A stretch of 64,000 bases of DNA from a virus. Positions within the stretch are counted from its first letter, which is position 1. Every line of letters begins with the position of its first letter. The stretch is taken from the IMG/VR virus record IMGVR_UViG_3300036761_002481, positions 1-64,000 of that record. One strand, 5' to 3'. Below the pieces are notes generated by a model. It saw only the letters and a list, made by a program, of their open reading frames with translations. It searched no databases and was not told the DNA's origin. A program made the translations under genes and the position numbers. Shown in pieces: positions 1-64,000 of this stretch.

Positions 1-430
1 GCCGTTCGATCTCTCGAAGCTCAACAAGCATCCGCCGCCGCAGGCATACCTTCGGGGCGACGCGCGTCGCGGCGGCACCTACCAGCGGATCACCGAGACC
101 GGGAACGCTCGGATCGAGGCGCTCTGCTGCGCCGTCGCCGACGGTCTGCCGGTCGCGATCGGTACGTTGGTCGACCGCGGAATCGGGCCGCTCAAGGGTC
201 CGCGCCTGCTGAGCCGGCCGGTCTCGGCAGAGAAGGCGATCGGCGGACACCTGATGTGCGTGATCGGCTATCGCGATCACGGCGCGCGCTTCGAGGTCCT
301 GAACTCGTACGGGCGCGGCTGGCGCGACGACGGCATCTGCGAGATCGAGGCCGACTACGTCGCATGGGAGCAAACTCAGGATCTCGTGATCATCGACGCC
401 TGGCGCGGGCTGACGAAGGCGGCCGCATGA
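1..430 (+). CDS. Papain-like (C1 family) cysteine peptidase, C-terminal part
   Basis: The reading frame is open from base 2, so the N-terminus, including the expected catalytic Cys, lies outside the window. The visible part has the C1-peptidase histidine motif GGHLMCVIGY (codon near 247) and the asparagine motif LNSYGRGW (codon near 302), in the order and spacing of papain-like enzymes. The product would cleave proteins; in a phage it could act in lysis, virion maturation or host takeover, which cannot be decided here. The stop overlaps the next start by ATGA, so the two genes are probably cotranscribed. The fold call is fairly secure; activity is unproven without the Cys. Confidence 0.75.
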   Translation, partial: PFDLSKLNKHPPPQAYLRGDARRGGTYQRITETGNARIEALCCAVADGLPVAIGTLVDRGIGPLKGPRLLSRPVSAEKAIGGHLMCVIGYRDHGARFEVLNSYGRGWRDDGICEIEADYVAWEQTQDLVIIDAWRGLTKAAA

Positions 431-696
431 GATCGCTCGCGCTCCTGCTGCTTGCGATCGGTGGCTGCCACGAGACGCGACCGCCGCGAGCACCGCTCGG
501 CGATCCGTGCGCGGCCGCGTGCGCGAACATGCGGCTGCTCGAGTGCGACGACTGGGCAGACGAGCCCGACGCACCGTGCGAGAAGGTCTGCGCGAACGTG
601 CAAAACACCGGCGTCATCTCGATGGAACCGGAGTGCGTCGCGCTCGTCGCGAGCTGCGAAGAGGCGCAGCGCTGCATCGTCGACGCTCGCGAGTAG
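427..696 (+). CDS. Small Cys-rich lipoprotein
   Basis: An 89-residue protein with a short signal peptide ending in a lipobox (LLAIGGC, Cys near residue 14). This points to lipid modification and outer- or inner-membrane anchoring in a Gram-negative host. The mature part has about eight more Cys residues, probably disulfide-bonded in the periplasm. It starts inside the stop of the peptidase gene. Position near a peptidase and a membrane protein would fit a spanin-like or exclusion role, but no sequence signature confirms either. Confidence 0.7.
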   Translation: MRSLALLLLAIGGCHETRPPRAPLGDPCAAACANMRLLECDDWADEPDAPCEKVCANVQNTGVISMEPECVALVASCEEAQRCIVDARE

Positions 697-699
697 CTT

Positions 700-1254
700 G
701 TGTGCTACGACGAGCTGGAGATGCGCGCCTGGAGGCTGAGTCTCGGCTCCGTGCTCGTTCGGTTCGCCTGCGTGCCGATCGACGCAGCCGGCTTTCTCTT
801 CGTCGCGATCGTCGGCGGACTCTTCGGCGAGCAGCTCTCGTTCCGGAGCGGCGTGCTTACCGGCGAGCTCCTGCGCGACAGCTGGCCGGCGCGCTCCTGG
901 TTCCGGAACCGGATCGCGCTGACCGTCGGGCACGCGGTGCTCTTCGCTCCGGCGCGAGCAACGCAGCGAGCCTGGACGCACCAGCGAGTGCACGTCGACC
1001 AGGCCGAGGCGGTCGGTCTCTCCGCGCTGCTCGTCGCGATCCCGGTGGCGTTTGTCAGCTGGCCGGCAGCGCTCGCGCTCTGGTCAGCGAGCGGTTTCGC
1101 GTCGGTGGTCGGCGCGGCGATCGTCGCTTGGCTTCGCGGCGGACATGCACATCACGACTCGGTTCACGAGCGGGCGGCGTACGCGCTCGACGGCATGATC
1201 GACAGCGATCGGGACGTCACGCGTCGAAGCTTTCAACCGAACCTTCGCGCCTGA
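700..1254 (+). CDS. Membrane protein with an HxxxH...HExxxY pattern
   Basis: A 184-residue protein with two or three hydrophobic segments (around residues 25-45, 105-128 and 130-147). THQRVHVDQ precedes the second, and HDSVHERAAY follows the last. Some membrane-associated putative metalloproteases have HExxH, then E and Y in this layout; here the glutamate of HExxH is Gln, so a peptidase would probably be inactive. The start is uncertain: GTG at 700 or ATG at 721, neither with a strong ribosome site. It is the last + strand gene before a gap with a reverse-strand gene, so it probably ends a transcript. Confidence 0.55.
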   Translation: MCYDELEMRAWRLSLGSVLVRFACVPIDAAGFLFVAIVGGLFGEQLSFRSGVLTGELLRDSWPARSWFRNRIALTVGHAVLFAPARATQRAWTHQRVHVDQAEAVGLSALLVAIPVAFVSWPAALALWSASGFASVVGAAIVAWLRGGHAHHDSVHERAAYALDGMIDSDRDVTRRSFQPNLRA

Positions 1255-1473
1255 GCTGCTCGTCCGGCTACGCTCGCGCGCGTCCGCTCGGGTGCTCGAT
1301 GCGCGGTGACCCCGCTAGCGGTATCCCGCACGTCGCCATCGGGGTGGAGACGCCGCGTAAGGGCGTCCGAGCGGACACCTAGGCTACCCTAGCGACCCGA
1401 TCGCTAAGGTCGCTTATCGAGGCGGTCAGGAGCGGCAATCGGGGTGTGCTCGGGCGGGTGACGTCTTACGTGT

Positions 1474-1495
1474 CCGGTCTCCCCGGGGAGACCGG
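1474..1495. repeat. 16-bp palindrome GTCTCCCCGGGGAGAC, copy 1 (22 bp perfect)
   Basis: The core at 1477-1492 is extended by CCG/CGG to a 22-bp perfect palindrome. It lies between the convergent ends of the + gene ending at 1254 and the - gene ending at 1500, so it could also act as a hairpin in RNA. Five more copies of the same core occur in this window. Confidence 0.85.
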
Positions 1496-1499
1496 GATC

Positions 1500-1865
1500 T
1501 CACGACGTGACGATCGTCGGGTGGTAGGTCGTTACGTCGACGGCGGTCAGCGTGACCGTCGACCAGCGAACGTCGCCGGACTTCCTGACGTGAGCCTCGA
1601 GCTCGGAGCCGGACTCGATCAGATGGTTGCCGGTTCGATCGAGATCGTCGGCGAGACGGACGGCAGCTTCGCCTAGGCTTCCGGCGCGGACGCGACGCGG
1701 ACGGCTCATCAAGCCGGGGATCCTGACCTCGTAGATCGCGACGCAGCGATGATCGCCGAAGAGTTGCGTGACGCCGCAGCTAGCGCAGGCGGCTCGGCGG
1801 TAGCAGCTAGCGCAACGAGCGTTTCCGCAGCTGCATCGAAGTCTTCGTCGTCTAGGCATGAACAT
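1500..1865 (-). CDS. Cys-rich protein of unknown function (reverse strand)
   Basis: A 121-residue product with an N-terminal cluster of Cys pairs (CSCGNARCASC, then CASCG), suggesting one or two zinc knuckles, followed by an ordinary mixed region. The reverse frame was preferred to the overlapping + frame (1446-1676) because its composition is protein-like and Cys spacing is regular. It is an isolated reverse-strand gene; a divergent regulatory region lies upstream at 1866-2223. Alternative start: ATG at 1859. No family recognised. Confidence 0.55.
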   Translation of the reverse strand: MFMPRRRRLRCSCGNARCASCYRRAACASCGVTQLFGDHRCVAIYEVRIPGLMSRPRRVRAGSLGEAAVRLADDLDRTGNHLIESGSELEAHVRKSGDVRWSTVTLTAVDVTTYHPTIVTS

Positions 1866-2223
1866 CTCTCACCCGGAGGTTCCCGCCGGCGGTTCCGGTA
1901 GGTCAACCAGACATATCCGCGCGGCGCGAGCTTGGTCGCGCCGGACGCGACGCGTCAGCGTCGCTGTAGATGTGTTCGACCGACGATCACCGTCCGGTTC
2001 GGTAGGAGAGGACGCAGTCCTCTCCAGAAGAGGAAGCCGACACGTCTGCCGGTTTGTTTAGATCAACATAGAGATAACGATCTGCTTTCGATCCTTTCGA
2101 TCGTTACTAAAGAAAGCCGCGGGCGCGCGGGCGCGCGGGCGCGCGAATACCGCGAAGAGATCGAAACGTGTCCGACGGCGCCGAACGAACCTCTCGCGGA
2201 ACCGGATCTAGCGGAGGAACAGC
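1866..2223. promoter_or_regulatory. Divergent intergenic region with hairpin and tandem repeat
   Basis: 358 bases between the divergently read genes at 1865(-) and 2224(+), so promoters for both are expected here. Visible elements: a perfect hairpin with 9-bp arms and a 3-base loop at 2005-2025; an AT-richer stretch at about 2055-2115, unusual for this genome; three tandem copies of GGGCGCGC at 2121-2144; and a good ribosome site (GGAGGA) before the ATG at 2224. No copy of the GATACTA promoter motif is present. Confidence 0.5.
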
Positions 2224-2565
2224 ATGATCGACCCGCAACGAACGACCGAGTCTCCCCGGGGAGACTCGACCACCGAGACGCATCGCTGGCAGCTCGGACC
2301 GGACCACTGGGTTGAGCTGACGCTATCGAAGCCGCTCGACGAGCGGTCGTTCGAGAAGCTTCGGCGATACCTCGAGCTCGTCGAACCGGAGCCGGTGCCG
2401 CGCGTGATCGTCACCGGGCCGATGAGCGATCACATCGTCGGCCGAGTCGTCGGTCCAAAGCTCGACGGCGTCGGTACCTTCGGCGAACCGAGCCCGAGCG
2501 ACGGCGTGAACACGACAGACAACTCCGAGAGAGCGGCGGCTGCTCAGCTCGCGGGCAATCGATGA
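2224..2565 (+). CDS. Hypothetical protein, first gene of the replication block
   Basis: 113 residues, no family recognised. GGAGGA seven bases before the ATG supports the start. Residues 9-15 (ESPRGDS) are encoded by copy 2 of the 16-bp palindrome, read in the same frame as in the gene at 14805. The body (WQLGPDHWVELTLSKPLDE) looks like a small soluble domain of about 60 residues with a polar tail. It overlaps the next gene by four bases. Confidence 0.65.
   Translation: MIDPQRTTESPRGDSTTETHRWQLGPDHWVELTLSKPLDERSFEKLRRYLELVEPEPVPRVIVTGPMSDHIVGRVVGPKLDGVGTFGEPSPSDGVNTTDNSERAAAAQLAGNR
2247..2268. repeat. 16-bp palindrome, copy 2 (22 bp perfect), inside a gene
   Basis: Core at 2250-2265 with CGA/TCG extension. 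It lies in frame inside the gene at 2224-2565 and encodes ESPRGDS, so it is unlikely to be a terminator. The flanks contain similar, not identical, CGACCGAG and CGACCACCGAG stretches. Confidence 0.85.
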
Positions 2566-3143
2566 GCGCTCGCCGTCCTCGCGTGCTGCTCGACATCGAC
2601 GGCGTCGTCGGAGACTTCATCTCGAGCGCGCTCGAGATCGTCACCGAGCTCGGCGTCGCCGGCCTGACCGCCGACGGCATCGTCGACGCGCGGATGGAGA
2701 ACCTGCTTCCGAGCGAGCACCGCGAGACGTTTCTCGACCGGCTCCGGCAGCGCGGCTTCTGCACGCGGCTTCGTCCGTATCCGGGCGCGGTCGAGTTCGT
2801 TCGCGAGCTGCAGCGCAGGCACGACGTCGCGGTCGTCACAACAGCGATGCCCGGCTCCGAGACCTGGGCACACGAGCGCGAGAACTGGCTCGCCGAGACG
2901 TTCGATCTCCGGACCGTGATCAGCACGCGCCACAAGGACTGGATCGCGGGCGACTACTTGATCGAGGACACGATCGCGAACGCCGTCGCTTGGACGCACG
3001 CGCATCCGCACGGCGTCGCGATGCTGATCGATCGGCCCTACAACCGCGGCTACACGTTGATCGACCGCATCGTTCGTTACCGGAGCCTGCCGGCCGTGCT
3101 CGGCGCGATCGACCGGTCGGTCGCCGAACGTTCTCTCGCGTAA
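2562..3143 (+). CDS. 5'(3')-deoxyribonucleotidase-like HAD phosphatase
   Basis: 193 residues of the HAD superfamily. Motif I is DIDGVVGDF (nucleophile Asp near residue 11, acid Asp near 13), motif II is VVTTAMPGS and motif III/IV is DYLIEDT. The arrangement matches 5'(3')-deoxyribonucleotidases, which remove phosphate from deoxynucleoside monophosphates. With MazG-like (45042) and ThyX (47191) genes it would help adjust dNTP pools during infection. It overlaps the upstream gene by ATGA. The superfamily is secure; the exact substrate is inferred. Confidence 0.8.
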   Translation: MSARRPRVLLDIDGVVGDFISSALEIVTELGVAGLTADGIVDARMENLLPSEHRETFLDRLRQRGFCTRLRPYPGAVEFVRELQRRHDVAVVTTAMPGSETWAHERENWLAETFDLRTVISTRHKDWIAGDYLIEDTIANAVAWTHAHPHGVAMLIDRPYNRGYTLIDRIVRYRSLPAVLGAIDRSVAERSLA

Positions 3144-3157
3144 CTGGATCTCGCGAG

Positions 3158-4642
3158 ATGGACGCTCATGTCGCGGTGAACAACGTGCTCGAGATCACCG
3201 GCGGCTCCGCCGAGTTGTTCGATGCGCTCAAGAAGGCGACGACGCATTCGAATCCGGAGTTTTTCAAGAAGAAGGCGATGGGCATGTGGACCGGCGGCAC
3301 ACCGTCGAAGCTCGTGACCTGGCGACAGGCAGGCCCCGTGCTCGCGGTTCCGCGCGGCGTGATGTCGAAGCTTCGCGCGATCGCTGCCGAGGTCGGCGAC
3401 CGGTTGATCCTTCACGATCAGCGAGTCTCGATCGAGAGCGACTGGCCGGCGTTCGTCGCGGATCCCGGAAGCGCGACCGACACCGTCAGCGAGCGGCGCT
3501 ATCAGGTCGAGACCGAGACGGCGTGCCGCGAGCGCGAGCAAGGCATCGTTCGCTCGCCGACCGGATCCGGAAAGACGCACGTCGCGCTCTCGGTCTTCAG
3601 CAAGATCCGGCAACGCACGCTCGTCATCGTCCGCGACCGCCAGCTGCTCGAGCAGTGGGTGAAGAAGGCGCGGAAGCATCTCGGGATGGAGACTCCGCAG
3701 ATCGGCGTCGTCCGCGGCGGAAGAAAGCACGCGATCGGCACCTGCCTGACGCTCGCACTCCAGCAGACGCTCTGGACGAAGAGCTTTCCGCTCGCGGAGT
3801 TCGCGCGGCAGTTCGGCGTCGTCGCGGTCGACGAGGTGCATCTCGCGGCCGCGCGAACGGTCAGCCAGACGATCGACGCGTTCCCCGCGCGCTATCGTTT
3901 CGGCTTTTCCGCCGACGAGACGCGGAAGGACAAGAAAGAGTTCCTGATTTACGACCTGTTCGGCGAGGTCATCTACGAGATCACGCGCTCCGAGGTCGAG
4001 GAGCTCGGCTACACGTGCCCGGTCGTCGTCCGGCTCGTGCCGACGAGGTTCCGCGCGGACTGGTACCGGAACGCTCCGCCGGAGGAGCGCGACTTCAAGC
4101 GCCTGATCGACGAGATGACGACCGACTCGGATCGCAACGCGCTGATCCGCCACGTCGTGCTCGTGATGGTGCGCGAGAAGCAGGACATACCGGCGCTCGT
4201 CTTCACGCACCGTCGCGAGCACGGGCACCGACTCTCGACGGAGCTTCTCGCGGCGGACGGCATCGCGTGCGGTTTGATGATGGGCTCGAAAGAGTCAGCC
4301 GCTGCGTTCGAGGAGTCGCGCGAGCTGCTCGAGAAGGGTCGGCTCCCAGTAGCGGTCGGGACGTTCAACGCGATCGGCACCGGCATCGACATCCCGAACG
4401 TTCGCGCCGGCATCGTCGCGACGCCGCTCGGTAACAACCGGCAGAACTTCAACCAGGTTCGCGGTCGGCTCTGTCGGCCGTCGAAGGGGAAGTCGATCGG
4501 ACATCTCTACTATCTCTGGGACCGCGAGGTGTTCCCGTACGCGGTGAGAAACCTCCACGATTGGAACGACGGCAACGTCGAGATGCTCGACTCTGACACC
4601 GCTGCTTGGGTGCCGGTCGACGCGCAAGGAGAACCCGAATGA
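3158..4642 (+). CDS. SF2 DNA/RNA helicase, DEAD/DEAH type
   Basis: About 494 residues. Walker A is TGSGKT near residues 136-141, motif II is DEVH near 225, a SADE variant stands at motif III, and motif VI is QVRGRLCR near 433. An N-terminal region of about 120 residues precedes the first helicase domain, as in UvsW/Rad25-type phage helicases that process branched DNA. ATG at 3158 was chosen because the upstream frame overlaps the previous gene and is Arg-rich. The next gene starts inside its stop. Role in origin melting, fork regression or recombination is inferred from family and context. Confidence 0.88.
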   Translation: MDAHVAVNNVLEITGGSAELFDALKKATTHSNPEFFKKKAMGMWTGGTPSKLVTWRQAGPVLAVPRGVMSKLRAIAAEVGDRLILHDQRVSIESDWPAFVADPGSATDTVSERRYQVETETACREREQGIVRSPTGSGKTHVALSVFSKIRQRTLVIVRDRQLLEQWVKKARKHLGMETPQIGVVRGGRKHAIGTCLTLALQQTLWTKSFPLAEFARQFGVVAVDEVHLAAARTVSQTIDAFPARYRFGFSADETRKDKKEFLIYDLFGEVIYEITRSEVEELGYTCPVVVRLVPTRFRADWYRNAPPEERDFKRLIDEMTTDSDRNALIRHVVLVMVREKQDIPALVFTHRREHGHRLSTELLAADGIACGLMMGSKESAAAFEESRELLEKGRLPVAVGTFNAIGTGIDIPNVRAGIVATPLGNNRQNFNQVRGRLCRPSKGKSIGHLYYLWDREVFPYAVRNLHDWNDGNVEMLDSDTAAWVPVDAQGEPE

Positions 4643-4914
4643 GCGACCGTCTATCGAAGAAACCCGAAGCACCGTTGCTCGCACGCCAGGGCGACGTGCT
4701 CGTCGTCGCGTTCCCGGAGATGACGATCCCGATCGCCTCGTACGCGAACGTGAAGATCGGCGGTCTGACCTACTCGCGGCATCTCGTCGACGGCGAGTCG
4801 GTCGAGGACCAATACGAGAAAATCTACGCGTTCCTGACGCGGCGCGCGCTGCTCGACGGCAAAGCGAAGGTCGCCGAGGCGCAGGCGGAGCTAGAGAGAG
4901 TTCGCGCTCGATGA
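4639..4914 (+). CDS. Hypothetical protein
   Basis: 91 residues, starting at the ATGA overlap with the helicase gene. The middle (FPEMTIPIASYANVKIGGL) has beta-strand character and the last 30 residues form a probable charged helix. Its place between two helicase genes suggests a replication accessory or DNA-binding role, but no family is recognised. Confidence 0.65.
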   Translation: MSDRLSKKPEAPLLARQGDVLVVAFPEMTIPIASYANVKIGGLTYSRHLVDGESVEDQYEKIYAFLTRRALLDGKAKVAEAQAELERVRAR

Positions 4915-5393
4915 GCATCGCGGCATTCGTCAAGAACGCGGCTCCGCCGGATCCGCCAAAAGAGCGGACCGCGGGGCGGCCGCGCGTTCGTCGCGGCGGC
5001 AGGAAGCAGCTGACGCCGCTCGAGGTCGCCATCGATGACGCGACGCATCGCGCGAAGAGCGGCGACTGGGACGATGCGAAGGGCGCGACGCTCGTCGGTC
5101 TATACGCGCTCTGCCATCGGCTGATCTACGGCATCGTTCCGGACGAGCTCCAGGAGCTTCCGACGTTTCACGCCGCGGCGAAGCTCGCGAAAGCGATCAC
5201 GCACGCGCACTTCGCCGACGACTTCGCGTCGTCGGCAGTGTTCGTGAAGTGGTGCTGGGAGCGCGAGAAGCGAAAGGACACTTGGGCGCGCCGCAACGGC
5301 ATCGACCGGAACAGGATGTCGTGGAGGCTCCAGTTCTCGGCGAGCATGGTGACCGACTGGCGCGTCGATCAGCGGAAGGGACCGGTGCGCTGA
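4911..5393 (+). CDS. Hypothetical protein
   Basis: 160 residues with a basic, Pro-rich N-terminal 35 residues and a mostly helical remainder (WCWEREKRKD near residue 115). It overlaps genes on both sides by one to four bases, inside the replication operon directly before the DnaB-like helicase. A loader or adaptor role is possible from position only. Confidence 0.65.
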   Translation: MSIAAFVKNAAPPDPPKERTAGRPRVRRGGRKQLTPLEVAIDDATHRAKSGDWDDAKGATLVGLYALCHRLIYGIVPDELQELPTFHAAAKLAKAITHAHFADDFASSAVFVKWCWEREKRKDTWARRNGIDRNRMSWRLQFSASMVTDWRVDQRKGPVR

Positions 5394-6811
5394 TGGGCAA
5401 AGAGATCACGTTCGACGTCGGCAACGAGCAGATCGTGATCCGCGCCGCGATGGCGGATCCGGCGAAGCGCAAAGCGCTCGTCCACACGCTCAGCGACTCG
5501 GAGTTTCTGGTCACGCAGCACTCCGCGCTCTGGCGAGCGATGCGCGCGCTGACCGACCGCGCGCTCGACTACTCGCCGGAGACGATCCGCCAGCTGATGG
5601 TCGTCGAGGGCGCGCATCTCGATGACGAGTATCTCGCCGAGCTCGAAGAGGGCGCAGCGCTGCCGGCGAACCTCGACTGGCACATCGCGACCATGCGCTG
5701 GGACGCGACGCGCGCCCGCGTCTTGAAGGAAGCGCTGCCGGCGCTCGTGAAGGAGCTCGAGAGCTCGAAGACAGGCGTCGACGAAGCCGTGGGGGCCGCT
5801 CGCGGCGTCCTGAAGGCGCTCGAGGGCGGAGGCGGACGACGACACATCCATCGCCCGGAGGAGCTCGCACGAGCCTACAAGGCCGACCTGCGCGACCGCC
5901 GGCAGCACGGCAACTTCTGGAGCAGCGGCTTCGCCTCGATGGACGTGAAGCTCTCCGAGGGCTTCATGCCGCGACGGCTCGCGGTCGTCACCGGGCTGCC
6001 AGGCTCCGGGAAGTCGACGTGGGTCGCGACGCTCGCTCTCGAGCTCGCGAAGCGCGGCAGGCGGGTCCTGATGTGCGTCTGGGAGATGCCCGCGCGCTCG
6101 ACGCTCGACGTGATGGTCTGCGCGATGACCGGCTTGAACCTGCGGTCGCTCGTTCAGGGGTTGATCACCGACGAGGAGCTCGTTCGCGCCGACAGAGCGA
6201 CCGACTGGATCAACCATCGGATCCGGTTCATGGACAACGCCTTCTTTGCTCGCGTCGCGAGCGGGAAGCGCTCGAACGACAGGAACCTCGACATACTCGA
6301 GGGGTACGTCGCCGAGGCGGGCTGCGACGAGGTCATCATGGACCTCTGGGAGCGCTGCTTGTGCGACCTCTCGCCGGACGCGGTCGCGCTTGCGCTCTAT
6401 CGACAGCAGCAGATGGCGGTCGAGTACGGATTCCACGCGATCGTGGTCCAGCAGCTCAAGTCGAAGGACGTTGAGAAGCGAAGCGACAAGCGACCGACGC
6501 GCGAGTCGATCAAGGGAACCGGCGCGTACACCGAGGTGCCGGATCTCATCTTCGGCGTACATCGGCCGGCTCAGTTCAAGGCGGTCCCGGACGACTCGCT
6601 CGAGGCGATCTGCTTGAAGCAGCGAAAAGGCGACCTGAACTGGGCGATCCAGTTCGACTGGAACGGTGCGACTTGCAAAATCGCCGGTGGGGTCGAGGTT
6701 GCTTACGATCCAGGATTGGAGAGTGCCGGTGAGCTCGGCGAGGTGACCGAGATATCGGCCATCAAGACGAAGCCGGCGCGCAAGAGCAAAATCGGCAGGA
6801 GGGACCAGTGA
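5393..6811 (+). CDS. DnaB-like replicative helicase
   Basis: 472 residues. The N-terminal 150 residues are helical, as in the DnaB N-domain. The RecA-fold core has Walker A GLPGSGKST near residues 201-209, VWEMPA after it, Walker B-like EVIMDLWE near 315-325, and a VVQQLKSKD segment like the sensor/arginine-finger region. It should form a 5'-3' hexameric helicase at the phage fork. ATG at 5393 overlaps the upstream stop by one base; the longer frame upstream is a shadow of the previous gene. The primase lies about 400 bases downstream. Confidence 0.85.
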   Translation: MGKEITFDVGNEQIVIRAAMADPAKRKALVHTLSDSEFLVTQHSALWRAMRALTDRALDYSPETIRQLMVVEGAHLDDEYLAELEEGAALPANLDWHIATMRWDATRARVLKEALPALVKELESSKTGVDEAVGAARGVLKALEGGGGRRHIHRPEELARAYKADLRDRRQHGNFWSSGFASMDVKLSEGFMPRRLAVVTGLPGSGKSTWVATLALELAKRGRRVLMCVWEMPARSTLDVMVCAMTGLNLRSLVQGLITDEELVRADRATDWINHRIRFMDNAFFARVASGKRSNDRNLDILEGYVAEAGCDEVIMDLWERCLCDLSPDAVALALYRQQQMAVEYGFHAIVVQQLKSKDVEKRSDKRPTRESIKGTGAYTEVPDLIFGVHRPAQFKAVPDDSLEAICLKQRKGDLNWAIQFDWNGATCKIAGGVEVAYDPGLESAGELGEVTEISAIKTKPARKSKIGRRDQ

Positions 6812-7014
6812 GAGGGAACACGGTCATCGACGCGCACGACGCAACGCGGCGGCTGCGGAACGTGCTCGCGCGGCTGCGAATGAAGGCGACGCGTAGCGCG
6901 AGCTGCGAGCTGCGGGACGACATCGCGGAAGTGTTCGACGAGGAGGAAGCGCTCGCGGAGCGCGAGCTCGAACGGCTGCTTCATCTCGCGGTCGGCGAAG
7001 CCGCGATCGCATGA
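6808..7014 (+). CDS. Small helical hypothetical protein
   Basis: 68 residues from a GTG start overlapping the helicase stop. It is strongly charged and probably all-helical (DEEEALAERELERLL), perhaps a small coiled-coil partner of the replisome. No family recognised. Confidence 0.6.
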   Translation: MRGNTVIDAHDATRRLRNVLARLRMKATRSASCELRDDIAEVFDEEEALAERELERLLHLAVGEAAIA

Positions 7015-7217
7015 GCACGCGGATGGAGGTATCGCCCGAGCAGCTGCGGCGAGAGCGCGCTCGGCACGTCCGCCAGATGCGCGACGCGAACCGCGAGCAG
7101 CCGGATCTTTTCAACATCGAAGCCGGCTTCACGTGCGACGCCTGCTCGCTCGCACCGACGTGCGCGTACGCGTTCGACTTGTACAACACCGACGGCGACT
7201 GCATCTCTTCCAAATGA
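7011..7217 (+). CDS. Small protein with a Cys motif
   Basis: 68 residues, ATGA overlaps on both sides. The C-terminal half has CDACSLAPTCAYAF and a later Cys, which could bind zinc or an Fe-S cluster. It lies between the DnaB-like helicase and the primase. Function unknown. Confidence 0.6.
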   Translation: MSTRMEVSPEQLRRERARHVRQMRDANREQPDLFNIEAGFTCDACSLAPTCAYAFDLYNTDGDCISSK

Positions 7218-8185
7218 GCGGGTTCGAGCCGGTCGCGATCGAGGATCTTCTCCGAGAGCTCGGCATCGCGGCCGAACGCCGCGGAACGAAATGGCATGCG
7301 CGATGCCCGGCGCCGGACCACGACGACAAACACCCGTCGTGGTTCATCCGCGACGATCCGGGCGAGAAGTGGCACGGGTCGCATAGTTGCCGAAGCTGCG
7401 GACTCTCCGGCGGCCCTTGGGAGCTCGTCGCGTCGGTCCGGAAGCTCGGCATCGACGAGGCGGCCGCGTTCGTTCGCGCGCTCCTAAGCGGCCGCACGCC
7501 GACCCAGGAGGGCGTTCCAGAGATTGTGGTGAAGATCCGACGGCGCAGGAAGGTCTACGAGCTGCCGCCAGGGGTCGTCGTGCCGGCGACGATCGAGGAT
7601 TGGTATCAGCCGGCGCTGCGCTACCTGCTCGAACGCGGCGTCACTGCTGAGCAGATCCTGCGTTGGGGCATCGGCTACGCGAAGCGTGGCCCGCTCGCTT
7701 GGCGAGTCGTCGTGCCGGTCCACACGCGGGGAAAGCTCGTCGCGTTCGCGGCGCGCGCCATCTTTGACGACGGCTCGAAGCGCTACGACATGCCGACGCG
7801 GAACGAGAGCGGAGCGCGACCCGACGTCGCGGTCTGGGGCGAGCCAGGCTTCGATCGAAGCCGCGGCGCGATCACCGTCGCCGAGGGCGTCTTCTCGGCA
7901 CTCGCGCTCGAACGAATCGGAGCGCCGAACCCGTGCGCGCTGCTCGGCTCCGAGACGACCGCGCAGAAGGTGTCGGTGCTCGAGCAGTGGCCGGTCGTGC
8001 TCGTCGCCACGGATCCCGATGCAGCGGGCGAAAAGGCAGCACGCAAGCTCGCAGCGCTTCTCGGTCGTCGCTGCTGGGTCGAGCGCGTCGAGCTCGAAGC
8101 GTCGCCCGACGACTGCGACCCGAAACGACTTCGTCGCGCTGTCAACATCGCGACCGGTGGATTCGCGCACGTACGCGTCGCGTGA
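7214..8185 (+). CDS. DnaG-type primase
   Basis: 323 residues. The N-terminal zinc finger is CPAPDHDDKH...CRSCG (near residues 31-62); the TOPRIM domain has VAEGVFSA near residue 222 and ATDPDAAG near 264. This is the layout of phage DnaG-type primases that make RNA primers at the fork. It is shorter than bacterial DnaG and lacks a separate C-terminal helicase-binding domain. Start at 7214 overlaps the upstream stop. It closes the first replication operon, since a 314-base gap follows. Confidence 0.85.
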   Translation: MSGFEPVAIEDLLRELGIAAERRGTKWHARCPAPDHDDKHPSWFIRDDPGEKWHGSHSCRSCGLSGGPWELVASVRKLGIDEAAAFVRALLSGRTPTQEGVPEIVVKIRRRRKVYELPPGVVVPATIEDWYQPALRYLLERGVTAEQILRWGIGYAKRGPLAWRVVVPVHTRGKLVAFAARAIFDDGSKRYDMPTRNESGARPDVAVWGEPGFDRSRGAITVAEGVFSALALERIGAPNPCALLGSETTAQKVSVLEQWPVVLVATDPDAAGEKAARKLAALLGRRCWVERVELEASPDDCDPKRLRRAVNIATGGFAHVRVA

Positions 8186-8499
8186 CCTAGGTGTAAGTCG
8201 CTGTCCCGTGAGCGCCCGGTTCGCCTACGAGTCAGGCAATCAGGCGATTCGCTGAAATAGTCGACGAACGCAGGCTCGTTCGCTCGGACACGTCACCTTG
8301 TGCGAGCGCGTCGCACACCGAGGTCGACGGTCACGTTCTGAAAAAATCGGCGTCCGCCGCGGTCGGAAAACGATCTCTCACGGAATGGGATGAAGTACGA
8401 TCGCCAACTCTCGCCGGTCGAGCGCGCGCGGACGCCGGAGAGTCAGGGCCACTGGCCCGAACAAAATAGAGCCGACTCGGCTCGGTCAGGTAACGGCGC
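8186..8499. promoter_or_regulatory. Intergenic region before the UvrD-like helicase
   Basis: 314 bases without a convincing gene. It holds an inverted repeat GAGCCGA-C-TCGGCTC at 8469-8483, only 16 bases before the next ATG, placed like an operator. A short A-run lies at about 8341. No copy of the other motifs is present. A promoter for the 8500-14734 genes is expected here but is not recognisable. Confidence 0.4.
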
Positions 8500-10527
8500 A
8501 TGGAACAACGGAGTTGTGGAAGTGCCGAAGTCGATCCTCGTCACCTCGGACTGAACGCCGAGCAGCTCGCGGTCGTAACGCATCTGTTGGGTCCGCTGCT
8601 CGTCGCGGCGGTCGCCGGGTGCGGCAAAACACGGGCGATAGTCCATCGAATCGCCGAGCTTGTCCGACGCGGCGTCGACGAAGCACGCATCCTCGCGGTC
8701 ACGTTCTCGGCGAAAGCCGCGAAAGAGATGAACGACCGACTGATGGCGCTCGGAGTCCACTACGCGCGCGTCGGCACGTTCCACTCGGTAGGTCTCCAGA
8801 TCGTTCGCGAGGAGTGGGGCGCGGACGAGTTCGAGAGCTGGCAGGTCGACGACACGAACCGCTATCGCGCGGTGGTGAAGGAGATCCTCGGCTACCGGCA
8901 CATGAACTGGGCGACCGCCGACCTGACCGCGGTGCTGCGGTACATCAGCATATGCAAAGCCAACGCGGCGCTACCCGACAGCGAGCGAGCGCTGGAGCTC
9001 GCTCGCGCGATGCCGCAACCGCGAGATCCGCGATTGTTGCTCGCCGCGTACACGAGTGCGGAGGAACTTCGTCGCGACCGAAGGCTCCTGACGTTCGACG
9101 ACATGTTGGTCGAAGCTTGGATCCTGCTCTGCAACGAGGAGGTTCGTGAGCGCTGGGCGGCGCGCTGGGATCACGTTCTGCAGGACGAGTCGCAGGACGA
9201 GAACGTCGTTCAGCGCTCGATAGCGCAGATGCTGGCGCGCGATCACCGCAACTACATGATCGTCGGCGATCCGGCACAGAGCATTTACGGGTTCCGCGGC
9301 TCGGACCCGACCGGGATGTTGAACTTCGCCCAGACCTGGGAGGCGACGGTCGTCCGGATGACGCGAAACTACCGCAGCGGTCGACGGATCATCGAGGTCG
9401 CGAACGGAGCGCTTCGCGCGATGCCGCCGAACACGCATCTCGGCGTGACGATCGACGCCGAGCGAGATCTCGACGGAGTCGTCACGGCGTCGCGGTTCGC
9501 GTCGTTCGACGAAGAAGGCGAGGGGGTCGTCAAGTCGATCGTCGAACTTCATGCCGACGGTCGGCCCTGGAAGGACTGCGCCGTGCTTTACCGGACGCAC
9601 GCCCAGTCTCGCGGCGTCGAAGAGGCGCTGCTCTCTGCTCGCGTTCCGTATTTCGTGATCGGGGGAACGAACTTCTACGACCGAGCCGAGGTCAAGCACC
9701 TGCTGGCGTATCTCCGGATCGCGCAAGGACGTGCGAACTTCAACGCCGTCAAGCGAGCGATCAACACACCGTTTCGGTTTCTCGGACGGGCGTTTCTCGA
9801 TGGACTTGAAGAGGCCGGCCGTTCGGCGCCGGAGACGTTGCCTTGGACCGACATCGTTCGAGAGCACGTCGAGCGAGCGCGTCTCCAGAGCAGGCAGAAG
9901 ACTGCGGCGCTCGCCTGGTGCTCGCTGATGGAGAGCATGGCCGCGACGATCGTTAGCGCTGCCGGCGAGACCGCGACCGAGCAGGAGAAGATGAACGGGC
10001 GACCGGCGATCATGCTGGAGCGCCTGATCGCCCAGGTCGGCTACGTGCAGTGGCTGACGCGCGACGAGGGCACCGAGAGCCCTGAAAACAATCGAGTGTC
10101 GAACGTCCGCGAGCTGGTACGCGCCGCCGAGCGGTTTCCGACGGTCGACGAGCTGCTCACGTACATCGAGGACACGCTCCAGAAAGCGGTCGAGGTACAG
10201 CAGCACGGCGAGGGCGCCGACTGCGTCGTTTTGACGAGCCTGCATCGGAGCAAAGGTCTCGAATGGCCGGTCGTCTACATGATCGGCACCAACGAGAAGA
10301 TACTGCCCCACGCTCGCGCGGAGGACGACTCCGAGGAGCTTCGCTTGTTTTACGTGGGCGCGACGCGCGCGCGAGATGAACTCCACTTCTCGTGTGTTTG
10401 CCGAGCGCCTGTGGGAGCGCGGATAGTCTCGCTCGGTCCGTCGAAGTTCCTCGACGGCTCCGGGCTCGAAGTCCGAGATCACGGTTCGTGTCGCGACATC
10501 GCGCTAAGCGATCGCGAGGAAAGGTGA
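8500..10527 (+). CDS. UvrD/Rep-family SF1 helicase
   Basis: 675 residues with all main SF1A motifs: Walker A AGCGKT near residue 39, motif Ia VTFSAKAAKEM, motif Ic GTFHS, motif II QDESQDE near 229, motif III GDPAQSIYGFRGS near 255, motif IV RNYRS, motif V LHRSKGLEW near 583, motif VI YVGATRARD near 617. It should be an ATP-driven 3'-5' helicase/translocase in replication restart or repair. It heads a new transcription unit after a 314-base gap; a sigma-like gene overlaps its stop. Confidence 0.92.
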   Translation: MEQRSCGSAEVDPRHLGLNAEQLAVVTHLLGPLLVAAVAGCGKTRAIVHRIAELVRRGVDEARILAVTFSAKAAKEMNDRLMALGVHYARVGTFHSVGLQIVREEWGADEFESWQVDDTNRYRAVVKEILGYRHMNWATADLTAVLRYISICKANAALPDSERALELARAMPQPRDPRLLLAAYTSAEELRRDRRLLTFDDMLVEAWILLCNEEVRERWAARWDHVLQDESQDENVVQRSIAQMLARDHRNYMIVGDPAQSIYGFRGSDPTGMLNFAQTWEATVVRMTRNYRSGRRIIEVANGALRAMPPNTHLGVTIDAERDLDGVVTASRFASFDEEGEGVVKSIVELHADGRPWKDCAVLYRTHAQSRGVEEALLSARVPYFVIGGTNFYDRAEVKHLLAYLRIAQGRANFNAVKRAINTPFRFLGRAFLDGLEEAGRSAPETLPWTDIVREHVERARLQSRQKTAALAWCSLMESMAATIVSAAGETATEQEKMNGRPAIMLERLIAQVGYVQWLTRDEGTESPENNRVSNVRELVRAAERFPTVDELLTYIEDTLQKAVEVQQHGEGADCVVLTSLHRSKGLEWPVVYMIGTNEKILPHARAEDDSEELRLFYVGATRARDELHFSCVCRAPVGARIVSLGPSKFLDGSGLEVRDHGSCRDIALSDREER

Positions 10528-11114
10528 CGGGAATGGTTGCGGGTACCCAGTACGATCAAGACCTCACGCGGCTACGAGACAACCCCGACACGTTTGCCGA
10601 GTTCGCTCGCCGGCATACGGGAATCGTGAAGCGGATCGCTGGCCCTTGGGTGCGGCGATGCCCCGACAAGATCGATATCGACGATGTCTCTCAGGAGGTG
10701 CTCGAAGCGATTTGGCGAGCGGTCGACTCCTGGGATCCTGAGCGCGGCGTGACGCTGCCGCAGTGGGTGCGCAAGTACGTTCGCTTCCGGCTCTTGAAGA
10801 TGACTGCTCGGCTTCGCCAAGCGCGCCGAGTAGAGATGCGCCATATCCAGCGGTACGGGCAGCGCGACGACACGGTCTGTGACGAGTCCGCGATCTCGCT
10901 CGACGACGGAGTCGAGTATTGGCGCCGCGCCGCGATGGTCATCGGTTCGATTCCGGATCGGCAGTCAGCCGACTTCATCGCGCGAGTGCTTCGCGGCCAC
11001 GGCGTCGAGCGAGCTCGCCAAGCAGTCTATCTCGACAGCTCTTTCGGCGGAGCGATCCGGAAGTCGCGACGAGCCATCAATAACGCGATCGTCGTCGCTG
11101 CGCGTCTCGCGTAG
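10524..11114 (+). CDS. Sigma-70-like (ECF-type) factor
   Basis: About 196 residues. HTGIVKRIAGPWV, IDIDDVSQEVLEAIW and the WDPERG...FRLLKM stretch resemble sigma region 2, which binds core RNA polymerase and the -10 element. The C-terminal part (residues 140-196) is weaker as region 4. GTG at 10524 overlaps the helicase stop (GTGA); ATG at 10533 is the alternative. A second protein with clear region 4 is at 52436. A role in reading phage-specific promoters such as the GATACTA sites is a testable inference. Confidence 0.68.
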   Translation: MTGMVAGTQYDQDLTRLRDNPDTFAEFARRHTGIVKRIAGPWVRRCPDKIDIDDVSQEVLEAIWRAVDSWDPERGVTLPQWVRKYVRFRLLKMTARLRQARRVEMRHIQRYGQRDDTVCDESAISLDDGVEYWRRAAMVIGSIPDRQSADFIARVLRGHGVERARQAVYLDSSFGGAIRKSRRAINNAIVVAARLA

Positions 11115-11159
11115 AGACGCGCTCAACTCTCTCAAAACTAAACGATTCCGGAGGACCGA

Positions 11160-12239
11160 ATGGGTACGAAGAAAAAGACGACGACGGCTGCGCAACCAGC
11201 GAGTGACGGCGGCGATCTGCCGTCGTTGGTGCTCGCGAACGGACAGGCACCAGATCTCGACGCGATGCGGCGTGCTGCCGAGATTCTCAAGGTGAAGATT
11301 CCGTCAGGCACCGGCGATGCTGCGACGCGCGAGCTGCTCGGGCTGCTCCGGATGAAGATGGACGAGCTCAACGAGGAAACCGAGGAGGACATGCAGCTCC
11401 AGTGCGACCAGTGCGGAGAGCGCAGCACCGAGGACACGGATTGGTGTCCTTTCTGCGGCGACCTCGGTACCGCTCCGGACGGTGTTGTGCCGTCCGCGAT
11501 CGTCGGCGCTTCGAACATCTCGAGCCTGCCCGAGGTCGCACCGAAGCGAGACGTCGACGGCGCCGTCGCCGCGCTCGGCTCGAAGCTCGACGCGGCGATC
11601 GCTCGGCTCCACACCCTCAAGCACAGCATCGTCGACACCAGCTACGAGATGGGTCTCGTCTGCAAGGAGATCCACGACAAGCAGCTTTTCAAAGCGCGCG
11701 GCTTCGACTCCTTCAAGCAGTTCGCGGAGTCATCCGAGCTCACGATCTCGCGCTCGACCGCATATCAGTTGATGGCGCTCGTCGAGAAGTTCACGAAAGA
11801 GACCTATCACGAGCTCGGCTACCGGAAGCTGCGGACGATCGCAGTGCTCGGAAGCGGCGAACGCGAGCAGGTCGTCGCCGCGGCACGCGAGAGCGGCAGC
11901 AGCGTCCGCGAGATCGACGAGAACGTGAGAGAGCGCCGCGGCATCCCGGCACCTGAGAAGAACCGACCGGCACCGACTGCGCCGAAGAGCTCGTCGAAGG
12001 TGACGATCCTGACGAAGCTCGACGGCAAACCGCGCGAGCTTCGGTTCAAGTCGAGCAAGACGGGCGCGCCGATCGGCAGCGCTGCGAAGGTCTCGCAGTT
12101 CGTGGGCGACGCGTATGCCGAGGTTGAGCTCGAGGGCGGCGTGTTCATTCGCATCGGTCTTCGCGTTAGCGGACGCGACCTGATCGGGCTCAGCGCCGAG
12201 TTCCGGCGTGCCGAGGAGCTTGCTGCGGCGGCTCAATGA
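11160..12239 (+). CDS. Zinc-ribbon protein with a DUF3102-like central region
   Basis: 359 residues. A ribbon CDQCG...CPFCG lies near residues 82-101. A central region (KARGFDSFKQFAESSELTIS, STAYQLMALVEKF) resembles the helical DNA-binding segment of DUF3102/ParB-adjacent proteins, and a C-terminal beta-rich part follows. GGAGG seven bases before the ATG supports the start. It overlaps the DNA polymerase gene by ATGA, so a replication-linked DNA-binding role is likely; details are unknown. Confidence 0.65.
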   Translation: MGTKKKTTTAAQPASDGGDLPSLVLANGQAPDLDAMRRAAEILKVKIPSGTGDAATRELLGLLRMKMDELNEETEEDMQLQCDQCGERSTEDTDWCPFCGDLGTAPDGVVPSAIVGASNISSLPEVAPKRDVDGAVAALGSKLDAAIARLHTLKHSIVDTSYEMGLVCKEIHDKQLFKARGFDSFKQFAESSELTISRSTAYQLMALVEKFTKETYHELGYRKLRTIAVLGSGEREQVVAAARESGSSVREIDENVRERRGIPAPEKNRPAPTAPKSSSKVTILTKLDGKPRELRFKSSKTGAPIGSAAKVSQFVGDAYAEVELEGGVFIRIGLRVSGRDLIGLSAEFRRAEELAAAAQ

Positions 12240-14734
12240 GCGTCGAGCTCGTGAGCGGCTGGGCCGATGGCGACACCGTCTACGTCGTCGAGCGGTCCGG
12301 AGACGACACGCGGATACGAGCGCTGCCGGCGAAGTGGAGCGCGTTCGTCGAGAACCTGGAGGACGACGACCGGAGACATCTCCAGCGGATGAAAGAGGTC
12401 CGCGGTCTCCAGGTCGTCGGCAACCAGACGCGCATCGACTTCCGCGATCGATATGCTCGGAAGAACGTCTGCTGGCAGCTGAAGGAGCTGTCGGACAGCA
12501 ACTACCGAGTCACCGGGCGCCGGCGCAATCAACCGCTCGAAGCCGACGTGAACCCGCTGCGTCGCCTGCTCTCCGACTTCCCGGCGCTGACGGTCTCGGC
12601 GACGCCGCGTCTCGCGTGGTTCGATCTCGAGACCGACTCACGCAAGACGTTCAACGAAGCTCGAGAGGGCAAGTCGCGGATTCTCTCTTGGGCGCTCGTC
12701 GATCACCGGGGCGCGGAGTTTCACAGCTATCTCGAGAACGAGAGCGACGCGGCCGAAAAGCACCTGATCGAGGAGTTGTTGATCGCTGCGCGCGAGAGCG
12801 ACGTGATGATCGCTTGGAACGGCGACGGCTTCGACTTCCCCGTGCTCGAAGCGCGCGCGATGAAGCTCCGCGTCCTGCCGAACGGGCGGCATCCACTTTG
12901 GCACCGATGGTGCTGGCTCGATCATCTCGAGGTCTACAAGAAATATAACCAGCACGCCCACGAGTCGGGCGACGAGAAGAGCTCGTTCAAACTCGACGAC
13001 GTTGCGCACAACGTGCTCGGCACCGGAAAGGACCCGTTCGACTCGCGCCGCACCTACGAGGCGTGGGCGGCCGGCGGCGACGAGCTCGCTCGGCTGCTCA
13101 GGTACAACCGCAAGGACGCGAAGCTTCTTCCGGAGATCGAGGCGAAGACCGGCTACATCGCTCTGCATCTCGCGGCGAGCCACATCACGCGGTGCTTCCC
13201 GGACACTGCGAGCTTGATGGCGTCGCAGCAGGGCGACGGTTTCCTGCTCTCGCTCGGCGCGCAGCACGGGCATCGCTGGCCGTCGAAGATCGAGCGCGAC
13301 TACGAGGCGGCTTACGAGGGCGCCTACGTGATGGAGCCTACTCGGCTCGGCATCGTCGACAACGTGCACGTCGCGGACTTCGCGAGCCTGTATCCGTCGA
13401 TCATGCGGACCTGGAACATGTCGCCCGACACGCTGCTCGCGAGCCAGCCAGCGAACGCGAGCTTCGCCCACTGCCGGCTTCCGACCGCTCGCGCGTCCTG
13501 CTTCCGGCTCGACCGACGCGGCATGCTCCCGCTCGCGCTCGATCAGCTCGTCGCGAAGCGATCGGAATATACGAAGCGCGCCGAGAACGCGGAGCCGATG
13601 AGCGACGAGTTCGAGCATTACAAGCGGCTCAGCCAGGCGTTCAAGGTCGTCGCGAACTCGTTCTACGGCATCGTCGGCAGCGCGTTCACGCGGTTCTTCT
13701 GTCGCGAGGTTGCCGAGGGGGTCACGCAGACCGGTGCGTGGTTGATCAAAGCGAACGTCGTCGAGCGAGCTCGCACGGCAGGTCTCGACCCGTTCTACGG
13801 CGATACCGACTCGGTGTTCGTCTCCGGCGATTCCGCCGCGTTCGCTGAGGTTGTGCGGCAGCTGAATGCCGAGTGGCCGGCGCTCACGAGACAGCTCGGC
13901 TGCGATCGAAGCCTGATCAGTCTCGAGTTCGAGAAGTCGTTCCGCCGACTCGTGATCGTGTCGGCGAAGCGCTACGCGGGGGTGTTCAGCGTCTACAAGG
14001 GCAAACCGGTCGCCGACGGTCGAAAGCCGGAGGTGAAGGGCCTCGAGTACAAGCGCGGCGACAGCGTGAAGCTCGCGCGCGAGATGCAGCGCGAGCTGAT
14101 CTGGATGCTGCTCGGTGACCGAGAAGGAGCCGTCGTTCCGCCGGTCGACGATCTGGTCGCCTGGGTCGAGCGCTGGCGCAACCGCGTCCTGCATGAACCG
14201 CTCGCGCTTGCTGACATCGTGCTGTCGCAGTCGGTTCGCGCGCTCTCCGAGTACAAGGAGCGTTACACCTCGCGAACCTGCGGCGGCGCCGGTCGCGCGA
14301 AATCGAAGAAGTGCGGCTTCGACTACGGCGGCACCGATCGAGATGGTGACGCGCCGGACTCGTGTCCACGTTGCGGAACCATCAGGAAGATCGCAGCGCC
14401 GCAGGCGCATGTTCGCGTCGCGAAGGTGCTCGCCGAGCGCGGCGAAGAGATCCGAGACGGAACGCGCGTCGAGTACCTGATCGTGGCGAGCAACGGCGAG
14501 CGCCTCGAAGCGGTGCCGGCGCACGACGCTGGAGCGCTTGAGAGCATCGATCGCGACTATTACTGGAGCTCTCGCATCTACCCGCCGTGTTCACGCGTGC
14601 TCGAAGCCGCGTTTCCGACCGTGACGTGGGTCGAGACGTCTGCGCAAAAGAAGCTGCGCCTGAAGACCGAAGCGATCGGCGCGAACCGCGGCGTCGACGG
14701 TCTGCCGCTCTTCGAGACGCAGCAGCAGCAGTAG
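12236..14734 (+). CDS. Family B DNA polymerase with 3'-5' exonuclease
   Basis: 832 residues. Exonuclease motifs: FDLETD (ExoI), WNGDGFDFP (ExoII) and YNRKDAKL (ExoIII). Polymerase motifs: DFASLYPSI (A), KVVANSFYG (B) and YGDTDSVF (C) with the catalytic Asp pair. A Cys pair region (TCGG...CPRCG, near residues 680-715) near the C-terminus may bind zinc. Length and order match replicative phage family B enzymes. It should synthesise phage DNA with proofreading, with the SSB-like and RecA-like proteins downstream. Confidence 0.95.
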   Translation: MSVELVSGWADGDTVYVVERSGDDTRIRALPAKWSAFVENLEDDDRRHLQRMKEVRGLQVVGNQTRIDFRDRYARKNVCWQLKELSDSNYRVTGRRRNQPLEADVNPLRRLLSDFPALTVSATPRLAWFDLETDSRKTFNEAREGKSRILSWALVDHRGAEFHSYLENESDAAEKHLIEELLIAARESDVMIAWNGDGFDFPVLEARAMKLRVLPNGRHPLWHRWCWLDHLEVYKKYNQHAHESGDEKSSFKLDDVAHNVLGTGKDPFDSRRTYEAWAAGGDELARLLRYNRKDAKLLPEIEAKTGYIALHLAASHITRCFPDTASLMASQQGDGFLLSLGAQHGHRWPSKIERDYEAAYEGAYVMEPTRLGIVDNVHVADFASLYPSIMRTWNMSPDTLLASQPANASFAHCRLPTARASCFRLDRRGMLPLALDQLVAKRSEYTKRAENAEPMSDEFEHYKRLSQAFKVVANSFYGIVGSAFTRFFCREVAEGVTQTGAWLIKANVVERARTAGLDPFYGDTDSVFVSGDSAAFAEVVRQLNAEWPALTRQLGCDRSLISLEFEKSFRRLVIVSAKRYAGVFSVYKGKPVADGRKPEVKGLEYKRGDSVKLAREMQRELIWMLLGDREGAVVPPVDDLVAWVERWRNRVLHEPLALADIVLSQSVRALSEYKERYTSRTCGGAGRAKSKKCGFDYGGTDRDGDAPDSCPRCGTIRKIAAPQAHVRVAKVLAERGEEIRDGTRVEYLIVASNGERLEAVPAHDAGALESIDRDYYWSSRIYPPCSRVLEAAFPTVTWVETSAQKKLRLKTEAIGANRGVDGLPLFETQQQQ

Positions 14735-14804
14735 CGCGCGACACCGTTTCGGTCGCTCGGCGAATAGAGATCAACGCGGGCAGTGCAACCCAGGAGGTTG
14801 GTAG

Positions 14805-15545
14805 ATGGCGACGCGACGTCGGAAGAAGTCGGCAGCACCAGCGATCGAAGAAGCTGAGTCTCCCCGGGGAGACTCGGAAGCTGAGCAGGAACAAGGCGAG
14901 TTGCCGGATGACCCGTTCGAGGACGACGATTTGTTCGAGCAGCAACCGGACGAGTTTGACCAAACGTCGGACTCGCTGAGCGCGACCGCCGACACGGAGC
15001 CTCCGGCGGCGGTGAAGCAGGCGAGCGCAGAACGGACGCCGGCAGATCGGCGGATGCCGCCGCCTTGGGGAAACGTAATCACCGACGTTTTCAACATCGA
15101 CATAGAGAAGACGTACAAGCGCCTGACCGAGGAGCTCGCGCTCGGCGGCGCCGCGACGCAGTACGCCACGGTGCTCTCCGCGCTCGACGTGTCAGCGCGG
15201 AACGCGTTCGACGCGGTCCGGCTATCGCGCGCCGCCAAGCGGACCGACGAGGACGTCTCGCGCGAGATCGACGAGCGGCTCGAGGTGCTGCGCACGACCG
15301 CGCGCGAGCTGCTCGAGACCGAGAAGGCGGCCGCGAAGAAGGCCGGCGGAACCGTCAAGGCGCCGACCGTCCAGGAGATCAAGGACCGGATGATCGCGAC
15401 CTGGCCCGACGAGATGCAGTCTCTCGAGTCGCGCAAGAGCTACATGCACGGAGCGTTTCGCTCCATCGAGGGGCTCGAGAAAGCGTGGTGGGACCGCTGC
15501 CAGAGCCTGCGGAAGATCGCTGATCGCTTCACGGCTCGCAGCTGA
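14805..15545 (+). CDS. Acidic N-terminus protein of unknown function
   Basis: 246 residues. A basic start (MATRRRKKS) is followed by a very acidic, disordered stretch to about residue 75, then a helical domain. Residues 19-25 (ESPRGDS) come from palindrome copy 3. AGGAGG before the ATG supports the start. It lies between DNA polymerase and the SSB-like gene, so a replication accessory role is likely; the fold was not recognised. Confidence 0.65.
   Translation: MATRRRKKSAAPAIEEAESPRGDSEAEQEQGELPDDPFEDDDLFEQQPDEFDQTSDSLSATADTEPPAAVKQASAERTPADRRMPPPWGNVITDVFNIDIEKTYKRLTEELALGGAATQYATVLSALDVSARNAFDAVRLSRAAKRTDEDVSREIDERLEVLRTTARELLETEKAAAKKAGGTVKAPTVQEIKDRMIATWPDEMQSLESRKSYMHGAFRSIEGLEKAWWDRCQSLRKIADRFTARS
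14856..14875. repeat. 16-bp palindrome, copy 3 (20 bp perfect), inside a gene, with flanking direct repeats
   Basis: Core at 14858-14873. GAAGCTGAG stands just before (14850-14858) and just after (14877-14885), a 9-base direct repeat like a target-site duplication. It encodes ESPRGDS in the gene at 14805. Confidence 0.8.
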
Positions 15546-15563
15546 AGAGAGAGGAAACGACCG

Positions 15564-17081
15564 ATGGGCATATCCAGTTTCGTCGAGCACACGCGTAAGA
15601 ACTCGTTCGGGGGATCGTTTCTCGACAAGTGGAAAGACGACGGGAAGATCGTCGTCTGGCTACACACGCTGGTCGATCCGGTCGCGGTGTGGAGTCACAG
15701 CTTCTGCTTTCTCGACACGGTGGAGGACAAGGAGAGCGGGAAGCAGAAGGCGATCCTCCGGTTCCCGCACTACGTCTCGCCCGATCCGGAGACAGTTCAC
15801 CGGAATCAGTATTTCCGTAAAGACGATGACGACACGCTGCGAGTCCCGCCGGACCGCGACGCGTTCCTGCTCCTGCGCGAGTGGCTTCGCCGAGCCGAGC
15901 ACATCTCGCTTGAGCAAGGCGTGTTCCGGTGGACGAACCCGAAGAACAACGACGTGCAGACCTGGACGCGCGGTGAGCTCTCCGGACTCGTCAAGCGAGG
16001 ACGGAACTTCGGACATTCGCTCGACACGAAGCAGCAGTATCTCTTCGCGGTCGTGCGCAACGATGCACCGAAAGACGGTGTTTTTCTCGCACGCGAGACC
16101 GCGCTGCTCGGCAAACGCATCGCGGAGGTCATCAAGCAGCGGCAGGAGGAGCACGGCGAAGACGGCGGCGATCCGCAGAAGCATCCGTACTCGTTCGTTT
16201 GGTCGTACGACGACAAGGCGAAGTCGCCGATGGACTCCTACAAAGCTTGGAAGGGCGATCACGAGCTCACCCAGGATGTGTGGGACGCGATCACGTCGGA
16301 CAGTCCGCCCGACCTGACCGAGTTCTCGACGCCGCGAGACGGCGATCAAGACAAGATCCGCGCCGCGATGGAGGACGCAGCTCAGGTCGATCTGCCGTTC
16401 GACGAGATATTCTCCGAGGATCCGGCGGTTCGACTCGATCTCGCTCTCGGTCGAGCGAAAGCGCGACCGCCGACGCGCGCTGCCGCGCCGCCACCTGCGT
16501 CTGCTCCGAGCGTCGCGAAACCACCGGTCCCGCGACCGGCTCCGGGGCCGGCTGCCGCCAGGCCGGCGGCGAGCGTGCCAGCGACGCCCGCTCAGCGCCC
16601 CGCGGCGCCCGCTCAATCTTCGGCGGTAGCGAAGCCAGGGCCTGTCGTTCGATCGCCCCCTGCCGCGCCTCCTGCGCAGGCTGCGAGGCCGAACGGCGCT
16701 CAACGACCGCCGCCTGCGACCGGGCCGACACCACCGGTCGCCACGCCGGGTCCGGCTTCGCCAGCAGTCGCGGGTAGAACGCGACGTCGGAAGCCCGATC
16801 CGGAACCTGAGCCGGAACCCGCACCGGAGCCGGAGGAGGAGCAGGTCGCGTGCGACGACTGCGGTATCGCGATGCCGGTGAGCGCGACGAAGTGTCCGAA
16901 CCCGGCGTGCGGTGCCGAGTACGACGTCGATCCCGACGACGCCGGAGAAGCTGCCGAAGCGGCGCCGGCAGAACCGGCGGCGGCCGTGGCCACCGAGTGC
17001 TGGTCCTGTCAGGGACCGGTCGCGAACGACAAATGCTCGTCGTGCGGCATCGAGCAGCAGAGCGACGAGATCCCTTTCTGA
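15564..17081 (+). CDS. Putative single-stranded DNA-binding protein with SSB-type tip
   Basis: 505 residues. An N-terminal domain of about 280 residues (FLDTVEDKES, ILRFPHYVSP) is followed by a long Pro/Ala-rich linker (about 310-425), a zinc ribbon CDDCG...CPNPACG, a second ribbon CWSCQG...CSSCG, and the C-terminus DEIPF. That tip matches the acidic DDDIPF end by which bacterial SSB recruits replication proteins. Position between polymerase and RecA-like gene agrees. The N-terminal domain looks more like gp32-type phage proteins than bacterial OB-fold SSB; this is inference. Confidence 0.68.
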   Translation: MGISSFVEHTRKNSFGGSFLDKWKDDGKIVVWLHTLVDPVAVWSHSFCFLDTVEDKESGKQKAILRFPHYVSPDPETVHRNQYFRKDDDDTLRVPPDRDAFLLLREWLRRAEHISLEQGVFRWTNPKNNDVQTWTRGELSGLVKRGRNFGHSLDTKQQYLFAVVRNDAPKDGVFLARETALLGKRIAEVIKQRQEEHGEDGGDPQKHPYSFVWSYDDKAKSPMDSYKAWKGDHELTQDVWDAITSDSPPDLTEFSTPRDGDQDKIRAAMEDAAQVDLPFDEIFSEDPAVRLDLALGRAKARPPTRAAAPPPASAPSVAKPPVPRPAPGPAAARPAASVPATPAQRPAAPAQSSAVAKPGPVVRSPPAAPPAQAARPNGAQRPPPATGPTPPVATPGPASPAVAGRTRRRKPDPEPEPEPAPEPEEEQVACDDCGIAMPVSATKCPNPACGAEYDVDPDDAGEAAEAAPAEPAAAVATECWSCQGPVANDKCSSCGIEQQSDEIPF

Positions 17082-17095
17082 GACGCGAGGTCTAA

Positions 17096-18262
17096 GTGGT
17101 CCGAACTCGACAGGCAAAGGTGTCGGAAAACCCGATCAGCGACGGCTCGGCGCCGGCGCCGAAACGCGCGATGCCGTTGCCGAAGGGCTGGTCGAAGCCG
17201 AGCGAAGCTCTCGATCGCGTCACGTCGGTTCGCACGATCTTCCCTGACTTCAACCGCGCGGTGCGGCGCGGCGGCTTGCCCGTCGGACGGATCACGACCG
17301 TCCACGGGCCGACCCACGGTGGGAAAACCGCGTTCGTTCTCGGCTTGCTGAAGTCGTTCGTCGACGGCGGGCACATCGGCGCGCTCGTCGACGCGGAGCA
17401 TGCGACCGGGTACGAGTTCGCCCAGGAGCTTCTAGGCGAGCTCGAGCAGCGCGACAACTTTCTCGCGATGCGGCCGCACTCCTACGAGGAGACCATCGAC
17501 GCGGTCGACTCGCTGCTTGCGCATGCACGAAGCGAGCGCGCGCTGAACGCCGACCTCAAGTCGATCTGCGTCGTCGACTCGATCAACAAGCTGGTACCGA
17601 AGCGCGAGCTCCAGCAGATGCTGAAGGCGCTGAGCGACGAGCCCGAGACGGCTGCTCGCGGGAGCGGTAAGCGGTTCAAGAAAGAGGCTGGCGCCGACCA
17701 GCTCGCGAAGGGTCACTGGGGGCGCTCTCGAGCAGCGCTCAACCAGAGCTGGCTCGACCATCTCGTGCCGCTGCTGAGCGCGGCGGGCTGCGCTCTGACC
17801 CTGATCGCACAGGAGCGCGAAGAGGAGCCGGAGTGGGGCACCAAGCCGGACGTGAAGATCAAGGGCGGCGCGGCGCTGACGTTCGACAGCTCGCTGCTTA
17901 TCCGCGTTAGCAAAGCGCAGCCGATGTACGACGGCGAGCGGAAGGACGAGAACATCATCGGCTTCCAGCACCGCGTCCGGATACACAAGAGCAAGGTCGG
18001 GCACATGGACGGTCGGCACTCCGACTGCGTCTTTCATCTCTCGAACGGGCGCTACTCGCCGCCTGGTTTCGACACAGCGCGCGACGCGCTTTACGTCGCG
18101 AAGAACCTCGGCGTCGTACAGGGCGGCTCGTGGGTCGTCTGGCGCCGTCGCAAGTGGCAGGGCGAGAACCGCGCCGTGACCGCGCTCTCGAAGGATCCGC
18201 AGGCGCTCGCCGAGCTGCTCGACGACGTTCACGCAACCATCGACAAGGCGGAGGGTCGCTGA
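17096..18262 (+). CDS. RecA/UvsX-like recombinase
   Basis: 388 residues. Walker A is GPTHGGKTAF near residues 70-79 and Walker B ICVVDSINKL near 157; LTLIAQEREE and KGGAALTF follow like the L1/L2 region. The protein should bind single-stranded DNA and pair homologous strands in recombination-dependent replication and repair. GTG at 17096 is preceded by GAGG. It is followed by SbcD- and SbcC-like genes, the usual T4-type recombination set. Confidence 0.85.
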   Translation: MVRTRQAKVSENPISDGSAPAPKRAMPLPKGWSKPSEALDRVTSVRTIFPDFNRAVRRGGLPVGRITTVHGPTHGGKTAFVLGLLKSFVDGGHIGALVDAEHATGYEFAQELLGELEQRDNFLAMRPHSYEETIDAVDSLLAHARSERALNADLKSICVVDSINKLVPKRELQQMLKALSDEPETAARGSGKRFKKEAGADQLAKGHWGRSRAALNQSWLDHLVPLLSAAGCALTLIAQEREEEPEWGTKPDVKIKGGAALTFDSSLLIRVSKAQPMYDGERKDENIIGFQHRVRIHKSKVGHMDGRHSDCVFHLSNGRYSPPGFDTARDALYVAKNLGVVQGGSWVVWRRRKWQGENRAVTALSKDPQALAELLDDVHATIDKAEGR

Positions 18263-18487
18263 ATGCGAGAGTTCATACGTGATGCTCGAACACGGCAAAG
18301 CAAGGTCTGGCAGAAACGACACGTTCGAGCGCGGATCTACCAGGTGATGGCGACGACGCTCGACCACGACGTGTACGCGAACGGCTCTGCCTGGGTAGAC
18401 GAACTAGTCGAAGAAGAGGGCATCGATCGAGACCTGATCGTCACGGAGACTCGGCGCGTTCTGGCTCACCTGAAGAAGCTCGGCTGA
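18263..18487 (+). CDS. Small hypothetical protein
   Basis: 74 residues starting directly after the RecA-like stop. It is helical with a basic N-terminus and an acidic middle (ELVEEEGIDRD); the last 40 residues may be a small winged-helix-like fold. It lies in the recombination operon. No family recognised. Confidence 0.6.
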   Translation: MREFIRDARTRQSKVWQKRHVRARIYQVMATTLDHDVYANGSAWVDELVEEEGIDRDLIVTETRRVLAHLKKLG

Positions 18488-19272
18488 TGCGGCTCCTGCT
18501 CACCAGCGACTGGCACGACGATGCGATCACGCTCGGAGTCGAGCGCCGCACCGAGCTGCTGAAGTACCTCGACCGCATCACTCGCGCGGTGTGCGACGAA
18601 GCCGTTGACGTTCCGATCTTTTCCGGCGACGCGTTCGATCCCGGCTCGATGATGCAGTCGCAGTACGAGGTCGACGTGATCTGCGCGTTCCGCGGTCTCG
18701 CGCAGATGAGCACTCGCGGAAAGCTCGTCGCGGTCGCCGGCAATCACGACGTGGTCGAGGTCGCGCGCCCTCTAAGCACGTTGAGCCCGGCCGCGAACGC
18801 GGGCGACGGCAGCAGCTACGTCGCTGAGATACCGTCGGTCTTCTCGCTCCACGAGAACGAGTCGAGCTCCGAAGGTGTTTCGTTTCTGTTGTTGCCGTAC
18901 ATCTCTCGCGCTTGGGCGGACGCGGAGCGGAACACTCCGGGCATGGTCGGACCCGCAGCGCTGACCGACATCGCTTTCGAAACCGCCGCGACGCTGCGCA
19001 GGCGCGGGCACCGGATCGTGGTTGTCGGTCACATGACCGTTGCCGGCGCCGTGATCGGAAGCGAGAGCGTCGAGATGTCTCGCGGTCGCGATCTCGACCT
19101 GCCGATCGAGCGCATCCGCGCGCTCGAACCGACGCTCGTCGTCAACGGGCACTATCACCGACCGCAGGTCGTCGATGTCGGCGGGCTTCAGATCGTGATC
19201 CCAGGTTCGCCGCTCAGCTTCACGACCGACGATCCGTCGGACGGCAAGGGTTACGTGATCGCGGAGGTATGA
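18487..19272 (+). CDS. SbcD/Mre11-like metallophosphatase (T4 gp47 type)
   Basis: 261 residues with the calcineurin-like motifs in order: SDWHDD (D-x-H, residues 7-12), SGDAFD near 47, GNHD near 85, VVGHM near 180 and NGHYH near 221. This is the nuclease subunit that works with the SbcC-like ATPase encoded at 19932 to cut DNA ends and hairpins. It is shorter than bacterial SbcD and lacks the C-terminal cap. The start overlaps the previous stop. Confidence 0.85.
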   Translation: MRLLLTSDWHDDAITLGVERRTELLKYLDRITRAVCDEAVDVPIFSGDAFDPGSMMQSQYEVDVICAFRGLAQMSTRGKLVAVAGNHDVVEVARPLSTLSPAANAGDGSSYVAEIPSVFSLHENESSSEGVSFLLLPYISRAWADAERNTPGMVGPAALTDIAFETAATLRRRGHRIVVVGHMTVAGAVIGSESVEMSRGRDLDLPIERIRALEPTLVVNGHYHRPQVVDVGGLQIVIPGSPLSFTTDDPSDGKGYVIAEV

Positions 19273-19275
19273 GAG

Positions 19276-19674
19276 ATGCGACAACGCGTGCGGAAAAGCG
19301 ACGAGACGAAGCGAGCACCGACATCGAGCGTTCGGTTCGTCGTGCTGCCCTCGTCGCCGGTGATCAAACTCGAGAGCGACGACGGTCGATGCGTCGATGG
19401 AGCGTTCGTCAGGCTCGCTCCGAAGCTGCGTCGGTCCGAGCGTGAAGCGTTCGATGCGTCTGCCGCTAAGCAGCTGCTTCGAGATCGAGGCGCGGTCGCG
19501 GTCGTCACGTCGCCGGTGATGTTGCCTGATGACGAAGCGAGACCGCGGCGATCGCGGTCGCAGAACGTCGACGCGCGCGACGAGATTCGCGCGTGGTTCG
19601 GCGCCGCGCCGAGCGCGGAAGCTGCCGAGGCTCGAGAGGGCTGTCTGCGGATAGTCGACGAGCTCAGGTTCTGA
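19276..19674 (+). CDS. Hypothetical protein
   Basis: 132 residues with a basic N-terminus and a helical C-terminal third. It lies between the nuclease and ATPase genes of the SbcCD-like pair. No family was recognised. Confidence 0.6.
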   Translation: MRQRVRKSDETKRAPTSSVRFVVLPSSPVIKLESDDGRCVDGAFVRLAPKLRRSEREAFDASAAKQLLRDRGAVAVVTSPVMLPDDEARPRRSRSQNVDARDEIRAWFGAAPSAEAAEAREGCLRIVDELRF

Positions 19675-19700
19675 CAAGAGCGAGCACAGGAGGAAAACGG

Positions 19701-19835
19701 ATGCGGATGCGACAGCACGCTGGTGGGCCCGACGAACCGGAGGAGACACCCCCTCCGCCGCCCGACAACGACGAGGCGGAGGACGAAGACGAAGACACGG
19801 AGGACGACGAAGAGAGCGACGAGAGCGACGACTGA
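19701..19835 (+). CDS. Very acidic small protein
   Basis: 44 residues. After MRMRQHAGG the protein is almost entirely Pro, Asp and Glu, with a run of acidic residues at the C-terminus. A strong ribosome site (AGGAGG, 8 bases before the ATG) argues it is really translated. Such tails can mimic DNA or bind SSB/helicase partners; this is inference only. Confidence 0.6.
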   Translation: MRMRQHAGGPDEPEETPPPPPDNDEAEDEDEDTEDDEESDESDD

Positions 19836-19931
19836 GCGAGACAACACGCCGCAAGGTGGCAGAGCTCGTCGGATCCCATCGGAGGATCCGGCGAGCGATT
19901 GCCTCTCACAAACCGGAGCTTGCTGACGAGA

Positions 19932-21893
19932 ATGGCCCGAATCGAGCGAATCAAGTTGTCCGGCTGGATGCCGTTCGCGTCCGAGCACGACGTCGCGCTG
20001 CCGGCAGGCCCGATCGCCGTCGTCGCGACATATCGCAGCAACCCGCGCCGATCGAACTGGGCAGGGAAGACTTCGCTGATCGAGGCCGTGACCTGGTGCT
20101 TGTTCGGCTCTCACCGCAAGCGGCTCGACGACGGCGTCATCAACAACAGCTGCGACGAGTGCATCGTCGAGCTCGATCTCGGCGACGGCGTGATCGCTCG
20201 CCGGAGCCGGAAGCGCGGATCGTCGACGGTGTTCACGATCACGGTCGACGGCGAGAGCCGCCGCGGTTCGGCAGCGCAGCAGCTGCTGGTCGAGCGGCTC
20301 GGCGTCACGCTCGAAGATTACGAAGCGACCGTCAGCTTTCGGCAGGACGACATCGAGTCGATCGTGGGCCTGCGTGCGGGAATGCGGCGAGAGATCATCT
20401 CGACCTGGCTCCGGCTCGAACGCTGGACGCACGCCGCGAAGAAAGCGTCGGAGCGCTCGCGAAAGGCGCTTCAGCGGCTCGGCGAGCTCCGCGCCGCGAG
20501 AACGACGCTCGCTGCCACGCACGTCAGCGTCGACACGACCGAGAGAATGCGCGGTGAGCAGATCGCGGACGATCTCGACGACGCGCTACGCAAGCTCCGA
20601 GCGCGTGCCGCCGAGATCGATCGCGAGCTCGCTGGTAGCGACGCCGTCGACGAGCTCGAACGCCAGCTACAGGAGTTGGCGCGTCTCCGAGCGACGATCG
20701 CCGAGCTGCGGCCGCAGCTCTTGAGCCGCGCGCCGGTGCAACGCGAGTTCGACCAAGCGTCCGACGCGCTGGGCGCGGCAGCGAGCGCGCTCGACGCTGC
20801 GACGAAGCGCGACGCTGAGATCCTGCGAATCCGGTCGCGAGAGTTCGACGGGCTCTGCCCGATCACGTGCAAGAGCTGCCCGGTCGCCGACGAGGTTCAG
20901 GCAGAGGTTGCGAGCTCGGCAACGCTGCGCGCGGCCGCGATGAGCGAGCGCGAGAGAGCGACCGCTGCGAAACGAGCCGCCGAGGGCGTCGTCGAGCGAT
21001 TGCGCTCGCGACTACGCACGCTCGACCAGGTCGCCGGCTCCTACAACGCGGCGATGGAACGCGGAAAAGAGCTTCGCGCTCTCGTCGGCGACCGGTCGAT
21101 CGCTGACGTCGAGGCTGCGCGCGTCGCACTCGTTCGGCTTCGAGAGCGCAAGAGCGAGATCGCGGTCGAGATCGAGCAGCACGTTCGAGAGCAGGCGAAG
21201 GTGCTCGCGGTGCTCGACGCGAGCAAGCGAACGAGCGCCGAGCTCGCTCGACTCGATCTCGAGCTGGTCGCGGCGGAGCGCGAGGTCAGGATCTCCGCGC
21301 TCATGGTGCGAGCTCTCGGACCGACCGGCGTTCCGGCACGCATTGCGCGCGCTCACATCGAGACGCTCGAGAGCTCGGCGAACGAGCTGCTCGTCGACAG
21401 CGGACTATCGCTCGAGTTCGCTTGGGAGCGAGCGACGAAGGACCGAACGCCGACCTGCATCGAGTGCGGGCACATCTACGTCGGACAGCGCGACAAGAAG
21501 TGTCCGCACTGCGGAGCGGAGCGAGGGCAGAAGATGAGCGACGAGCTGGAGATCATGGTCGACGATGGCTCCGGCGAGATCGAGGACGTGAAGGCGAAGA
21601 GCGGCGGCGCCAAGGTGCTCGTCGCGTCGGCACTGCGGCTCGCCGCGGCGGCGATGTTGCGCGAGGTACGCGGTGCGAGCATCGCGTGGGCGACGATCGA
21701 CGAGCCGTTCGGTCCGCTCGATTCGGAGCTTCGCGAAGCGCTCGCGCGCGTCTTCTCCGGAATGCTTGGTTCTGTCGGTCTCGAGCAGGCGTTCGTCGTC
21801 AGCCACGATCAAGCGCTGCTCGACTCGCTGCCGAGCAAGCTGGTCATCGAGCGCGCGGACGGTGCCTCGACGTTCCGCCTGGAGGCTGCGTGA
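19932..21893 (+). CDS. SbcC/Rad50-like ATPase (T4 gp46 type)
   Basis: About 653 residues. Walker A variant NWAGKTS near residue 40; Q-loop SFRQDD; a coiled-coil middle with a zinc-hook-like CPITCKSCP near 309; an extra ribbon CIECG...CPHCG near 510; signature KSGGAKVLVASALRLA; Walker B DEPFGPLD near 589; H-loop VVSHDQ. It should pair with the SbcD-like nuclease. ATG at 19932 was chosen because IERIKLSGW starts like other Rad50 N-termini; TTG at 19899 is the alternative. Shorter arms than bacterial SbcC. Confidence 0.85.
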   Translation: MARIERIKLSGWMPFASEHDVALPAGPIAVVATYRSNPRRSNWAGKTSLIEAVTWCLFGSHRKRLDDGVINNSCDECIVELDLGDGVIARRSRKRGSSTVFTITVDGESRRGSAAQQLLVERLGVTLEDYEATVSFRQDDIESIVGLRAGMRREIISTWLRLERWTHAAKKASERSRKALQRLGELRAARTTLAATHVSVDTTERMRGEQIADDLDDALRKLRARAAEIDRELAGSDAVDELERQLQELARLRATIAELRPQLLSRAPVQREFDQASDALGAAASALDAATKRDAEILRIRSREFDGLCPITCKSCPVADEVQAEVASSATLRAAAMSERERATAAKRAAEGVVERLRSRLRTLDQVAGSYNAAMERGKELRALVGDRSIADVEAARVALVRLRERKSEIAVEIEQHVREQAKVLAVLDASKRTSAELARLDLELVAAEREVRISALMVRALGPTGVPARIARAHIETLESSANELLVDSGLSLEFAWERATKDRTPTCIECGHIYVGQRDKKCPHCGAERGQKMSDELEIMVDDGSGEIEDVKAKSGGAKVLVASALRLAAAAMLREVRGASIAWATIDEPFGPLDSELREALARVFSGMLGSVGLEQAFVVSHDQALLDSLPSKLVIERADGASTFRLEAA

Positions 21894-22570
21894 GCGACCT
21901 CGTGGCCGCGATCGGTTTCGATCTCTCGCTCGAGAACACCGGGATCGTCGCGCTCCGAGCGTCGACGTTCGACTTCCCGATCGGACGCGGTCCGGAGATC
22001 GTCGCGCAGGTCTCGATCCAGACGAAGAAGCTACGCGGGATGGCGCGTCTCGAGATGATCGAGCGCGAGACCGGCAGGTTTCTCGACAAGGTCGTTCACA
22101 TCCTGGGCGTCCGACCGCAAGCGGCGATCTTCGAGGGGCCCGGTTTCAACTCGCACGTCGCGCACTCGCTCGGTCACGTCCACGGGATCATCAAGCTCCG
22201 GGTCTGGCAGGTCAGCATCGCCTGCGGGATCGAGTTCATCGCCGACCTGCCGCCAGCGAACCTGAAGCAGTTCGTGACCGAGAAGGGCAACAGCGAGAAG
22301 AACGTGGTGATGAAGCGCCTGCTGTGGCGCTACGGCTACGACGACGACGACGACAACCTGAACGACGGGTATGCGTGCGCGCTCGTCGGGCTCTGCAAAG
22401 TGCTAGGCGGCGGCTCGGCGATGCAGCGCCAGGTGGTCGACGAGAAGCTGGAGGTCGGTCTTTATGAGGGTGAGAGTCAACAAGCGGCTCAGCGACGACG
22501 TGCGATCGCCGCCGTTGGATCTACGACCGGGACGCTGGCAGGACGTGTTAGGCGACGACGTTTGCCCTGA
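21890..22570 (+). CDS. RuvC-like Holliday junction resolvase
   Basis: About 226 residues. IGFDLSLENTG supplies the first acidic residue, AIFEGPGF the second and the DDDDDNLNDG segment the last pair, in the RuvC order. It should cut four-way junctions made by the RecA-like protein. GTG at 21890 overlaps the SbcC stop. The frame continues 107 bases into the next gene, and the last 40 residues are Arg-rich; the usual ATGA junction at 22464 would fit if a base was lost or gained upstream. Confidence 0.78.
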   Translation: MSDLVAAIGFDLSLENTGIVALRASTFDFPIGRGPEIVAQVSIQTKKLRGMARLEMIERETGRFLDKVVHILGVRPQAAIFEGPGFNSHVAHSLGHVHGIIKLRVWQVSIACGIEFIADLPPANLKQFVTEKGNSEKNVVMKRLLWRYGYDDDDDNLNDGYACALVGLCKVLGGGSAMQRQVVDEKLEVGLYEGESQQAAQRRRAIAAVGSTTGTLAGRVRRRRLP

Positions 22571-23210
22571 TGCCGTGATCACCGATCCGCCATACAGCGA
22601 GACGACGCACCGAGGACACAACAACGCCGAGCTTGCGAGCGACGGCGGCTTTCGTCGAAAGATCGGATATGCGTACTGGACCGAGCGCGAGGTCAACGAG
22701 CTCGTCTCGACGCTCTCGCCGCGAACGAGCGGGTGGTTCGTCGCGTTCTGCGACGACGTTCTGGCACCGGTTTGGAAGCAGGCGTTCCGCGACGCGGGTC
22801 GGTACGTTTTCGCTCCGGTCCCGTTCGTCGACGTCGGCTCTCGCGTTCGGATGCGCGGTGACGGCCCGTCCTCGTGGACATGTTGGATCGTCGTCGCGCG
22901 ACCACGCACGCGTGAGATGTCGAACTGGGGAACGCTGCAAGGCGCTTACATTGCACCCAAGGGGACGCGCGAGCGCATCCGCGTTCCCGGAATCGCGAGA
23001 GCTCCGGTCGGCCTGAAGAGCCAGTGGCTGATGCGCTCGCTCGTGCGCGACTACAGCCGACCCGGCGATCTCGTCGTTGACCCGTGCGCCGGCAGCGCTT
23101 CGACGCTGATCGCCGCGGTCGCCGAAGGGCGAAGAGCGCTCGGCGCAGAGATGGATGAAACGAACCTCGAGATCGCTCGTTATCGAGCAAGCCAGGGAGA
23201 GACACGATGA
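22464..23210 (+). CDS. DNA adenine/cytosine-N4 methyltransferase, beta order
   Basis: 248 residues. The catalytic motif IV DPPYSE is near residue 42 and the SAM-binding motif I DPCAGSAST near 205, so the order is the beta class. The product should methylate an amino group of adenine or cytosine; the sequence specificity is unknown. It has no restriction enzyme next to it, so it probably protects phage DNA or regulates packaging. It overlaps the RuvC-like gene by 107 bases. Confidence 0.85.
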   Translation: MRVRVNKRLSDDVRSPPLDLRPGRWQDVLGDDVCPDAVITDPPYSETTHRGHNNAELASDGGFRRKIGYAYWTEREVNELVSTLSPRTSGWFVAFCDDVLAPVWKQAFRDAGRYVFAPVPFVDVGSRVRMRGDGPSSWTCWIVVARPRTREMSNWGTLQGAYIAPKGTRERIRVPGIARAPVGLKSQWLMRSLVRDYSRPGDLVVDPCAGSASTLIAAVAEGRRALGAEMDETNLEIARYRASQGETR

Positions 23211-23482
23211 CCACGCCGGAGAAGAAGCTAACGCAGCAGCCGCCAGGCCACTACCACCAGGTGCTGAAGGAGCACTTTACGAACATGAGCTGGATCCAGC
23301 AGCGCGTTTGCACCGCGGCGATCGACGAGTACGAGGCGCTTGCGAAGCGCGAGTCGTTCCTGAAATCCGAGAACGACAAGCTGATCTCGAACGTCGCCGG
23401 TTTGACGAAACGCCTGCTGACGCGGAAGCCGAAGCTCGCGGTTCGAGAGAAGAACGGCAGCGCCGCTCGCGTGACCCGATGA
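23207..23482 (+). CDS. Hypothetical coiled-coil protein
   Basis: 91 residues, ATGA overlap with the methyltransferase. Residues 45-75 (SFLKSENDKLISNVAGLTK) look like a short coiled coil; the C-terminus is basic. Function unknown. Confidence 0.6.
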   Translation: MTTPEKKLTQQPPGHYHQVLKEHFTNMSWIQQRVCTAAIDEYEALAKRESFLKSENDKLISNVAGLTKRLLTRKPKLAVREKNGSAARVTR

Positions 23483-23865
23483 CCGGCGAGCGCATCGCGG
23501 TGCTCGGAGGTCTCGAGTACACGAACCACTCGGCGGTCAGGCGCTTCATCAAGCTGCTAGCTGCCGGAACGGTCGTGTTGCTCGACGACGATCCGTTCGA
23601 TGTGCACGTCGCCGCGCTGCGCGAGTGCCGCTGCTCGTCGCTGGTCGCCGTCGTTCATCGACTACCGTCGAACGCCGGCAGGAAAGCAGTCGAGGCGCGT
23701 CGCCAGCGCGACCTGGTCTTGCTCGAGAGCGCGAGCCGAGCGGTCGTGTTCGGGCGGCTCTCGCCCGACAGAGAGTCGACCTTGAGCGAGCTCGAGGGAC
23801 GAGGGTTATCGGTGGAGAGGAGATCTGATGAAGAACGAGCAGCAGCAGCAGCAACAGAAGGCTAG
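23479..23865 (+). CDS. SLOG/DUF2493-like nucleotide-binding protein (tentative)
   Basis: 128 residues. IAVLGGLEYTN at the start, a DDDPFDVHVA middle and a later SRAVVFG resemble small Rossmann-like SLOG proteins that bind nucleotides, but the usual glycine-rich pattern is incomplete. ATG at 23479 overlaps the previous stop; it overlaps the next gene by 38 bases. Confidence 0.5.
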   Translation: MTGERIAVLGGLEYTNHSAVRRFIKLLAAGTVVLLDDDPFDVHVAALRECRCSSLVAVVHRLPSNAGRKAVEARRQRDLVLLESASRAVVFGRLSPDRESTLSELEGRGLSVERRSDEERAAAAATEG

Positions 23866-24202
23866 CAACCGCCGCGCGAAGCGGCTTCGAGCGAAGGAGC
23901 AGCGGCTCACGGCCAAGCGACGCGGCAGGCAGTCGAGCGTCGTGCCGGCGTCAGTTGCCGGCGCGATCGCGGTCGAGGGGCAGAACTTGAAGCGAGTTCT
24001 ATTCGCGCTGCTCGACGCCGCCGGCGGCACGGTCGAGATCACGCGCGAGTCGATCGTTCGAGTCACCACGGATAGGTTGATCCTGCGAAGCACGCCGCGC
24101 GAGGACGGCGGATACATGCTGGAGCTAGTGCCGAAGATCGATGAGCCGCTGCTCGATCGCTCCGGGTCGCACGAGCAGCGGAGAGCGGAGTCGTCGCCAT
24201 GA
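23828..24202 (+). CDS. Hypothetical basic protein
   Basis: 124 residues. A Gln run and a strongly basic N-terminus (residues 12-36) are followed by a small beta-rich domain (VEITRESIVRVTTDRLILR). The basic part could bind nucleic acid. It starts within the previous gene and overlaps the next by ATGA. Confidence 0.55.
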   Translation: MKNEQQQQQQKASNRRAKRLRAKEQRLTAKRRGRQSSVVPASVAGAIAVEGQNLKRVLFALLDAAGGTVEITRESIVRVTTDRLILRSTPREDGGYMLELVPKIDEPLLDRSGSHEQRRAESSP

Positions 24203-24741
24203 CTCCGACGATCGCCGAGCTCGCCGAGCGTGCCTGCCTGCGCTTGATCACGTGCGAGCGGAACCTCGGGAAGATGCGACCGGAGGCGTGCGTGATGCGC
24301 TGGATGGTCGCCGACGGTCGAGCGCCAGGTACCGCGAACGTCCGGGAGTCGCGGTGCCGCGACTGCGAGCACGGTGCCGCGCGGCACGCGGCGATGAAGC
24401 CGATCGAGCAGCGCGCGCTTCTGTCGCGGCTCGGCGGGCGACCTCGGAAACCGCGCCGAGCGCCCAAGCCGCCGGTCATGCGGAAGTGTGAGGGTCCCGG
24501 CTGCGAGGTCGTCTTCCAGCTCCACGGCGCCGTCGACGGCAACAAGCGCTACCACGACGATGCCTGCCGCGCGGCCGCGCGAGCGCTTGCGCCGAAGAAG
24601 AAGCGCGAATCGTCACCTCAGCTGCCGGTCGAGGAGCGGCGGCGTTGCTCCGACGCGACCTGCGGCGAGGTGCTCGCGATCGGGCAGTCCTGCACGAGCT
24701 GCATGTCGCTCCGAGCGGTCCGGCGCGTCAGCGGCGTTTGA
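24199..24741 (+). CDS. Multi-Cys zinc-binding protein
   Basis: 180 residues with several Cys pairs: CRDCEHGA, CEGPGCEVVF with a later YHDDACR, and CSDATCG...CTSC. These look like three small zinc fingers; YHDDACRAAA resembles zinc-finger endings common in phage proteins. It precedes the terminase genes. Function unknown. Confidence 0.6.
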   Translation: MTPTIAELAERACLRLITCERNLGKMRPEACVMRWMVADGRAPGTANVRESRCRDCEHGAARHAAMKPIEQRALLSRLGGRPRKPRRAPKPPVMRKCEGPGCEVVFQLHGAVDGNKRYHDDACRAAARALAPKKKRESSPQLPVEERRRCSDATCGEVLAIGQSCTSCMSLRAVRRVSGV

Positions 24742-25727
24742 TCGCCGGCTCGGTTCCGGTCCACGCTTACCGCGTGACCGACCAACCACGAAGTCGCCGA
24801 AGTCCGGCAGCCGGCAAGCCGAAGAAGTTCTCGGAAGCCGAGTGGGACTCGATGGTCAACGCGTTTCGCGAGCATCCGGGGCAAACGACGCGCGTCTCGG
24901 AGCTGACCGGCATCAAGCGAGCGCGCGTCGTCCGGGCTTGGCATCACGGGTACGAGCTCCAGGGCCGACCGCCGATCTCGGAGCTCCTGGACGCCGACAA
25001 GGTGCTCGCGCGGGCGAAGCGCGCCGACCTCGTGCCGGGAGCGACCGTCATCGTCGAGGACGAGCCTGGCGATCTCGCCGCCGAGGTCGTCGACACGATC
25101 GAGCCTGACGACGTCGTCCACACGCGACAGCACCGGAAGATGATGGCCGGCATGGTCGAGCGCGACCGGATTCGCCGGAAGGCTCTCGAGGACTCCGCTC
25201 GGACGCGTGCCGAGGAGGGCGCGCTGATCGCGGTCAGCCGGCGCAACGTGATGGCGCTCGGCACGATCTCCGCGCAAGTGCTTCGCGGCGCCCAGCAGCT
25301 CGCGACCCGGATGCAGAAGCAGCTCGAGAAGGCGAGCAACACCGACATCTCGCTGAAGGAGGGCATGCAGCTTATCCAGCGCGCGTCGGTCGTCGTTCGG
25401 CTCGGCACAGAGGCGGGCAAGATGGCGGTCCAGATGGAGCGTCTCGCGATGGGTCAACCGATCGGCGAGGGACTCGACACGAACACGACGAAGCTCTCGC
25501 CCGACGACGCCGAGCGCTGGATCGACATGACCGTGAGAGCGCTCGAGCGAGCGCGCAGGCGGCGAGAGAGCGGAGGCGAGAATGAGGTTCCGAGCCGGAG
25601 CGCTCAGGCAGAGCGACCACCCGAGCGACCGAGCGAGCAGCCAGCAGCACCCGAACCTCCGCACCGTCTCGAGCCGGACGCAGGACTCGCCAGAGCCGTC
25701 GGTCGCACCACGCCCGAGCTCAACTGA
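24738..25727 (+). CDS. Putative small terminase subunit
   Basis: 329 residues from a TTG overlapping the previous stop (TTGA); GTG at 24774 is another start. An N-terminal HTH (TTRVSELTGIKRARVVRAW), a helical centre and a Pro-rich tail match the layout of DNA-recognition subunits. It lies directly before the large terminase and overlaps it by 146 bases. Assigned by position and layout, not by a strong family motif. Confidence 0.6.
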   Translation: MIAGSVPVHAYRVTDQPRSRRSPAAGKPKKFSEAEWDSMVNAFREHPGQTTRVSELTGIKRARVVRAWHHGYELQGRPPISELLDADKVLARAKRADLVPGATVIVEDEPGDLAAEVVDTIEPDDVVHTRQHRKMMAGMVERDRIRRKALEDSARTRAEEGALIAVSRRNVMALGTISAQVLRGAQQLATRMQKQLEKASNTDISLKEGMQLIQRASVVVRLGTEAGKMAVQMERLAMGQPIGEGLDTNTTKLSPDDAERWIDMTVRALERARRRRESGGENEVPSRSAQAERPPERPSEQPAAPEPPHRLEPDAGLARAVGRTTPELN

Positions 25728-27246
25728 GCCTCCCCCGGCACCGGCGCCCGCTCCCGAGGATCTCGAGCTCGAGGTCCGCGGGCTCGAAGCGCGCGCGATC
25801 ATGATCGAGCTCTGCAGAGAGGACGTGAACGACTTCTGCGAGTTCGTTCTTCGTGACGACGACAGCGGCGAGCCGATCTCGCAGCTCGATTTCCACGTGC
25901 AGATCCAGGACGCGTTCGATCGCTACAAGAAGATCGTCGTGATGGCTCACCCCGAATCGGGGAAGACGAACCAGCTCGCGATCGGTCGAGTGCTCTGGGA
26001 GCTCGGCAGGAATCCTAACTTGCGCGTGATGCTGATCGGCAACACGCAGGAGAGCGCGCGGAAAAGTCTCACGTCGATCAAGAAGTACATCGAGAAAAGC
26101 GAAGAGCTCCATCTCGTGTTCCCCGATCTTCGGAAGGGCGACATCTGGCAGGACGTCGCGATCACGGTCCAGCGCCCGACCTACTCGAAGGATCTAACCG
26201 TCCTGGCCGTCGGCTACGGCTCGAACAACGTGCTCGGTTCGCGCGTCGATCTGATGATCATGGACGACTTGCTGAACCTCGACACGACGTCGACCGAGGC
26301 GCAGCGCAGGAAGGTCAGCCAGTGGGTGCGCACGACCGCTCTGTCGCGCTGCGCGCTCAACGCGCGCGTCGCGTTCCTTACGAACGCTTGGCACCCGCGC
26401 GACCTCGCCCACGAGCTGTTCAAAGAACGCGGCTGGCACCTCGTCAAGCGACCGATTCGCGTTCCGGACGCCGACGGCAACCTCGTGTCGGTCTGGCCGG
26501 AGCGCTGGCCCGAGCACCGCATCCGAGAGAAGGAGAAGGGCGGCTCGCTCGAGTTCGCTCAGATCTACATGTGCGAGCCGCGCGACGAGGGCGACATCAT
26601 CTTCAAGCCGGCGTTCTTCGTTCTCTGCAAGCGAAAGGGGCAGGGCATCGCGCCGGTCCAGCGGCTCGACTCGATCCCGCCTGGCTGCCTCGTCGTCTCC
26701 GGCGTCGACATCGGCGGCACCAGGATCGTCGGAGCGCTGTCGGTCATCGCGACGCTGTTCCTGCATCCGAACGGCGTCCGCCAACCGCTCTGGTGCGAGT
26801 CCGGCCGCTGGGGCGTCACCGAGCTGATTCATCGCGTCGTCTCGACCGGCCAGCGCTACGGCGGCGTCATCGCGGTCGAGAACAACGGCATCCAGCAGCA
26901 CCTGGTCGATCTCGCGATCGAGAACAACACCGCGGTCGTTCCGATCATCCCGTACTACACCGGCGCGCAGAAGTCCGACCCACGCTTCGGCGTCGCGTCG
27001 ATGGCGAGCGAGTTCGAGGGCGCGCGCTGGATGTGGCCGACCGAGTATCCGGACCTGATGTCGCGGAACGTCGAACGCGAGCTCGAAGAGTCGATCGTCG
27101 ACATGATCGACTACACGCCCGAGGCGCACACCGGAGACCGCCTGATGGCTTGGTGGATCGCTCGCGAGGTCGCTCGCCGGCTTCACGCTTACCTGTTCGG
27201 CGACGACTCGCAGAGAAACAGCGTCGCGGTTCAGGTCTTCGGCTAG
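25582..27246 (+). CDS. terL: Terminase large subunit
   Basis: 554 residues. After a Pro-rich lead the ATPase has Walker A-like AHPESGKTNQ, Walker B LMIMDDLL and coupling motif LTNAW; the RNase H-like nuclease has GVDIGG near 375 and AVENNG near 433. It should cut and pump phage DNA into the prohead through the portal (57803). The start overlaps the small-subunit gene by 146 bases; the ATPase begins about 75 residues in, so a later start is possible. Confidence 0.9.
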   Translation: MRFRAGALRQSDHPSDRASSQQHPNLRTVSSRTQDSPEPSVAPRPSSTEPPPAPAPAPEDLELEVRGLEARAIMIELCREDVNDFCEFVLRDDDSGEPISQLDFHVQIQDAFDRYKKIVVMAHPESGKTNQLAIGRVLWELGRNPNLRVMLIGNTQESARKSLTSIKKYIEKSEELHLVFPDLRKGDIWQDVAITVQRPTYSKDLTVLAVGYGSNNVLGSRVDLMIMDDLLNLDTTSTEAQRRKVSQWVRTTALSRCALNARVAFLTNAWHPRDLAHELFKERGWHLVKRPIRVPDADGNLVSVWPERWPEHRIREKEKGGSLEFAQIYMCEPRDEGDIIFKPAFFVLCKRKGQGIAPVQRLDSIPPGCLVVSGVDIGGTRIVGALSVIATLFLHPNGVRQPLWCESGRWGVTELIHRVVSTGQRYGGVIAVENNGIQQHLVDLAIENNTAVVPIIPYYTGAQKSDPRFGVASMASEFEGARWMWPTEYPDLMSRNVERELEESIVDMIDYTPEAHTGDRLMAWWIAREVARRLHAYLFGDDSQRNSVAVQVFG

Positions 27247-27351
27247 GCGGCGAAGCCGTCGAGTTGTCCCCGATCGGCCAGGAGCCGGTGTAGGTTCCGG
27301 TGCTCCGAAAGCCGCATAATCTTGGAGCTCGGGGGACTTTCCTCTAGTCTT

Positions 27352-27375
27352 GTATCCACGAGTCGAGATACTAAA
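27352..27375 (+). promoter_or_regulatory. GTATCC-N9-GATACTA promoter motif, site 1
   Basis: GTATCC at 27352, GATACTAAA at 27367, 54-60 bases before the ATG at 27429. The 182-base gap after terminase otherwise holds nothing recognisable. Same layout as the sites at 48136, 49300, 52161 and 52888. Confidence 0.65.
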
Positions 27376-27428
27376 CCGGCTCGAGAGTTCCCTTCTCCGG
27401 GAGCTCCGAGTCGAGGAGGAAAGCGGGA

Positions 27429-27767
27429 ATGACGACGACGACGAAGACGCCGAGAGGCGAGAAGACGCGGTTCGTTTTGGAACACGGTCCGAACGAGCCG
27501 GTCGAAGCGATCATCGCGGCGGCGAGAAAGGCCGGTCTTCGGATCACGCCGCAGCACGTCTACCAGGTCCGTTCGCGGCTCCGGATCGAGCCGGCTAGCG
27601 TAGGGGCCATGCGACCGGCGAAGCGCCCGGAGCGGGCGGTCAGGAGCGCCGAGCAGCAGTTCCAGGACATCGCTCTCGCGATCGGTCTCGTTCGCTCGGT
27701 CGAGCTGATCCAACAGACTCGCACGCTCGCTCGCGGCATCATCAACGGAATCGGCGCGCCGGCGTGA
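27429..27767 (+). CDS. Hypothetical protein with HTH-like N-terminus
   Basis: 112 residues, first gene after promoter motif 1, with GAGGAGG before the ATG. IIAAARKAGLRITPQHVYQV looks like a small DNA-binding helix-turn-helix; the C-terminal half is helical. It could be an early regulator, but no family is recognised. Confidence 0.65.
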   Translation: MTTTTKTPRGEKTRFVLEHGPNEPVEAIIAAARKAGLRITPQHVYQVRSRLRIEPASVGAMRPAKRPERAVRSAEQQFQDIALAIGLVRSVELIQQTRTLARGIINGIGAPA

Positions 27768-27991
27768 GCGAGCTGACCAGCTGCAACTACTGCACCCTTC
27801 GGGCGATCCGGAACAGGGCCCCGAAGGGTGCGCGCGTGATCGTTCGAGAGCACGACGGGCGGTTCAGCGGCTTCGAAGGCGGCGTCGACGTTTTCGTCGT
27901 CCCGGCCGGCATCGCGGTCTCGGACGACGACGATCTCGGCTCCTACCACAAGTGCTGGTTCATGGAGCTCACGACGAAGTGCGCTTGCTGA
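27764..27991 (+). CDS. Small Cys-containing protein
   Basis: 75 residues from GTG (GTGA overlap). CNYCTL at the start and a terminal KCAC could bind metal; the middle (GGVDVFVVPAG) is beta-rich. The pattern recurs in small proteins of tailed phages, but no function is known. Confidence 0.6.
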   Translation: MSELTSCNYCTLRAIRNRAPKGARVIVREHDGRFSGFEGGVDVFVVPAGIAVSDDDDLGSYHKCWFMELTTKCAC

Positions 27992-28007
27992 GAGGAAATC
28001 TCGAGCC

Positions 28008-28502
28008 ATGTCGAAAAAGAGACCGACGATCGACAAGCGCTACGCGGACGCTGCCGCGCTGCTTCGCGAGTTCGCGGACGGCGACGCGGCGTTCGTTTAC
28101 GTCGCGAACGGTTCGAGCGGGAGCGGCTACAGCCTCGATCGCGGCGCGATGGCTGACCCGCAGAAGCGGCGGAAGCTGGCGAAAGCGCTCGCCCTGATCG
28201 CGCTAACGCTCGCGCTCGACGCCGACATCGAGATGGGCGTCGCGAGTCCGAGCGACAAACCGCCGCCGCCGGACGAGACGCCGGACCCGCATCATCATTG
28301 CCCGACCTGCAGGTCGGGGATCGCGGAACCGGAGCACGAGATGAACGCCGACGATCTGGCGATCTGCTACGGCTGCGGGACTCCGCTCGTCGTCGTCGCG
28401 ATCGACGGCGGGCTCGGCTTCCGGCGAGCGAAGCCTGACGAGATGCCGCCGGGCTTTGCTCGGCGCGTAGAGGAGATCGCTCGGAAGAGAGGGCAGGCGT
28501 GA
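28008..28502 (+). CDS. Hypothetical protein with zinc ribbon
   Basis: 164 residues. A helical N-terminal half, a Pro linker, and a ribbon CPTCRSG...CYGCG near residues 98-122, where HHHC precedes the first Cys. Preceded by GAGAGGA. Unknown role. Confidence 0.6.
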   Translation: MSKKRPTIDKRYADAAALLREFADGDAAFVYVANGSSGSGYSLDRGAMADPQKRRKLAKALALIALTLALDADIEMGVASPSDKPPPPDETPDPHHHCPTCRSGIAEPEHEMNADDLAICYGCGTPLVVVAIDGGLGFRRAKPDEMPPGFARRVEEIARKRGQA

Positions 28503-28822
28503 TCGTCAACGTCAAAGGGCTCGATCGAGCCGAGCTGCTCGCAGGGCTCTACAACGCGACGCACGCCGTCGGTCTCGGCGTCCGCGACGATCTTCGACGC
28601 GACATGACCGTCGACGAGGCGCGGCAGCGACTCCACGAGCGTCGGTCCGAGCTCGGACCGCTTCGTCGCCACGGACTGCTCGCGGCCTTCGACTGGGTCG
28701 CCGGCCGTCCGATCAAGTGCGACGTCGACCAGGACGAGATCGACTTCGACGTTTACGACGACGTGGCCGGTCCGGGGACCGGTGCGAGAGTCGTACAGCA
28801 ACTGCGGGAGAAACAGAGATGA
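28499..28822 (+). CDS. Hypothetical protein
   Basis: 107 residues from a GTG overlapping the previous stop. Residues 3-85 (GLDRAELLAGLYNATHAVGLG) are a compact mixed domain seen in many small phage proteins of unknown role. An ATGA overlap leads to the next gene. Confidence 0.6.
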   Translation: MIVNVKGLDRAELLAGLYNATHAVGLGVRDDLRRDMTVDEARQRLHERRSELGPLRRHGLLAAFDWVAGRPIKCDVDQDEIDFDVYDDVAGPGTGARVVQQLREKQR

Positions 28823-29178
28823 CCGAAGCGCGCCGCGCGATGATCGTCCGAAAGAAGCAGTGCAAAGCGTGCCCCTGGCGGCGAGACGTTCTGCCCGCCA
28901 AGGAGATCCCGAACGGCTACTGCCGAGCGAAGCACGCGAACCTCGATAGAACGATCGCGAAGCCGGGAGTGCTGTCGACCAGCGACACGTTGCGGCTGAT
29001 GGCCTGCCACGAGTCGCCGGTCGGCCGCGAGTATCCGTGCGTCGGCTGGCTCGCGAACCAGCTCGGGCCGGGGAACAACCTGACGTTGCGGCTTCTCGCT
29101 CGCGACGGTCGCTTCAGCGGGATCCGGACCGTCGGCGCGCAGTGCGAGACCCTGCAAGAGACGCTGAGGCCGGAATGA
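28819..29178 (+). CDS. DUF6283-like Cys protein
   Basis: 119 residues. CKACPWRRDV near residue 15, IPNGYCRAKH, MACHES, and PCVGWLANQLGPGNN follow the Cys/His order of DUF6283-type proteins found in phages and actinobacteria. The Cys and His probably bind a metal or Fe-S cluster; function unknown. Confidence 0.7.
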   Translation: MTEARRAMIVRKKQCKACPWRRDVLPAKEIPNGYCRAKHANLDRTIAKPGVLSTSDTLRLMACHESPVGREYPCVGWLANQLGPGNNLTLRLLARDGRFSGIRTVGAQCETLQETLRPE

Positions 29179-29525
29179 CCGCCGCGGTCGAGAGCCATCG
29201 AGTCGGCGACTACACGATACGGTTCGACGCGCGGCTCGACGCTTCGCGCTTCGTCGTCGTCGAGCACGCATCGATCTGGCGACTGCTCGCGCGCGCGTTG
29301 ACGCTCTGGCTCGGCTTCCGAGGCGACCGCTCGACCTGCGGGCTCGTCGAGCACGTCGGGAGCTCGTCGGGACCGATCGCCGAGCACGTCGTCTGCGGCG
29401 TCCGGATCCTGGTCGACACAGGGCAGGCGCCGCTATCGCCGAGCGTCGAGCGCTCGTTCGCGCTTCGGTGGCTCGCGATGCAGCAGCGGCTACGGAACGA
29501 CTTCCAGCAGAGGAGAGCGTCATGA
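29175..29525 (+). CDS. Hypothetical protein
   Basis: 116 residues, ATGA overlaps at both ends. One hydrophobic stretch (LLARALTLWLGF) near residues 36-47 is too short and charged at its flanks to be a sure membrane segment. No family recognised. Confidence 0.55.
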   Translation: MTAAVESHRVGDYTIRFDARLDASRFVVVEHASIWRLLARALTLWLGFRGDRSTCGLVEHVGSSSGPIAEHVVCGVRILVDTGQAPLSPSVERSFALRWLAMQQRLRNDFQQRRAS

Positions 29526-29632
29526 GCAGCTTCAGCCCGGAGCAGATAGCGGCGGTCGCTCCGCACGTCGCGGGCAAGATCGTCCACGAGGCATTCGATC
29601 ACTCGATGTCGGTTAACAAGGATCGGAGTTAA
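29522..29632 (+). CDS. Mini-protein
   Basis: 36 residues (MSSFSPEQIAAVAPHV...), with an ATGA overlap to the upstream gene and a downstream gene seven bases after the stop. Probably a single helical hairpin. Its 3' end carries the first two GTTAAC sites of the cluster at 29612-29842. Confidence 0.5.
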   Translation: MSSFSPEQIAAVAPHVAGKIVHEAFDHSMSVNKDRS

Positions 29633-29842
29633 CAGCCGATGAGCAACTCAATCTTCCATGTCCGTCCGCTAGATAGCGGTAAAGGCTGGGCAATCGATGA
29701 ATACGACGGACGCGGCGCTTGGCAGCATAGCGTGCCGATCGGGCCGGATGGCGCTCCAATGGACAAGATCCAAGCTCAGCGCGCTGTCTTTCAACTGCGC
29801 CGGAAAGCGGTTAACAGCGCTCCAAAGGCGCTGCCAGTTAAC
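29612..29842. repeat. Cluster of four GTTAACA sites
   Basis: GTTAAC occurs at 29612, 29628, 29810 and 29837, each followed by A. Such an AT-rich 6-mer should be very rare in this GC-rich sequence, so four in 231 bases is unexpected. They span the start of the cassette of different style. Confidence 0.6.
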
Positions 29843-29890
29843 AACCTTCTGCCCGGTGAGCGCGTCGATTTTCGGAAGGTGCGGCCATGA
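29639..29890 (+). CDS. Hypothetical protein (DUF2188-like pattern)
   Basis: 83 residues. FHVRPLDSGKGWAIDEYD is like small DUF2188-type proteins (HV.P...GW.V); that is tentative. Codon choice is less GC3-biased than in neighbours, as in the following four genes, suggesting transfer. Confidence 0.5.
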   Translation: MSNSIFHVRPLDSGKGWAIDEYDGRGAWQHSVPIGPDGAPMDKIQAQRAVFQLRRKAVNSAPKALPVNNLLPGERVDFRKVRP

Positions 29891-30183
29891 GCGACGAACA
29901 CTGGTCCGGGACGATCAAGGTGGGCTGGACGATCCGCGATCGTGACCTCGGTCCGCAGAGCGATGGAGAACCGACGCCGGCAGAGATGCGCGCGATCTAC
30001 GACCGCATCGAGGAGCTGGTGACGAGTGCATTTCATCAGCGGGTCACGATCTGGATCGACGGCGAGGACAAGCCGGCCGTCGATGTGTTCCTCGAAGCGG
30101 ACGGCAACGAGATTGAGATCGACGAGGGCGCCGAAAACGGGATGCTCTCTGACCTGCGCAACACGCCGGAGGAGGCTGTATGA
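29887..30183 (+). CDS. Hypothetical acidic protein
   Basis: 98 residues with ATGA overlaps on both sides. A beta-rich start (SGTIKVGWTIRD) is followed by a helix and a strongly acidic C-terminus. No family recognised. Confidence 0.55.
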   Translation: MSDEHWSGTIKVGWTIRDRDLGPQSDGEPTPAEMRAIYDRIEELVTSAFHQRVTIWIDGEDKPAVDVFLEADGNEIEIDEGAENGMLSDLRNTPEEAV

Positions 30184-30533
30184 ACCCGACATGCAAGCAA
30201 TGCGGGCAACGCGAAGTGGAAGACGCGCGAGTGTGCTACGCGACGCCGGTTTGCTTCGCGTGTCTCCCTGAGCCGCGTCCGCTGAATACAGCGTGGTCGC
30301 TGTCCGCCGAGTGGCTGGCGGACATGGCCGAGGCGCTTGAGCACGTACGCCACGAGGACGGTGCGCCGAAACTGCTGACCCGAGACGTGCTGCTCGGGCT
30401 CGTGAACGAGCTGCGTGAGGACCGCGATCACTGGAAGCTCCGAGCAGAGCGGTCCGAGTTCGCCCACGCCGGATGTGACCAGGAGCGGGCAATCCTCGCT
30501 GAGCAGGCGTGCCCGGAAGGGATGCTGCGATGA
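30180..30533 (+). CDS. Cys-rich N-terminus protein
   Basis: 117 residues. CKQCGQREVEDARVCYATPVCFAC near the N-terminus makes a treble-clef or ribbon-like zinc site, followed by long helices. Part of the cassette of different style; probable nucleic-acid or protein adaptor. Confidence 0.55.
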   Translation: MNPTCKQCGQREVEDARVCYATPVCFACLPEPRPLNTAWSLSAEWLADMAEALEHVRHEDGAPKLLTRDVLLGLVNELREDRDHWKLRAERSEFAHAGCDQERAILAEQACPEGMLR

Positions 30534-30910
30534 CCACGATCGGAGAAGCAAACCGCCGTCGCATGTGCCTTGACTGCGGAGAGCCCGGTGCGCGGCTATT
30601 CACTGACCGCACCGATCGGATTCTTCGTGTCTGCGACGCGTGTCTGCGAAAAGATGACTGGCACAGGTTCGGCCTATTGGACCGCGAGCCAATCCTCGGC
30701 GAAGTGCCAACGGAATACGTCGAGGGTGAATGGTGCTGGCCAACAGCAGACGAGCCCGGCGCGGTAATCACCTTCACGACCGAACCATCACCGGAGACCG
30801 GGCACGTTGGCTGGTGCTGGTGGGCACTCGGAGACATGGGCGATGCCACGACCTACGACGAGGCGCGGCAGAAGGCCGAGTCATCGCTGCGCTTGAGGGT
30901 CGGACTGTGA
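30530..30910 (+). CDS. Zinc-binding hypothetical protein
   Basis: 126 residues. MCLDCGEPGARLFTD...CDACLR makes an N-terminal zinc ribbon; the C-terminal half is Trp-rich (HVGWCWWALG). Overlaps both neighbours by ATGA/GTGA. Confidence 0.55.
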   Translation: MTTIGEANRRRMCLDCGEPGARLFTDRTDRILRVCDACLRKDDWHRFGLLDREPILGEVPTEYVEGEWCWPTADEPGAVITFTTEPSPETGHVGWCWWALGDMGDATTYDEARQKAESSLRLRVGL

Positions 30911-31371
30911 ACCCGCAAATACGCCACGCCCAACGCGCCTGCGAGGCTGCCAAGGCCCGGCAGGCCGTCGTCGTGTGGTTCGACGAGCACGGCCAGCACG
31001 CGGTCGCCAGCTACGGCGAGACGAAGGCCGAATGCACGGCGGTCAAGCCAGTCTGCAACGCCATCGCGGACGCGCTCGACGCTGGCGATATCCAGCGTCC
31101 GGGCAACGGAGGCGGGAGACGCAAGAGCGAGCGCCAAAAGGAGTTGGAGGCGATGGCCGACGCCCACGACGACTGGAAGGAGCGAGCACTCGTCGCAGAG
31201 CAACGCCTGGCGAGCATCACCACGCTGGTCTCGATCTACGACAACCAGGACGAGCCCGAGGGGCAGGTGTCGGCACGCCGCGCTCTCACGGCCATCGGCG
31301 AGACCATCGGCCAGCAGTGCTCGATCTGCCGCAGCCGGCACGGCTCGGAGGTGCGCCATGCGGCCGAATAG
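30907..31371 (+). CDS. Hypothetical protein
   Basis: 154 residues from GTG (GTGA overlap). It has a charged coiled-coil-prone centre (DDWKERALVAEQRLASI) and a C-terminal CSICRSRHG. Last gene of the cassette of different style; it overlaps the next gene by 14 bases. Confidence 0.5.
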   Translation: MNPQIRHAQRACEAAKARQAVVVWFDEHGQHAVASYGETKAECTAVKPVCNAIADALDAGDIQRPGNGGGRRKSERQKELEAMADAHDDWKERALVAEQRLASITTLVSIYDNQDEPEGQVSARRALTAIGETIGQQCSICRSRHGSEVRHAAE

Positions 31372-32338
31372 AGAGCGGGGAGAACATGGGACTGAGAACG
31401 CTGGTTCGTGCAGCGGACCGAATGGGGACCTCGGCGCCGGCAACCTACGGAACAGCGTCTGGCTGGCGACCGCGGGCGCTTCCGTCGTCGCGATCGAGCG
31501 AGACGCAGCGCAGATCGCTTCCGGAGTTCGCGAGCTCGACGAGTTGCAACGAGGACGAGTTCAGGTGCGCCGCCAGGACTTCGCAGCGCTTCGAGCGAAC
31601 ATCGAGCGCGGCGAGGATTCGGTCGAGATCGCGTTCGTAGCGTGGCCGCTGAACCAACACGACGACGACCTGCTCGCGATCGTCTCGAGCGCTCGGCTCG
31701 TGGTCTACGCGGGCAGCTGCTGCGACAGCAACGCATGCGCGTTCCCGGACTTCTTCCATCACTTGTGTCATCGAGAGCTTCTCGCGTACCTGCCGGAGCG
31801 CGGTAACTCAGTCATCATCGCGGGCGAGCTGCTGCCGACGCGGCGAGCGCCGACCGGCGAGGAGTACGCCGGTCTTCGGCTTCTCGACGGCAGCTCGGTC
31901 TTCACGTTCGAGCGAGCCGAGCTCTCCGCGTCGCTGATGAGAAGATCGTCGGATCCGGCATCGTTCGTCGCGGAGAGCTGCGCCGGTCTCCTGAGCGAGA
32001 TCGCTTGGGAGCCGGGCACGCACCTGGAGGTTCGCCTGGCGCTGCTCCGAGTCGTTTTTCACCTGGCCGACGTGTCCGAGTCGACACGCGCAATCTCCGA
32101 AGCGACGCAGACCATCTTCCGGGACCTCGCCGTCGGACCTGAGTTCATCGCGCAGACGCTCAAACCGCCGGACGTTTCCGACTTCCGGATCGCGGCGAAC
32201 CTGATGCAGGCTCACAAGCTCGCGTTCATCGAGAAGGCCGGCGCCTACTCGACCGGCGTCGACTACCTGATGAGGCGCGCCGAGGGCGTTAGCATCGAGA
32301 GTCCGACGACGAGCAGGCCGAGGGAGAGCGAGAGATGA
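31358..32338 (+). CDS. Rossmann/SAM-methyltransferase-like protein
   Basis: 326 residues. GDLGAGNLRNSVWLATAGAS, VVAIERDAAQI and the VRRQDF segment resemble motifs I-III of SAM-dependent methyltransferases. A catalytic NPPY/DPPY motif is not visible, so it may bind rather than methylate. The C-terminal 200 residues are mixed and helical without a known domain. Starts inside the previous gene, ends with an ATGA overlap. Confidence 0.5.
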   Translation: MRPNRERGEHGTENAGSCSGPNGDLGAGNLRNSVWLATAGASVVAIERDAAQIASGVRELDELQRGRVQVRRQDFAALRANIERGEDSVEIAFVAWPLNQHDDDLLAIVSSARLVVYAGSCCDSNACAFPDFFHHLCHRELLAYLPERGNSVIIAGELLPTRRAPTGEEYAGLRLLDGSSVFTFERAELSASLMRRSSDPASFVAESCAGLLSEIAWEPGTHLEVRLALLRVVFHLADVSESTRAISEATQTIFRDLAVGPEFIAQTLKPPDVSDFRIAANLMQAHKLAFIEKAGAYSTGVDYLMRRAEGVSIESPTTSRPRESER

Positions 32339-32622
32339 CCGACGAGACGAAGAGCCGAGCCGAGATCGTGGGCTTCGCCGCTGACGGCGTCGTCGTCAAG
32401 CGCGACGACGGACGAGTCGGGCGGATCGCACCGCTGCGCGAGGGCAGTCCGATCTATCCGAGCGCCGACATCCTGCAGGTCGAGCACGTCGAGCACGCAG
32501 AGGGCGGGCGGTGCACCCTCGAGCTGACGACCATCTACAACTCGAAGCGCGGACCAGCGCGCGCGAGCACGAAGCGATATCGGAGCGGCTGGGACTCGAC
32601 CTTCGGATCGAAGCCGAACTGA
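32335..32622 (+). CDS. Small beta-rich hypothetical protein
   Basis: 95 residues. AEIVGFAADGVVVKRDDGRV and a later VEHVEHAEGG look like a small SH3-like or OB-like barrel, with a basic C-terminus. No family recognised. Confidence 0.55.
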   Translation: MTDETKSRAEIVGFAADGVVVKRDDGRVGRIAPLREGSPIYPSADILQVEHVEHAEGGRCTLELTTIYNSKRGPARASTKRYRSGWDSTFGSKPN

Positions 32623-32804
32623 TGGCGAGCAAGCCGCGAGACTGCTGCCGATGTGGATTCGTCACGTTCCACGCGCAGCGCTACGTCTACACGCCGAAGG
32701 GCGCGCGCGTCGACGCGAGGGTCTGCTCGCGGTGCGAGATGATCACGATCGAGTGCGAGGTCGCTACTACTCCGCGATCGCCCGAGCCTGCATCGTCTCG
32801 ATGA
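32622..32804 (+). CDS. Small zinc-ribbon protein
   Basis: 60 residues. CCRCG near residue 8 and CSRCE near 36 form a ribbon. It is the last + strand gene before the reverse operon, whose last gene overlaps it tail to tail by 38 bases. Confidence 0.6.
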   Translation: MASKPRDCCRCGFVTFHAQRYVYTPKGARVDARVCSRCEMITIECEVATTPRSPEPASSR

Positions 32805-33057
32805 GCTGCTCGATCCGCGACCGAAGCGCTTGAGCGGCGCGCGCGATGTCGTGCTTCGTCCGCAGGTTGAGCGGAACGAGATCGACGACGAAGTCATCCT
32901 GCGCGAACCGCGGGCCGTTCCTGAGCAGGACGCGGAACGTCGCGAACGTCGTCTCGGGCTCGAACCGCGTGCACATGATCACCGCGGCGCGATCCGAGAC
33001 GAGCGTTTCGAGCTCGGCAGCGAGCGCGTCGAGCTTCCAGGTCCAGGAGCGGTTCAA
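32767..33057 (-). CDS. Hypothetical protein, last gene of the reverse operon
   Basis: About 96 residues starting at TTG 33057, which overlaps the upstream gene's stop (TTGA). Residues WTWKLDALAAELETLVSDRA and DDFVVDLVPLNLRTKHD suggest a small alpha/beta fold. No family recognised. The longer frame upstream is a shadow. Confidence 0.55.
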   Translation of the reverse strand: MNRSWTWKLDALAAELETLVSDRAAVIMCTRFEPETTFATFRVLLRNGPRFAQDDFVVDLVPLNLRTKHDIARAAQALRSRIEQLIETMQARAIAE

Positions 33058-33428
33058 TTGAGTCTCCCCGGGGAGACCGGAGCCGTGTCGCGGTCGGCGT
33101 CGGCTGCTCGCCGGTCGGCGACTACGTGAGCGGCGGTCATCAACCGTTCGTGCAGGCAGCTGGCGCAGAACGGGTTCTCTTGTCGAGAGCGAAGAGACCC
33201 GCCGCGCTTGCTGCCGCAGTACGGGCAGATCCCCGTCCGGATGTCGCGCAACCGCTCGCACGACTTGAAGAGCGCAGCGGCGGAACGCTGAAGCAGCCGA
33301 GCTTCGTCGATCAGCCGATCCGAGGTCTCGCCGCTCGCGTCTCGGAAGTCGCGCTGCGTTCGCGCGCAGTGGTAGGTGTCGGCCGTCAGCAGCTGGAGCC
33401 GCAGTTCCTCGGCGTAGTCCGGAGTCAT
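33054..33428 (-). CDS. Zinc-ribbon hypothetical protein
   Basis: 124 residues. A helical N-terminal part is followed by CPYCGSK...CASCLHERL, a zinc ribbon near residues 71-96. Just upstream of the ATG lies an inverted-repeat motif also found before the gene at 35956, so it likely has its own promoter or operator. Its 3' end contains palindrome copy 4. Confidence 0.6.
   Translation of the reverse strand: MTPDYAEELRLQLLTADTYHCARTQRDFRDASGETSDRLIDEARLLQRSAAALFKSCERLRDIRTGICPYCGSKRGGSLRSRQENPFCASCLHERLMTAAHVVADRRAADADRDTAPVSPGRLN
33062..33077. repeat. 16-bp palindrome, copy 4
   Basis: The core without further pairing. It lies in the 3' end of the reverse-strand gene at 33054-33428, in a different frame from copies 2 and 3 (coding APVSPGRL). 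Confidence 0.8.
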
Positions 33429-33435
33429 GGACCGA

Positions 33436-33460
33436 AACCTACCCCCGACAGGGGGCGAAT
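33436..33460 (-). promoter_or_regulatory. CCCCTgtcgGGGGTagg inverted-repeat motif, site 1
   Basis: On the reverse strand, CGCCCCCTGTCGGGGGTAGG sits just before the ATG at 33428. About 30 of 39 bases match the site at 35960-35990. Both stand directly before reverse-strand starts. Confidence 0.6.
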
Positions 33461-33469
33461 GGAAGAAAC

Positions 33470-34639
33470 TCAGCCGAGCTTGTGCGGTCGAAGCGCGATC
33501 GGGGCATCTTCCGGGCCGCGCCAGTACGGCTCGACGAAGATCCGCTTCCGCTCGCTCCGACCGACGCCGTGCGCCTGTCGCTTCCAGTGCCCGGCGACGA
33601 TCCCCTGGACCGAGAGCGCGCTTCGCTCGCCGCGCGAGTACTCGGCGACCGCCGCGCGGAAGTCGCAGCGGACCGACGTCGAGAGCTGAAAGACTCGACC
33701 GATCGGGAGCGCCGAGCTTCGACCGGAGCCGGAGCTCGACCGCTGCCGATGTGACTTCCCGATCGGGCGATAGCTCGTCTTGTCGGTCATCATCAGCGAG
33801 ACGTTCGCGAAGAGACGCGAGAGCAGGAAGATCGAGCGCGTGTCCGCGTCGGTCGTCTCGAGAGCGACCGCCTTCGCGTAGTTCTCGTGACCGGTCCCGT
33901 AGACGACGCCCCCGTCGAGGTCGACGCCCTCGACGGCGCCGAGCTCGCGGATCGTTCGCTTGACCGACCAGAGCGAGCACGGAGCCGCGGTCGCGATGAT
34001 CGCGTAGCCGAGCATCTCCTCGATCGGACCGTGCGCGCCCGGTCCGCCACCTTCGACGAACGGACCGGCGACGCGCCCGGCAAGCATGAACGCGAGCTCG
34101 TGCTGCTCGCCGTCGACCGCGGTCGAGAACATCCCGCTCGGGAGCTCGATCTCGAACACGGACCACGGAAGCTCGGCAGCGTCGACGAGATCGTTCGGGA
34201 CGCGCGTGACGAGCAGCGACGCGGCGAGCTTGTGCCCGACCTGAACGACCGGGAAGCCGTTCTCGGCCCACTCCGGAAGCATCAGGAGCCGCGCAAGGCT
34301 GTCGAGCTTGACGATCGAGTAGCCGATCGTTCGATGGAACACGCGCGCTGTCTCGAGCGCTCCGAAGCGCTCGACTCGCTCGACGATCGAGAGCTTCGTC
34401 GCGTCGCGTCCGAGGCTCGCGCGCGCCTGCGCGACGATCCGCTCGATCGAGAGACGAACGCAGTCGAGGCCCTCGCGGTCGCTGCCGGCGATCCGTCGAT
34501 AGGCGCGCCAGCGAGCGTCGTTGCCGATCGAGTAGTCGCGGCAGAGCTGCCAGAGAACGCTCGCGAGGTCGCGGAAGTACTCGCGCTGCGTCCGGACCGG
34601 CACCGTGATCCGGCCAGCGTCGTCGAAGATCACCGTCAC
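33470..34639 (-). CDS. Hypothetical protein ending in a HWKRQAHG/VEPYWRG tail
   Basis: 389 residues from GTG 34639 (GTGA overlap). No enzyme motif is visible. The C-terminal region (GHWKRQAHGVGRSERK then FVEPYWRGP) is a pattern I have seen in phage proteins of unknown function. Largest gene of the reverse operon. A C-terminal nucleic-acid-binding element is possible but unproven. Confidence 0.6.
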   Translation of the reverse strand: MTVIFDDAGRITVPVRTQREYFRDLASVLWQLCRDYSIGNDARWRAYRRIAGSDREGLDCVRLSIERIVAQARASLGRDATKLSIVERVERFGALETARVFHRTIGYSIVKLDSLARLLMLPEWAENGFPVVQVGHKLAASLLVTRVPNDLVDAAELPWSVFEIELPSGMFSTAVDGEQHELAFMLAGRVAGPFVEGGGPGAHGPIEEMLGYAIIATAAPCSLWSVKRTIRELGAVEGVDLDGGVVYGTGHENYAKAVALETTDADTRSIFLLSRLFANVSLMMTDKTSYRPIGKSHRQRSSSGSGRSSALPIGRVFQLSTSVRCDFRAAVAEYSRGERSALSVQGIVAGHWKRQAHGVGRSERKRIFVEPYWRGPEDAPIALRPHKLG

Positions 34640-34971
34640 GGCTCCTCGACGTGCTCGCCGCCGACGCAGCAAGCGCAGGACTCGTCGGTGCCGAGCATCA
34701 CGCGAGCGGCTCGGTAATCGCGCTCGCTCGCTTCCTGCGCCTCGACGACGTCTTCGGCGGCGAAGGTCGCGACCTCGATGCCGGCGATCTCGACGAGCCG
34801 GTAGCAGTCCGCCAGGGCCGACCGCGCGCGCTCGCTGCCGACCGCGGCCGCTTCCTGGAACTCGGTCGCCATCGCGTCGAAGACGACCCGCGCGCGAGCG
34901 TCGTCGGTCGCAGCGAGCGAGCGGGCCCAGGTCCGGAGCTCGGCGAACGTTCTCGGCACCCGGCGGCTCAT
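34636..34971 (-). CDS. Hypothetical helical protein
   Basis: 111 residues, almost all helical and acidic, with a C-terminal CACC near residues 99-102. ATGA overlap upstream and GTGA overlap downstream show translational coupling in the reverse operon. Confidence 0.6.
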   Translation of the reverse strand: MSRRVPRTFAELRTWARSLAATDDARARVVFDAMATEFQEAAAVGSERARSALADCYRLVEIAGIEVATFAAEDVVEAQEASERDYRAARVMLGTDESCACCVGGEHVEEP

Positions 34972-35696
34972 CCGAGCTCTCTCCTGACGATCTCCGCTCG
35001 GACGACCTCGACGAGCCGCTCGGCGGCGCGCGCTCGGTCGAGCTGGTGCGCTGAGAGCTCGGCGCGCCCGACGGCGAGAAGCGCGCAGAGAAAGCCGTCG
35101 CTGAACGTCCGGTCGAGCTCCGGCGAGAACCAACCGCGGTGCGAGTCGCGCCAGAACGTCGGCTCGTAGATCGAGTCGTCGAGCCAGTCGACCGTCCGCG
35201 CGAACGCGCGCGCGTCCTGAACGCGCGCGTCGCTAGCTTCCGGCTCGACCGCCATCAGGCGTCGCGCGAGTCGTCCGAGAGTCGCCGCGAGAGCCTGCTC
35301 GCCGGCCACCCATTGCCGGATCGTGAGGTTGAGCCCGACGACGCGCTCGAACCGGACCGACCCGACGGCAGGCGAGCCGGTCAGCCAAGCGTCGTAGAAA
35401 GAGCGAGCGAGCTCGCTCGCTGCCGAAGCGCGCGCCTGCGCTATCTCCGGCGCAGCGAGCTCGCGGTTCTCGTACCGAACCTGCGCCGCGACCTGCTTCT
35501 CCGGCGACGGAAGCGCGCGGTCGACCGACCAGGTAACGCCGAAGACCGTTCGCTCGCCGAAGCGGGGAGGACTGCTCAACCGCAGCACGCCCCAGGTACC
35601 GAGACGACCGCAGCGAGCGCACTGCGCGACCGTCGACCCGCCGATCTCGAGCATCAGGTGCGGTTCCGGATGCGCGCATGCGAGGTCCATCGTCAT
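34968..35696 (-). CDS. Hypothetical protein with Cys-pair N-terminus
   Basis: 242 residues. CAHPEPHL...CARCGRLG near the N-terminus may bind zinc, followed by a mostly helical region. It overlaps the small membrane protein gene by ATGA. No family recognised. Confidence 0.6.
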   Translation of the reverse strand: MTMDLACAHPEPHLMLEIGGSTVAQCARCGRLGTWGVLRLSSPPRFGERTVFGVTWSVDRALPSPEKQVAAQVRYENRELAAPEIAQARASAASELARSFYDAWLTGSPAVGSVRFERVVGLNLTIRQWVAGEQALAATLGRLARRLMAVEPEASDARVQDARAFARTVDWLDDSIYEPTFWRDSHRGWFSPELDRTFSDGFLCALLAVGRAELSAHQLDRARAAERLVEVVRAEIVRRELG

Positions 35697-35956
35697 CGGC
35701 GCTCACCTGAGCCAGCGACCGCCACCGACGAACCGGAGACCGGCGGCTCGACGAAGCACTCGCGCCGGATCCGAACGAGCTCCGCCGCGACGCGGTCGAC
35801 GTCGACCGAGCACGCGCTTACCGACCGCGGCCGAACGACGCCGCGTTGCCAAGACAGCACCGCTATGCCGAGCAGCACGGCGATGACGAGCAGCACCGCG
35901 ACGAGCGCGACGCGCGCCACCGGTCGGTCGTCGGAGTCGTAGGACAACGAGCCCAT
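35693..35956 (-). CDS. Small single-pass membrane protein
   Basis: 87 residues with one hydrophobic segment (residues 13-34: VARVALVAVLLVIAVLLGIA) and a charged C-terminal domain with two Cys. First gene of the reverse operon, behind an inverted-repeat motif. Positional analogues in temperate phages act in exclusion or signalling, but this is speculative. Confidence 0.6.
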   Translation of the reverse strand: MGSLSYDSDDRPVARVALVAVLLVIAVLLGIAVLSWQRGVVRPRSVSACSVDVDRVAAELVRIRRECFVEPPVSGSSVAVAGSGERR

Positions 35957-35959
35957 CGG

Positions 35960-35990
35960 AACCGGAACCTACCCTCGAGAGGGGGCGAAC
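35960..35990 (-). promoter_or_regulatory. CCCCTctcgaGGGTagg inverted-repeat motif, site 2
   Basis: Reverse-strand CGCCCCCTCTCGAGGGTAGG just before the ATG at 35956. It is a near copy of the site at 33436-33460, including flanks ACCGGAACCTA and GGGGGCGAACGGAAG. Probable promoter or operator of the reverse operon. Confidence 0.6.
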
Positions 35991-36287
35991 GGAAGCGCGA
36001 ACCGACAGGACCTGGACCGGGTCAGGTCAGGAAAGAACGATCCGAACCTGCCAGCCGAGCAGCGTCCGAGCAGGCAATCCGGCTTGGTCCGGTCCGATCC
36101 GAACGGTTAGGCTCCGCCGAGCTCGCCAGCGCCTGACCCTGTCGCGCGAGCGCTCCGGACACGCCGGAGTAGCGGCTCGATCGAGCCCCCGCGGACGGGC
36201 CTGCTAGACCCCCTGGCGAGCACGTCCGAGCGCGTACGTAGGAGCGACTACGTTCGTGGTCTTTCGCCGAGCTGCCGAGCCGCCGAG

Positions 36288-36307
36288 TCCGGAGACTTTC
36301 CGGAGAC
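36288..36307 (+). repeat. TCCGGAGAC repeat pair, left arm
   Basis: TCCGGAGAC at 36288 and 36299, 11 bases apart (one helical turn), about 55 bases left of the tRNA fragment. The same 9-mer occurs to the right, at 36525. Possible integrase arm sites. Confidence 0.55.
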
Positions 36308-36327
36308 CTGATTTTCGACGCCGGAAG

Positions 36328-36347
36328 TAGGCGTTCGCTAACGCCTA
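36328..36347. repeat. Perfect hairpin next to the tRNA fragment
   Basis: TAGGCGTT-CGCT-AACGCCTA: 8-bp arms with a 4-base loop, 13 bases before the tRNA fragment. Could bind integrase, host factor or form RNA structure. Confidence 0.6.
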
Positions 36348-36360
36348 TTCGTGACGACCA

Positions 36361-36410
36361 TCGGCCTGTCACGCCGGAAGTCGCGGGTTCGATCCCCGTT
36401 CGCCCCGCCG
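36361..36410 (+). other. attP: attP core: 3' half of tRNA-Asp(GUC)
   Basis: The 50 bases fold as the anticodon stem-loop (36361-36377, anticodon GTC at 36368), a 5-base variable loop, a T arm (GCGGG, TTCGATC, CCCGT), the 3' acceptor strand TCGCCCC, discriminator G (normal for tRNA-Asp) and CCG where CCA is expected. The D arm and a matching 5' acceptor (GGGGCGA) are absent in the 80 bases upstream. Temperate phages that use tyrosine integrases carry such a fragment so that integration restores the host tRNA. The integrase gene is 4 kb away. Confidence 0.82.
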
Positions 36411-36524
36411 AAAGACAGAGTGGTCACGACGAGATAGGAGCTGCCGTGGCGACAGAGCGCGTCGACGACGTTCTCCGGAGAGGTTCGCGATTCCAGCCGA
36501 GATACCAGCTGTCTCGGCCACCGT

Positions 36525-36554
36525 TCCGGAGACTTCACCGGAGACCTCGGAGAC
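36525..36554 (+). repeat. CCGGAGAC repeats, right arm
   Basis: TCCGGAGAC at 36525, ACCGGAGAC at 36537 and TCGGAGAC at 36547, about 115 bases right of the tRNA fragment; TCCGGAGAG also at 36474. Matches the left-arm repeats in sequence and orientation. Confidence 0.55.
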
Positions 36555-36677
36555 CGGCGTCGACGCCGCGATCGCTGGCACGAGCCGTTCCGCGCACCCC
36601 CTCCCCGGGGGTGGGATTTTCAGCGGCCCGGCGCCCGCTGCCCGGTCGCCCCCCTAGCTCTCCGGCTACGATAGATC

Positions 36678-36723
36678 CGCATGCGGGCGGCTCGGTTACT
36701 AGAGATACGCAAGCGGGCGGCTC
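36678..36723 (+). repeat. 16-base direct repeat CGCATGCGGGCGGCTC
   Basis: Copies at 36678-36693 and 36708-36723 differ at one base. They are 30 bases apart (start to start). May be a second set of integrase or excisionase sites, or an operator pair. Confidence 0.5.
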
Positions 36724-36825
36724 AAGCGGCGGGCCGGCTCCGGTTTCGATCGGTCTAGCTAGTAACGCGCGAGCCGATCGGTTCGTCGCTCGCGCTTCCG
36801 GTTCTCGCGGTCCTATCGTCCGGCG

Positions 36826-37290
36826 ATGGTCGCCGGTCGTCGGTGTCGAGGTTCCGACTTGAGGCGCCGCTCGCGCTTCGTTCGCCGCGCAGCGGATCCG
36901 GTTCCTCCGGCGGTCCGGTTTCCGGCCGAGCACGGCTGGCGCGTCGTCTCGCTCGACGAGAGACCGCCGCCGGCCGGAACGACCGCGATCAAGATCGTCG
37001 TCGGAGTCTTCGTCGACCGCGTTACCTGGTGGGGGCTCGAAGCTCCGCTCGTCGTTCCGGATCTCGAGCGCTTCGTCGTAGCTTCGTCGCTCGGCGACGG
37101 TGCGGCTCTCGTTCCGCTCTTCGGGCCGGCCGGCGAGCGGCTTCCGGAGTCGTCGCGCGTTCTCGAGATACTTCCGCCGAGCGACGGTAGGTCCGAGCGC
37201 TCTCTCGTCGACGCCGCGTTCGCCTGGCTCGAGCGCCGGAGCGAGACCGGGCCGACGACGCCGGGCGGCGTCCGGAGCCGACCGCGATGA
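36826..37290 (+). CDS. Hypothetical protein
   Basis: 154 residues from ATG 36826; TTG at 36858 would drop an Arg-rich lead. The core (WRVVSLDERPPP, AIKIVVGVFVDRVTWW, LEAPLVVPDL) is a mixed alpha/beta domain. A five-codon ORF (37287-37304) bridges its stop and the next start by ATGA-type overlaps, so coupling is likely. Confidence 0.55.
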   Translation: MVAGRRCRGSDLRRRSRFVRRAADPVPPAVRFPAEHGWRVVSLDERPPPAGTTAIKIVVGVFVDRVTWWGLEAPLVVPDLERFVVASSLGDGAALVPLFGPAGERLPESSRVLEILPPSDGRSERSLVDAAFAWLERRSETGPTTPGGVRSRPR

Positions 37291-37303
37291 GGTTCGTCCG
37301 CTG

Positions 37304-37737
37304 ATGGCCGTTCCGCCGCTCGTTCGCCGGAAGCTCGCGGTAGCGCTCGCTCGCTACGCGTCGGAACTCTTTCGCTACGCGGCGGACGAGCGCACCGAGC
37401 TTCGGCCGAACTCCGATCGTCTCGCTCAAGTAGCCGCGCGCGAGCTAGAGACGATCGCGCGCGAGCTGCGCGAGTCGGTCGCCGATCTAGAGAAGCGGGT
37501 CCTCGAGACGCCCGGCCCGGACACGCCGCTCTCTGCCGGTTCGGAGCTCGTCGGCGAGCTCGTCCGGACGCGCGCGAGCGTCGCGTATCTCTACGCGGTT
37601 AGCCGCGACCGCGAGCTGCTCCGGAAGCTCGTCGGCGAGGCGCTTCCGGAAGCGTTCCTGCTTCTCGCTCGACAACCGCCGCGAACGAAGGAGACCGACG
37701 TGCCCGCTGCGCCCTACGCGCGAACGACGAACGCTGA
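37304..37737 (+). CDS. Hypothetical helical protein, frame of the 3' end uncertain
   Basis: From ATG 37304 the first about 130 residues (VPPLVRRKLAVALARYASEL, later LRESVADLEKRVLET) are clearly protein-like and helical. The same frame then stays open to 38254 through Arg-rich sequence that is a shadow of the following gene. A TGA at 37735 in another frame overlaps the next gene's CTG start, so I end the gene there; this needs a one-base shift upstream. No family recognised. Confidence 0.45.
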
Positions 37738-37970
37738 TAGCCGACGAGTGGCGACGCTTCTCGTCCGCCGCGCTTTCGCCGACCGCGTCGGAGACCCAGC
37801 GAGCGGAGATGCGGCGCGCGTTCTACGCCGGAGCGTCGACGCTGTTCAGCGCGGTGATCACCAAGCTGTCGCCGGGCAACGAGACGCAGCCGTCGGACAT
37901 CGACATGCTCGAAGACCTGCTCGCCGAGCTCGAAGGCTGGGCGCGCAAGCTCGGTGGCGGCTCGGTGTGA
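37734..37970 (+). CDS. Hypothetical protein with probable CTG start
   Basis: 78 residues. The frame ADEWRRFSSAALSP, MRRAFYAGASTL and DIDMLEDLLAELEGW is like a recurrent small phage protein. There is no ATG, GTG or TTG upstream of the conserved part; CTG at 37734 overlaps a TGA (CTGA), and so does the gene at 53259. The start is followed by ATA GCC GAC. Function unknown. Confidence 0.55.
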   Translation: MIADEWRRFSSAALSPTASETQRAEMRRAFYAGASTLFSAVITKLSPGNETQPSDIDMLEDLLAELEGWARKLGGGSV

Positions 37971-38280
37971 CCGTCCGGATCTCCGATGCCGAGATCGACT
38001 CGATCCGGAAGCGCTTCCGGGCGCGTCTCGTCGCGGAGCTCGCACCGCTGCTCGGCGCCGACGGCGACGTCTCGACCGTCGACGTAGAAGCTGCGCGGCT
38101 CGCGACTCGGTCCGTTGCAGACGAGATGTTCGCCGGCTCCGGAAGCTTCCGGCGTCGTCGCGGATCGAGCGGACCGCGCGCCAGTTCGTTCTCTTCGCCT
38201 ATCTCGCCGAGCTCGCGGCGACCGACGAGATCGGGACCATTCTCGGCGAGGTAGTCGCCGCTCGGAAAGCGTTCTCCTGA
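37967..38280 (+). CDS. Hypothetical protein split between two frames
   Basis: GTG 37967 overlaps the previous stop (GTGA) and reads RISDAEIDSIRKRFRAR to about 38140. The protein-like frame then moves to LPASSRIERTARQFVLFAYL and ends at 38280. The original frame continues as Ser/Arg-rich shadow to 38254. Both halves look like one about 103-residue protein broken by one base near 38140-38160. Sequence error, mutation or programmed shift are all possible. Confidence 0.45.
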
Positions 38281-38327
38281 TCGTCCCGCTCGGCGGTCGC
38301 GCCAGTAAGAAAGCGCCGAGAACCGAC

Positions 38328-38368
38328 GAGTCTCCCCGGGGAGACTGGGCGACCCCGAATAAGGGTCG
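38328..38368. repeat. 16-bp palindrome copy 5 and following hairpin
   Basis: Palindrome core at 38330-38345 is followed by a hairpin CGACCC-CGAATAA-GGGTCG at 38350-38368. They lie between the stop at 38280 and the gene at 38411, so a terminator function is possible, though no T-run follows. Confidence 0.75.
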
Positions 38369-38383
38369 AGCGTTCTGGACTAC

Positions 38384-38405
38384 CGACCCCTAACTGGGGT
38401 ATGAT
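38384..38405 (+). promoter_or_regulatory. CCCCTaactGGGGT motif with TATGAT, site 3
   Basis: CGACCCCTAACTGGGGTATGAT, six bases before the start of the Uma2 gene. TATGAT is a good -10 hexamer, so this reads as a promoter with an inverted repeat over the spacer. A related arrangement follows palindrome copy 6 at 61328. Confidence 0.6.
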
Positions 38406-38410
38406 TAGGA

Positions 38411-38989
38411 ATGGGCGACGTTCAACCGACGGTTTCGCAGGATCCGTACGCCGCCTACGAAGCGACCGCCGACGGCGTCGTCGCGGAGGTCATCGGCGGC
38501 GTGCTGCACGTCCAGCCGGCGCCGAGCCCGATGCACTCTCGAGTCATCGGCCGGCTCTATCGGCAGCTCGGCGGCTTCGACGGCGGCGACGCTCCGGGCG
38601 GCTGGCAGATATTCATCGAGCCGGAGATTCGCTTCGCGCGGTTCGAGCAGCGGCCGCAGATCGTCGTTCCGGACATCGCCGGCTGGCGCGTCGAGCGGCT
38701 TCCGACGATGCCGACCGCTTCGCACTTCTCGATCGAGCCGGACTGGGTCTGCGAGGTTCTCTCGCCGTCGACCGCGCGGAAAGATCGCGCGACGAAGATG
38801 CCGCTTTACGCCACGGAGGGCGTCGCGAACGCTTGGCTCGTCGACCCGGCGCTGCAGACCGTCGAGTCGTACAGGCTCGTCGACGGCTACTGGTTGCTGC
38901 TCGCGGTTCTCGTCGGCGACGAGCGCGTTCGCGTTGAACCGTTCGAGTCGGTCGAGCTCGACCTCGCTACGCTCTGGGCCTCTCGCTGA
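38411..38989 (+). CDS. Uma2-family endonuclease
   Basis: 192 residues. DPYAAYEA at the start, VVPDIAGWRVERLP, EPDWVCEVLSPSTARKD and NAWLVDP are the usual Uma2 (DUF820) pattern of PD-(D/E)xK nucleases; the Asp, Glu and Lys of the active site are present (PDIAGW, CEVLSPSTARKDRATK). In bacteria such genes are often multicopy and of unknown target. Here it follows a promoter-like motif and precedes an HTH gene, so a defence or lysogeny role is possible. Confidence 0.82.
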   Translation: MGDVQPTVSQDPYAAYEATADGVVAEVIGGVLHVQPAPSPMHSRVIGRLYRQLGGFDGGDAPGGWQIFIEPEIRFARFEQRPQIVVPDIAGWRVERLPTMPTASHFSIEPDWVCEVLSPSTARKDRATKMPLYATEGVANAWLVDPALQTVESYRLVDGYWLLLAVLVGDERVRVEPFESVELDLATLWASR

Positions 38990-39009
38990 AAGGGACAGGT
39001 GCAACGGAA

Positions 39010-39351
39010 ATGGCTCGCATACGAATCAACGCTCTTGCGCGCGCTTCGGTGACCGCCGCCGAAGCGGCTGCTCGCTTCGACTCGGAGCTCGGCTCGCCTG
39101 CGACGTTCGGCGCCGCGCTGACCGCTCTCCGCGAGCTCGAAGCCGGTGCTTCGATCGCGTCGTTCGCTCGCCGGCTCGGAGTCTCTGCCGCGCATCTCTC
39201 GGACGTCGAGCGCGGCCATCGTCACGTCTCGGCGGAGCGCGCCGCGGAGTGGGCCGACAAGCTCGGTCGTCCGCGCGAGCTCTTCGTTCGGCTCGCGCTC
39301 CAGCGCTTCGTCGACGAGCTCGGTCTTCGCGTTCGCATCGAGGCAGCTTGA
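39010..39351 (+). CDS. Xre-family HTH regulator
   Basis: 113 residues. ASIASFARRLGVSAAHLSDVE is a canonical Xre/Cro-type helix-turn-helix, followed by GHRHVSAERAAEWADKLG. Small HTH proteins in the attachment region often act as phage repressors or antitoxins; here the neighbour is a Uma2 nuclease gene. The operator is not known; candidates are the CCCCT..GGGG sites and the 16-bp palindromes. Confidence 0.75.
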   Translation: MARIRINALARASVTAAEAAARFDSELGSPATFGAALTALRELEAGASIASFARRLGVSAAHLSDVERGHRHVSAERAAEWADKLGRPRELFVRLALQRFVDELGLRVRIEAA

Positions 39352-40211
39352 TGGCTCGGCGCGTGATCGTCGAGGTCGACGTCGCGGCGGAGTCGGAGCC
39401 CGACGACGATCGCGAGCTTCGGCGCGCTCGCTTACCTGCTCGTCTGGTTCGTCGTTCGGCACGCCGACGGCTCCGCGCGCGTTCGCTTTCGCGGCGACGC
39501 GGCGACGATCGAGCGCACGTGCTGGCCGGTCTCTTCGAGACGGAGCCGTCGGTCGACATCGGAGCGCCTGACTACGCCGACGCTGCTCGCGAGATCGGTG
39601 CCGCGCTCCGGACGTTCGCCGAGCCCGAATGGTTCGATTCGTTTCGCGATCACGTCACCGGTTGGCTTCTCTCGTTCGTCGTCTACGACCGCTGGAGCGA
39701 TGGTGAGGGCGGCACGCTGAGCGACGACGATTCGTTGACGAGCGACACGCGGCTCCGAGTTCTCGAGATGATCTCCGGACTGATTCCGACGGTCGGAATG
39801 TTGGAGTTGTCCGAGGGCTACACGCTCGACGGAATCGGCGACGGAGCGACGACGCACTGCAAGCGGATGATCCGGCACGCGGTCCGGCAAGTGATCTGGT
39901 CGAACGAGATCGCGCGCTGCTGCATTTACGATCTCTACGACTCGCACGAGCTCGGCTTCGTCGCCGATCTTGCTCGTCGGAACAACATCTCGGTCCCCGA
40001 AGCGGTCGGCGCGACCGTGACGATGTTGAACGCGGGCGCGAACATGTTCGGCGTCGATGCCGATTACGCGATCGTCCGGAGCGGAGATTTCCGAGCGGTT
40101 CGCTTCGTTGAATCGCTTTGGAACCTGGTCGCCGCGAACCAACTGCTCGCGTTCGAGCACGATAAGTACGCTTCGGCGAACAAGATCAAGCGGAGGCGCC
40201 GAAAGCGATGA
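39351..40211 (+). CDS. Hypothetical protein with frame conflict in the N-terminal part
   Basis: 287 codons from ATG 39351 (TGATG overlap). Residues 1-22 (RRVIVEVDVAAESEPDDD) and from about residue 60 on (HVLAGLFETEPSVD, WFDSFRDHVTGWLLSFVVYD) are protein-like. Between them (39415-39515) this frame is Arg-rich while another frame reads GALAYLLVWFVVRHADGSAR. Two opposite one-base errors would give a smooth protein. No domain recognised; the C-terminus is basic. Confidence 0.55.
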   Translation: MARRVIVEVDVAAESEPDDDRELRRARLPARLVRRSARRRLRARSLSRRRGDDRAHVLAGLFETEPSVDIGAPDYADAAREIGAALRTFAEPEWFDSFRDHVTGWLLSFVVYDRWSDGEGGTLSDDDSLTSDTRLRVLEMISGLIPTVGMLELSEGYTLDGIGDGATTHCKRMIRHAVRQVIWSNEIARCCIYDLYDSHELGFVADLARRNNISVPEAVGATVTMLNAGANMFGVDADYAIVRSGDFRAVRFVESLWNLVAANQLLAFEHDKYASANKIKRRRRKR

Positions 40212-40582
40212 GCGACGACCTGGAGCAGCTCCTTACGAACGAAGACGTTGCGAGAGTGCTCCGCGTTTCGAGCAAACGAGCCTACGCGATCATGCGGCGC
40301 TGGCCGTTCCGCGTGCTGATCGGAACCGGTATCAAGCCGCTCGTCCGCGTGCGACGAAGCGACTTCGATGAGTGGTTAGAGTCGAGGGGAGACGCAGCAA
40401 CATGTCCATCAAGCTCAGGCGAACGAAAAAGTCTCGATACCTCTACGTCGAGGGGCGCGACTGGGAAGGTGTCGAGTATCGGCTCTCGACGGGTCAAACC
40501 GAAGAAGGGCCAGCCCTGCTCCGAGCCCGCCAGATCCAGCTTGAGAGATCGGTTCCCCGGACTAAACCTTACTCGCTACTGA
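40208..40582 (+). CDS. Excisionase/MerR-like HTH protein
   Basis: 124 residues; the first about 60 (LTNEDVARVLRVSSKRAYAIM, VRVRRSDFDEWLES) form a compact HTH of the helix-turn-helix 17/excisionase type. The rest overlaps the integrase gene by 181 bases and is Ser/Arg-rich, so the real protein may be shorter or the stop displaced. Placed directly before the integrase, it probably steers excision or represses int. Confidence 0.65.
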   Translation: MSDDLEQLLTNEDVARVLRVSSKRAYAIMRRWPFRVLIGTGIKPLVRVRRSDFDEWLESRGDAATCPSSSGERKSLDTSTSRGATGKVSSIGSRRVKPKKGQPCSEPARSSLRDRFPGLNLTRY

Positions 40583-41772
40583 AGGCTTTCTCCGCGCTCC
40601 AGGACTACAAGAAGGTCGGGAAAAAGTCCGACGCGGAGCTCGAGATCGTGACGACGAAGAGCGAGCGCGTGATGGAGTACTTTGGTCCGGAGCGCGACTC
40701 GAACACGCTGACGCACGCCGAGCTGATCGGCTACGTCGAGCGCCGCAGGCTTTGCGAGATCGGCACGACGATCGACGGCGAGACGAAGTTCGTTTCGGAT
40801 TCGACGATCCGGAAAGAGCTCGACAAGCTCTTCGAAGCGCTCCGGCTCGCGAAGACCGACGGCAAGTTCGTCGGCGACGTTGACAAGCTCGCGCGCTCGC
40901 GTCGCGTTCTCGTTCGTTCTCGACCGCGAACGCGAACGCTGACCGAGGACGAGTTCGTGCTGCTCTACTGGGAGCTGCCGCGCAACCGCCAGGACTATCT
41001 CTTCAGCTGGGTGATGCTCGGCGCTCGATACGGCGAGCTCGAACGGATCGTGCCGGCGAGCATCGATCACGACAACCGACGCGTTTGGATCGTCGGGCAC
41101 AAGGGCGATCCGGAGTGGCGCGAGCGCTGGGTGCCGATCGGCGAAGAGATGTATCGACTGCTCTGCCGGCGAGCTGACCGCGTGAAGGCAGGCGAGCCGC
41201 TCTTTCCGGCTTGGGAGAACTCGAACGCGAACACGATGCTGAAGCGCTACTGCGCTCTGCTCGAGATCGCGCCGCTCTCGATCAACGACCTTCGTCGAAC
41301 GTTCATCACGTGGCACGGGATGTACGGGACGAGCGAGGCGGACATGAAGAAGCTCGTCGGACACTCGCCGGCATCGAAGATGGTCGAGCGCGCCTACCGC
41401 CAGCTGCCGGCAGACGCAGGTCGTCCGGCGATCGAGAGACTCCGCTTCGGCCTGACGCCGAACGACGCGATCGATGTTGGCGACGGCGTGAACGTCGTTC
41501 CGATCCGACCGCACGTCGCGACGCAGACCGTCGAGCAGCTCGCGGACGTCAAGCAGAGACGCGACCATCGAGAGAAGCTGCTCGACTGGCAGAGCCTGTC
41601 GCGCGAAGCGCTCGCGAAGCTCGTCTGGGCGAAGCCGGCTGACATCATCGCGCACGATTACGGGATAAGTGGAACCGCGGTCGCAGCGCGTTGCAAGCGA
41701 CTCGGGATCGACAAGCCGGGGAACGGCTACTGGCAAAAGCTCGAAGCGCGCGTCGGAAAGAAGACTTGGTGA
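40402..41772 (+). CDS. int: Tyrosine recombinase (phage integrase) with C-terminal HTH domain
   Basis: 456 residues. An N-terminal arm/SAM-like region leads to the catalytic domain: Arg in LGARYGELERI near residue 214, Lys in HKGDPEWRERW, NDLRRTFITW (Asn where His is usual), LVGHS, then Tyr in ERAYRQL near 333. The last 80 residues (WAKPADIIAHDYGIS, ARCKRLGIDKPGNGYW) form an extra HTH-like domain seen in other phage/bacterial proteins. It should recombine the attP at 36361 with host tRNA-Asp. ATG 40402 follows GGGGAG. Confidence 0.87.
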   Translation: MSIKLRRTKKSRYLYVEGRDWEGVEYRLSTGQTEEGPALLRARQIQLERSVPRTKPYSLLKAFSALQDYKKVGKKSDAELEIVTTKSERVMEYFGPERDSNTLTHAELIGYVERRRLCEIGTTIDGETKFVSDSTIRKELDKLFEALRLAKTDGKFVGDVDKLARSRRVLVRSRPRTRTLTEDEFVLLYWELPRNRQDYLFSWVMLGARYGELERIVPASIDHDNRRVWIVGHKGDPEWRERWVPIGEEMYRLLCRRADRVKAGEPLFPAWENSNANTMLKRYCALLEIAPLSINDLRRTFITWHGMYGTSEADMKKLVGHSPASKMVERAYRQLPADAGRPAIERLRFGLTPNDAIDVGDGVNVVPIRPHVATQTVEQLADVKQRRDHREKLLDWQSLSREALAKLVWAKPADIIAHDYGISGTAVAARCKRLGIDKPGNGYWQKLEARVGKKTW

Positions 41773-41837
41773 TGGCGACCAAGACGAGAGTGACCGACAT
41801 CGCATGGGAGCCGTACGCCGAACCGGTTCTGAAGTAG
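41772..41837 (+). CDS. Possible 21-residue mini-protein
   Basis: ATG overlapping the integrase stop (TGATG), coding MATKTRVTDIAWEPYAEPVLK. Regular codon use and overlap favour translation, but the size makes it uncertain. Confidence 0.35.
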   Translation: MATKTRVTDIAWEPYAEPVLK

Positions 41838-41849
41838 CATTCCCGGTCG

Positions 41850-42638
41850 ATGACTCGTCGACGCTGGCGCTCGGTGATCGAGCAGCGCGCTTCGCTTCGA
41901 GCTCGCTTCCGGAGCGAGGGCGCACTCTGCGACGCTTTAGCCGCTAAAGCCCGCGGCGAGGGCTTCGTCGTTCACGCGGAGACGAGCGGCTGGGATCTGC
42001 TGCTCGTCGCGCCAGGCGGCGCTCAGGTCGGCGTGCAAGCGAAGCTGCGAGCGAACGTCGACGTGCTCGCGCAAGCGCTCGGATCGCCCTACGGAACGAC
42101 CGGGCCGGACTATCACGCCGTTCTCGTCGTCGACGCTCCGCCGCCGTTCCGCCGGCTCGCCACCGAGCTCCGCGTCACGATCGTCGACGGCGCTCGCGTC
42201 GTCGCAGACGCGCCGCTCGCGGAGTTCGTCAAACGCTCGCCGCTCTGGTCGCACGAGACCGCGGAGTGGGTGCCACCGATCGAGATCGCTTGCGTCGTCG
42301 GCGGTCGCTCCGGTCCGGTTCAGATCACACCGTGGAAGATCGCCGCGCTCCAACTCTGCCGACGACTCCGGAAGCGCGGCTGGGTCGCGAAGCGCGACTT
42401 CACGGAGCTCTCGATCTCGCCGACCTACTGGGTGACCGGCTCGAAGCCGCTCCTGAGAGTCGAGAAGAAGCTCGGGAAGGTGTTCCGCTATCATGCGACC
42501 GGCCTTGCGGCGCTCCCGGACGAGCGCTGGCCGGACATCGCAGCGGCGCTCGATCTACACCTCGGTGTACTAGATGAGCGGAGGAACGACGATGCCCCGC
42601 AGACGATCGTTGCTGGAGTTAGCAGCTCGCGCAGGTGA
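41850..42638 (+). CDS. Hypothetical protein with PD-(D/E)xK-like segment
   Basis: 262 residues. GALCDALAAKARGEGF, SGWDLLLVAPGGAQVGVQAKL near residues 25-70 has the D...QxK spacing of restriction-like nucleases. The second half has a winged-helix-like WKIAALQLCRRLRKRG. Nuclease activity is inference from a short motif. It follows the integrase and overlaps the next gene by 65 bases. Confidence 0.55.
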   Translation: MTRRRWRSVIEQRASLRARFRSEGALCDALAAKARGEGFVVHAETSGWDLLLVAPGGAQVGVQAKLRANVDVLAQALGSPYGTTGPDYHAVLVVDAPPPFRRLATELRVTIVDGARVVADAPLAEFVKRSPLWSHETAEWVPPIEIACVVGGRSGPVQITPWKIAALQLCRRLRKRGWVAKRDFTELSISPTYWVTGSKPLLRVEKKLGKVFRYHATGLAALPDERWPDIAAALDLHLGVLDERRNDDAPQTIVAGVSSSRR

Positions 42639-42774
42639 GACCGCAGTCGTCTGCATCTGCGGCAGCGCGCTCTTCGTCGTCGTTCTGGCCGCCGCGCTCG
42701 CGGGCCTAACGATCTCGGAGCTCGTCGGACCGCTCGCTTGGGTGTTAGAGCACTTTCTCGGACCGACGGCATGA
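42574..42774 (+). CDS. Small membrane protein
   Basis: 66 residues with one or two hydrophobic segments (AVVCICGSALFVVVLAAALAG, VGPLAWVLEHFLG). Starts before the end of the previous gene; ATG at 42592 is another start. A role in lysis or exclusion cannot be told. Confidence 0.5.
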   Translation: MSGGTTMPRRRSLLELAARAGETAVVCICGSALFVVVLAAALAGLTISELVGPLAWVLEHFLGPTA

Positions 42775-42995
42775 GCGTTTCGATACCGCCACCCTCGCCG
42801 GAGGACGAGCGTGTTCGTGAGCTCGCCCGCGAGTATTGGGAGCTCTGGCAGAAGCTCAGGAAGGGTCCGCGTCGGCAGCTCACGCGCCGCCACAAAGAGA
42901 CCTACACACGCTGGCTCGAGATCTTCCGTGAGATCATGGAGCTTCGTCCGAACCAGAACCCGGTCGACGTGATCGACCGCCTGAGGCCCTCGTGA
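42771..42995 (+). CDS. Small helical protein
   Basis: 74 residues with ATGA/GTGA overlaps on both sides. Helical and charged (LAREYWELWQKLRKG), with a basic middle (RRQLTRRHK). No family recognised. Confidence 0.6.
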   Translation: MSVSIPPPSPEDERVRELAREYWELWQKLRKGPRRQLTRRHKETYTRWLEIFREIMELRPNQNPVDVIDRLRPS

Positions 42996-44257
42996 GGGTC
43001 AACCAGATCCGAGCGATCGAGCTCTTCGGCTGTGCCGGCGGCATGGCGGACGGCTTTCGCCAGGCAGGGCTTCAGTTCGAGTTCGCGTTCGATCGCGATC
43101 CTGACGCCTGCGCGAGCTACACGGCGAACCTCGGGCGCGCGCCGATCGAGATGGACGTTCGTTCGTTGTCTCGACTGATAGGCCAAGGCTGGCTGCCGCG
43201 AAACAAGATCGATCTTCTCGTCGCCGATCCACCGTGCACTCCGTGGAGCCGCTCCGGAAAGCGTCAGGGGCTCGCCGATCATCGAGACATGCTCGCCGAA
43301 ACCTGCTTGCTGATCTCGAAGCTACGACCGCGCTACTGGCTGATCGGAAACGTCCCCGGACTCGACGACGCCACGAACTGGGAGACGGTCCAGGCAGTGA
43401 TCGGCGGCATCGACGGCTACTGCATCGATTACCTCAAGCTCGACGCTGCCGACTACGGCGTGCCGCAGCATCGACTTCGGCCGGTCTGGTTCGGTCACCC
43501 GTTCGGCACAGCGCATCTCTCCTATCCGCGACCGACGCACTGCGATCCGCGCGAGCGAGATACGCTTCACATCCCCGGCTACGAGATGAGCCCCTGGGTG
43601 ACCGTTCGCCAGGCGCTCGAACATTTACCGCTCTCCGATCTCGGCACGCCGATCCGCGTCCGATGGAACAACAAATCGCACGAGCCGTCGCAGCTCGACG
43701 TTCCCGGAAAGGTGGTGCCGGCGAGCCAACCTGGGAACCGCGGAGCGGTGCTGAGCATCGATCACCGGATGAGCGGACCGAACGAGCCGGCGAAGACGCT
43801 GACGATGAACACTCACGGCGATGGAGCGTTGCTCGAGCTCCCGCGTACCAATGCGCCGTGGGCGCTCCTGCGGAACTCGAAGCATCCGATCAACCGAGCG
43901 AACGAACCGGCGTTCACGATCACGGCGCGCGACACCGGCGGAGCTCAGGGCGGGCGCAGTCTCGAGTGGCCTTGGGATCGACCGTCGACGACCGTCACGT
44001 CGCGCGACTCGATCCCGAAGTTCGGTCGCAACGGCCGAAATGCGTGGGAGACTCAGAGCGCGAACGCGATAAAGCTCTCGGAGCGAGCGGCATCTCTCCT
44101 GCAAGGCTTTCCTGACGGTTGGAAGTTCGTCGGAAAGACGAAGCGCTCTCGCTGGGCGCAGATCGGCCAGGCGATGCCGCCGCCGCTCGCTCACGCGCTC
44201 GCTCGGGGGATCGTGCGGATCATCTGCGCGCACGATCGACGAGAGGGCCGCGCATGA
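42992..44257 (+). CDS. C5-cytosine DNA methyltransferase
   Basis: 421 residues from GTG 42992. Motif I ELFGCAGGMADGF, motif IV DPPCTPWS with the catalytic Cys near residue 80, motif VIII QHRLR, motif IX/X LLQGFPDGW and IGQAMPPP. The motif VI position reads GNVPGL instead of ENV, so the conserved Glu is missing. The target-recognition part contains three PAKTLT/PAFTIT/STTVT-like repeats. It should methylate cytosine in phage DNA; effect of the missing Glu is unknown. Confidence 0.85.
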   Translation: MRVNQIRAIELFGCAGGMADGFRQAGLQFEFAFDRDPDACASYTANLGRAPIEMDVRSLSRLIGQGWLPRNKIDLLVADPPCTPWSRSGKRQGLADHRDMLAETCLLISKLRPRYWLIGNVPGLDDATNWETVQAVIGGIDGYCIDYLKLDAADYGVPQHRLRPVWFGHPFGTAHLSYPRPTHCDPRERDTLHIPGYEMSPWVTVRQALEHLPLSDLGTPIRVRWNNKSHEPSQLDVPGKVVPASQPGNRGAVLSIDHRMSGPNEPAKTLTMNTHGDGALLELPRTNAPWALLRNSKHPINRANEPAFTITARDTGGAQGGRSLEWPWDRPSTTVTSRDSIPKFGRNGRNAWETQSANAIKLSERAASLLQGFPDGWKFVGKTKRSRWAQIGQAMPPPLAHALARGIVRIICAHDRREGRA

Positions 44258-44469
44258 CCGCTTGGGTGAACGCCGAGATACACATCTATCTCGACCGCGA
44301 CTGTCGCTGGCGATCGCGCGTCGAGGTCACCCATCGAGGAACGTCGTTGCGCTTCGACGTTCCACCGCGCGATCGACCAGGCACCGAGCACGCGCACGGA
44401 CTCGTGCCGCTCTTCATGCAGATCGTCGAAGCGTTCGCCGAGCTCCGCGATCGCGGAGCGTCGCAATGA
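44254..44469 (+). CDS. Hypothetical protein
   Basis: 71 residues, ATGA overlaps both sides. Beta-rich start (VNAEIHIYLDRDCRW) then a helix. No family recognised. Confidence 0.55.
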   Translation: MTAWVNAEIHIYLDRDCRWRSRVEVTHRGTSLRFDVPPRDRPGTEHAHGLVPLFMQIVEAFAELRDRGASQ

Positions 44470-44765
44470 AGACGCGTGCGGTCGGCAATCTCTCCTACTG
44501 GCTCGGCTTCGTGCGCGGTGTCGAGCGACCGAGGTTCATCGTGCTCGGCAAGCAGCCGAATGCGCGGACGCTCCGACCGACCATCTGCTCCGGATACGTC
44601 GAACACCGACCGAAGCTTCGCGTCGTCGTAGACCAGGGCGTTCTTCCGATGTGGGTCGAGAGTCGGATCTTCCAGGATGCGCGCGACGGACTTTTCGACG
44701 GTCCGGAGGCTGCGAAGCGCAGGTGGCGGTATCTCGTCAGAGATCAGCGATTGGAGAAACGATGA
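44466..44765 (+). CDS. Hypothetical protein
   Basis: 99 residues. RFIVLGKQPN and LRVVVDQGVLPMWVES suggest a small alpha/beta domain; the C-terminus is basic (KRRWRYLVRDQR). No family recognised. Confidence 0.55.
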   Translation: MKTRAVGNLSYWLGFVRGVERPRFIVLGKQPNARTLRPTICSGYVEHRPKLRVVVDQGVLPMWVESRIFQDARDGLFDGPEAAKRRWRYLVRDQRLEKR

Positions 44766-44775
44766 ACGAACGTTG

Positions 44776-45045
44776 GCAAGCATCGCGTCGATCGGCGATC
44801 TCGACGACCTCGAGAGTCTCGAAACGGTGGCGACCGAAGATGATGGTGAACCGAGCGGCGACGGTTCTCTCGAGAACGCGTTTCTCGTCGACGAAGAGAG
44901 CGGCGAGGTCGTGATTCGACGCCGTCCGAACGCGCGACTGACGCACGACCAGGCGCTGAACCTCGCCGCGTGGATCATCGCGGTCACGGAGAGCGACATT
45001 GCGGACGTCGAGGAGCTCGTTCGTCGCGCGGTCGAGAGCCTATGA
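44776..45045 (+). CDS. Hypothetical acidic protein, start uncertain
   Basis: About 89 residues from TTG 44776 (ASIGDLDDLESLETV, EESGEVVIRRRPNARLT, ALNLAAWIIAVTE). The usual ATGA junction lies at 44762 but in another frame, so either TTG is used or one base is missing. Ends with an ATGA overlap. Confidence 0.5.
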   Translation, partial: ASIASIGDLDDLESLETVATEDDGEPSGDGSLENAFLVDEESGEVVIRRRPNARLTHDQALNLAAWIIAVTESDIADVEELVRRAVESL

Positions 45046-45545
45046 CGTCCGACGGTCGCGAGCTCGACGACGATGCGGAGCTTCGAGCGATGCTCGACGA
45101 TGCGCGCCGCGGCGTGCCCTCGGCGATCGGTCGCGGATCTAAAGCCGAGTCTCCGGCGACGTTCGCGCAGCTTCAGCGCGCTCTCGGCGAGTGGCAGCGC
45201 CGCAACTTCCCGAACGTGAGACGGCTCGAACCGATCGTCGGCATCGCCGAGGAGATGGGCGAAGCGTGGGACGCGCTGCTCGGACTGCTCGCGCTCGGGA
45301 AGCTCTCCGGCGTCGTCGGCGCCGTCTGTCACGCTGCGCTCAAGCACCAGCAGGGGATCCGCGGCACGCCTGCCGAGCTGCGCGAGAAGCTCGTCGACGC
45401 GATCGGCGACCTGATGATCTTCGCGGTCAACGCCTGCAACCTCTTCGATCTCGATCTCCAGGAAATCGTTGACAGGACATGGGCGACGGTCAGCAAGCGC
45501 GACTGGCGAGCCGACCCCGCCGGCGGAGGAACGAATGGCAAGTAA
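45042..45545 (+). CDS. MazG-like nucleotide pyrophosphohydrolase
   Basis: 167 residues. GIAEEMGEAWDA near residue 67 and KLVDAIGDLMIFAVNACN near 115 supply the EExxE...ExxD metal-site pattern of all-alpha MazG-type NTP pyrophosphatases. Such phage enzymes hydrolyse dNTPs or alarmones. LQRALGEWQRRNFP is the typical start. It is close to DUF3310 and ThyX genes, forming a nucleotide module. Confidence 0.75.
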   Translation: MTSDGRELDDDAELRAMLDDARRGVPSAIGRGSKAESPATFAQLQRALGEWQRRNFPNVRRLEPIVGIAEEMGEAWDALLGLLALGKLSGVVGAVCHAALKHQQGIRGTPAELREKLVDAIGDLMIFAVNACNLFDLDLQEIVDRTWATVSKRDWRADPAGGGTNGK

Positions 45546-46038
45546 CGTGGATCATCCGGCGCACTACAACGCCGGTCGCATCGAGGTGATCGACGCGATC
45601 GAAGACTGGAAGCTGAACTTCAACTGCGGCAACGCGGTGAAGTACGTCGCTCGCGCCGACCACAAGGGGCGACGTTTCGAGGATCTGCAAAAGGCGATCT
45701 GGTACCTGTCGCGCGAGCTCGCGTCGTTCGAGCCGGAGATACCGGCGCCGGTGCCGCCGAGACAACCGGTGCGTCGGTTTCTGAAGAAGAGCGCGAGCGA
45801 CGGCGATCGTCTCGACGATCTTTCGAGCGCGAAGCGTCTGACGCTCGGCGATCGAGTTGCGGATTTTCTCAACCGACACTCGGACGCCGTCTACCACGTC
45901 CGAGTGATCGCAGAGCAGCTCGGGTGCTCGGACCGCCGCTCGCTCGGGTCCTGCATGTCGCGGCTCGTCACCAGGCGCGTGATCCGGCGAGAGCGTCGCG
46001 GCGTCTACGGCGCTCGCGTCTCGAAAGCGTCGTCGTGA
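45535..46038 (+). CDS. DUF3310 protein with C-terminal winged-helix-like part
   Basis: 167 residues. VDHPAHYNAGRIEVIDAIED, CGNAVKYVARA and DLQKAIWYL are the DUF3310 pattern, common in phages as a nucleotide-related protein. The C-terminal about 60 residues (SDAVYHVRVIAEQLGCSDRR) look like a winged helix, which is not usual for that family. It overlaps MazG-like by 11 bases. Confidence 0.75.
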   Translation: MASNVDHPAHYNAGRIEVIDAIEDWKLNFNCGNAVKYVARADHKGRRFEDLQKAIWYLSRELASFEPEIPAPVPPRQPVRRFLKKSASDGDRLDDLSSAKRLTLGDRVADFLNRHSDAVYHVRVIAEQLGCSDRRSLGSCMSRLVTRRVIRRERRGVYGARVSKASS

Positions 46039-46274
46039 AGACGCGCTGGATCGACACACCGATCGAGCGAGCGGCGGATGTCGGCGAGTGCGCGCTCGCT
46101 CCGCTGCTCGACGCCGACTGCTGCGACGGTGCGATCCAGATCGGTGAGAACGTGCACGTCGGAGACGGTGCGCGGGCGCATGTTCGCTGCGTCGAAGAAG
46201 CGTTCCTGCGTGCGAACAGTTTCGACTTCAGCGGGAGGTTCGGCGTCGCTGCGGCGACGAGACGCGGGCGATGA
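46035..46274 (+). CDS. Hypothetical protein
   Basis: 79 residues from GTG (GTGA overlap). Contains a CC pair and IQIGENVHVGDGARA. No family recognised. Confidence 0.5.
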   Translation: MKTRWIDTPIERAADVGECALAPLLDADCCDGAIQIGENVHVGDGARAHVRCVEEAFLRANSFDFSGRFGVAAATRRGR

Positions 46275-46453
46275 CGAACGACGACAAGCGGAATCCAGGC
46301 GCGCCGGCCGCGGTCGCGGCGGGCTGCATCTGTCCGCGGATCGACAACTGCAACGGTCGCGGTCGCGGTTGCGACGGCGAGAAGTTCGGCTGGGTCGTCC
46401 GCCAGGACTGCCCGGTTCACAAGGAGGATAGCGATGGGACTGAAGAGCGATGA
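46271..46453 (+). CDS. Small Cys-rich protein
   Basis: 60 residues. GCICPRIDNCNGRGRGCDGEK and a later DCPVHK look like a small zinc-binding fold, as in other phage mini-proteins. It overlaps the next gene by 20 bases. Confidence 0.6.
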   Translation: MTNDDKRNPGAPAAVAAGCICPRIDNCNGRGRGCDGEKFGWVVRQDCPVHKEDSDGTEER

Positions 46454-46658
46454 CAGCTGCTTGGCCAAGGCAAAGGACGACGAGCCGATCTTCGTTCTGC
46501 GATCGACGGACCGACTCGCGCCGGACATCGTGCGCGAGTGGGCGAAGCTCGCGGAGCGCGGCGGAACCGACCGCGGGAAGATCGAAGAAGCCTACAGGCT
46601 CGCCGGCCGGATGGAGGACTGGGCGGCCGCGAACGGCGGAAGCAAGCATCCGGACTAG
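46434..46658 (+). CDS. Small hypothetical protein
   Basis: 74 residues. AAGGAGG before the ATG supports the start. FVLRSTDRLAPDIVREWAKLA resembles small phage proteins with an inhibitory or regulatory role, unproven. Confidence 0.6.
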   Translation: MGLKSDDSCLAKAKDDEPIFVLRSTDRLAPDIVREWAKLAERGGTDRGKIEEAYRLAGRMEDWAAANGGSKHPD

Positions 46659-46661
46659 CGG

Positions 46662-47033
46662 ATGATAAGTCCGCTTCCGAGACCGTGGATGGGATACTTC
46701 GGCATCACGAAGATCGTCGTGTGGCTTCGCTACGCGCACGACGATCTTGAAGTTCTCGCGAACACGCAGCTTCGTCCGGGCGATGTCGTGCTCGACGTCG
46801 AGATGCAGGTTCGCAACGTCGACGCGCCGCACGATGTTGGACCGATCACGCTCCGGCGAGTTCTGACCGGTCTCAAGTTCGACGGCTCGCCGGAGGATCG
46901 TGACGCGACGATCCGCAGATACGTGAGGAGCGTCGTTCGCGAGGCGGTTCTTCACGAGGTCGACGAGTGGCTTCGATTCGACGGCGTCCGCCTGACCGAC
47001 CCGCACCCGTCACATTACGGGCGACCGCGATGA
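46662..47033 (+). CDS. Hypothetical protein
   Basis: 123 residues. VLDVEMQVRNVDAPHD and IRRYVRSVVREAVLHEVDEWL suggest a beta-rich start and helical end. C-terminal HEVDEWLRFDG, then DPHP, is similar to a small phage family of unknown function. ATGA overlap with the next gene. Confidence 0.6.
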   Translation: MISPLPRPWMGYFGITKIVVWLRYAHDDLEVLANTQLRPGDVVLDVEMQVRNVDAPHDVGPITLRRVLTGLKFDGSPEDRDATIRRYVRSVVREAVLHEVDEWLRFDGVRLTDPHPSHYGRPR

Positions 47034-47191
47034 GCTGGTGGCTCAAAGAGATCGCTCGCTACAAATGCCGAGTGTGCGGCCGGCGCGCGTCGGTCGTGCT
47101 GATGAACCCGGCGAACGCCGAGTGCGGCTTTTACTGCGCCGCCTGCGGGCGTCGCGAAATGAACCGACGGAACGACGAATCGAGGACCTGA
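47030..47191 (+). CDS. Small zinc-ribbon protein
   Basis: 53 residues. CRVCGRR...CAACGRRE forms a zinc ribbon. It is translationally coupled to ThyX (one-base overlap). Confidence 0.6.
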   Translation: MSWWLKEIARYKCRVCGRRASVVLMNPANAECGFYCAACGRREMNRRNDESRT

Positions 47192-48114
47192 TGGGATACG
47201 CCGCGAAGATACTCGCAGACTCGACGAACCCTGCCGGCGTCCGGCTGATCACGTTCGAGATCACGTTTCCTAGGATCGTGCTCGCCGAGTTCAACACGCA
47301 TCGCGTCTTCTCGCGGAACTCGGCGAGCAGCCGCGCGATCCCGACGAAGAAGTTGCTCTATCGAGTTCTCGCGGACCCGTTCGTTCCGGAGTATTTCGGC
47401 AAAAACCAGAAAGGGATGCAGGCGCGCGCGGAGCTCTCGCGCTGGCGTCGCTCGCTCGCGAGAGCGACGTGGCTCTTCGCGAGTCGGCTCGCGGTCGCGC
47501 TCGTCTGGCTGCTCTCGAAGCTCGATCTCCACAAGCAGATATCGAACCGACTGCTCGAGCCGTTTCTTTGGCACACGGTGATCGTCACGTCGTCGGAGTG
47601 GGCGAACTTCTTCGCGCTCAGGTGTCATCCGGACGCGCAGCCGGAGATTCGAGAGATCGCCGTCCGGATGCGCGATCTCGAACGCGCGCTCGCGCATCGC
47701 TCGAAGCGGCTCGTCGTCGGAGAGTGGCACCTGCCGCTCGTGACCGGACTCGACTGGACCGAAGAGGTCTGGCAGCCGCCGGCTAGCCACAGCTACGCAT
47801 CGAGCGGCAACTTCGGCCTGCTCTCGCACGATCAAATCGCGCGCGTCTCGTCCGCTCGCTGCGCGCGCGTCTCGTTCCTGACGCACGACGGGCGGCGGAG
47901 CATCGTCGACGATCTCGCGCTCGCAACGAAGCTACAGGACGCGGGTCACATGTCGCCGTTCGAGCATGTCGCGCGAGCGGAAGCCGACACGCAGTTTCGG
48001 GGGAACATTCGCGGCTTCACGCAGCTCCGGAAGCTTTTGCCGGACGAAGCCGTGTTTCGAGCGCGGAACAACGTCTCGAAACCTCCTACCAATCGACCGC
48101 TCCGGGCCGTTTGA
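47191..48114 (+). CDS. thyX: Flavin-dependent thymidylate synthase
   Basis: 307 residues. THRVFSRNSASSRAIP near residues 35-50 is the ThyX signature; the QISNRLLEPFLWHTVIVT and MSPFEHVA segments complete the active-site region. It methylates dUMP to dTMP using FAD and methylenetetrahydrofolate. It works with MazG-like and deoxynucleotidase genes on dNTP supply. Length fits the longer phage ThyX forms. It ends the operon; a promoter motif lies 22 bases after the stop. Confidence 0.9.
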   Translation: MGYAAKILADSTNPAGVRLITFEITFPRIVLAEFNTHRVFSRNSASSRAIPTKKLLYRVLADPFVPEYFGKNQKGMQARAELSRWRRSLARATWLFASRLAVALVWLLSKLDLHKQISNRLLEPFLWHTVIVTSSEWANFFALRCHPDAQPEIREIAVRMRDLERALAHRSKRLVVGEWHLPLVTGLDWTEEVWQPPASHSYASSGNFGLLSHDQIARVSSARCARVSFLTHDGRRSIVDDLALATKLQDAGHMSPFEHVARAEADTQFRGNIRGFTQLRKLLPDEAVFRARNNVSKPPTNRPLRAV

Positions 48115-48135
48115 CCGGCTGCCCGGCTGGCAGAA

Positions 48136-48160
48136 GTATCCGAACGTTGGGATACTAGAT
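48136..48160 (+). promoter_or_regulatory. GTATCC-N9-GATACTA promoter motif, site 2
   Basis: GTATCC at 48136 and GATACTAGA at 48151; 17 bases before GATACT stands TGGCAG, a possible -35, also present at site 4. The start at 48207 is 56 bases downstream. Confidence 0.7.
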
Positions 48161-48206
48161 TGAGAGGACGGCGACTCGCCGGTCCGGGAGAAGCGGAGTA
48201 GGTCGG

Positions 48207-48461
48207 ATGTCGTACTACATTTGCAGGCGCGGGGTTCCGGGTAGCGCGGTCGAGATCAACCGAGAGCCGAACGCGGCTGAGATCGAAGTCTTCGCGCAGT
48301 GCGGCTTCGAGATGGCGTCGCTAGGCGACACGTTCCGCAAAACGTGCCGCTGTCCGGTCAACGGCGACGGCTACTGGTACACGCGAGTCGAGCTCGTCGA
48401 CGCGTCCGGCTTCTGCGTCGGTAGCTTCCGCCCCGAGAACTCGATCGGGGGTGAGCTGTGA
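48207..48461 (+). CDS. Hypothetical Cys-containing protein
   Basis: 84 residues, first gene after promoter motif 2. CRRG near the start, and KTCRCPVNGDGYWYT with a later FCVGSF. Possibly a small metal-binding fold. GTGA overlap with the next gene. Confidence 0.6.
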   Translation: MSYYICRRGVPGSAVEINREPNAAEIEVFAQCGFEMASLGDTFRKTCRCPVNGDGYWYTRVELVDASGFCVGSFRPENSIGGEL

Positions 48462-48776
48462 GCGCGCTCGTCGCCGAGGTCCGGCTGCTCGGCAGCCGCG
48501 AGACCGGGTTCGGCTTCATCGTCCTGTTGACCGAGCGGAACGCGAAGCTCGTCTCGCTCGCGAGCGACGGTGGCGCGGACGACCATTACTGCGCGACGGC
48601 GGGCCTGCTGGGCGGCGATCCGGCTCATCAAGCGGCTCGGGTACCTCTCCGGCGGCGTCCGCTTCTACGACCCGCACGGCGTCTCCGCGGACTTCGATCT
48701 CGAGAAGCGCGTTCCGGTAGTCGGCTCGCCGCTCTGGGTGTACGGCGGCAACTTCCGCTCGACGGTGGCGTCGTGA
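48458..48776 (+). CDS. Hypothetical protein, broken by an apparent frameshift
   Basis: GTG 48458 reads ALVAEVRLLGSRETGFGF to about 48610 and then turns Arg-rich. The +1 frame then reads AIRLIKRLGYLSGGVRFYD and VGSPLWVYGGNFRSTVAS to a stop at 48776, which overlaps the next GTG as usual. One base missing or extra near 48600-48620 would give a single about 105-residue protein. It may be a sequence error. Confidence 0.45.
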
Positions 48777-48982
48777 ACCAAAGTCGGCAGGACGCGTTCT
48801 CGCATGTGATTCGCGGCAGGCTCGGCTCGCTCGCCGGCCGCCCGTCCTACGCCTACCTGACCGCGCTGCGCTCGTTCGTGTACGAGTGGCTTGCGGAGAT
48901 CGAGGCTCGGATGGAGCGCGTTCTTCAGGACGAAGCGAGCGCCGAGCAGCTGGCAGCCGAGCTCCAGGAGACCGAGTCATGA
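48773..48982 (+). CDS. Small helical protein
   Basis: 69 residues from GTG 48773 (GTGA overlap). A helical region YLTALRSFVYEWLAEIEARM is followed by an acidic coiled segment. ATGA overlap to the next gene. Confidence 0.55.
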   Translation: MNQSRQDAFSHVIRGRLGSLAGRPSYAYLTALRSFVYEWLAEIEARMERVLQDEASAEQLAAELQETES

Positions 48983-49230
48983 CCGACGCGATGGCTCTTT
49001 TTTCCGAGTTCGACGTTCTAGACGCGAACGTCGTTCCCGCGATCGAGCGAGCGCTCTCCGACGTCGGAGCGTGCAACGTCGAGTCTGGCTACTACGGCGG
49101 CGGAGCCGGCGAGCTGCTGAGCGTTCGTTGCACGCTCGATCCGTCGCTTCTCGGCGCTGTCGAAGCCGCGCTCGCCCCTTGGGGATACCGGCTCTCGTCG
49201 GTCGAGGGCGGCGAAGTCTTCTGGGAGTAG
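48979..49230 (+). CDS. Small hypothetical protein
   Basis: 83 residues. VVPAIERALSDVGACNVESG and VEAALAPWGYRLSSVEGG resemble a ferredoxin-like alpha/beta domain. Ends a transcription unit, with a hairpin 31 bases downstream. Confidence 0.55.
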   Translation: MTDAMALFSEFDVLDANVVPAIERALSDVGACNVESGYYGGGAGELLSVRCTLDPSLLGAVEAALAPWGYRLSSVEGGEVFWE

Positions 49231-49260
49231 GCAACTCGCCTACCTAATCGCCACGAACAA

Positions 49261-49288
49261 GCGCTCGACGGTCGATTCCGTCGAGCGC
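49261..49288 (+). terminator. Strong hairpin between two units
   Basis: GCGCTCGACGG-TCGATT-CCGTCGAGCGC: 11-bp arms, 6-base loop, placed after the stop at 49230 and just before promoter motif 3. No T-run follows, so termination would be atypical. Confidence 0.6.
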
Positions 49289-49299
49289 CTCTGGTCGTT

Positions 49300-49323
49300 G
49301 TATCCGAACATTGGGATACTAAA
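49300..49323 (+). promoter_or_regulatory. GTATCC-N9-GATACTA promoter motif, site 3
   Basis: GTATCC at 49300 and GATACTAAA at 49315, directly after a hairpin and 44 bases before the GTG at 49359. Confidence 0.7.
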
Positions 49324-49358
49324 TAGGTCGGATGTACCGACGCGAAGGAGTAGGCGAA

Positions 49359-49811
49359 GTGCTCGTTACCATGAACGATTTGAAGGTGGTCCTCGGTCAG
49401 GTTGTCGACGTTCTCGGCCCGAACGGCTACCGCTTCGTGGAAGACAAGTTTCCGCAGTCGGACGTTCCGCGATGGCTGAACGTCGAAGTGTACGCAGGCG
49501 GCGTTGTCTATCGGCATCAGACTCGGACCGCGGTCGCGGAGACCGACGCGAAGCTTAGCTTCAATGACGACGGCAACGGCTGGAAAGCGTCGAGCGAGAT
49601 CAACGTTTACTCGGTCAACCGTCCGGCGACCGAAGCTCTCCTGATCCTCTCGCAGCATGTCTCGGCGATCGCGCGGCTCTCGGCGGCCGAGGCGCTGCTC
49701 CGCGAGTTCTTCGCCGGGATGTCCAACGAGACGATCGACGAGATCGTCGATCGGTTGGCAGAAGAGCGCGACCAGCTTCTCTCCGACTTGATGGCTTCGA
49801 GGACGAAGTGA
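49359..49811 (+). CDS. Hypothetical protein
   Basis: 150 residues from GTG 49359, with AAGGAG eight bases before. A beta-rich N-terminal 90 residues (WLNVEVYAGGVVYRHQTRTA) and a helical tail (LLREFFAGMSNETIDEIVDRL). First gene after promoter motif 3. No family recognised. Confidence 0.6.
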   Translation: MLVTMNDLKVVLGQVVDVLGPNGYRFVEDKFPQSDVPRWLNVEVYAGGVVYRHQTRTAVAETDAKLSFNDDGNGWKASSEINVYSVNRPATEALLILSQHVSAIARLSAAEALLREFFAGMSNETIDEIVDRLAEERDQLLSDLMASRTK

Positions 49812-50050
49812 TCGACGCACGCGCCCACCGGCTCGCGGTCTGGGCGCGCGCCTGCAAGCACGGCGCGCTCGCGCGTTACCTGGTCTTCGTTCAAGGCGGT
49901 CGCGTCTCGTTCGAGCTGCGACCGGCCGGCGGTCTCGATCAGGCGTACGCGTTCGCGGACGAAGCGCGCGCGAACGGAGCCGAGCAGGTCGCGATCTTCG
50001 CGTCGCGCGGTCCGACACGGGTAGGGAAGCTAGTTCGGCAGTGGGTCTAG
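49808..50050 (+). CDS. Small hypothetical protein
   Basis: 80 residues from GTG (GTGA overlap). ARYLVFVQGGRVSFELRPAG and DEARANGAEQVAIFAS suggest a small alpha/beta domain. Confidence 0.55.
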   Translation: MIDARAHRLAVWARACKHGALARYLVFVQGGRVSFELRPAGGLDQAYAFADEARANGAEQVAIFASRGPTRVGKLVRQWV

Positions 50051-50385
50051 GGGTTTCAACGGGGGAAGGGTTTTTTCGATGTTCTGCGCAAACACAGCGT
50101 CACGTTGCTCGCAAGCTCGGTCGTCCGGTTTCCGGCTTCCAACGCGAGACCTACGACGGTCGAGCAGTCGTGATCTTCGTCTGCGGCGAGCTCCGCGCGA
50201 CCGACACGGTCGACGAGCGCTTCGTCGAGGTGATCGTCGCTGGCCGCCGGCTGACGCCGCTGCCGGTCGCGGTAGCCGAGCTCGTTCTTCATGACTCGAC
50301 GCTCTACACGGCGAGCGAGCTTCTTCAGGAGTGCCGGATGATCGCCGCCGAGCACGCCGACGCGCGCGATACGGATCGCCCATGA
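50041..50385 (+). CDS. Hypothetical protein, start uncertain
   Basis: 114 codons from GTG 50041. The convincing part starts at TQRHVARKLGRPVSGF; AVVIFVCGELRATD is beta-rich. The lead crosses an A/G-rich stretch and a T6 run, and an ATG at 50079 in another frame may be the true start if a base is wrong. ATGA overlap to the RadC-like gene. Confidence 0.5.
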   Translation: MGLGVSTGEGFFRCSAQTQRHVARKLGRPVSGFQRETYDGRAVVIFVCGELRATDTVDERFVEVIVAGRRLTPLPVAVAELVLHDSTLYTASELLQECRMIAAEHADARDTDRP

Positions 50386-50876
50386 GCCGCCGCCGAGCAT
50401 CGACGCCGCGCGAGCTTCCGCCGGAGAGCGCGATGAAGACGATCCGCCGCTTCGAGCTCCGAGTCGAACGCGTCCGGCTCGAGAACTTGACGGCACCCTA
50501 CGGCAGCGTGATCGACAACTCGCGGCGCGCGTTCGTCGCGGTCCGGTCGCTCATCGGCGATCTCGAACAGGAGGTGATGATCGTCCTGCACCTGAACGCG
50601 CGCGGTCGGCTCGTCGGCTACCACGAAGCCGGTCGCGGTTCGATGACGCAGGTCGCGCTCGATCTCCGGTCGATCTTCCGGACCGCGCTCGTCGCCGGAG
50701 CTGCGTCGATCATTCTCGCGCACAACCACCCGAGTGGAGACGTGTCGCCGTCGGAGCAGGACGACGTGTTCAGCGCTCTCGAAGTTGCGAAAATCGTCGG
50801 CGTTCCGATCGTCGACCACGTGATCGTCGCGACCGAGGGATTCTGGTCGTACGCCGACGCCGACCGGCTCCGCTGA
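50382..50876 (+). CDS. RadC-like JAB/MPN domain protein
   Basis: 164 residues. The metal-binding JAMM motif HNHPSGDVSPSEQD lies near residues 112-125, with an upstream Glu region and DHVIVATEGFWSY after it. This is the RadC/DUF2466 type, shorter than chromosomal RadC because the N-terminal HhH is missing. Such proteins occur in phages and anti-restriction islands; the activity is not established. Confidence 0.8.
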   Translation: MSRRRASTPRELPPESAMKTIRRFELRVERVRLENLTAPYGSVIDNSRRAFVAVRSLIGDLEQEVMIVLHLNARGRLVGYHEAGRGSMTQVALDLRSIFRTALVAGAASIILAHNHPSGDVSPSEQDDVFSALEVAKIVGVPIVDHVIVATEGFWSYADADRLR

Positions 50877-50925
50877 TTCCGCTCGCGGCACGGTTCGCGA
50901 TCTCGGCGGTATAGGATCGGGCGAG

Positions 50926-51540
50926 ATGCGACATCGCGCCGGCCAGCTCAGCCTGATGTTCTCCACCGTCGTCGCCGAGCCGGAGAAGGAGCTGAAGCCG
51001 GCGACGAAGTTCGACTGGGTAGCCGCCGCGAGAAGCGCGCGCGGAGCCTGGTTCTCGGACGACAAGCGGCACCGGCTGCTTCTGTGGCGTTCCTGGAACC
51101 AACAGCCGCGCGTTCTCTTCGGCATGCTCAACCCGTCGACCGCCGGCGCGACCGAAGACGACGCGACGATCAAGCGCTGCATCGCGTTCGCGCGCGCGTG
51201 GGGCTTCGGCGGCTTCTGGGTGGTCAACCTCTACTCGCTCGTCGCGACGCAGCCGGCCGCGCTTTGGTCGACCGATCCGGAAGACCGGAACGACCCGGAC
51301 GCCGACTCGACGATCGCCGGAGCGCTCGCGAGATCGGAGATGGTCGTCGCCGCCTGGGGCGTCCTGCCGCTGACCGCCGTCGAGCGAGCCGAGAGCGTGA
51401 CCGACGTTCTCTCGCACGGTCGAAGCGTCTTCTGCCTCGGTCGGTCGCGCGGCGGCTTTCCGCGGCACCCGCTCTATCTCTCCGGCGACACGACCCGCGA
51501 ACTCTACAGAGACGCGTCGGAAGCCGCCGCGATACACTGA
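50926..51540 (+). CDS. DUF1643 protein
   Basis: 204 residues. RHRLLLWRSWNQQPRVLFGM, LNPSTAGATEDDATIKRC, ARAWGFGGFWVVNLYSLVAT and VVAAWG are the DUF1643 pattern. The family is widespread in phages and plasmids; its role is unknown. A 49-base gap precedes it. Confidence 0.8.
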   Translation: MRHRAGQLSLMFSTVVAEPEKELKPATKFDWVAAARSARGAWFSDDKRHRLLLWRSWNQQPRVLFGMLNPSTAGATEDDATIKRCIAFARAWGFGGFWVVNLYSLVATQPAALWSTDPEDRNDPDADSTIAGALARSEMVVAAWGVLPLTAVERAESVTDVLSHGRSVFCLGRSRGGFPRHPLYLSGDTTRELYRDASEAAAIH

Positions 51541-51544
51541 GCGG

Positions 51545-51865
51545 GTGCACCAGTACATCGGGCGCCGTCTCGAGAACGGTTCGACCCTCGTGCTCGTCGT
51601 CGGCGCCAAGGGCGAGCGCGAGCTCCCGATGAGGCGCGACCTGCGGTCGTACTCGGAGAACTTCGAGTGGGGCTACGCCGCGAGCGGACCGGCGCAGCTC
51701 GCGCTCGCGCTTCTCGCCGACTGCTTGTCCGACGAAGACGCGCTCGCACTGCACCACAAGTTCCTGTGGCGGCACGTCGCGAGCTGGTCGCACGAAGGTT
51801 TCGCGTTGACCGACTCGGAGCTCCGCGCTGCCGTCCAAGGCATCCGAGAGGAGCGCTCGTTCTAG
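51545..51865 (+). CDS. DUF6166 protein
   Basis: 106 residues from GTG. YIGRRLENG, RDLRSYSENFEWGYAASGPA and QLALALLADCL follow the DUF6166 pattern, seen in phages and plasmids. No known function. Confidence 0.7.
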   Translation: MHQYIGRRLENGSTLVLVVGAKGERELPMRRDLRSYSENFEWGYAASGPAQLALALLADCLSDEDALALHHKFLWRHVASWSHEGFALTDSELRAAVQGIREERSF

Positions 51866-51876
51866 GCGAGCGCTAG

Positions 51877-52116
51877 ATGCGCGGCGACGAGATCGTTCGG
51901 CTCTGGAAGACAGCGCTCGCGTCGAAAGCGACCGCGGTCCTGCCGACCGCGTCGTCGGTCGTCTACATCGCGTGCGTCGAGCGCGGCGACGAAGCGATCT
52001 GGCTCGCCGGTCCGATCCGGATGGAGAGCGGCGGAGCGACCGTCGCCGCGTTCGGCTCGCTCGCCGAAGTCTTCGACCTATGCGAGCGCGCCGGAGTAGC
52101 CGTCCCGAAGGCGTAG
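51877..52116 (+). CDS. Small hypothetical protein
   Basis: 79 residues. SSVVYIACVERGDEAIWLAG and VAAFGSLAEVFDLCERAGV suggest a compact alpha/beta fold. Ends a unit before promoter motif 4. Confidence 0.5.
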   Translation: MRGDEIVRLWKTALASKATAVLPTASSVVYIACVERGDEAIWLAGPIRMESGGATVAAFGSLAEVFDLCERAGVAVPKA

Positions 52117-52160
52117 ACCTCGCACATGTGGTCTCGATCGACCCCGCTCGGCTGGCAGAA

Positions 52161-52184
52161 TCGTCCGAACGTTGGGATACTAGA
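52161..52184 (+). promoter_or_regulatory. GTATCC-N9-GATACTA promoter motif, site 4
   Basis: TCGTCC at the first position and GATACTAGA at 52176, with TGGCAG 17 bases before GATACT. The spacer CGAACGTTGG is identical to site 2. It is 36 bases before the ATG at 52212. Confidence 0.68.
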
Positions 52185-52211
52185 TCGTGCGGTTTTCAAT
52201 CGGAGGTCTGT

Positions 52212-52439
52212 ATGTCGAAGTCGAAGCGGTTCGGACTCTGTCTCGCGGCTCTCGCGCTCCTCGTTCCGGGGGCCTACGCGCTCTCAGGAAGCCGGGCGCA
52301 GGCGGAGCCGGCGCCACCCTACAGTGCGCAGCTCGACCGGCTAATCGGGGCGCTGGAGCGGAGCAACGAGCTCCAGAAGGACGCGAACGAAGAGCTTCGC
52401 GATCTCAAGCGCGCTGCCGAGCACTGCGGTCGCGACTAG
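52212..52439 (+). CDS. Small exported protein
   Basis: 75 residues. MSKSKRFGLCLAALALLVPG is a signal peptide with cleavage probably after AQA near residue 31. The mature part is a short charged helix (LERSNELQKDANEELRD) that may form a coiled coil. CGGAGG before the ATG supports the start. It could sit in the periplasm or act at the envelope; a spanin-like or exclusion role is possible only. Confidence 0.65.
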   Translation: MSKSKRFGLCLAALALLVPGAYALSGSRAQAEPAPPYSAQLDRLIGALERSNELQKDANEELRDLKRAAEHCGRD

Positions 52440-52822
52440 TAGCGGCGCCGTCGAGAGTCGCGCCACTTGGAGCATTCGACGCACCAGCGGTCGGAGCCGG
52501 TCGAGCGGACGAACGGCCGGCTGCAACGCTCGCAGTCCGGAGCCGCGAACGTGTGCTGTCCGATGTCGATGACCTCGGAGCCGGTGCACTCGATCAACTT
52601 CCGGAGCGCGGTCCCCTCGATCTGCCGGACGCGCTCTCGGGTGATTCCCATCTTCGTGCCGATCTGTTCGAGCGTCATCCCCTCGGGGTGGAGCCGAACC
52701 GCTTCGATCGCTTCGCGGTGCTGGTGCCATTCGAGCTCCGCCCACGGGTCGGAGTAGGCGACCGGAGCCGGAAAGCGACGACGACCGAAGCGCTCGACGA
52801 GAAGATAGGCGCGAAACCGCAT
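52436..52822 (-). CDS. Sigma-70 region 4-like DNA-binding protein
   Basis: 128 residues on the reverse strand. GMTLEQIGTKMGITRERVRQIEGTALRKL near residues 48-76 is the region 4 helix-turn-helix that reads -35 elements; region 2 is missing. A zinc ribbon CERCSRPF...CVECS closes the protein. It may modify RNA polymerase like a small anti-sigma or specificity factor. The + strand promoter motif 5 lies in the divergent region. Confidence 0.75.
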   Translation of the reverse strand: MRFRAYLLVERFGRRRFPAPVAYSDPWAELEWHQHREAIEAVRLHPEGMTLEQIGTKMGITRERVRQIEGTALRKLIECTGSEVIDIGQHTFAAPDCERCSRPFVRSTGSDRWCVECSKWRDSRRRRY

Positions 52823-52887
52823 GCGCGCCGATCGTATGCGAGGGAGATCGCGCGACTCGAAAGAAAAGAGCGACGACCGGCGGCGCG

Positions 52888-52911
52888 GTTTCCGGGCTTG
52901 CGGATACTAGA
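52888..52911 (+). promoter_or_regulatory. GTATCC-N9-GATACTA promoter motif, site 5
   Basis: GTTTCC at 52888 and GATACTAGA at 52903, 54 bases before the ATG at 52957. It lies between the divergent sigma-4-like gene and the FIS-like gene. Confidence 0.62.
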
Positions 52912-52956
52912 TAGCTCGGAGGGCAGCGATGACCTACGAGAACGAGGGAGCGAGTA

Positions 52957-53262
52957 ATGCCAGCACTCAGTCAAATCAACCTTATCCGGCGCCTGCACGG
53001 CGACGAAGCGGCGGCTCGCGAGATTCTTCGCGCGATCGTTTCGGCGAAGGGCTCGAAGACGCAGGCGGCCGGTCTCTTGGGGATCGGCCGGTCGGCGTTC
53101 TTCCGGCTCGTCTCCGAGATGAAGCTCGACGAGCAGATCGCGAAGCTCTCGACCGAGCACGGCTTCCGGAAGCGAGCCGGTCGAGCGCGCGGCGAAGTCG
53201 ACGAAGAGGTGCTCGAAGCGATCCGCGAGGGGCGGCGGAAGGCCGAGCAGAAGGCCGGCTGA
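52957..53262 (+). CDS. FIS-type helix-turn-helix protein
   Basis: 101 residues. SKTQAAGLLGIGRSAFFRLV near residues 35-55 is a FIS-like HTH as at the end of NtrC-type regulators. GGGAG before the ATG. It is behind promoter motif 5 and opposite the sigma-4-like gene, a likely regulatory pair. Confidence 0.7.
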   Translation: MPALSQINLIRRLHGDEAAAREILRAIVSAKGSKTQAAGLLGIGRSAFFRLVSEMKLDEQIAKLSTEHGFRKRAGRARGEVDEEVLEAIREGRRKAEQKAG

Positions 53263-53531
53263 TCGGCGAGATCCTGCTTTACGGCTCTCGCCCCGTCGGC
53301 TACGGGCACGTCGTCTCGGTCGCCGGAAGGCGCGTCGACGAGCCCGGTCCGCCGCGAGAGCAGTCGGCTACCGAGGCGCTCTGGTCAGGCGTCGGCGAGC
53401 TGCTCGCGTCGACCGGAGCTCGGTCCGGACTCGTCGCCGTTCTAGACCTCGACGGCCGGCGCGTAGCGGTCGTCGACGTTGCCGACGAGGTGCCGTCCTA
53501 CGGCGGACTCGACTGGGTGATCGCCGCGTAA
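53259..53531 (+). CDS. Hypothetical protein with probable CTG start
   Basis: 90 residues. GEILLYGSRPVGYGHVVSVAG and LVAVLDLDGRRVAVVDVAD are beta-rich and protein-like. No ATG, GTG or TTG lies upstream of the conserved part in this frame; CTG 53259 overlaps the FIS-like gene's stop (CTGA). Function unknown. Confidence 0.6.
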   Translation: MIGEILLYGSRPVGYGHVVSVAGRRVDEPGPPREQSATEALWSGVGELLASTGARSGLVAVLDLDGRRVAVVDVADEVPSYGGLDWVIAA

Positions 53532-53532
53532 A

Positions 53533-53596
53533 CCCTCTCCGCGCGCCGCCCGATAGCTAGGGGGAAACCGGACGGCGCGCGGTTTGCACGAGAGGG
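53533..53596. terminator. Long inverted repeat between units
   Basis: Outer arms CCCTCT/AGAGGG (53533-53538, 53591-53596) and inner CCGCGCGCCG/CGGCGCGCGG (53539-53548, 53573-53582), 24-base loop. It follows the stop at 53531 and precedes the ParB-like unit. No T-run; a strong RNA structure and possible terminator. Downstream, CCAGGA-GGGACA-TCCTGG lies at about 53620. Confidence 0.55.
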
Positions 53597-53690
53597 AAGC
53601 GCTTCGAACGATGACCAGGAGGGACATCCTGGATCATACGCTCGCTCGGAGCACACCGGAGAATCGATCTCGACGCGCTAGAGTTCTCGG

Positions 53691-54308
53691 GTGCTGACAC
53701 GGTCCACCAAAACCACACCCGCTAAAAAGCCGCCCCCTGCGCCGAAGAAGCCGGCGATGAGCGTCGAGTTCATGCCGCTCTCGGAGCTCGCGACCTGGCC
53801 AGGCAACCCGAAAGCGCACGACGAAGAAGTCATCGACGCGTCTCTCGGTCGCTTCGGCTACGTCGAGCCGATCATGCTCGACGAAACGACGAAGCGAATC
53901 GTCGCCGGCCACGGTCGCCGCAACAGCCTGATCGAGCGCAAAGCGAGCGGCGAAGCTCCGCCGGAGCGAGTCGAGCTCCGCGAGGACGGCGAGTGGCTCG
54001 TTCCGATCGTCCGCGGCGTCGGCTTCAAGAGCGAGATCGAGGCGGAAGCCTACCTGCTGACGAGCAACCAGAGCACGATCCGCAGCGGCTACCACGACGG
54101 GCTGCTCGCCGAGATGCTCGGTCGTCACGAGGACCTGACCGGGCTCGGCTGGTCGCAGGACGACATCGACGCACTGCTGAAGCGCGCGAGCGACCTCGCC
54201 GACGCTCCGCCGATCGAAGCTCCGGACGATTTCCGAGAGTACGACGAGGGCGAGAAGCCAGGCCACGACTGCCCGCAGTGCGGCTTCCGCGTGACCTGTG
54301 ACCGGTGA
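53691..54308 (+). CDS. ParB-like nuclease domain protein
   Basis: 205 residues from GTG 53691. EFMPLSELATWPGNPKAHDE near residues 26-45, GRFGYVEPIMLDE and RIVAGHGRRNSL are the ParB/sulfiredoxin-like N-domain as found next to phage methyltransferases. The C-terminus has CPQCGF. It overlaps the duplicated C5-methyltransferase gene by 11 bases, suggesting joint action. Confidence 0.8.
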   Translation: MLTRSTKTTPAKKPPPAPKKPAMSVEFMPLSELATWPGNPKAHDEEVIDASLGRFGYVEPIMLDETTKRIVAGHGRRNSLIERKASGEAPPERVELREDGEWLVPIVRGVGFKSEIEAEAYLLTSNQSTIRSGYHDGLLAEMLGRHEDLTGLGWSQDDIDALLKRASDLADAPPIEAPDDFREYDEGEKPGHDCPQCGFRVTCDR

Positions 54309-55938
54309 GCGCCTAGCGCGCCAGCGACGGATTCGCGAGGCGCTTGCGTTCGACGTGCTCGATTCCGCAGCGTGGAGCGCTGACGAGCTCGAAGCGCTCG
54401 TTCAGCCGAAGTATCTCCACGAGTGGGCGCGTCTTGAGCACGGCGAGCAGTCGGCGAAGTTCTTCAACCTGATCAGGTCGCATCCAGACCGGCCGTGCCA
54501 GACGATCGTCGCTTGCTACGGAACGACCGCCGCCGGTCCGATGCATCCATTTCGACCGCGAAAGTTCACGGTCGCAGAGCTGAAGCGCATATGCAGCTTC
54601 CCTGACGACTTTGAGCTGCCAGGCAGCTACCGGACGCGCTGCGAACGTCTCGGTCGGTCGGTGCCGCCGATCATGATGAGCACGATTGCGGCTACGGTCG
54701 CCGAAACGATTCTGGGAGATGAAACGATGCGAGCTCGATTACGATCGACGAGCGCGGAGAGCATCAGCGATACGCAGGACTCCGCGCCAACGAAACCACC
54801 GTATCGAGTACCGTCGATGGCCGAGATCGGCGCGCTGATCGGCACGAACGGTCTCGAGATCGTCTCGACGTTCTCCGGCTGCGGCGGCTCCTGCCTCGGC
54901 TTCGAGATGGCAGGCTACCGCGTTCGCTGGGCGAACGAGTTCGTGCCGGCGGCGCGCGAGGTCTACGCGCTCAATCACCCGGGCGTCGTGCTCGATCCGC
55001 GCGACATCCGCGCGATCAAGCCGGAGGAGATCCTGAGCGCGATCGGCAAACGCGTCGGAGAGATCGACGTGCTCGAGGGCTCGCCGCCCTGCGCGTCGTT
55101 CTCCATGTCCGGCGCGCGCGAGAAGCACTGGGGGAAAGTGAAGAAGTATTCCGACACGAAGCAGCGGACCGACGACCTGTTCGACGAGTACATCAGGCTG
55201 CTTCGCGGGCTCAAGCCGAAGGTCTTCGTTGCCGAGAACGTTTCCGGGCTCGTGAAGGGGTCGGCATACGGCTACTTCGAGATGGTCCTGAAGGCGATGC
55301 GCGAGAGCGGCTACCGAGTCCGCGCGAAGCTGCTCGACGCGCAGTGGCTCGGCGTGCCGCAGGAGCGGAAGCGAATGATCTTCATCGGCGTTCGCGAAGA
55401 TCTCGAGAAGGCGCCGGAGTTCCCGCGGCCGCTCTCCTATCGCTACAGCTTGCGCGACGCGCTTCCGTGGATCTCGACGGTCGACGGTCGGACAGGTCCG
55501 GGCTTCAAGCGAGTCGAGACCGAGGTCGACCGACCCATGAACACGATCCTGAGCACCGATCCGCGGCATACCCGCTATCGCGTCCGCGGGAAGCCGACCT
55601 CGTTCGAGAAGATGGCGATCGCTCGCGAGTGGAACAAGTTGATGCCGGGCGAGCAGTCGGAGCGTTACTTCAATCTCGTGCGACCGCACCCGGACAAGCC
55701 GTGTCCGACCGTGACCGCTGCCGGCGGCAGCATCAGCACGGCGAGCGTCACTCACCCGACGGAGCCGCGGAAGTTCTTCATCGCGGAACTGCTCCGGATC
55801 TGCGGCTTCCCGGACGACTTCAAGCTTCTCGGCGGTTACGAGCAGCAGTGGGAGCGTCTCGGTCGCTCGGTTCCGCCGTTGATGATGCGCGCGATCGCGG
55901 AGACGATTCGCGACCGGTTGGTGGTAGCGCCGACCTGA
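54298..55938 (+). CDS. C5-cytosine methyltransferase with duplicated C-terminal motifs at its N-terminus
   Basis: 546 residues. Residues about 187-546 form a complete enzyme: motif I TFSGCGGSCLGFEMAG, motif IV GSPPCASFSMSG with catalytic Cys265, motif VI AENVSG, motif VIII QERKR and motifs IX-X ending in ERLGRSVPP near 519. Residues about 35-139 repeat the 435-541 region: HPDRPCQT, PRKFTVAELKRICSFPDDF and ERLGRSVPPIMM. The repeat has no motif I or IV. It looks like a remnant of a tandem methyltransferase gene fused to the next one. Confidence 0.85.
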   Translation: MTGERLARQRRIREALAFDVLDSAAWSADELEALVQPKYLHEWARLEHGEQSAKFFNLIRSHPDRPCQTIVACYGTTAAGPMHPFRPRKFTVAELKRICSFPDDFELPGSYRTRCERLGRSVPPIMMSTIAATVAETILGDETMRARLRSTSAESISDTQDSAPTKPPYRVPSMAEIGALIGTNGLEIVSTFSGCGGSCLGFEMAGYRVRWANEFVPAAREVYALNHPGVVLDPRDIRAIKPEEILSAIGKRVGEIDVLEGSPPCASFSMSGAREKHWGKVKKYSDTKQRTDDLFDEYIRLLRGLKPKVFVAENVSGLVKGSAYGYFEMVLKAMRESGYRVRAKLLDAQWLGVPQERKRMIFIGVREDLEKAPEFPRPLSYRYSLRDALPWISTVDGRTGPGFKRVETEVDRPMNTILSTDPRHTRYRVRGKPTSFEKMAIAREWNKLMPGEQSERYFNLVRPHPDKPCPTVTAAGGSISTASVTHPTEPRKFFIAELLRICGFPDDFKLLGGYEQQWERLGRSVPPLMMRAIAETIRDRLVVAPT

Positions 55939-55957
55939 ACCGGGTAGATCGGCGGTT

Positions 55958-56425
55958 GTGAAAGTCTGGTGCGACGTTCCGGGGAAGATCGTCCTGATCG
56001 GGCAAGCGCCGTCGAAGGAGACCGACGGCGGCGTCCCGTTCTCCGGCCGGAGCGGCCGCCGGATCGCCGACCTGATGGGCATCCGCCAGGCGGAGCTAGG
56101 CGTGCGCTTCGCGCTCGCGAACGTCCTCGACGCGTGGCCCGGTCCGTCGCGGTTCGGCAAGGGCGACGCGTTTCCGCTCGACGCGGCTCGGCTCGAGGCG
56201 GCGCGTCTTCGTAAGAAGCTCGCCGGTCGGCGCTTGGTCGTCTTCGGAGCAAGCGTCGCGAAGGTTTTCGGATACGATCCGAGAGAGATCCTGCTTCGTT
56301 TCTTGACCTCCGAGTCGGGCGCGATCGCTTATGTCCCGCACCCGTCCGGAGTGAACACCTGGTGGAACGAACCGGCTAACGTCGCGCAGGCTCAGCGGTT
56401 TCTCCAAAGTCTGCTGTTGGGGTGA
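55958..56425 (+). CDS. Uracil-DNA glycosylase-like protein
   Basis: 155 residues from GTG. IGQAPSKETDGGVPFSGRSG, ALANVLDAWPG and VPHPSGVNTWWN resemble motifs of the UDG superfamily (family 4/5 type) that remove uracil or mismatched bases. Shorter than typical enzymes and without a visible Fe-S Cys set. Role in repair or in processing host/phage DNA. Confidence 0.7.
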   Translation: MKVWCDVPGKIVLIGQAPSKETDGGVPFSGRSGRRIADLMGIRQAELGVRFALANVLDAWPGPSRFGKGDAFPLDAARLEAARLRKKLAGRRLVVFGASVAKVFGYDPREILLRFLTSESGAIAYVPHPSGVNTWWNEPANVAQAQRFLQSLLLG

Positions 56426-56462
56426 GAATCCGCGTCCGTGGTCGTGGTAGGTAGGTGAACCG

Positions 56463-56726
56463 ATGCAGAACTTCCAACCCGGTCTATATCGGCACTACAG
56501 GGGCGGGCTCTACACCGCGATCTCGCTCGTCACGCACCACGAGAGCGGGCAGCCGATGGTTCTCTACTGCTCGCACACCTACGGCGGGCTTCGCGTCCGG
56601 CCGCTGGAAGGGTACGAGAACGACCGCGACGGCTGGAACGTGCCGGTGGTCGTCGATGGCGAGCTAGTTCCGCGGTTCGAGCTGATCGGCGAGTTGCCGA
56701 GCTCGGTACCGATCGCCGATCGTTGA
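56463..56726 (+). CDS. DUF1653 protein
   Basis: 87 residues. PGLYRHYRGGLYTAISLVTH, LRVRPLEGYEN and RFELIGE are the DUF1653 pattern. Its function is unknown. ATG at 56463, GTAGGTAGG before it. Confidence 0.75.
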   Translation: MQNFQPGLYRHYRGGLYTAISLVTHHESGQPMVLYCSHTYGGLRVRPLEGYENDRDGWNVPVVVDGELVPRFELIGELPSSVPIADR

Positions 56727-56759
56727 CGCTTCCGAACTCTCGCGTCGATCCTGCGGCTC

Positions 56760-57476
56760 GTGGAAGGTTCGAGCCTGGGTCACGTGCCGGCGAGCGAGCG
56801 CTGGGAGTTCGACGAGACCGTCGCCGGAGTCTTCGACGACATGCTCGAGAGAAGCATCCCGCTCTACGCGGTGATGCGAGCGGCCGTTCACTCGGTCGCC
56901 AGGCGGCACGTCGTCCCGGGGGCATCGATCGTCGATCTCGGCTGCGCCCGCGGTGGCGCGCTTGCAAGCTTCGTCGAGGAGCTCGGTAGCGCGAACCGCT
57001 ACTTCGGATGCGACGTCTCCGAGCCGATGCTCGAAGCGGCGCGAGCGCGGTTCGCGCGCCAGGCCGGGATCGTCAGCATCGACAACGTCGATCTTCGGAC
57101 GAGCTACCCGGACGTCGGCGGCGCTTGCGTGACGATGGCCGTCCTGACGCTCCAGTTCGTGCCGATCAACTATCGGCAGCGAATCATGCGCCGCGTCTTC
57201 GACCAGACGCGACCAGGCGGCGCGTTCGTTCTCGTCGAGAAGGTGATCGGCGCCGGCGCCGGCATCGACGAGCTGATGGTCGACCTCTACCACGAGAAGA
57301 AGCAGGCGAGCGGCTACACCCGAGACGAGATCGACCGGAAGCGGCTCGCGCTCGAGGGCGTGCTCGTGCCCGTGACCGCTCGCTGGAACGAGGAAATGCT
57401 TCGGAGCACCGGCTTCCGAGAGGTCGACTGCTTCTGGCGCTGGATGAACTTCGCCGCCTGGCTCGCGGTGAAGTAG
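56760..57476 (+). CDS. SAM-dependent methyltransferase
   Basis: 238 residues from GTG. ASIVDLGCARGGALASF near residues 56-73 is motif I, CDVSEPMLEAA motif II and PGGAFVLVEKVIG motif IV. The family is like CmoA/tRNA-type and small-molecule methyltransferases (WEFDETVAGVFDDMLERSIP at the start) and is recurrent in phages. The substrate is unknown. Confidence 0.8.
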   Translation: MEGSSLGHVPASERWEFDETVAGVFDDMLERSIPLYAVMRAAVHSVARRHVVPGASIVDLGCARGGALASFVEELGSANRYFGCDVSEPMLEAARARFARQAGIVSIDNVDLRTSYPDVGGACVTMAVLTLQFVPINYRQRIMRRVFDQTRPGGAFVLVEKVIGAGAGIDELMVDLYHEKKQASGYTRDEIDRKRLALEGVLVPVTARWNEEMLRSTGFREVDCFWRWMNFAAWLAVK

Positions 57477-57507
57477 TAACCTCGACCGCTCGGAGGAACC
57501 CCCGCAC

Positions 57508-57810
57508 ATGCGCGCAGACTTCAAACCGCTCGACCTGCCGGCGACGGCGCCGAACGACGGCGACGATATCGAGTGCTCGGTCTACAAGAACAAGACGGTC
57601 CAGATCATCGGAGCGTTTACCGGCTCGATCGACATCGAGGTGTCGCTCGACAACGGCGGCCACTACGCCAAGTCGCAGACCGGCATCACGGCGCCTGGCG
57701 TCTACGACGTCCCGCACACCTGCACGAACATTCGCCTGCATTTGAGCGCTCTCACGGTCGGAACGCCGTCGGCGTACCTCGGCGGGCTCCACACCAGAAC
57801 CGATGTCTAA
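57508..57810 (+). CDS. Small beta-rich protein, probable virion decoration
   Basis: 100 residues. GSIDIEVSLDNGGHYAKSQT, APGVYDVPHTC and RLHLSA suggest a small beta-sandwich (F5/8-like or Ig-like) as in head-decoration proteins. CGGAGG before the ATG. It overlaps the portal gene by eight bases, supporting a structural role. Confidence 0.5.
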   Translation: MRADFKPLDLPATAPNDGDDIECSVYKNKTVQIIGAFTGSIDIEVSLDNGGHYAKSQTGITAPGVYDVPHTCTNIRLHLSALTVGTPSAYLGGLHTRTDV

Positions 57811-59863
57811 AAAGACGACTCGAGACGAGGCTCGCCAGGTCGCGCTCGACGCGACCGACCGGCTCGCGAAGGACGCTCGCGAGCTGCTGGACATGGAGCC
57901 GGCCGAGATCGGCGTTCAGGTCTTCGGCGACGACCGCGTCAGGAGCATCACGTCGCGCCAAGCGCGCGCGCCGCAGAAGAAGAGCCGTCGACCGACGAGC
58001 CGACACGCGCTCGCGAAAGCGGTCGACTCGCAGCTCTCGCAGCCGGACGTCGACGAGGGAACGCTGCAGCTCGAAGCGGTGTTCAACGTCGATGACCTGC
58101 TCGCTCCGCCCTACAACCCGAAAATGCTGTGCGACCACTTCGCCAACAGCAACGCGTTGCGGCAGAACGTCGACGCGTACGCGACGAACATCGAGGGTTT
58201 CGGTCATCACTTCGAGCCGACGTTCAAGCTCGATTCCGACGACGCGCGCGTGAAGGTGCGCGAGGCTATGTATCTCGATCGCTTGCTCGCCGAGAGCATC
58301 GGCGATCTCGCGGTCACGGAGCCGACCGACCAAGAGGTCGAGGACAAGATCGCCGAGCTACGCCGCGAGATGATGCTCGAGAAGGCGCGGCTCGACAGCT
58401 TCTTCATGTTCTGCTGCTTCGACATTCCGTTCATCACGCTCCGGAAGCGGACGCGGATGGACATGGAGATCACCGGCAACGGCTACTGGGAGGTGATTCG
58501 AGCGGCGTCGGGCGCTCCGGCGAACTTCGTCCTGATGCCGTCGCACTCGGTCCGGATGGTGCGCAAGCAGACCGCTCCGGTCGTCGTCAACGAGCTGATC
58601 AAGCGCGGGCCGATCACGTTCACGCCGCACCCGGTGCAGCGCCGCTTCCGACGATTCGTGCAGAGCGTGGCCGGCGACAAACCGGTCTACTTCAAAGAGT
58701 TCGGCGACCCGCGCGTGATGTCGTCGGCGAGCGGCCGCTACTACGCCGACGTCGAAGCACTGCTGAAGGAAGAGCCGCAGAGCACGACCGCGAACGAGGT
58801 TATTCACTTCGTCGTGCACTCGCCGACGTCGAGCTACGGCGTACCGCGCTGGATCGGGAACCTGCTCTCGCTGCTCGGCAGCCGCTGCTCGGAGGAGGTG
58901 AACTTCACCTACTTCGAGAACAAATCGATCCCGCCGCTGATCATCACGGTCTCCGGCGGACGGATGTCGGCTGACACCACGCAGAAGATCCGCTCGTTCA
59001 TCGACAACGACATCAAGGGGAAGCGGAACTTCCACAAGATCATGGTGCTCGAAGCCGAGGCCGGCGGAGCCGCCGCCGCGATGGGTCTCGAGAACGCCGG
59101 TCGATGCCGGATCGAGGTGAAGCCGCTGACCGAAGCGCACTTGAAGGACGCGCTTTTCCAGGAGTACGACAGCCGCAACATGGACAAGATCGGCATGTCG
59201 TTCCGGCTTCCGCGACTGCTGCGCGGCGACATCCGCGACTTCAACCGAGCGTCCGCGCAAGCGTCTCTCGAGTTCGCAGAGAGCCAGGTCTTCGGGCCGG
59301 AGCGTGACGAGATCGACTACGTGTTCAACCGACTGATCCTGCCAGCGCTCAAGGTCCAGTATTTCGAGATGCACTCGCACGGCCCGCGCATCACGGATCC
59401 GACCGAGATGGCGACCGTGATCGCGCAGCTGACGAACGTCGGCGCGCTCGTACCGTCCGACGCTCGAAGTCTCGCCGAGGAGCGCGTGTTCTACACGCAG
59501 CTGAAGAAGCTGATCGGTGACTGGCAGGACCAACCGATCCCGCTGACGTCGGTCGGCATCCCGCTCGACACGGAGACCGATCACAAGATCCCGAACCCGG
59601 GCGGCGACGTCTCGTCGAGCGGTGCTGCGGCCGCGGTCGTTGCTGCTGCGAGAAAGCGCCTTACGGGCGAGGCGAAGAAGATGATCAAGCTCCGCGACCT
59701 GCTCTCCGACGCCGAGCTCGAAGAGGCTGTCACGGAGCTCCGGAAAGCGAAGAAGGCGGAGCGCGTGAAGACGGTCGAGTCGGACGAAGCTCCGGAGACG
59801 ATCCGGCTAACGGCAGCCGAGATGAAGACGCGGTTCGGCATCGAGATCGAGCCCGCTGCGTGA
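57803..59863 (+). CDS. Portal protein (PBSX/SPP1-like class)
   Basis: 686 residues. NALRQNVDAYATNIEGFGH, ITGNGYWEVIR, YGVPRWIGNLLSLLGSRCSE and FENKSIPPLIITVSGG match phage portal proteins of the PBSX type. It forms the dodecameric DNA gate joined by terminase. The C-terminal 80 residues are helical and acidic. The Mu-F-like gene overlaps its stop. Confidence 0.88.
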   Translation: MSKKTTRDEARQVALDATDRLAKDARELLDMEPAEIGVQVFGDDRVRSITSRQARAPQKKSRRPTSRHALAKAVDSQLSQPDVDEGTLQLEAVFNVDDLLAPPYNPKMLCDHFANSNALRQNVDAYATNIEGFGHHFEPTFKLDSDDARVKVREAMYLDRLLAESIGDLAVTEPTDQEVEDKIAELRREMMLEKARLDSFFMFCCFDIPFITLRKRTRMDMEITGNGYWEVIRAASGAPANFVLMPSHSVRMVRKQTAPVVVNELIKRGPITFTPHPVQRRFRRFVQSVAGDKPVYFKEFGDPRVMSSASGRYYADVEALLKEEPQSTTANEVIHFVVHSPTSSYGVPRWIGNLLSLLGSRCSEEVNFTYFENKSIPPLIITVSGGRMSADTTQKIRSFIDNDIKGKRNFHKIMVLEAEAGGAAAAMGLENAGRCRIEVKPLTEAHLKDALFQEYDSRNMDKIGMSFRLPRLLRGDIRDFNRASAQASLEFAESQVFGPERDEIDYVFNRLILPALKVQYFEMHSHGPRITDPTEMATVIAQLTNVGALVPSDARSLAEERVFYTQLKKLIGDWQDQPIPLTSVGIPLDTETDHKIPNPGGDVSSSGAAAAVVAAARKRLTGEAKKMIKLRDLLSDAELEEAVTELRKAKKAERVKTVESDEAPETIRLTAAEMKTRFGIEIEPAA

Positions 59864-60912
59864 GCGACGACATCTACGAGCGCGGCATTCGCGCCGCAGA
59901 AGAGGCGGTCGAAACGTTGACTCGTCGATCGGTCGCGAAGTCGCTCGACCCGCTCAAGCCGAACGACTTCGTGATCATCCTCGACAGGCTCACGCGCCGG
60001 CTCGAGGGGGTAACGAAGAAGGACGAGGCCGCTGCGATGTCCGACGCGCTCGACGCGCTCGACGTTCGCTGGTCGTCGTTGGACTCGGAGGGCGTCGACA
60101 AGGTGATCGGCGCAGCGAACCAGGTGCTCCGGAAACGAGTCGAGTCGATCCCGCAGAAGGTCGAAGCGGCTCTCACGATCGAGGGGCCGAAGCTCGCCGG
60201 CTCGACGCGCGCGTCGGCGAAGAAGACGTTCAACCTCGAGATCGGCAGCGCGCTCGAGCAGCGCGACATCCGCGTCGAGCGCGCGGTTCGATCGATGACG
60301 ACGAACTTCGTGCGCGACGAGATGGGGCGCCGCGTCGACGCGATCTCCGAGAAGGCTCGGAACCTGGTCGCGCGCGGGCTCTCTCGCGGATACGGGTCGA
60401 AGCAGATCGGCGAGACGCTTCAGATAGGGCTCGGCGATCAGGTCGTCCGGAGCCCCGCGTACTGGCGAACGATCGCTGGCAGCTTCGCAGGCACCGCTCG
60501 AACGGTCGTCCAGGTCGGAGCGTTCGAGGACGCCGGCATCGAGAGCTACATGTTTTCAGCAGTGCTCGACGAGGTCACGACCGCGGTCTGTCGGCACTAT
60601 CACGGGAAGATTTTCTCGACCGAAGCTGCGAGCGCGCACATCGAGCGGCTCGCGAACCTGACCGATCCCGAAGAGGTCGTCGCCGCGAGCCCGTGGGTCC
60701 AGGAGGGCAAAGACAAGCAGGGCAACAGGTTCCTGTACGTCGCACAAGGTGACCGGAACGTCCGGATCGCGGACATCGTCCGGAGCGGAGTCGGCATAAG
60801 CGACGATGTCGGAGAGTTCGCGAAACCGAAGTCGAACGCCGCGCTGACCCGCATGGGGATCATCTATCCACCGCTTCACGGCCACTGCCGCTCGTCGATC
60901 GTGCCGGTGTAA
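59860..60912 (+). CDS. Mu gpF-like minor head / morphogenesis protein
   Basis: 350 residues from GTG (GTGA overlap). Helical through the first 200; then TAVCRHYHGKIF near residue 244 and PPLHGHCRSSIVPV at the end, the Cys/His pattern of Mu gpF/SPP1 gp7-type proteins. It acts with the portal in head assembly. Confidence 0.82.
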   Translation: MSDDIYERGIRAAEEAVETLTRRSVAKSLDPLKPNDFVIILDRLTRRLEGVTKKDEAAAMSDALDALDVRWSSLDSEGVDKVIGAANQVLRKRVESIPQKVEAALTIEGPKLAGSTRASAKKTFNLEIGSALEQRDIRVERAVRSMTTNFVRDEMGRRVDAISEKARNLVARGLSRGYGSKQIGETLQIGLGDQVVRSPAYWRTIAGSFAGTARTVVQVGAFEDAGIESYMFSAVLDEVTTAVCRHYHGKIFSTEAASAHIERLANLTDPEEVVAASPWVQEGKDKQGNRFLYVAQGDRNVRIADIVRSGVGISDDVGEFAKPKSNAALTRMGIIYPPLHGHCRSSIVPV

Positions 60913-60942
60913 GGGATCCGAGAGCGATCCCCCGCGCCGCAG

Positions 60943-60963
60943 AGGGATCCGTCCGGGATCCCT
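60943..60963. terminator. Hairpin after the gpF-like gene
   Basis: AGGGATCC-GTCCG-GGATCCCT: 8-bp arms, 5-base loop, 31 bases after the stop at 60912. No T-run. It may end or attenuate the transcript. Confidence 0.45.
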
Positions 60964-61000
60964 GTACCCGAGCCGGATCTCTCCGGCGTAAGGTGGAGCG

Positions 61001-61306
61001 ATGGCCGGCGAGATCCTCCAAGCCCTCACCGAGAATGGAACGTTCAACAAGCGCGAGTACCAAGCGCTGACGCTCGCGTTCTTCCGGACGATCGAGAAGT
61101 CCTACGTCGACGACAAGTCGCGCCCGACGCGAGCCGAGACGAAGCGTCGCTTCGAGATGCTCGAGAAGACGTTCCGCGTGCTGCGTTCCGACTATTCCTG
61201 GGGCATGCAGCGGATCCTCGACGAGCTACCGCGCTCGCTTCGTTGCCAGCTCGACGGCGCACCGTGGGAGCCGCCGAAGTCGACCGTCTGGGTACCGCCG
61301 ACCTAG
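61001..61306 (+). CDS. Hypothetical protein
   Basis: 101 residues. Helical throughout (KREYQALTLAFFRTIEKSY, RFEMLEKTFRVLRSDYSW); AAGGTGGAG before the ATG. Between head genes it may be a scaffold or assembly factor. Confidence 0.55.
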   Translation: MAGEILQALTENGTFNKREYQALTLAFFRTIEKSYVDDKSRPTRAETKRRFEMLEKTFRVLRSDYSWGMQRILDELPRSLRCQLDGAPWEPPKSTVWVPPT

Positions 61307-61308
61307 CA

Positions 61309-61324
61309 GTCTCCCCGGGGAGAC
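61309..61324. repeat. 16-bp palindrome, copy 6
   Basis: Two bases after the stop codon at 61306 and eight bases before the CCCCT..GGGG motif at 61332, the same order as at 38330. Confidence 0.85.
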
Positions 61325-61327
61325 TCG

Positions 61328-61350
61328 TCGACCCCTGTCAGGGGTGGTGA
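61328..61350 (+). promoter_or_regulatory. CCCCTgtcaGGGGTgg inverted-repeat motif, site 4
   Basis: CGACCCCTGTCAGGGGTGGTGA, about 65 bases before the ATG at 61413. CCCCTG-T-CAGGGG is a near-perfect inverted repeat. It directly follows palindrome copy 6. Confidence 0.6.
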
Positions 61351-61412
61351 CGGCGTTCCTTGCGCGGTTCGATCGGGATGCTGTCTACTTTCGGGCTGGG
61401 AGGACCGACCGA

Positions 61413-62180
61413 ATGAGCCTAGACGCGGAGACCCAGGAGCGGCTGCGAGTCGCGAAAGAAGATGCTGCGGCGCTCGCTGCCGACGGAGCTCCGACGGAGC
61501 GGAAGATCACGGTGCGCGAGCTGCTGACCGAGCTCTCGAAAGCGGCCGGGATCCCAGCGACGGCGAAGGCGGTTCTCGAGAAAGTGCTCGGCGCCGAGTC
61601 CTTCGAGGACAAGACGACGTTCACGCTCAAGATCGAGATGTACACCGATCCGTGGCAGCTCAAGCCCACGTTGACCGAGGTTCCGATCGACGGTCTGCCG
61701 ACGACGCCAGCGACGACGACGTTCTCGTCGAACACTGCCGTGCAGAAGCAGCTGACCGATCTCGTCGCGAAGATCGACAAGAGCGTCGCCGACATCACGA
61801 AGGCGACCGAAGGCAAGAAGGACAAGCTCTCGATCGCGGTCCGTGCCGAGATCGCGAAGGCTGGTCCGGCGACCGCGAAGCTCGACCAGATCAAGGCGGT
61901 CCTGAACCTGCCGGCGGACGTCGAGGACAACGACATTCGCTGGCGCGTCGGCGAGCTCGTCGGGATGCTCGCGCAGCATGCCGCGGTCGAGCGGATGTAC
62001 GAGGGCGACTCGGTCGCGAAGGGCGCGAACGCCGAGAAGATCGGGAAGAACGGCAAGCTCGGCAGCACCGTGCCGAAGCAGTCGTGCCCCTGGCCGACCA
62101 ACCTCGCGACCGCCGATTTCGACGCGAAGTCGGGACAGTTCAAGCCGGGCGATCTCGCCTGGGGTCGCGACGGCAGCTGA
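61413..62180 (+). CDS. Hypothetical structural-region protein
   Basis: 255 residues. GGGAGG before ATG 61413; an earlier start at 61344 would cross promoter-like sequence. An N-terminal helical part (ITVRELLTELSKAAG), then LQLKPTLTEVPIDG-like beta, Lys-rich coiled middle and a C-terminal CPWPTNLATADFDAKSG. Between head genes; family unknown. Confidence 0.55.
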   Translation: MSLDAETQERLRVAKEDAAALAADGAPTERKITVRELLTELSKAAGIPATAKAVLEKVLGAESFEDKTTFTLKIEMYTDPWQLKPTLTEVPIDGLPTTPATTTFSSNTAVQKQLTDLVAKIDKSVADITKATEGKKDKLSIAVRAEIAKAGPATAKLDQIKAVLNLPADVEDNDIRWRVGELVGMLAQHAAVERMYEGDSVAKGANAEKIGKNGKLGSTVPKQSCPWPTNLATADFDAKSGQFKPGDLAWGRDGS

Positions 62181-62184
62181 GCCG

Positions 62185-63033
62185 ATGCCATCTACGCCGC
62201 CAGCTGACGGTGCTCGCAGCACCGTCAACAAGCACGACGACGTAATCACGCTCGTCGCGTCGCGAGCGCTCGGAGACGTCGGTGCGAAGACCTGCGTTTT
62301 CGGGCGCGACTACTGGCTGGACAGTCCCGTCGAGCTGACCAAGCTCGACGGCGTCGTTCAGCGCGTGCACAAGGCGGTCGGCGGAACGAAAGCACCCGCA
62401 TGGGTGGCCGAGGTGCCAGGCGCCGCAGCTCCGATCCTCGCGGCGCTTGAGAAGAACGATGCCGCTCCGGACCGGACCGTGTTCTGGTCGCCGCTTGCAC
62501 CGAGCTCGCTCTTTGTCACGAGCGAGCCGGTCACGGAGAGCGACGACGTTCACGTTATTGCGAAGGGTGCGCGCGTCGGCGCCGAGCCGAAACCGCACGC
62601 GACGCCGGACACGAAGCTCGCGAAGGCGTTCCGCTCGGTGAAGCTCCACAAGACTGCCGAGGAGCGCTTCGTTCTCGGCGTCGTGCTCGAACCGAACGTC
62701 GTCGACACGCAGGACGACTTCGAGTCGCCGGAGGACATCCGGAAAGCGGCTCACACGTTCATGGAACAGTTCGAACAACTCGGCATGCAGCACACCGAGA
62801 TCGTCACGGGAAAACTGAAGATTCTCGAGTCGTACATCGCTCCGGTCGACTTCCAGCTCGGCGACGATGCGACGACGAAGGTCACGAAGGGAACGTGGGT
62901 GATGGGCATCCGCGTTGTCGACGACGATCTCTGGACCAAGGTCAAGAAGGGGAGCTTCACGGGCTTCTCCATCGGCGGCACCGCCTATCGAACAGAGGCG
63001 ACGTTGCCGGAGGTCGGAGCTTCAACTCCTTGA
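62185..63033 (+). CDS. XkdF-like prohead serine protease
   Basis: 282 residues. LGVVLEPNVVDTQDDFESPE, KAAHTFMEQFEQLGMQHTEI, ILESYIAPVDFQLGD and KKGSFTGFSIGGTAYR are the XkdF phage serine protease pattern. His (QHTE) and Ser (GFSIGG) positions of the active site are visible. It should mature the prohead. The N-terminal about 150 residues are Pro/Ala-rich lead. Confidence 0.8.
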   Translation: MPSTPPADGARSTVNKHDDVITLVASRALGDVGAKTCVFGRDYWLDSPVELTKLDGVVQRVHKAVGGTKAPAWVAEVPGAAAPILAALEKNDAAPDRTVFWSPLAPSSLFVTSEPVTESDDVHVIAKGARVGAEPKPHATPDTKLAKAFRSVKLHKTAEERFVLGVVLEPNVVDTQDDFESPEDIRKAAHTFMEQFEQLGMQHTEIVTGKLKILESYIAPVDFQLGDDATTKVTKGTWVMGIRVVDDDLWTKVKKGSFTGFSIGGTAYRTEATLPEVGASTP

Positions 63034-63091
63034 TGGATTGATCCGCGGTCAGGTACGTTGTGTTGCGAAACCTAATGAAGAGAGCTCCTCG

Positions 63092-63964
63092 ATGAGAGTC
63101 CGAGCGCGAGTCCTGAAGGCCGCCGAAGAAGCGAAAGCTACGGCGCCCAAGGTCAATCAGCTGACCGACATCACAGTCGAAGAGGTCTCGATCGTCGATC
63201 GCCCGGCGAACGCGCGGACGTTCTTGGTCATCAAGAGCGCTGCCGGAACAACGGCGGAACCGAAGACGAAGACGCCGGAGCCAGCACCGATGAAGATATC
63301 TCCCGAAGAGAAGGCGAAGCTCACGCAGAAAATGACGGCGATGAACGCCGCGATCGCTGCGATGAACACCGCGCTCGAAGGTGCCGAAGAGTCGGCAGGT
63401 GCGGCGCTCCCGGACGCGCTCGCGAAGACGCTCGCCGACATCGGCACGCTCGTCAGCGTGTCCGCTGCTCCGGTGACGCCCCCGACTCCGCCCGTTACTC
63501 CGCCGGTCACGCCGCCAGTGCCGAAAGCCGACGACGATGTCTCGAAGGCAGGTCGGAAGCTCTCGGGCGCGAACCAGAAGAAGCTCGAAACCGCGATGGC
63601 GGCTCTTACCGATCTCTTCACGGACATCGGCGGAGTGAAAGACGAGACCGTTCCGGAGACCGCGGCGACCACGAAGACCGTGACGCCTCCGGCGCCGACG
63701 CCTCCGCCACCTGCGATCGACGCGACGACCGACGCCGCGATCAAGCAGCTGACCGAGACGGTTTCGCTGCTTACCAAGGCGGTCAAAACGCAAAAGACGC
63801 TGCTCGATCAGGTCCGGAACGCGACGCCCGGAAGTCGCCAGCCGAACATCGAGAAGGCGGACGACGACGAGAAGCCGGAGCCCGAGGCGTTCTCGTGGTC
63901 GATGGACATGAACGCCCCGCATACGAAAGAAAACACGCCGGTCGAGAAGTCGTTCTTCGACTGA
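63092..63964 (+). CDS. Protease-linked scaffold-like protein
   Basis: 290 residues. ITVEEVSIVDRPANARTFLV near residues 27-46 is like the end of prohead proteases (VSLVDRPAN). The rest is helix, two Pro/Thr linkers (TPPTPPVTPPVTPP) and an acidic C-terminus, as in scaffolds. Likely a scaffold or second protease piece split from the XkdF gene. Confidence 0.65.
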   Translation: MRVRARVLKAAEEAKATAPKVNQLTDITVEEVSIVDRPANARTFLVIKSAAGTTAEPKTKTPEPAPMKISPEEKAKLTQKMTAMNAAIAAMNTALEGAEESAGAALPDALAKTLADIGTLVSVSAAPVTPPTPPVTPPVTPPVPKADDDVSKAGRKLSGANQKKLETAMAALTDLFTDIGGVKDETVPETAATTKTVTPPAPTPPPPAIDATTDAAIKQLTETVSLLTKAVKTQKTLLDQVRNATPGSRQPNIEKADDDEKPEPEAFSWSMDMNAPHTKENTPVEKSFFD

Positions 63965-64000
63965 CCACCGTTACGTAACCCCCACTGCCCCCGGCGGGGG

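Follow-up and report, generated by a model that had tools for sequence, protein, structure and literature searches.

The window, by which we mean the whole stretch of 64,000 bases analysed here, comes from a linear and incomplete virus fragment of 64,807 bases. The segment under study (36361-36410) lies in a non-coding stretch, with leftward genes (32767-35956) on one side and rightward genes on the other. To its left, the fragment encodes helicases, DnaB, a primase, a sigma-70 factor, a family B DNA polymerase (PolB), UvsX, SbcCD, a RuvC-like resolvase, and the large terminase. To its right lie the genes for an integrase, two C5 methyltransferases, ThyX, RadC, a ParB-like protein, the portal, a MuF-like head protein, and an XkdF-type head protease. 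A preliminary description of this DNA had placed phage genes on both sides of the segment, which agrees with the terminase, replication, and PolB genes on the left and the portal, MuF-like, and head protease genes on the right. PolB matches to haloviruses raised the idea of a halovirus, which was rejected because the proteins are not acidic and a sigma-70 factor is encoded. A methyltransferase gene (56784-57476) just upstream of the portal operon matches phrog_4752, annotated as tRNA methyltransferase, with an E-value of 3e-70. The features around the segment are as follows.

36288..36309, + strand: left pair of arm-type repeats, TCCGGAGACTT and TCCGGAGACCT (repeat search)
36361..36410, + strand: proposed attP common core, the 3' half of tRNA-Asp(GUC) from the anticodon stem to the discriminator G plus CCG, without the 5' half (alignment, blastn)
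36361..36377, + strand: anticodon arm TCGGC-CTGTCAC-GCCGG, with the 7-bp loop (36366-36372) as predicted crossover and the stem as putative inverted core-type sites
36474..36484, + strand: weaker, possible arm-type copy, TCCGGAGAGGT (repeat search)
36525..36547, + strand: right pair of arm-type repeats, TCCGGAGACTT and ACCGGAGACCT (repeat search)
39010..39351, + strand: HTH_3 regulator, candidate repressor (domain match)
40208..40582, + strand: HTH_17 protein, candidate excisionase (directionality factor), PF12728 with E 1.8e-7, overlapping the integrase gene by 181 bases
40402..41772, + strand: tyrosine integrase (profile matches), with an alternative ORF start at 40372

The segment had been described as folding into the anticodon arm, variable loop, T arm, 3' acceptor strand, and discriminator G of tRNA-Asp, and all these elements are present at 36361-36410. 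The anticodon arm is followed by a variable loop of five bases (AAGTC), the T arm GCGGG-TTCGATC-CCCGT, the 3' acceptor strand TCGCCCC, and the discriminator G73 at 36407, after which comes CCG. All ten stem pairs of the anticodon and T arms are standard, two G-T pairs among them. When the 3' half of tRNA-Asp carried by another contig was compared across the window, 41 of the 45 bases of the core were equal, against 30 at the runner-up place and a mean of 13.1 (s.d. 3.0) over all places. Phage tRNA-Asp genes match the core at 89.6% over 48 nt (blastn, E 1e-8). The folding energy of the core was uninformative (z -0.11). A second tRNA-like place at 53314 (30/45) is GC-rich sequence without Rfam support and was dismissed as a chance match. 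Just 5' of the core, a strong hairpin occupies 36325-36348, with a stem around TAGGCGTT-CGCT-AACGCCTA and an energy of -12.2 kcal/mol.

The D arm and the 5' acceptor strand had been reported absent, and three results point the same way: ARAGORN identified no complete tRNA in the window, the Rfam tRNA model, whose cut-off is 29 bits, scored only 19.1 over the core and fitted the D arm poorly, and neither the 5' acceptor strand GGGGCGA/G nor a D arm occurs within the 60 nt upstream of the core. A complete tRNA with a paired 5' acceptor strand upstream was looked for and not found. We also considered a remote or permuted 5' half, but the closest GGGGCGA (35982) runs into the T-stem complement and has no D arm. 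The segment is hence not a complete phage-encoded tRNA gene, which would have a D arm and a paired 5' acceptor strand, but a 3' fragment of a tRNA that includes the anticodon arm.

The core is flanked by the direct repeat TCCGGAGACYT, of which exactly three perfect copies (36288, 36299, and 36525) occur in the 64.8-kb record when both strands are counted, all inside 240 bp around the core. A fourth copy with one mismatch starts at 36537, so that the core has one pair on either side, with spacings of 11 and 12 bases. At the sequence level, direct repeats of arm type are thus found on both sides, and the layout of one pair per side would be the usual one for arm-type integrase sites. Four same-strand copies of any 11-mer with at most one mismatch, as present in the att region, were found in none of 709 sampled segments of 270 bases. 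A count of 11-mers that recur across the core gave 11 pairs, which was not significant in such GC-rich DNA, as the null reached up to 19. Because this cross-core count is not unusual, the claim of arm sites rests on the rarity and clustering of the repeat. In the same non-coding stretch, two tandem 30-bp repeats that are 83% alike (36663-36722) might represent an operator or further protein-binding sites. A gene for a Uma2-family endonuclease (38411-38989), whose best plasmid match is 47% identical and resides on a Bdellovibrio plasmid, lies between the core and the gene for the HTH_3 regulator.

The same phage encodes a tyrosine integrase, with matches to PF00589 (just above the cut-off), to phrog_1 (E 3.6e-24), and to a solved integrase structure (PDB 5c6k). 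The residues R209, K234, R298, H321, and Y332 are also found in the integrase of the nearest relative discussed below (G001). The HxxR box reads NDLRR, with Asn295 where His is usual, and this substitution is likewise kept in G001. The structural model of the whole integrase was poor (pLDDT 54.7) and too uncertain for a fold search; residues 1-50 were modelled with a pLDDT of about 70-80 as three strands and a helix, a predicted fold as in arm-binding domains. Residues of about 405-456 form a C-terminal extension that resembles the HTH end of HNH endonucleases and short rhizobial plasmid proteins. The preliminary description had located the integrase gene 4 kb downstream, and its start is indeed 4.0 kb downstream of the core. 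The attP site usually, if not obligatorily, adjoins the integrase gene, which is not the case here.

Searches of IMG/VR with the terminase, integrase, or DnaB as single queries did not retrieve relatives of this phage, which were found with the portal and PolB as queries. The nearest relative found, G001 (IMGVR_UViG_3300037869_000009, 107,034 bases), resembles the window phage in its portal (58% identity) and its integrase (40-44% identity; 44% over residues 4-345, E 3e-77), and it encodes a homologue of the HTH_17 candidate excisionase with the same overlap on the integrase gene. On the minus strand of G001, at about 39,197-39,247, we found TCGGTCTCTCACGCCGTAAACGGCGGTTCAAATCCGCCTGGGGTCGCCA, the 3' half of a tRNA with the anticodon CUC (Glu), where ARAGORN identified no complete tRNA, and this half is about 6.1 kb from the integrase gene. 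Read in the orientation of the core, the order in G001 is the core, the homologue of the gene at 36826, the HTH_3 regulator, the integrase and excisionase genes (inverted), the homologue of the gene at 41850, and the portal, which is the order of the window. The two phages are therefore alike in the homologous integrase, the HTH_17 gene overlapping it, the HTH_3 regulator, the portal, and the position of the tRNA 3' half, whereas G001 differs by its tRNA-Glu (CUC) half, the inverted excisionase-integrase pair, and an integrase without the C-terminal HTH extension. The separation of 4-6 kb between attP and the integrase gene is unusual, yet it is common to both phages. A rare repeat of G001, AAAGGGGGAA, is located at -74 and +102 from the core, with its 8-base centre nowhere else in the 40 kb read, although this lone pair was not significant by itself. 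Agreement between the two cores is highest in the anticodon arm, where 14 of 17 bases are equal; this would fit a crossover there, even though the anticodon arms of tRNA-Asp and tRNA-Glu resemble each other anyway. A protein encoded at 28717-29178, left of the core in the window, has a 61% identical counterpart in G001 (36416-36793) between the att site and the integrase gene, indicating rearrangement around the site.

The strongest evidence for an att site at this place is that two relatives carry a tRNA 3' half at the same position, derived from different tRNAs. We consider it very probable that the segment is the common core of attP, used by a phage tyrosine integrase that acts on the host tRNA-Asp gene. 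This interpretation, already put forward from a first reading of the DNA, has gained weight from the arm-type repeats nearly exclusive to the flanks of the core, the excisionase and integrase genes and the regulator downstream, and the parallel site in G001. Counted against it are the lack of any tRNA-Asp gene with this 3' half among about 85,000 species genomes, the 4-kb gap to the integrase gene, and the Asn in place of His in the HxxR box, though the last of these is found in G001 too. The attP described here is a further case of a well-known type of site.

It had also been claimed that this DNA is not an integrated prophage. What can be retained is that a simple prophage edge is excluded, because arm sites and phage genes are found on both sides; the site alone is no proof of DNA that was never integrated. 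At such a site, an excised circle, a packaged genome, and the junction of prophages in tandem are all alike. The last of these would mean that two related prophages occupy one tRNA-Asp gene in tandem and meet at the core, with the DNA integrated and the 3' half being a displaced att site. Phage genes on both sides are equally expected from such a junction, and tandem islands are known (PMC4383910). We nevertheless regard the tandem junction as very improbable: the gene sets to the left and right are complementary and not duplicated (the terminase on the left, the portal on the right), the two sides are alike in codon usage and in tetranucleotide composition (correlations 0.98), and gene order across the site is preserved in G001. 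Even a tandem junction would have an attP-type core at this site. The DNA is likely not an integrated prophage.

Slightly less probable still is that the segment is a chance pseudogene or fragment of tRNA-Asp without any role in integration, the real attP being elsewhere and nearer the integrase gene. The distance of 4 kb would be accounted for in this way, as would the outcome of the host search, in which neither a 45-mer of the core nor a looser pattern with six positions freed and the acceptor TCGCCCC kept had a match in about 85,000 species genomes. A chance fragment is hard to reconcile with paired repeats nearly exclusive to its flanks, with a different tRNA half at the same place in G001, and with the finding by Rfam of no other tRNA-like stretch in the window. 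Very unlikely indeed is a tRNA-dependent lysogeny. Phages of this kind leave the disrupted host tRNA gene unrepaired and make up for it with a tRNA gene of their own, of the same isotype, and their common core measures about 10 bp (PMC10865867). A core this short would be compatible with a host sequence that finds no match, and a tRNA gene could sit in the missing part of the incomplete record, but the whole 3' half is present here and ARAGORN identified no tRNA gene in the window.

Returning to the attP interpretation, the outcome of the host search might mean either that the host lineage is not among the genomes searched, or that the phage core departs from the host gene at positions where mismatches are tolerated, as happens in Boilgate. 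This subcluster K4 mycobacteriophage has a 43-bp attP core at tRNA-Lys with five differences between phage and host (PMC10865867); its host is known and its integration confirmed, whereas the site in the window is predicted from sequence. A closer parallel in layout is provided by the cluster J mycobacteriophages (Omega and BAKA), whose 44-bp attP core at tRNA-Leu extends from the anticodon loop to the 3' side and is flanked on both sides by pairs of 10-bp direct repeats (PMC3706429). They share with the window phage the span of the core, the paired short direct repeats, a tyrosine integrase with HTH genes just upstream, and a large genome with a central integration cassette. They differ in the distance between attP and the integrase gene (about 100 bp, compared with 4 kb in the window), in the tRNA (Leu instead of Asp), and in that their integration has been demonstrated.

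Halves of tRNA-Asp occur in other phages as well. Three unrelated viral contigs in IMG/VR (L010, L011, and L012) carry tRNA-Asp 3' halves with a CGCCCCG end and without a matching 5' acceptor strand, which match the core of the window at 40-42 of 45 bases. These halves are nearly identical to one another into the D loop and divergent 5' of it; unlike in the window, the tRNA identity thus extends further 5', into the D arm. An integrase gene lies within about 1 kb of the half in L010 and L012, and the integrase of the window had no match in any of the three contigs. Phages of more than one kind therefore make use of tRNA-Asp. The genome of the Myxococcus phage Mx8, which targets tRNA-Asp, contains no tRNA-Asp 3' half like the core of the window, the best ungapped match being 27/45. 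A 53.8-kb plasmid of Rhodoplanes serenus (L004) carries at 2998-3052 a lone tRNA-Asp 3' half that is 92% like that of the window over 48 nt. No gene is listed for the stretch around it, and this half is probably an att site, too.

Sites centred on the anticodon account for 2083 of 3919 catalogued tRNA-borne islands, about half (PMC4383910), and in the model for such sites the 7-base loop serves as the overlap and the stem as the inverted core sites (PMC8371274). In the phage of the window, the two inverted core sites bound by the integrase would lie in the anticodon stem, and its arm sites would be the TCCGGAGACYT repeats on either flank. Strand exchange with the host tRNA-Asp gene would then occur across the 7-bp anticodon loop, whereby the phage 3' half would join the host 5' half and rebuild a working tRNA-Asp, and the host's own 3' half would come to lie at the opposite end of the prophage. 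Excision is probably directed by the HTH_17 protein, whose gene starts just ahead of the integrase gene. Insertion into a host tRNA gene with its simultaneous repair is an ordinary route for temperate phages.

On the evidence of this site, a group of large phages that had not otherwise been characterised, equipped with a family B DNA polymerase, UvsX, SbcCD, and their own sigma factor, is probably temperate, and the core names tRNA-Asp as the gene that such phages should enter. The shortest way to the host would be through new genomes with a tRNA-Asp that carries this 3' half (CCTGTCACGCCGGAAGTCGCGGGTTCGATCCCCGTTCGCCCCG). As a tentative idea, which we hold to be possible though rather doubtful, the att site of this phage group might keep a fixed place 4-6 kb from the excisionase and integrase genes, with an exchangeable tRNA half, a constant integrase family, and the anticodon arm TCGGYCTSTCACGCCG as the part mainly read. 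If this were true, related phages could change their target tRNA by replacement of the core alone. The pair of relatives, one with an Asp core and the other with a Glu core, lends itself naturally to a comparison of the tRNA gene features that such integrases recognise.
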